Positions 1 to 10,187 of a stretch of 10,187 bases of DNA are shown here, one piece after another. Positions within the stretch are counted from its first letter, which is position 1. Each line of letters starts with the position of its first letter. The position numbers and the translations under genes are program-made. The notes beneath the pieces were generated by a model, which saw only the letters and a program-made list of their open reading frames with translations, did not search any database and had not been told where the DNA came from. This stretch comes from Candidatus Zixiibacteriota bacterium (lineage in GTDB: Bacteria; SM23-81), in assembly GCA_030628225.1 (NCBI GenBank), contig DAOVRJ010000074.1:1-10187 (forward strand), in the 5' to 3' direction.

Positions 1-103
1 AGGTCTTCCACAAAACTCGCGGAATGACCCCGAACATGGCCCCGCCGTCTATCCAGAAAGTGTTCTCGTGCAAGCTGTATAGATCAAATTCACCCAGCCG
101 CAT
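1..103 (-). CDS. MBL-fold metallo-hydrolase, N-terminal fragment (cut by window edge)
   Basis: This is an incomplete gene: only the first 34 codons are inside the window, and the frame stays open to base 1. The translation begins MRLGEFDLYSLHENTFWIDG and continues with GAMFGVIPRVLWKT. That resembles the opening of metallo-beta-lactamase-fold hydrolases, where a short beta strand is followed by a 'DGGAMFGVVP' turn. The metal-binding HxHxDH motif would lie beyond the window, so the chemistry cannot be assigned. The ATG at 101-103 is chosen because AGAGG lies 5 bases upstream on the minus strand. It sits 57 bases after the mutase small subunit with no terminator-like hairpin between, so it may be the last or next gene of the same operon. 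Family assignment rests on a short stretch and is moderately sure. Confidence 0.6.
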   Translation of the reverse strand, partial: MRLGEFDLYSLHENTFWIDGGAMFGVIPRVLWKT

Positions 104-160
104 ATCATCCTCTCATCTATTATGTCTGGTCTCAGAATATGTCCTGGAAAAAACTTATCC

Positions 161-583
161 TCAGGTCTCCTGGGCCTCCCCCATCCCTTCCCCGATGCTC
201 TGACGGATGAATTCCACGATCTCACTTGTAGCGGTCCCCGGCCCAAACATCCTGCTCACACCCATGGCCAACAGCTTTTCCCGATCCTCTTGGGGAATGA
301 TCCCACCACCACAGACCAGGATCTGCCCTTCAGCTCCCTGGTCCTTCAGCAAGCTCATCACCCTGGAAAAAATTGTGTTGTGGGCTCCGGACAGGATGCT
401 AATCCCGATGACGTCCACATCTTCCTGGATGGCCGACTCCACGATCATCTCCGGGGTCTGGCGCAGACCGACGTAGATCACCTCCATGCCGGCATCGCGC
501 AGGGCACCGGCCACGATCTTGGCTCCGCGATCGTGCCCATCCAATCCGGGTTTGGCGATGAGAACCCTGATCTTTCTCTCCAT
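161..583 (-). CDS. B12-binding small subunit of methylmalonyl-CoA mutase family acyl-CoA mutase
   Basis: This 140-residue protein is a stand-alone cobalamin-binding domain, the partner of the catalytic chain encoded just upstream. The B12 signature is complete: D15-G-H17-D-R-G20, where His17 is expected to be the lower axial ligand of cobalt; then S62-I-L64; then a glycine stretch G92-G-G94 that contacts the nucleotide tail. The fold expected is a Rossmann-like alpha/beta domain. The length matches small subunits of split mutases (isobutyryl-CoA mutase small subunits are about 136 residues). The ATG at 581-583 follows a strong GGGAGGGG site by a few bases and lies 14 bases after the large-subunit stop, so the two subunits are very likely cotranscribed. 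The stretch from the DxHxxG motif through [13 protein letters not shown] and SILSGAHNT is typical of both split methylmalonyl-CoA and isobutyryl-CoA mutases. This subunit alone does not decide the substrate. Confidence 0.93.
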
Positions 584-597
584 AGCCCCTCCCGTTA

Positions 598-2264
598 TCA
601 GAAAACAGGTGGTTCCCGATACTCTCCGTATATCTCCCTGAGAACATCGCAGATCTCTCCCAGGGTGGCATAAGCTCTGACGGCCTCAAGGATTGGAGGA
701 ATAAGATTTTTATCCTTTCCGGTCGCTTCCCGAAGAGCTTTACAGGCCTTACTGACAGCCCGGCTGTCTCGCCTGGCCCGCAAGCTGCGCACTTTTTTCT
801 TCTGATCCTCCTCCATCTGCTGGTCGATGCGCAGCAGCTCGATCTCCACCTCCTCATCCTCCCGTTCGTAGCGGTTGACCCCCACCACCACCCGTTTCTC
901 TTGCTCCACGGCCTTTTGATAGGCGCTGGCGGCAGCGGCGATCTCCCTCTGGAAGAAAGCCTTTTCGATCCCGGCAATCACTCCCCCCAGAGCCTCGATC
1001 TTCCGGAAATACTCCTCGGCCCCCGCTTCCATCTCATTGGTCAGGCTCTCCACGAAGTAAGATCCGCCCAGAGGATCTATGGCGTTGACCACCCCCGTCT
1101 CATGGGCGATGATCTGCTGAGTCCGCAGGGCAATCTGAACCGCCTTCTCGGAGGGCAGGGCCAGGCTCTCATCCATGGAATTTGTGTGCAGCGATTGGGT
1201 GCCGCCGAGAACGGCCGATAGGGCCTGAAAGGCCGTGCGCACGATGTTGTTCTCGGGCTGCTGGGCGGTGAGGCTACACCCGGCCGTCTGGGTGTGGAAA
1301 CGCATCAGCCAGGAGAGGGGGTTTTTGGCGCCATATTTCCCCCTCATGGTCCGGGCCCATATCCTTCTGGCCGCTCGATACTTGGCGATTTCCTCGAAGA
1401 AATCCATGTGGGCATTGAAGAAGAAGGAGAGCCGGGGAGCAAAGACGTCCACGTCCAAACCGGCATCGATACCGGCCTGGACATAGGCAAAACCATCGGC
1501 CAGGGTGAAGGCCAATTCCTGCACGGCTGTGGACCCGGCCTCACGAATGTGGTAACCGCTTATGGAAATGGTATTCCACTTGGGAACGTGCTGAGCGCAA
1601 AACCCCATGATATCGGTAATGAGTTTCATGTGCGGAGTGGGGGGGAAGATCCATTCCTTCTGAGCGATATATTCCTTGAGGATGTCGTTCTGCAGAGTAC
1701 CCCTGAGCTTCTCGGAGGGAACACCCTGTTTCTCCCCCACGGCGATGTAAAGAGCCAGCAGAATCGCCGCCGGCGCATTGATGGTCATGGAGGTGGAGAC
1801 CTTGTCCAGGGGGATGCCATCGAAGAGAATCTCCATGTCCTCCAGAGAGTCAATGGCCACGCCGCAGCGGCCCACTTCCCCTTGAGAAAAGACGTGATCG
1901 GAATCGTACCCCATCAGAGTGGGCATGTCAAAGGCGGTGGACAGACCGGTCTGACCCCGGTCCAAAAGATACTTGAACCGCCGGTTGGTATCAGCGGCGC
2001 TCCCAAAACCGGCGAACTGCCTCATGGTCCACAGCCGCCCCCGGTACATGTTATGCCTGATTCCCCGGGTGTAGGGAAACTCACCGGGAAAACCCAGATG
2101 TCGCTGGTAATCGAATCCCGGCAAACTGCCCGGAGTGTGAAGAATATCTACGGGAATGCCGGAGATGGTGACGAAAGAATCTTCATCTCCCGACGCTTTT
2201 GCCTGGGCCTTCTCTCGCCATTGCTGTTCACCGGCAATCTCTTTTTCAGCGGGTGAATCTGCCA

Positions 2265-2265
<1 letters not shown>
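598..2265 (-). CDS. Methylmalonyl-CoA mutase family large subunit; isobutyryl-CoA mutase-type active site
   Basis: This 555-residue chain is the catalytic TIM-barrel subunit of an adenosylcobalamin-dependent acyl-CoA mutase, which catalyses a radical carbon-skeleton rearrangement of a CoA thioester in the cytoplasm. Family landmarks include FPYTRGI near residue 63, [11 protein letters not shown] at 77-87, [10 protein letters not shown] at 190-199, [10 protein letters not shown] at 235-244 and [10 protein letters not shown] at 354-363. Tyr238-His239 align with catalytic Tyr243-His244 of the Propionibacterium methylmalonyl-CoA mutase. The two residues that separate substrates are Phe84 and Gln202. 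The spacing of 118 residues matches Tyr89/Arg207 of methylmalonyl-CoA mutase and Phe80/Gln198 of isobutyryl-CoA mutase, and the identities match the latter. There is no fused B12 domain; it is the next gene. The ATG overlaps the meaB-like stop as TGATG, with AGGAG 10 bases upstream. Family membership is near certain; the substrate is inferred. Confidence 0.95.
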
Positions 2266-3243
<978 letters not shown>

Positions 3244-3260
<17 letters not shown>

Positions 3261-3783
3261 CCCGTGATCCCCTCCCCTGCCGGAAGTAATGCTTAACCTC
3301 CCTCATCTCGGTGACCAAATCGGCTGCCTCGAGGATCTCCTGGGGAGCATAGCGGCCGGTGAGGACAAGCTCCGTCTCAGCGGGCCTGTTCTCTATAAGT
3401 GCCAGCACATCCTGCAGATCAATCAGTTTAAAATGCAGCGCCACATTGATCTCGTCCAAGATCACCATGTCGTATTCGCCGCCGGATAGGATCCGGCCAG
3501 CGTGAGCCAGTCCCTCTCGAGCCAGGCGGAGGTCAATTTCCGCGGGGTTCTTTCGATCCACGAAATCGGGGCGACCGAACTGGCGAACGACGAAATTGGG
3601 CAGGTTTTCGATGGCCTTCAGCTCACCATATCCGGGGTCACCCTTCATGAACTGGACCATGTAAATTTTAAACCCGTGGCCGATGGCCCGCAAGGCCAGG
3701 CCCAGAGCAGCGGTGGTCTTTCCCTTGCCATCGCCGGTGTATACCTGAACCATGCCGGAATTGACTTTCTCTGGAGACACCAT
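3244..3783 (-). CDS. cobO: Corrinoid adenosyltransferase (CobA/CobO/BtuR family)
   Basis: This 179-residue enzyme transfers the adenosyl group of ATP to cob(I)alamin or cob(I)yrinate a,c-diamide, making the adenosyl form of B12. The P-loop GDGKGKTT is at residues 17-24, directly after the first strand VQVYT, as is usual for the CobA/CobO fold. The central ILDEIN motif is present, and the chain ends with the family-like HYFRQGRGSRDGIEH. Full length is typical. The ATG at 3781-3783 has GAGG 5 bases upstream. It lies 51 bases after recJ and overlaps meaB by 17 bases. Here the product is most likely used at once by the mutase encoded two genes downstream, so this copy probably serves cofactor supply and salvage for the mutase rather than a full B12 synthesis pathway, of which no other gene is visible. 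Confidence 0.93.
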
Positions 3784-3834
3784 CGATCCCTCTGGACGCC
3801 GGTGCAGGCGACGCCAGTTAAAAAACAGATCCCC

Positions 3835-5577
3835 TCAAATGCGACGTGAGCTATACAGGGAAGAAGTTCCCACAGCATTCACCCGCAGGTCTTTGGCCCG
3901 CAACTGCAGGGAAGTTCTCCCCTGCCACCTGTTCTCCTCCAGGACAAAGGCCACGCTCAGGTTGGGCTTACCCATCTCCAAATCGCCGAGACGCTCGCCC
4001 ATGCCGAAGGCGATGACATCCAGAACCTTCCCGTTTTGACGAACCCTGAATTTGAGGTGATTCTTGCCCACTACGCGCGGATACCCCACCACCTCCAGGT
4101 TTGAGGCCATAATGACCGGCCGCATGTTTTGCGGTCCGAAGGGAGCCAGGGTGTTCAAGGAATCCAGCAGGTCTTCACCCACCTGATCCAGTGTTGTGGA
4201 CACGTCGATCTTCAGCGAGGGAACAAGCTGCTCGGGACTCAGCTTCTCGGCGGCCAGCCCTTTCAGTTTTTCCCGAAAAACCGCCACGTTCTTGGCCTCG
4301 ATGGTCAACCCCGCGGCATACTTGTGACCACCAAAACGGGTGAGATGCTCCTGACATGCCTCCAGGGCTTCGTAGAGATTAAACCCGGCAATGCTCCGCC
4401 CTGAACCTTTGCCCTGCTCGCCATCCAGGGCGATGAGCACGGCCGGTCGATAGCACTGCTCCACGACCCGGGAGGCCACGATGCCGATGACGCCGGGATG
4501 CCATTTTTCCGAGGCCAAGACAATGGCCCTGTCGGATTCCAGATCTACAGTCTTCTGGATGAGGTCCTTGGCTTCTTCTAACATGCTTCCGTCAATGTCC
4601 TTGCGGCGGCGGTTCTCGTCGTTCAAAAAACGGGCATTCTGACGAGCTTCTTCTGCCTGCGTGGTGGTCAGCAGGGAGATGGCCCGTTGGGCATTGCCCA
4701 GCCGGCCGACAGCGTTGATTCGGGGAGCCAGCATGAAAACCACGTGTCCTGTCTGAATCTCCTCGCCCAACAGGCCGATGGTCTCCACCAGACACCTCAG
4801 GCCGATCTTGCCTGTTTTGGCCACCTGTTCCAGCCCGAATTTTGTGAGAATTCTATTTTCACCCACCATAGGAACGATGTCCGCGGCCGTGCCCATGGCC
4901 ACCAAATCCAGGTGCTCCTCCAGCTCCGAATCGTCAAACCCAAGCTTGCTGTAAAGACCCTGAGCCAGCTTGAAGGCCACCCCTACACCGGCCAGATACT
5001 TGTCCGGGTATTGATCGTCCGGCCGTTTAGGGTTCAAGATGGCCTGGGCGGAGGGCAACCGGTCCTGAACCTCGTGGTGATCGGTGATGATCACATCAAT
5101 GCCCTGTGACCTGGCCAGGTTTACCTCATCGATAGCCGTGATGCCGCAATCCACGGAAATAATCAGGGTGACGCCTCGCTCCCTGGCCTCCTGGATACCG
5201 ACGGCAGAGAGGCCATATCCCTCGCTCATCCGATTGGGCACGTAGTACGAGACGTCCGCTCCCAGGCGAGCCAAGATGAGATAGAGCACAGATGTGGCCG
5301 TGATTCCATCCACGTCGTAGTCTCCGAAGATCATGATAGGTTCCTTGTTCCTCAGAGCCTTGATAATGCGGTCCACGGCCAGCCCCATATCCTTGAAGGC
5401 GAAGGGATCATGCAAATCCTCCAGTCGCGGATGGAGAAATTCGTGCCCCTGCTCCGCCGTCTCAATCCCACGATTGAGCAAAAGACCGGCGATGATCGGG
5501 GAGATGTTCAGTTCTTTGCAGAACATTCGGAGCCGCTGGGGATCGGGCTCATCAGCGAGCTGCCAGCGCATGTTCAT
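3835..5577 (-). CDS. recJ: Single-stranded-DNA-specific exonuclease RecJ
   Basis: This 580-residue cytoplasmic 5'-3' single-strand DNA exonuclease belongs to the DHH phosphoesterase superfamily and acts in recombination and mismatch or base-excision repair. Metal-binding motifs are visible: DYDVDG at residues 86-91, DCG at 143-145 and DHH at 166-168. GVGVAFKLAQGL follows near 197-208, and further on comes the DHHA1-type segment with GGHKYAAG. The C-terminal part has the look of the RecJ OB-fold (for example NHLKFRV). Length fits the family core of about 560-580 residues. The ATG at 5575-5577 follows AAGGGGG by 10 bases; a second ATG two codons later is possible. The gene lies 47 bases after the mature end of RNase P RNA, with no terminator seen between, and 51 bases before the adenosyltransferase gene. 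It may head the operon containing the B12 genes. Confidence 0.96.
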   Translation of the reverse strand: MNMRWQLADEPDPQRLRMFCKELNISPIIAGLLLNRGIETAEQGHEFLHPRLEDLHDPFAFKDMGLAVDRIIKALRNKEPIMIFGDYDVDGITATSVLYLILARLGADVSYYVPNRMSEGYGLSAVGIQEARERGVTLIISVDCGITAIDEVNLARSQGIDVIITDHHEVQDRLPSAQAILNPKRPDDQYPDKYLAGVGVAFKLAQGLYSKLGFDDSELEEHLDLVAMGTAADIVPMVGENRILTKFGLEQVAKTGKIGLRCLVETIGLLGEEIQTGHVVFMLAPRINAVGRLGNAQRAISLLTTTQAEEARQNARFLNDENRRRKDIDGSMLEEAKDLIQKTVDLESDRAIVLASEKWHPGVIGIVASRVVEQCYRPAVLIALDGEQGKGSGRSIAGFNLYEALEACQEHLTRFGGHKYAAGLTIEAKNVAVFREKLKGLAAEKLSPEQLVPSLKIDVSTTLDQVGEDLLDSLNTLAPFGPQNMRPVIMASNLEVVGYPRVVGKNHLKFRVRQNGKVLDVIAFGMGERLGDLEMGKPNLSVAFVLEENRWQGRTSLQLRAKDLRVNAVGTSSLYSSRRI

Positions 5578-5593
5578 GAACTCAAAACCCCCT

Positions 5594-5621
5594 TTCGCAG
5601 TGAATAATTCGCGGTGAATAA
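5594..5621 (-). repeat. 14-base tandem direct repeat between RNase P RNA and recJ
   Basis: Two adjacent 14-base units, plus-strand TTCGCAGTGAATAA and TTCGCGGTGAATAA, differ at one base. They fill most of the gap between the RNase P RNA 3' strand and the recJ Shine-Dalgarno site. On the minus (transcribed) strand the units read TTATTCACYGCGAA. They could be a recent slippage duplication or sites for a processing nuclease or regulator; nothing in the window decides this. Confidence 0.7.
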
Positions 5622-5623
5622 AT

Positions 5624-6011
5624 AAACTCCGCCAAAGCAGATCTGTAAGCCGAGTTCTGTAGAGAGACAGCTCAAAGCCATCTCTCCGATGATCATCTGT
5701 CTGGGATGCGAGTTACCCCGCACCTCAAGCGACCTACCCGGAAGTTATAACGAGGCGGGTCACCTCTCCTTCCCTATTTGGTCTTGCTCCGGGTGGGGTT
5801 TGCCGTGCCGACCCAGTCACCTGGATCGCGGTGAGCTCTTACCTCGCCTTTTCACCCTTACCCCGACCGAGGTCGGGGCGGTATGTTTTCTGTGGCACTT
5901 TCCGTCAGGTCACCCTGCCTGGACGTTATCCAGCACCCTGCCCTGTGGAGCTCGGACTTTCCTCAGGTCGCATAGCGACCCGCGATCATCCGATCTGCTT
6001 TGGCGGAACTT
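5624..6011 (-). ncRNA. rnpB: RNase P RNA, bacterial type A
   Basis: This is the catalytic RNA of RNase P, which cuts the 5' leader from precursor tRNAs. Several conserved regions are readable on the minus strand. GAGGAAAGTCCGAGCTCC lies at 5964-5947, CACCCGGAGCAAGACCAAAT begins near 5797, GGGTAGGTCGCTTGAG lies around 5740-5725, CAGACAGATGATCATC around 5704-5689, and ACAGAACTCGGCTTACAG ends near 5644. Helix P4 forms between AAG-U-CCGAG (5959-5951) and CTCGGCTT (5654-5647), with the universal bulged U. Relative to E. coli it shows a compensating G-C to A-U change. P1 is a perfect 16-base pairing of 6007-5992 with 5643-5628, extendable by wobble and A-U pairs to 6011/5624; I used this to set the ends. 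A GGU in the P15 region (GGTGACC, 5764-5758) could bind the tRNA CCA end. Length is about 388 nt. The exact mature ends are estimates. Confidence 0.96.
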
Positions 6012-6028
6012 TTTCTCAGGTTTATGCT

Positions 6029-6054
6029 GTTGAACGAGCGTTCCCACGTTCAAC
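6029..6054 (-). other. Inverted repeat in the leader just upstream of RNase P RNA
   Basis: GTTGAACG and CGTTCAAC form a perfect 8-base stem around a 10-base loop, 18 bases before the predicted RNase P RNA 5' end. No T-run follows on the minus strand, so it is not a standard intrinsic terminator. It could be a hairpin in a precursor leader, a processing signal or an operator. The structure is seen directly; its role is unknown. Confidence 0.5.
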
Positions 6055-6066
6055 TACGGTATATCG

Positions 6067-6095
6067 ATTGTATCGTTGGAGACCCGGCCCCGCAA
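6067..6095 (-). promoter_or_regulatory. Possible sigma70-type promoter for RNase P RNA
   Basis: On the minus strand TTGCGG (6095-6090) is followed by a 17-base spacer and TACAAT (6072-6067). The -10 box matches the consensus at 5 of 6 positions, but the -35 box at only 3 of 6. It overlaps the last codon region of the RNase H fusion gene. Transcription would start near 6058, giving a precursor about 47 bases longer than the mature RNA and including the inverted repeat at 6029-6054. It is weak evidence, since bacterial promoter consensus in this lineage is unknown. Confidence 0.3.
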
Positions 6096-6096
6096 A

Positions 6097-7467
6097 TTAC
6101 ACCCCTCCACCTCCCCGGACTCTGATAAATTTCGCCCTCCGACGCAAATCCTCGACGCTCCTGGCCCCACAGCAGGACATGATCATGCGCAAATCATCCC
6201 CTAAATTATCCAGACCCTCCGCCAAAATCTGTGCCTGCCAAACTTTGCCGGCGGGCTGAAAAGAGACCATGGCAACATGAGCCCCGGCACCAATAGCCCT
6301 GGTGATCAGGCTGGAGGCCACCATTAGCTCCGCTGTGCCCACATCGGCCACCAGGGTGCCGCCGTGCTCCTCGACCAGGCGGGCGCAATTCCGGATGGCG
6401 GTGAACAGGGGCACTTTTAGCCCCAGGATAAAGGGCGCACCTATCTTGATCCCATCGGCCCCCGATTCCAGGATCTGTCGAGCTCCGCATGGATCGGTCA
6501 CATCTCCGGCTATTAACGATAAATCAGGGAATTTCCCCTTGACCTGAGCAATGCCCTTGATAAGCTCCGGACCGTGGCCCAAAGAGGCCTCCAGCACCAC
6601 CAGGTCAACTCCCGCCTCTACCAGGGCTGCGCATCGATCCAGAAGATCCTCGGCGGGATGAACCAAACCGCCAACCCGAAACTTCCCCTGCTCGTCCCGG
6701 CTGGAGAACATCGAGCCCGATTCGCCTTTATCAGGGCCAACTTCCTTCTTTTTCGCGGCCTTGACCTTTTTCACCGCCGCCACCTGGTCCCGGGGAAGCC
6801 TGCTGGGCCTCAGTATGGCCATACCACCCCTCAACGCCACCGCGGTGGCGAAAGATGCCGGCTCCGCGGAGGTAACGGGCGCGCTGAGCAGGGGAAATCC
6901 CAGTTGGATGCTCCCGGCTACCACGATTCCTGTTTTCACCTGCTCCGGCAGCACATCGGACCACTCCGGCAAGAGAGATACCTCATCGAGGGAAAAGGCA
7001 CCGCTCAGCAACTCGCCCGGCATCGCAGTTGAGGATTCCTCCTCTTGAGATAAGGATCTACGGAAAGCGGCCTGACGAGCCAACTGATCCGCCCGTTGAT
7101 TTTTCTCGCGGGGCACATGGCTAACCTCCAAAACCTCAAACTCTTGCTGGAGCTTCTTGGCCTTCTCAAAGTGAGGTTTCAGTCCGGCATTCTTCACTTT
7201 ATACTGGCCATTGAACTGTCTGACCAACAGCTCGCTGTCGGAGAAAATGGTCAGCCGACGCACACCGAGATCCCTGGCTTTCTCCAGAGCCAAGATCAGG
7301 GCCCGATACTCGGCCACATTGTTGGTCATCTCTCCCAGGTAGATGCTCAGGGTCTTCACCTCTCTTTGGGCAGAATCTAAAAAAACCACTCCGGCCCCGG
7401 CGTGGCCTGGATTCCCCAAGGAGGACCCATCGATGAAGGCGGTTAGCTCTCCAAATTCTCGTCCCAA
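6097..7467 (-). CDS. RNase HI fused to a degenerate IMP dehydrogenase-like domain
   Basis: This is a 456-residue two-domain protein. Residues 8-135 are RNase HI, which cuts the RNA strand of RNA-DNA hybrids. The DEDD residues are all present: Asp13 in FIDGSSLGNPG, Glu53 in NNVAEYRAL, Asp77 in FSDSELLV and Asp127 in RADQLA. The basic protrusion of E. coli RNase HI appears absent. After a polar linker (136-175), residues 180-451 track IMPDH/GMP reductase: FPLLSAPVTSAEPASFATAVALRGG, VEAGVDLVVLEASLGHG, GADGIKIG, VADVGTAE and a C-terminal CGARSVEDLRRRAKFIRV. The catalytic cysteine loop (normally GPGSICTTR) is replaced by GAPFILGLK at 343-351, and no CBS pair or recognisable active-site flap is seen. 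It is probably not an IMP dehydrogenase. The TTG start at 7467 is chosen because GGGAG lies 9 bases upstream; it overlaps the preceding gene by 25 bases. The fusion is seen in one uninterrupted frame. Confidence 0.85.
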   Translation of the reverse strand: MGREFGELTAFIDGSSLGNPGHAGAGVVFLDSAQREVKTLSIYLGEMTNNVAEYRALILALEKARDLGVRRLTIFSDSELLVRQFNGQYKVKNAGLKPHFEKAKKLQQEFEVLEVSHVPREKNQRADQLARQAAFRRSLSQEEESSTAMPGELLSGAFSLDEVSLLPEWSDVLPEQVKTGIVVAGSIQLGFPLLSAPVTSAEPASFATAVALRGGMAILRPSRLPRDQVAAVKKVKAAKKKEVGPDKGESGSMFSSRDEQGKFRVGGLVHPAEDLLDRCAALVEAGVDLVVLEASLGHGPELIKGIAQVKGKFPDLSLIAGDVTDPCGARQILESGADGIKIGAPFILGLKVPLFTAIRNCARLVEEHGGTLVADVGTAELMVASSLITRAIGAGAHVAMVSFQPAGKVWQAQILAEGLDNLGDDLRMIMSCCGARSVEDLRRRAKFIRVRGGGGV

Positions 7468-8159
7468 TACAGTATTCTCCCACAGTTCTCACAGGTCAAA
7501 ATGCTGTCGGTTCTGCGCACCTCCTGAATCTTTTGGGGTGGCAGGGTCTTGAAACAACCCCCGCAAGCCCTCTTGCGGATGGGCACGATGGCCAGGCCGT
7601 TCTTCCCCTTCCTGATGCGCTCATAGGCGGCCAGTAACCTCCCCTCCAGCCGCACCGTCACGTTCTTGCGATGATCTTGCTGTATGGCCAGCCTATCCTC
7701 GATGGAAGACAGATCAATCTCCAGCTGCTCCCATTTGGGGACGTTCTGCACCTTCAGCGTTTCCAACTCTTGGCGACGTTCCTCCAGCGTTTCAGTTAGC
7801 TCCTCCGAGGTGGTCATGATATTCAGGATACTTTCCTCGTACTCCGAAATGCTGGCTTTCTGAACATCGATCTCCGTCTGGATGGCATCATATTCGCGAT
7901 TAGTTTTAATTCTGTTCAGCTGCTGCTGGTATTTTTTCAACCGGTCCTGAGCCGTCTCCAATCCCAGCTCCTGCTCCCTTTTTTCCTTCTCCAGCTGGGC
8001 CAATTTGGCCTGGCCATCGGCGATGTTGTCATCCAGGTCCTGAACCTGTTTTTTCAATGTCTCAATTTCCGCTGGCAGGTCAATCTTGGAGTGGTTCAGC
8101 TGATCGACCTTCTGATCGATCTCCTGAATCTTTATTAGCATCTTCAGCGTCTCACGCAT
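7443..8159 (-). CDS. C4-type zinc-ribbon coiled-coil protein (DUF164/COG1579, CT398-like)
   Basis: This 238-residue protein consists of a long charged coiled coil (about residues 5-170, rich in Glu, Lys, Gln and Leu) followed by a zinc ribbon. The ribbon cysteines are CxxC at about 199/202 (CGGC) and CxxC at about 223/226 (CENC), spaced as in the COG1579 family. Its biochemical role is not established; nucleic-acid or protein binding is usually supposed. I chose the ATG at 8157-8159, which has GAGG 9 bases upstream, over an in-frame TTG two codons earlier that would sit too close to that site. The stop lies 25 bases inside the RNase H fusion gene, so the two are translationally coupled. Family members are also next to an RNase H gene in actinobacteria (Rv2229c beside Rv2228c of M. 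tuberculosis, from memory), which suggests a shared function. Confidence 0.88.
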   Translation of the reverse strand: MRETLKMLIKIQEIDQKVDQLNHSKIDLPAEIETLKKQVQDLDDNIADGQAKLAQLEKEKREQELGLETAQDRLKKYQQQLNRIKTNREYDAIQTEIDVQKASISEYEESILNIMTTSEELTETLEERRQELETLKVQNVPKWEQLEIDLSSIEDRLAIQQDHRKNVTVRLEGRLLAAYERIRKGKNGLAIVPIRKRACGGCFKTLPPQKIQEVRRTDSILTCENCGRILYWDENLES

Positions 8160-8250
8160 AGGCAATATCCTCAGATAAAAAGGGCCTCAACAAAACCTGC
8201 ATCGACCTTAACCTTTGAGCGCCCGGGTTAGAAAGGGCCTTAAAGCAAAA

Positions 8251-8283
8251 GAAGGGGTGCACCAAACAGAGGTGCACCCCTTT
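8251..8283 (-). terminator. Intrinsic terminator-like hairpin
   Basis: AAGGGGTGCACC (8252-8263) and GGTGCACCCCTT (8271-8282) form a perfect 12-base stem around a 7-base loop. On the minus strand the stem is followed by CTTTTGCTTT, an acceptable U-rich tail, so it probably ends transcription of the right-edge gene, whose stop is about 220 bases upstream. The plus-strand tail is shorter (TTTAAG), and no plus-strand gene reads into it. Confidence 0.7.
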
Positions 8284-8371
8284 AAGCCTTGCCGCGACAA
8301 GCAAATAATATTAGCCACAAGAAATTCGATGATGTTCACCCTCGCTCTCAAGAAACTCCTTCCCTCGGTCC

Positions 8372-8390
8372 GAAATTGCCCTCCAATTTC
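8372..8390 (-). other. Small perfect hairpin with GGA-containing loop
   Basis: On the minus strand GAAATTG and CAATTTC pair perfectly (7 bases) around the loop GAGGG, presenting a GGAGG sequence. It is flanked by other GGA triplets (for example GGGAGGAAATT and GGAAGGAG). It lies between the right-edge gene and its terminator, so it would be in a 3' untranslated region or a small RNA. The structure is visible; the function is unknown. Confidence 0.4.
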
Positions 8391-8500
8391 CTCCCGAAAC
8401 CCTGCGGCTATCACCTCAAGGGGCACACGGCCACGCCGGTTCACCGAAACGATCCTCTGGTGATCTAGCGCCGGTGTTAGTTTCAGCCAACCTGTTGCAG

Positions 8501-10187
8501 CTATTTGAGTAAAACCATTCTCTTGGTCTGGACAAACTCCCTTGCCTTTATCTGGTAGAAGAAAATTCCGCTAGCCACCTCTTCACCTCGATTATTCTCA
8601 CCGCCCCAAAAAACTTTGTAGTAACCGGCTTGCCGCTCTTCATCCACCAGATCTTTTACCAACTGCCCTTGGACATTATAAATTTTGAGAGTCACATAAC
8701 TATCCTCTGGCAAAGCGTACTCGATCTCCGTTTTTAAGTTAAAAGGATTTGGATAGTTTTGAGAAAGGGAGAAAGAAATGGGGATCTGATAGTCGCCAAT
8801 GACTTTAGGCACATTGGCATATGTTTTATCTGTGGTATAATATCCAGTCGATACCAAAATGAAGTCCCTCTCATAACCTTTGGGTGGTGGCTCCAAGGAA
8901 GAAAAGGCAAGATCAATTTGCTCATCAGGAAACAATTCTACATATTCTCTGTCGACAGACAGCAGATATTTTGCTGCCGGACCTATCTGGGAATGGACTG
9001 CCGACTTTAAAGGACATTCTTGTACCGTAAGATCAGACGGATAGGGCTGGGCCAGGCCAACATAATCCAATTTATGGTCTGCCTTCCAGTATAGCCTGAG
9101 CTTAAGTCCCTCGCTGACAGGCGCCATAGTGGAGGAAAGCTCTATCAGTTGCGTTGACCAATTTTCCCTGGGGTGGAGCAAAGCAATATCTTCCCACCCC
9201 TTTTTACTCTGAGCTTGTAAAACTATAGTGGTTATATTCTTGTCAGCTAACTCCAGTTCCAGATATGGGTCCGATTTTCCCATTTCCCCAAAGTCAACAA
9301 TCAGCCAGTCACCCTCGTGACCCTGGAAGTACTGGCCATCAACCCAATTTGTCAGCCCCTGGCAATCCCTGCCGCTGTTATCTACACAGGATATGGGAAG
9401 AGCCATCCTCGTGTAGGGAATTATCTCACCCTCAGAATTCACACCGATGAGCACATCCCCTGGATGATCTACTGCCAACAGTTTCACCTGATCCAAATAT
9501 GAGCACTCTTGCTCGAATTCCCTTATCTGAATTAGGTATTGCCCGTCCTTTTGAACCAGTGTTTGCTCAAGCTTATAATAGTCGGTCACGTCTGGCTCAG
9601 CACCCGCACACAACTCAGACTCACCTAAAATAGTATTATCCTCCACAAATTTCTCCCCATCCCAGATGTAAACATAAGGGCAACCACTGCTGGGACAACC
9701 ACCACAATCGCTATTAAGATCGTTGGAATAACCAGACTCACCATAGCTGTTATAAGCTTTGACCCTATAATGATAATAGCAGGGAGGATCACCCTGATCC
9801 TTGGATGAGTTGGGTTTACACCATTTGGTCTTGTTAGCTCCCACGGTGCCGACGATCTCCCAGTACTGATGACAATAAGAAGAATCAATGGCGGGGTCGC
9901 CCTCGTAGATGCGAAACCCTGACTCATTAAAAGAGTTGTCCGTCCAATGCATGTAGTTGTCGTCTTCACAATGAAGATTATTGGGTGCGGCCGGAATGGC
10001 CGGGACACCGAAAACGTTATAGGCAAAGGTGACCTGAGATGGCTGGCAGGGAACCCAACCTACAAATTGACCGCCGACGTTAATTTTCTTATAGACGTAT
10101 GAGACAAGCTGACAACCTGTAGTTGTAATAGATCCGGGCACCACACCTGTATATGTGTAGTCAAACTGTTCTGGACTGCCTGCCCAG
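8501..10187 (-). CDS. Exported multidomain protein with FN3-like and FlgD/T9SS-type C-terminal domains (5' end missing)
   Basis: The frame is open to the right edge, so the start and any signal peptide lie outside; the 561 visible residues are the C-terminal part. A GTG at 10144 is internal, because 14 more in-frame codons (reading WAGSPEQFDYTYTG) precede it. Visible parts, in order: a possible fibronectin type III-like domain (from PAAPNNLHCEDD to YRVKAYNSYGESGYSND); a cysteine-rich junction CGGCPSSGC; an uncharacterised domain opening PYVYIWDGEKFVEDN and containing DYYKLEQTLV and YLDQVKLLAVDH; then SFSLSQNYPNPFN leading into a FlgD-like Ig fold with IYNVQGQLVKDL and GIFFYQIKA, ending KRMVLLK. 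The C-terminal domain resembles type IX secretion sorting domains, so surface or secreted location is likely. It looks more A/T-rich than the neighbouring genes and has many cysteines. Function unknown. Confidence 0.85.
   Translation of the reverse strand, partial: WAGSPEQFDYTYTGVVPGSITTTGCQLVSYVYKKINVGGQFVGWVPCQPSQVTFAYNVFGVPAIPAAPNNLHCEDDNYMHWTDNSFNESGFRIYEGDPAIDSSYCHQYWEIVGTVGANKTKWCKPNSSKDQGDPPCYYHYRVKAYNSYGESGYSNDLNSDCGGCPSSGCPYVYIWDGEKFVEDNTILGESELCAGAEPDVTDYYKLEQTLVQKDGQYLIQIREFEQECSYLDQVKLLAVDHPGDVLIGVNSEGEIIPYTRMALPISCVDNSGRDCQGLTNWVDGQYFQGHEGDWLIVDFGEMGKSDPYLELELADKNITTIVLQAQSKKGWEDIALLHPRENWSTQLIELSSTMAPVSEGLKLRLYWKADHKLDYVGLAQPYPSDLTVQECPLKSAVHSQIGPAAKYLLSVDREYVELFPDEQIDLAFSSLEPPPKGYERDFILVSTGYYTTDKTYANVPKVIGDYQIPISFSLSQNYPNPFNLKTEIEYALPEDSYVTLKIYNVQGQLVKDLVDEERQAGYYKVFWGGENNRGEEVASGIFFYQIKAREFVQTKRMVLLK

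Follow-up and report, generated by a model that had tools for sequence, protein, structure and literature searches.

The window analysed here, a stretch of 10,187 nucleotides from a Candidatus Zixiibacteriota bacterium (GCA_030628225.1, contig DAOVRJ010000074.1), holds a gene in which an RNase HI is joined to a barrel resembling IMP dehydrogenase (IMPDH). The locus raises the question of how this combination arose, and of what a barrel stripped of IMPDH active-site elements could contribute to a ribonuclease.

Reading frame and RNase HI domain

The open reading frame at 6097–7467 (minus strand) encodes 456 amino acids, from a TTG at 7467, which overlaps the upstream gene by 25 nt, to a stop at 6097, and is open throughout. 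The initial annotation of a single frame combining a complete RNase HI with an IMPDH-like barrel is thereby confirmed, in agreement with the Pfam matches (RVT_3 and RNase_H, followed by PF00478). The RNase HI domain (residues 1–137; 7057–7467, minus strand) is recognised over residues 8–134 by RVT_3 (1.8e-24) and RNase_H (1.7e-13), both above cut-off, and has the PDB relatives 3u3g and 3hst, the latter being Rv2228c. D13, E53, D77 and D127, already named as the catalytic residues, align with those of other RNases HI (about 20 compared). RNase HI clears RNA from RNA–DNA hybrids. Judged by its domain match and DEDD carboxylates, the N-terminal part is an intact RNase HI, and cleavage of such hybrids is predicted. 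The subsequent linker (residues 138–153; 7009–7056, minus strand) is poorly conserved and modelled with low confidence: the region 136–157 is 45% identical to that of the homologue in the related genome SM23_81 (see below), and pLDDT falls below 50 at residues 141–154.

Fold of the barrel and loss of IMPDH elements

The C-terminal part (residues 154–452; 6112–7008, minus strand) is an IMPDH-derived (beta/alpha)8 barrel with eight strands and eight helices, an assignment based on PF00478, structure prediction, structure comparison and dN/dS. The PF00478 match (6.4e-45) covers residues 158–402 and lies above the gathering score, and the IMPDH-like C-terminus continues to about residue 452. Identity to ordinary bacterial IMPDHs is 28–33%. 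An AF2 model, built on an alignment of 29 sequences, shows a complete eight-stranded barrel with a mean pLDDT of 88.4; its pTM of 0.66 leaves the mutual placement of the RNase H and barrel domains unfixed. VIA structure comparison returned IMPDH structures as the best matches (Z about 36, 280–297 residues aligned). A different TIM-barrel family, which had been considered as a challenge to the assignment, was rejected: only IMPDH/GMP reductase scored above the Pfam cut-offs, and the best 50 VIA rows were all IMPDH or GMP reductase.

Relative to IMP dehydrogenase (GuaB, PF00478/TIGR01302), with which it shares fold and ancestry, the barrel lacks the CBS pair, the catalytic cysteine, the K+ loop, the flap and the Arg-Tyr dyad. 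The CBS/Bateman domain of IMPDHs sits between alpha2 and beta3 and binds ATP/GTP. It is usual in IMPDH, though not essential; in the barrel about 25 Lys/Arg-rich residues stand in its place, within a loop (residues 232–258; 6694–6774, minus strand) that is 41% identical between the two known members, basic in both and disordered in the model at 247–252. This loss went unmentioned in the initial annotation, as did that of the whole YRGMGS...DRY...PEG flap, which carries the Arg-Tyr dyad and the YRGMGS IMP site and is reduced to a short bridge (residues 402–412; 6232–6264, minus strand). The annotation was right that the catalytic-cysteine loop is absent; rather than being replaced, as it had proposed, the loop (GPGSICTT, including the K+ site) is removed by an eight-residue deletion at 6436–6441 (minus strand).

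Roles are assigned to residues from what is established about IMPDH structures, with human IMPDH2 numbering. Alignment upholds the two substitutions described at the outset. The NAD-site aspartate of the DSSHGHS motif corresponds to E293, at the end of beta4 in a LEASLGH segment (6574–6594, minus strand) identical in both members. The IMPDH motif DGGI has become DVGT (residues 375–378; 6334–6345, minus strand), with retention of the ribose aspartate and the second glycine, followed by a four-residue insertion. Among the residues that contact the IMP phosphate, S329, S388 and Y411 are lost or altered, and Ser or Asn stands in place of G387. What is kept comprises the ribose aspartate (D375), one phosphate-loop glycine (G377) and S295, and the position of IMPDH Asn303 is occupied by D322. 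Thus, on alignment, little is left of the canonical IMP phosphate site.

The barrel scores 112.4 bits against the IMPDH equivalog TIGR01302 (cut-off 481.5). It shares the superfamily of GMP reductase, GuaB1 and GuaB3 but falls far under their cut-offs (27.8 bits vs 397 and 66.4 vs 675 for the GMP reductase equivalogs), and GMP reductase likewise needs the Cys loop that is absent here. Because this loop, the flap and other active-site elements are missing, the barrel is predicted with high confidence to catalyse neither the IMPDH nor the GMP reductase reaction, in line with the earlier expectation that it does not oxidise IMP.

A second member and selection on the barrel

The same fusion occurs in SM23_81 (candidate division Zixibacteria, LJUY01000080.1; locus L035, G001:C45), 66% identical over 456 positions without a gap. 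The SM23_81 homologue shares the TTG start and the 25-nt overlap, and the Cys loop and flap are deleted identically in both proteins. In each of the two genomes the fused gene is the sole RVT_3-type RNase HI, with RNase HII encoded separately. Common neighbours are the zinc-ribbon gene, recJ, a cobO-like gene, meaB and methylmalonyl-CoA mutase. No further member of the degenerate form was detected in 386 genomes at E<=1e-38, nor in a GTDB 220 contig scan, which detects close relatives only.

Comparing the two members by NG86 yields a dN/dS of 0.178 over the whole barrel, or 0.153 counted from beta3, against 0.127 in the RNase H domain and 0.06–0.20 in neighbouring genes; these are estimates from a single pair whose dS, about 1.3, approaches saturation. 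Purifying selection acts on the barrel at nearly the strength seen for RNase H. In trees of the barrel the branch leading to the window/SM23_81 pair measures 6.8 substitutions per site, and in trees of RNase H 0.69. The barrel thus changed in a burst and was constrained afterwards, the pattern expected when a protein takes on a new role. Identity is 77% in the loops of its C-terminal face and 62.5% elsewhere, a modest signal (Fisher p=0.03); for the loops after beta3–beta7, a subset picked post hoc, the figures are 85% and 62%.

Gene neighbourhood and origin of the fusion

Directly upstream lies a gene for a CT398-like coiled coil with a C4 zinc ribbon (7443–8165, minus strand; PF24481, PF02591). 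It adjoins rnhA in most of the loci examined and consistently accompanies this type of RNase HI. A NIF3 (DUF34)–CT398 zinc ribbon–rnhA order, sometimes with recJ, is a widespread neighbourhood across many RNase H loci. Downstream lies recJ (3835–5577, minus strand; DHH, DHHA1, RecJ_OB), and SM23_81, G154 and G389 have it in the corresponding place.

A link between rnhA and guaB was found in all four genomes examined of this phylum. In one phylum-mate (G003) zinc ribbon, rnhA and guaB are separate, slightly overlapping genes, and in another (G002) an IMPDH starts just 3' of rnhA before the contig ends. An rnhA directly before an ordinary guaB is also seen in G006, G293, G392 and G396, of another bacterial group. 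Moreover, in G154, G386 and G389 (loci L044, L053 and L052) RNase HI and a complete IMPDH with every IMPDH motif present form one protein, the only full-length IMPDH of each genome. The RNase HI–IMPDH combination is therefore not unique to the protein of the window. These three proteins are apparently bifunctional, with an active IMPDH, as far as their motifs allow prediction. They resemble the window protein in domain order and in the upstream zinc-ribbon gene, and differ in that the CBS pair, the GPGSICTT loop and the YRGMGS/DRY flap are intact. Downstream, G154 further agrees with the window in having recJ–cobO, and G389 in having recJ. Still, as recJ also occurs near rnhA without IMPDH (G009, G028), a shared recJ is no proof of a shared fusion; the place of the barrel in the IMPDH tree is not fixed, and the trees set intact and degenerate fusions apart. 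Descent of the barrel from a zinc ribbon–rnhA–guaB operon is well supported by gene order.

A second IMPDH in the purine operon

A second, divergent IMPDH is encoded in both the window genome and SM23_81, beside purF-like, purL-like and IMP cyclohydrolase genes. It is PRK07107-like, although below the cut-off of that model, and has the Cys loop and the Arg-Tyr dyad. Its motifs and context suggest that it now supplies XMP. As a parent of the fused barrel the second IMPDH of the window genome is not supported, the two being 24% identical and in separate clades.

At loci L108 (10550–11998, minus strand) and L109 (6215–7669, plus strand) the divergent IMPDH lies between IMP cyclohydrolase-like and PurF-like genes; its YRGMGS motif is altered, while the cysteine, DGG and the Arg-Tyr dyad are kept.

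Possible function of the barrel

We put at about even the chance that the protein is the RNase HI of the cell carrying a captured, catalytically dead IMPDH barrel as a C-terminal accessory domain. Its origin is for the most part well supported: rnhA lies directly upstream of guaB in the zinc ribbon–rnhA–guaB unit of this phylum, and in the SM23-81-like family the two genes fused. The second, divergent IMPDH of the purine operon would then have taken over catalysis, and the fused barrel, thus relieved, shed the CBS pair, the Cys loop and the flap during the burst of change before coming under purifying selection. We infer this order of fusion, takeover and stripping, although the takeover possibly came first. 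The product would be a folded pseudoenzyme module serving the RNase H domain and making no XMP; service to RNase HI is its likeliest use because both genomes have only this RVT_3-type RNase HI. Its most likely task, held at somewhat less than even confidence, is to hold RNase H in an oligomer and/or to engage a ligand or nucleic acid, the latter contact being made via the conserved C-terminal face together with the basic loop found in place of the CBS pair. A more specific and tentative version, which we consider on balance doubtful, is that an IMPDH relieved by the second IMPDH was stripped and then taken on as a regulator dedicated to RNase HI, binding a ligand or nucleic acid. If so, hybrid removal would respond to a small molecule or a partner.

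Alternatively, a redundant guaB may have been frozen onto rnhA, leaving a functionless barrel that need only fold harmlessly for the sake of RNase H. The second IMPDH does make the fused barrel redundant, and drift has been favoured for the mycobacterial RNase HI–CobC fusion (PMC7466739), but purifying selection close to the RNase H level, together with the retention of all eight strands and helices and of conserved surface loops, makes this explanation rather unlikely. It is less probable still that C-face residues (e.g. H270, E293, H298, D322, D325, K341, D375 and E380) form a different active site in a bifunctional protein. Such a change of chemistry is frequent among TIM barrels and would fit the early burst and the later constraint, as well as the post hoc conservation of the loops after beta3–beta7; conversely, only the IMPDH/GMP reductase families scored above cut-off, and with two members catalytic and structural positions are indistinguishable.

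The initial annotation had seen in the dead barrel a functional module, namely a sensor that binds a purine nucleotide and couples purine or GTP/ppGpp levels to RNase H activity. Selection bears out the first part, a kept domain. The sensor role is quite improbable: IMPDH ancestry, the retained D375 and G377 and the conserved C-face loops are compatible with it, yet the CBS/Bateman domain is absent, the flap that covers the base is deleted and the phosphate contacts listed above are lost, so that neither IMPDH-like nucleotide binding nor GTP sensing is borne out. Finally, an artificial union of two genes by misassembly or frameshift, a concern given that the window genome is a fragmented MAG of 306 contigs, has a negligible probability and is ruled out by SM23_81, where an independent assembly has the same junction and internal deletions with neighbours conserved on both sides.

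Relation to known fusions

The Rv2228c type already provides an example of an RNase HI carrying a metabolic domain at its C-terminus. The mycobacterial RNase HI–CobC protein (Rv2228c/MSMEG_4305) shares the RNase HI type and a C-terminal metabolic-enzyme domain with the fused protein, and differs in that its second domain is an active phosphatase and in its restriction to Actinomycetales (PMC7466739). PRK07238 is the best NCBIfam match to the N-terminus, at 114.7 bits vs a cut-off of 326, and Pfam detects no C-terminal histidine-phosphatase domain, which places the fused protein outside the RNase HI–CobC family. In MSMEG_4305, the closest analogue to have been studied, loss of the CobC domain had hardly any effect in vivo, and the authors favour drift (PMC7466739). 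By analogy, RNase HI fusions may be nearly neutral, though the mycobacterial second domain stays an enzyme. A search of literature that takes in few subscription journals found no paper on an RNase HI–IMPDH fusion, intact or dead.

Living genomes show the intermediates: separate rnhA and guaB, a fusion with an intact and sole full-length IMPDH, and a stripped yet conserved fusion. The preserved barrel without its catalytic parts points to capture of a metabolic enzyme and its reuse as an accessory to a nuclease, and the series offers an unusually complete view of how such an enzyme can become a pseudoenzyme domain in a protein acting on nucleic acids. For the intact fusions, the question arises why GMP supply is tied to RNA–DNA hybrid removal in these lineages.

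Other genes of the window

Beyond recJ, positions 161–3783 (minus strand) hold a B12-dependent module of a CobO-like adenosyltransferase, a MeaB GTPase, the methylmalonyl-CoA mutase large subunit and a separate B12-binding subunit. At the other end, 8501–10186 (minus strand) encodes a large, probably secreted protein with a C-terminal FlgD-Ig-like domain, its frame open at the window edge.
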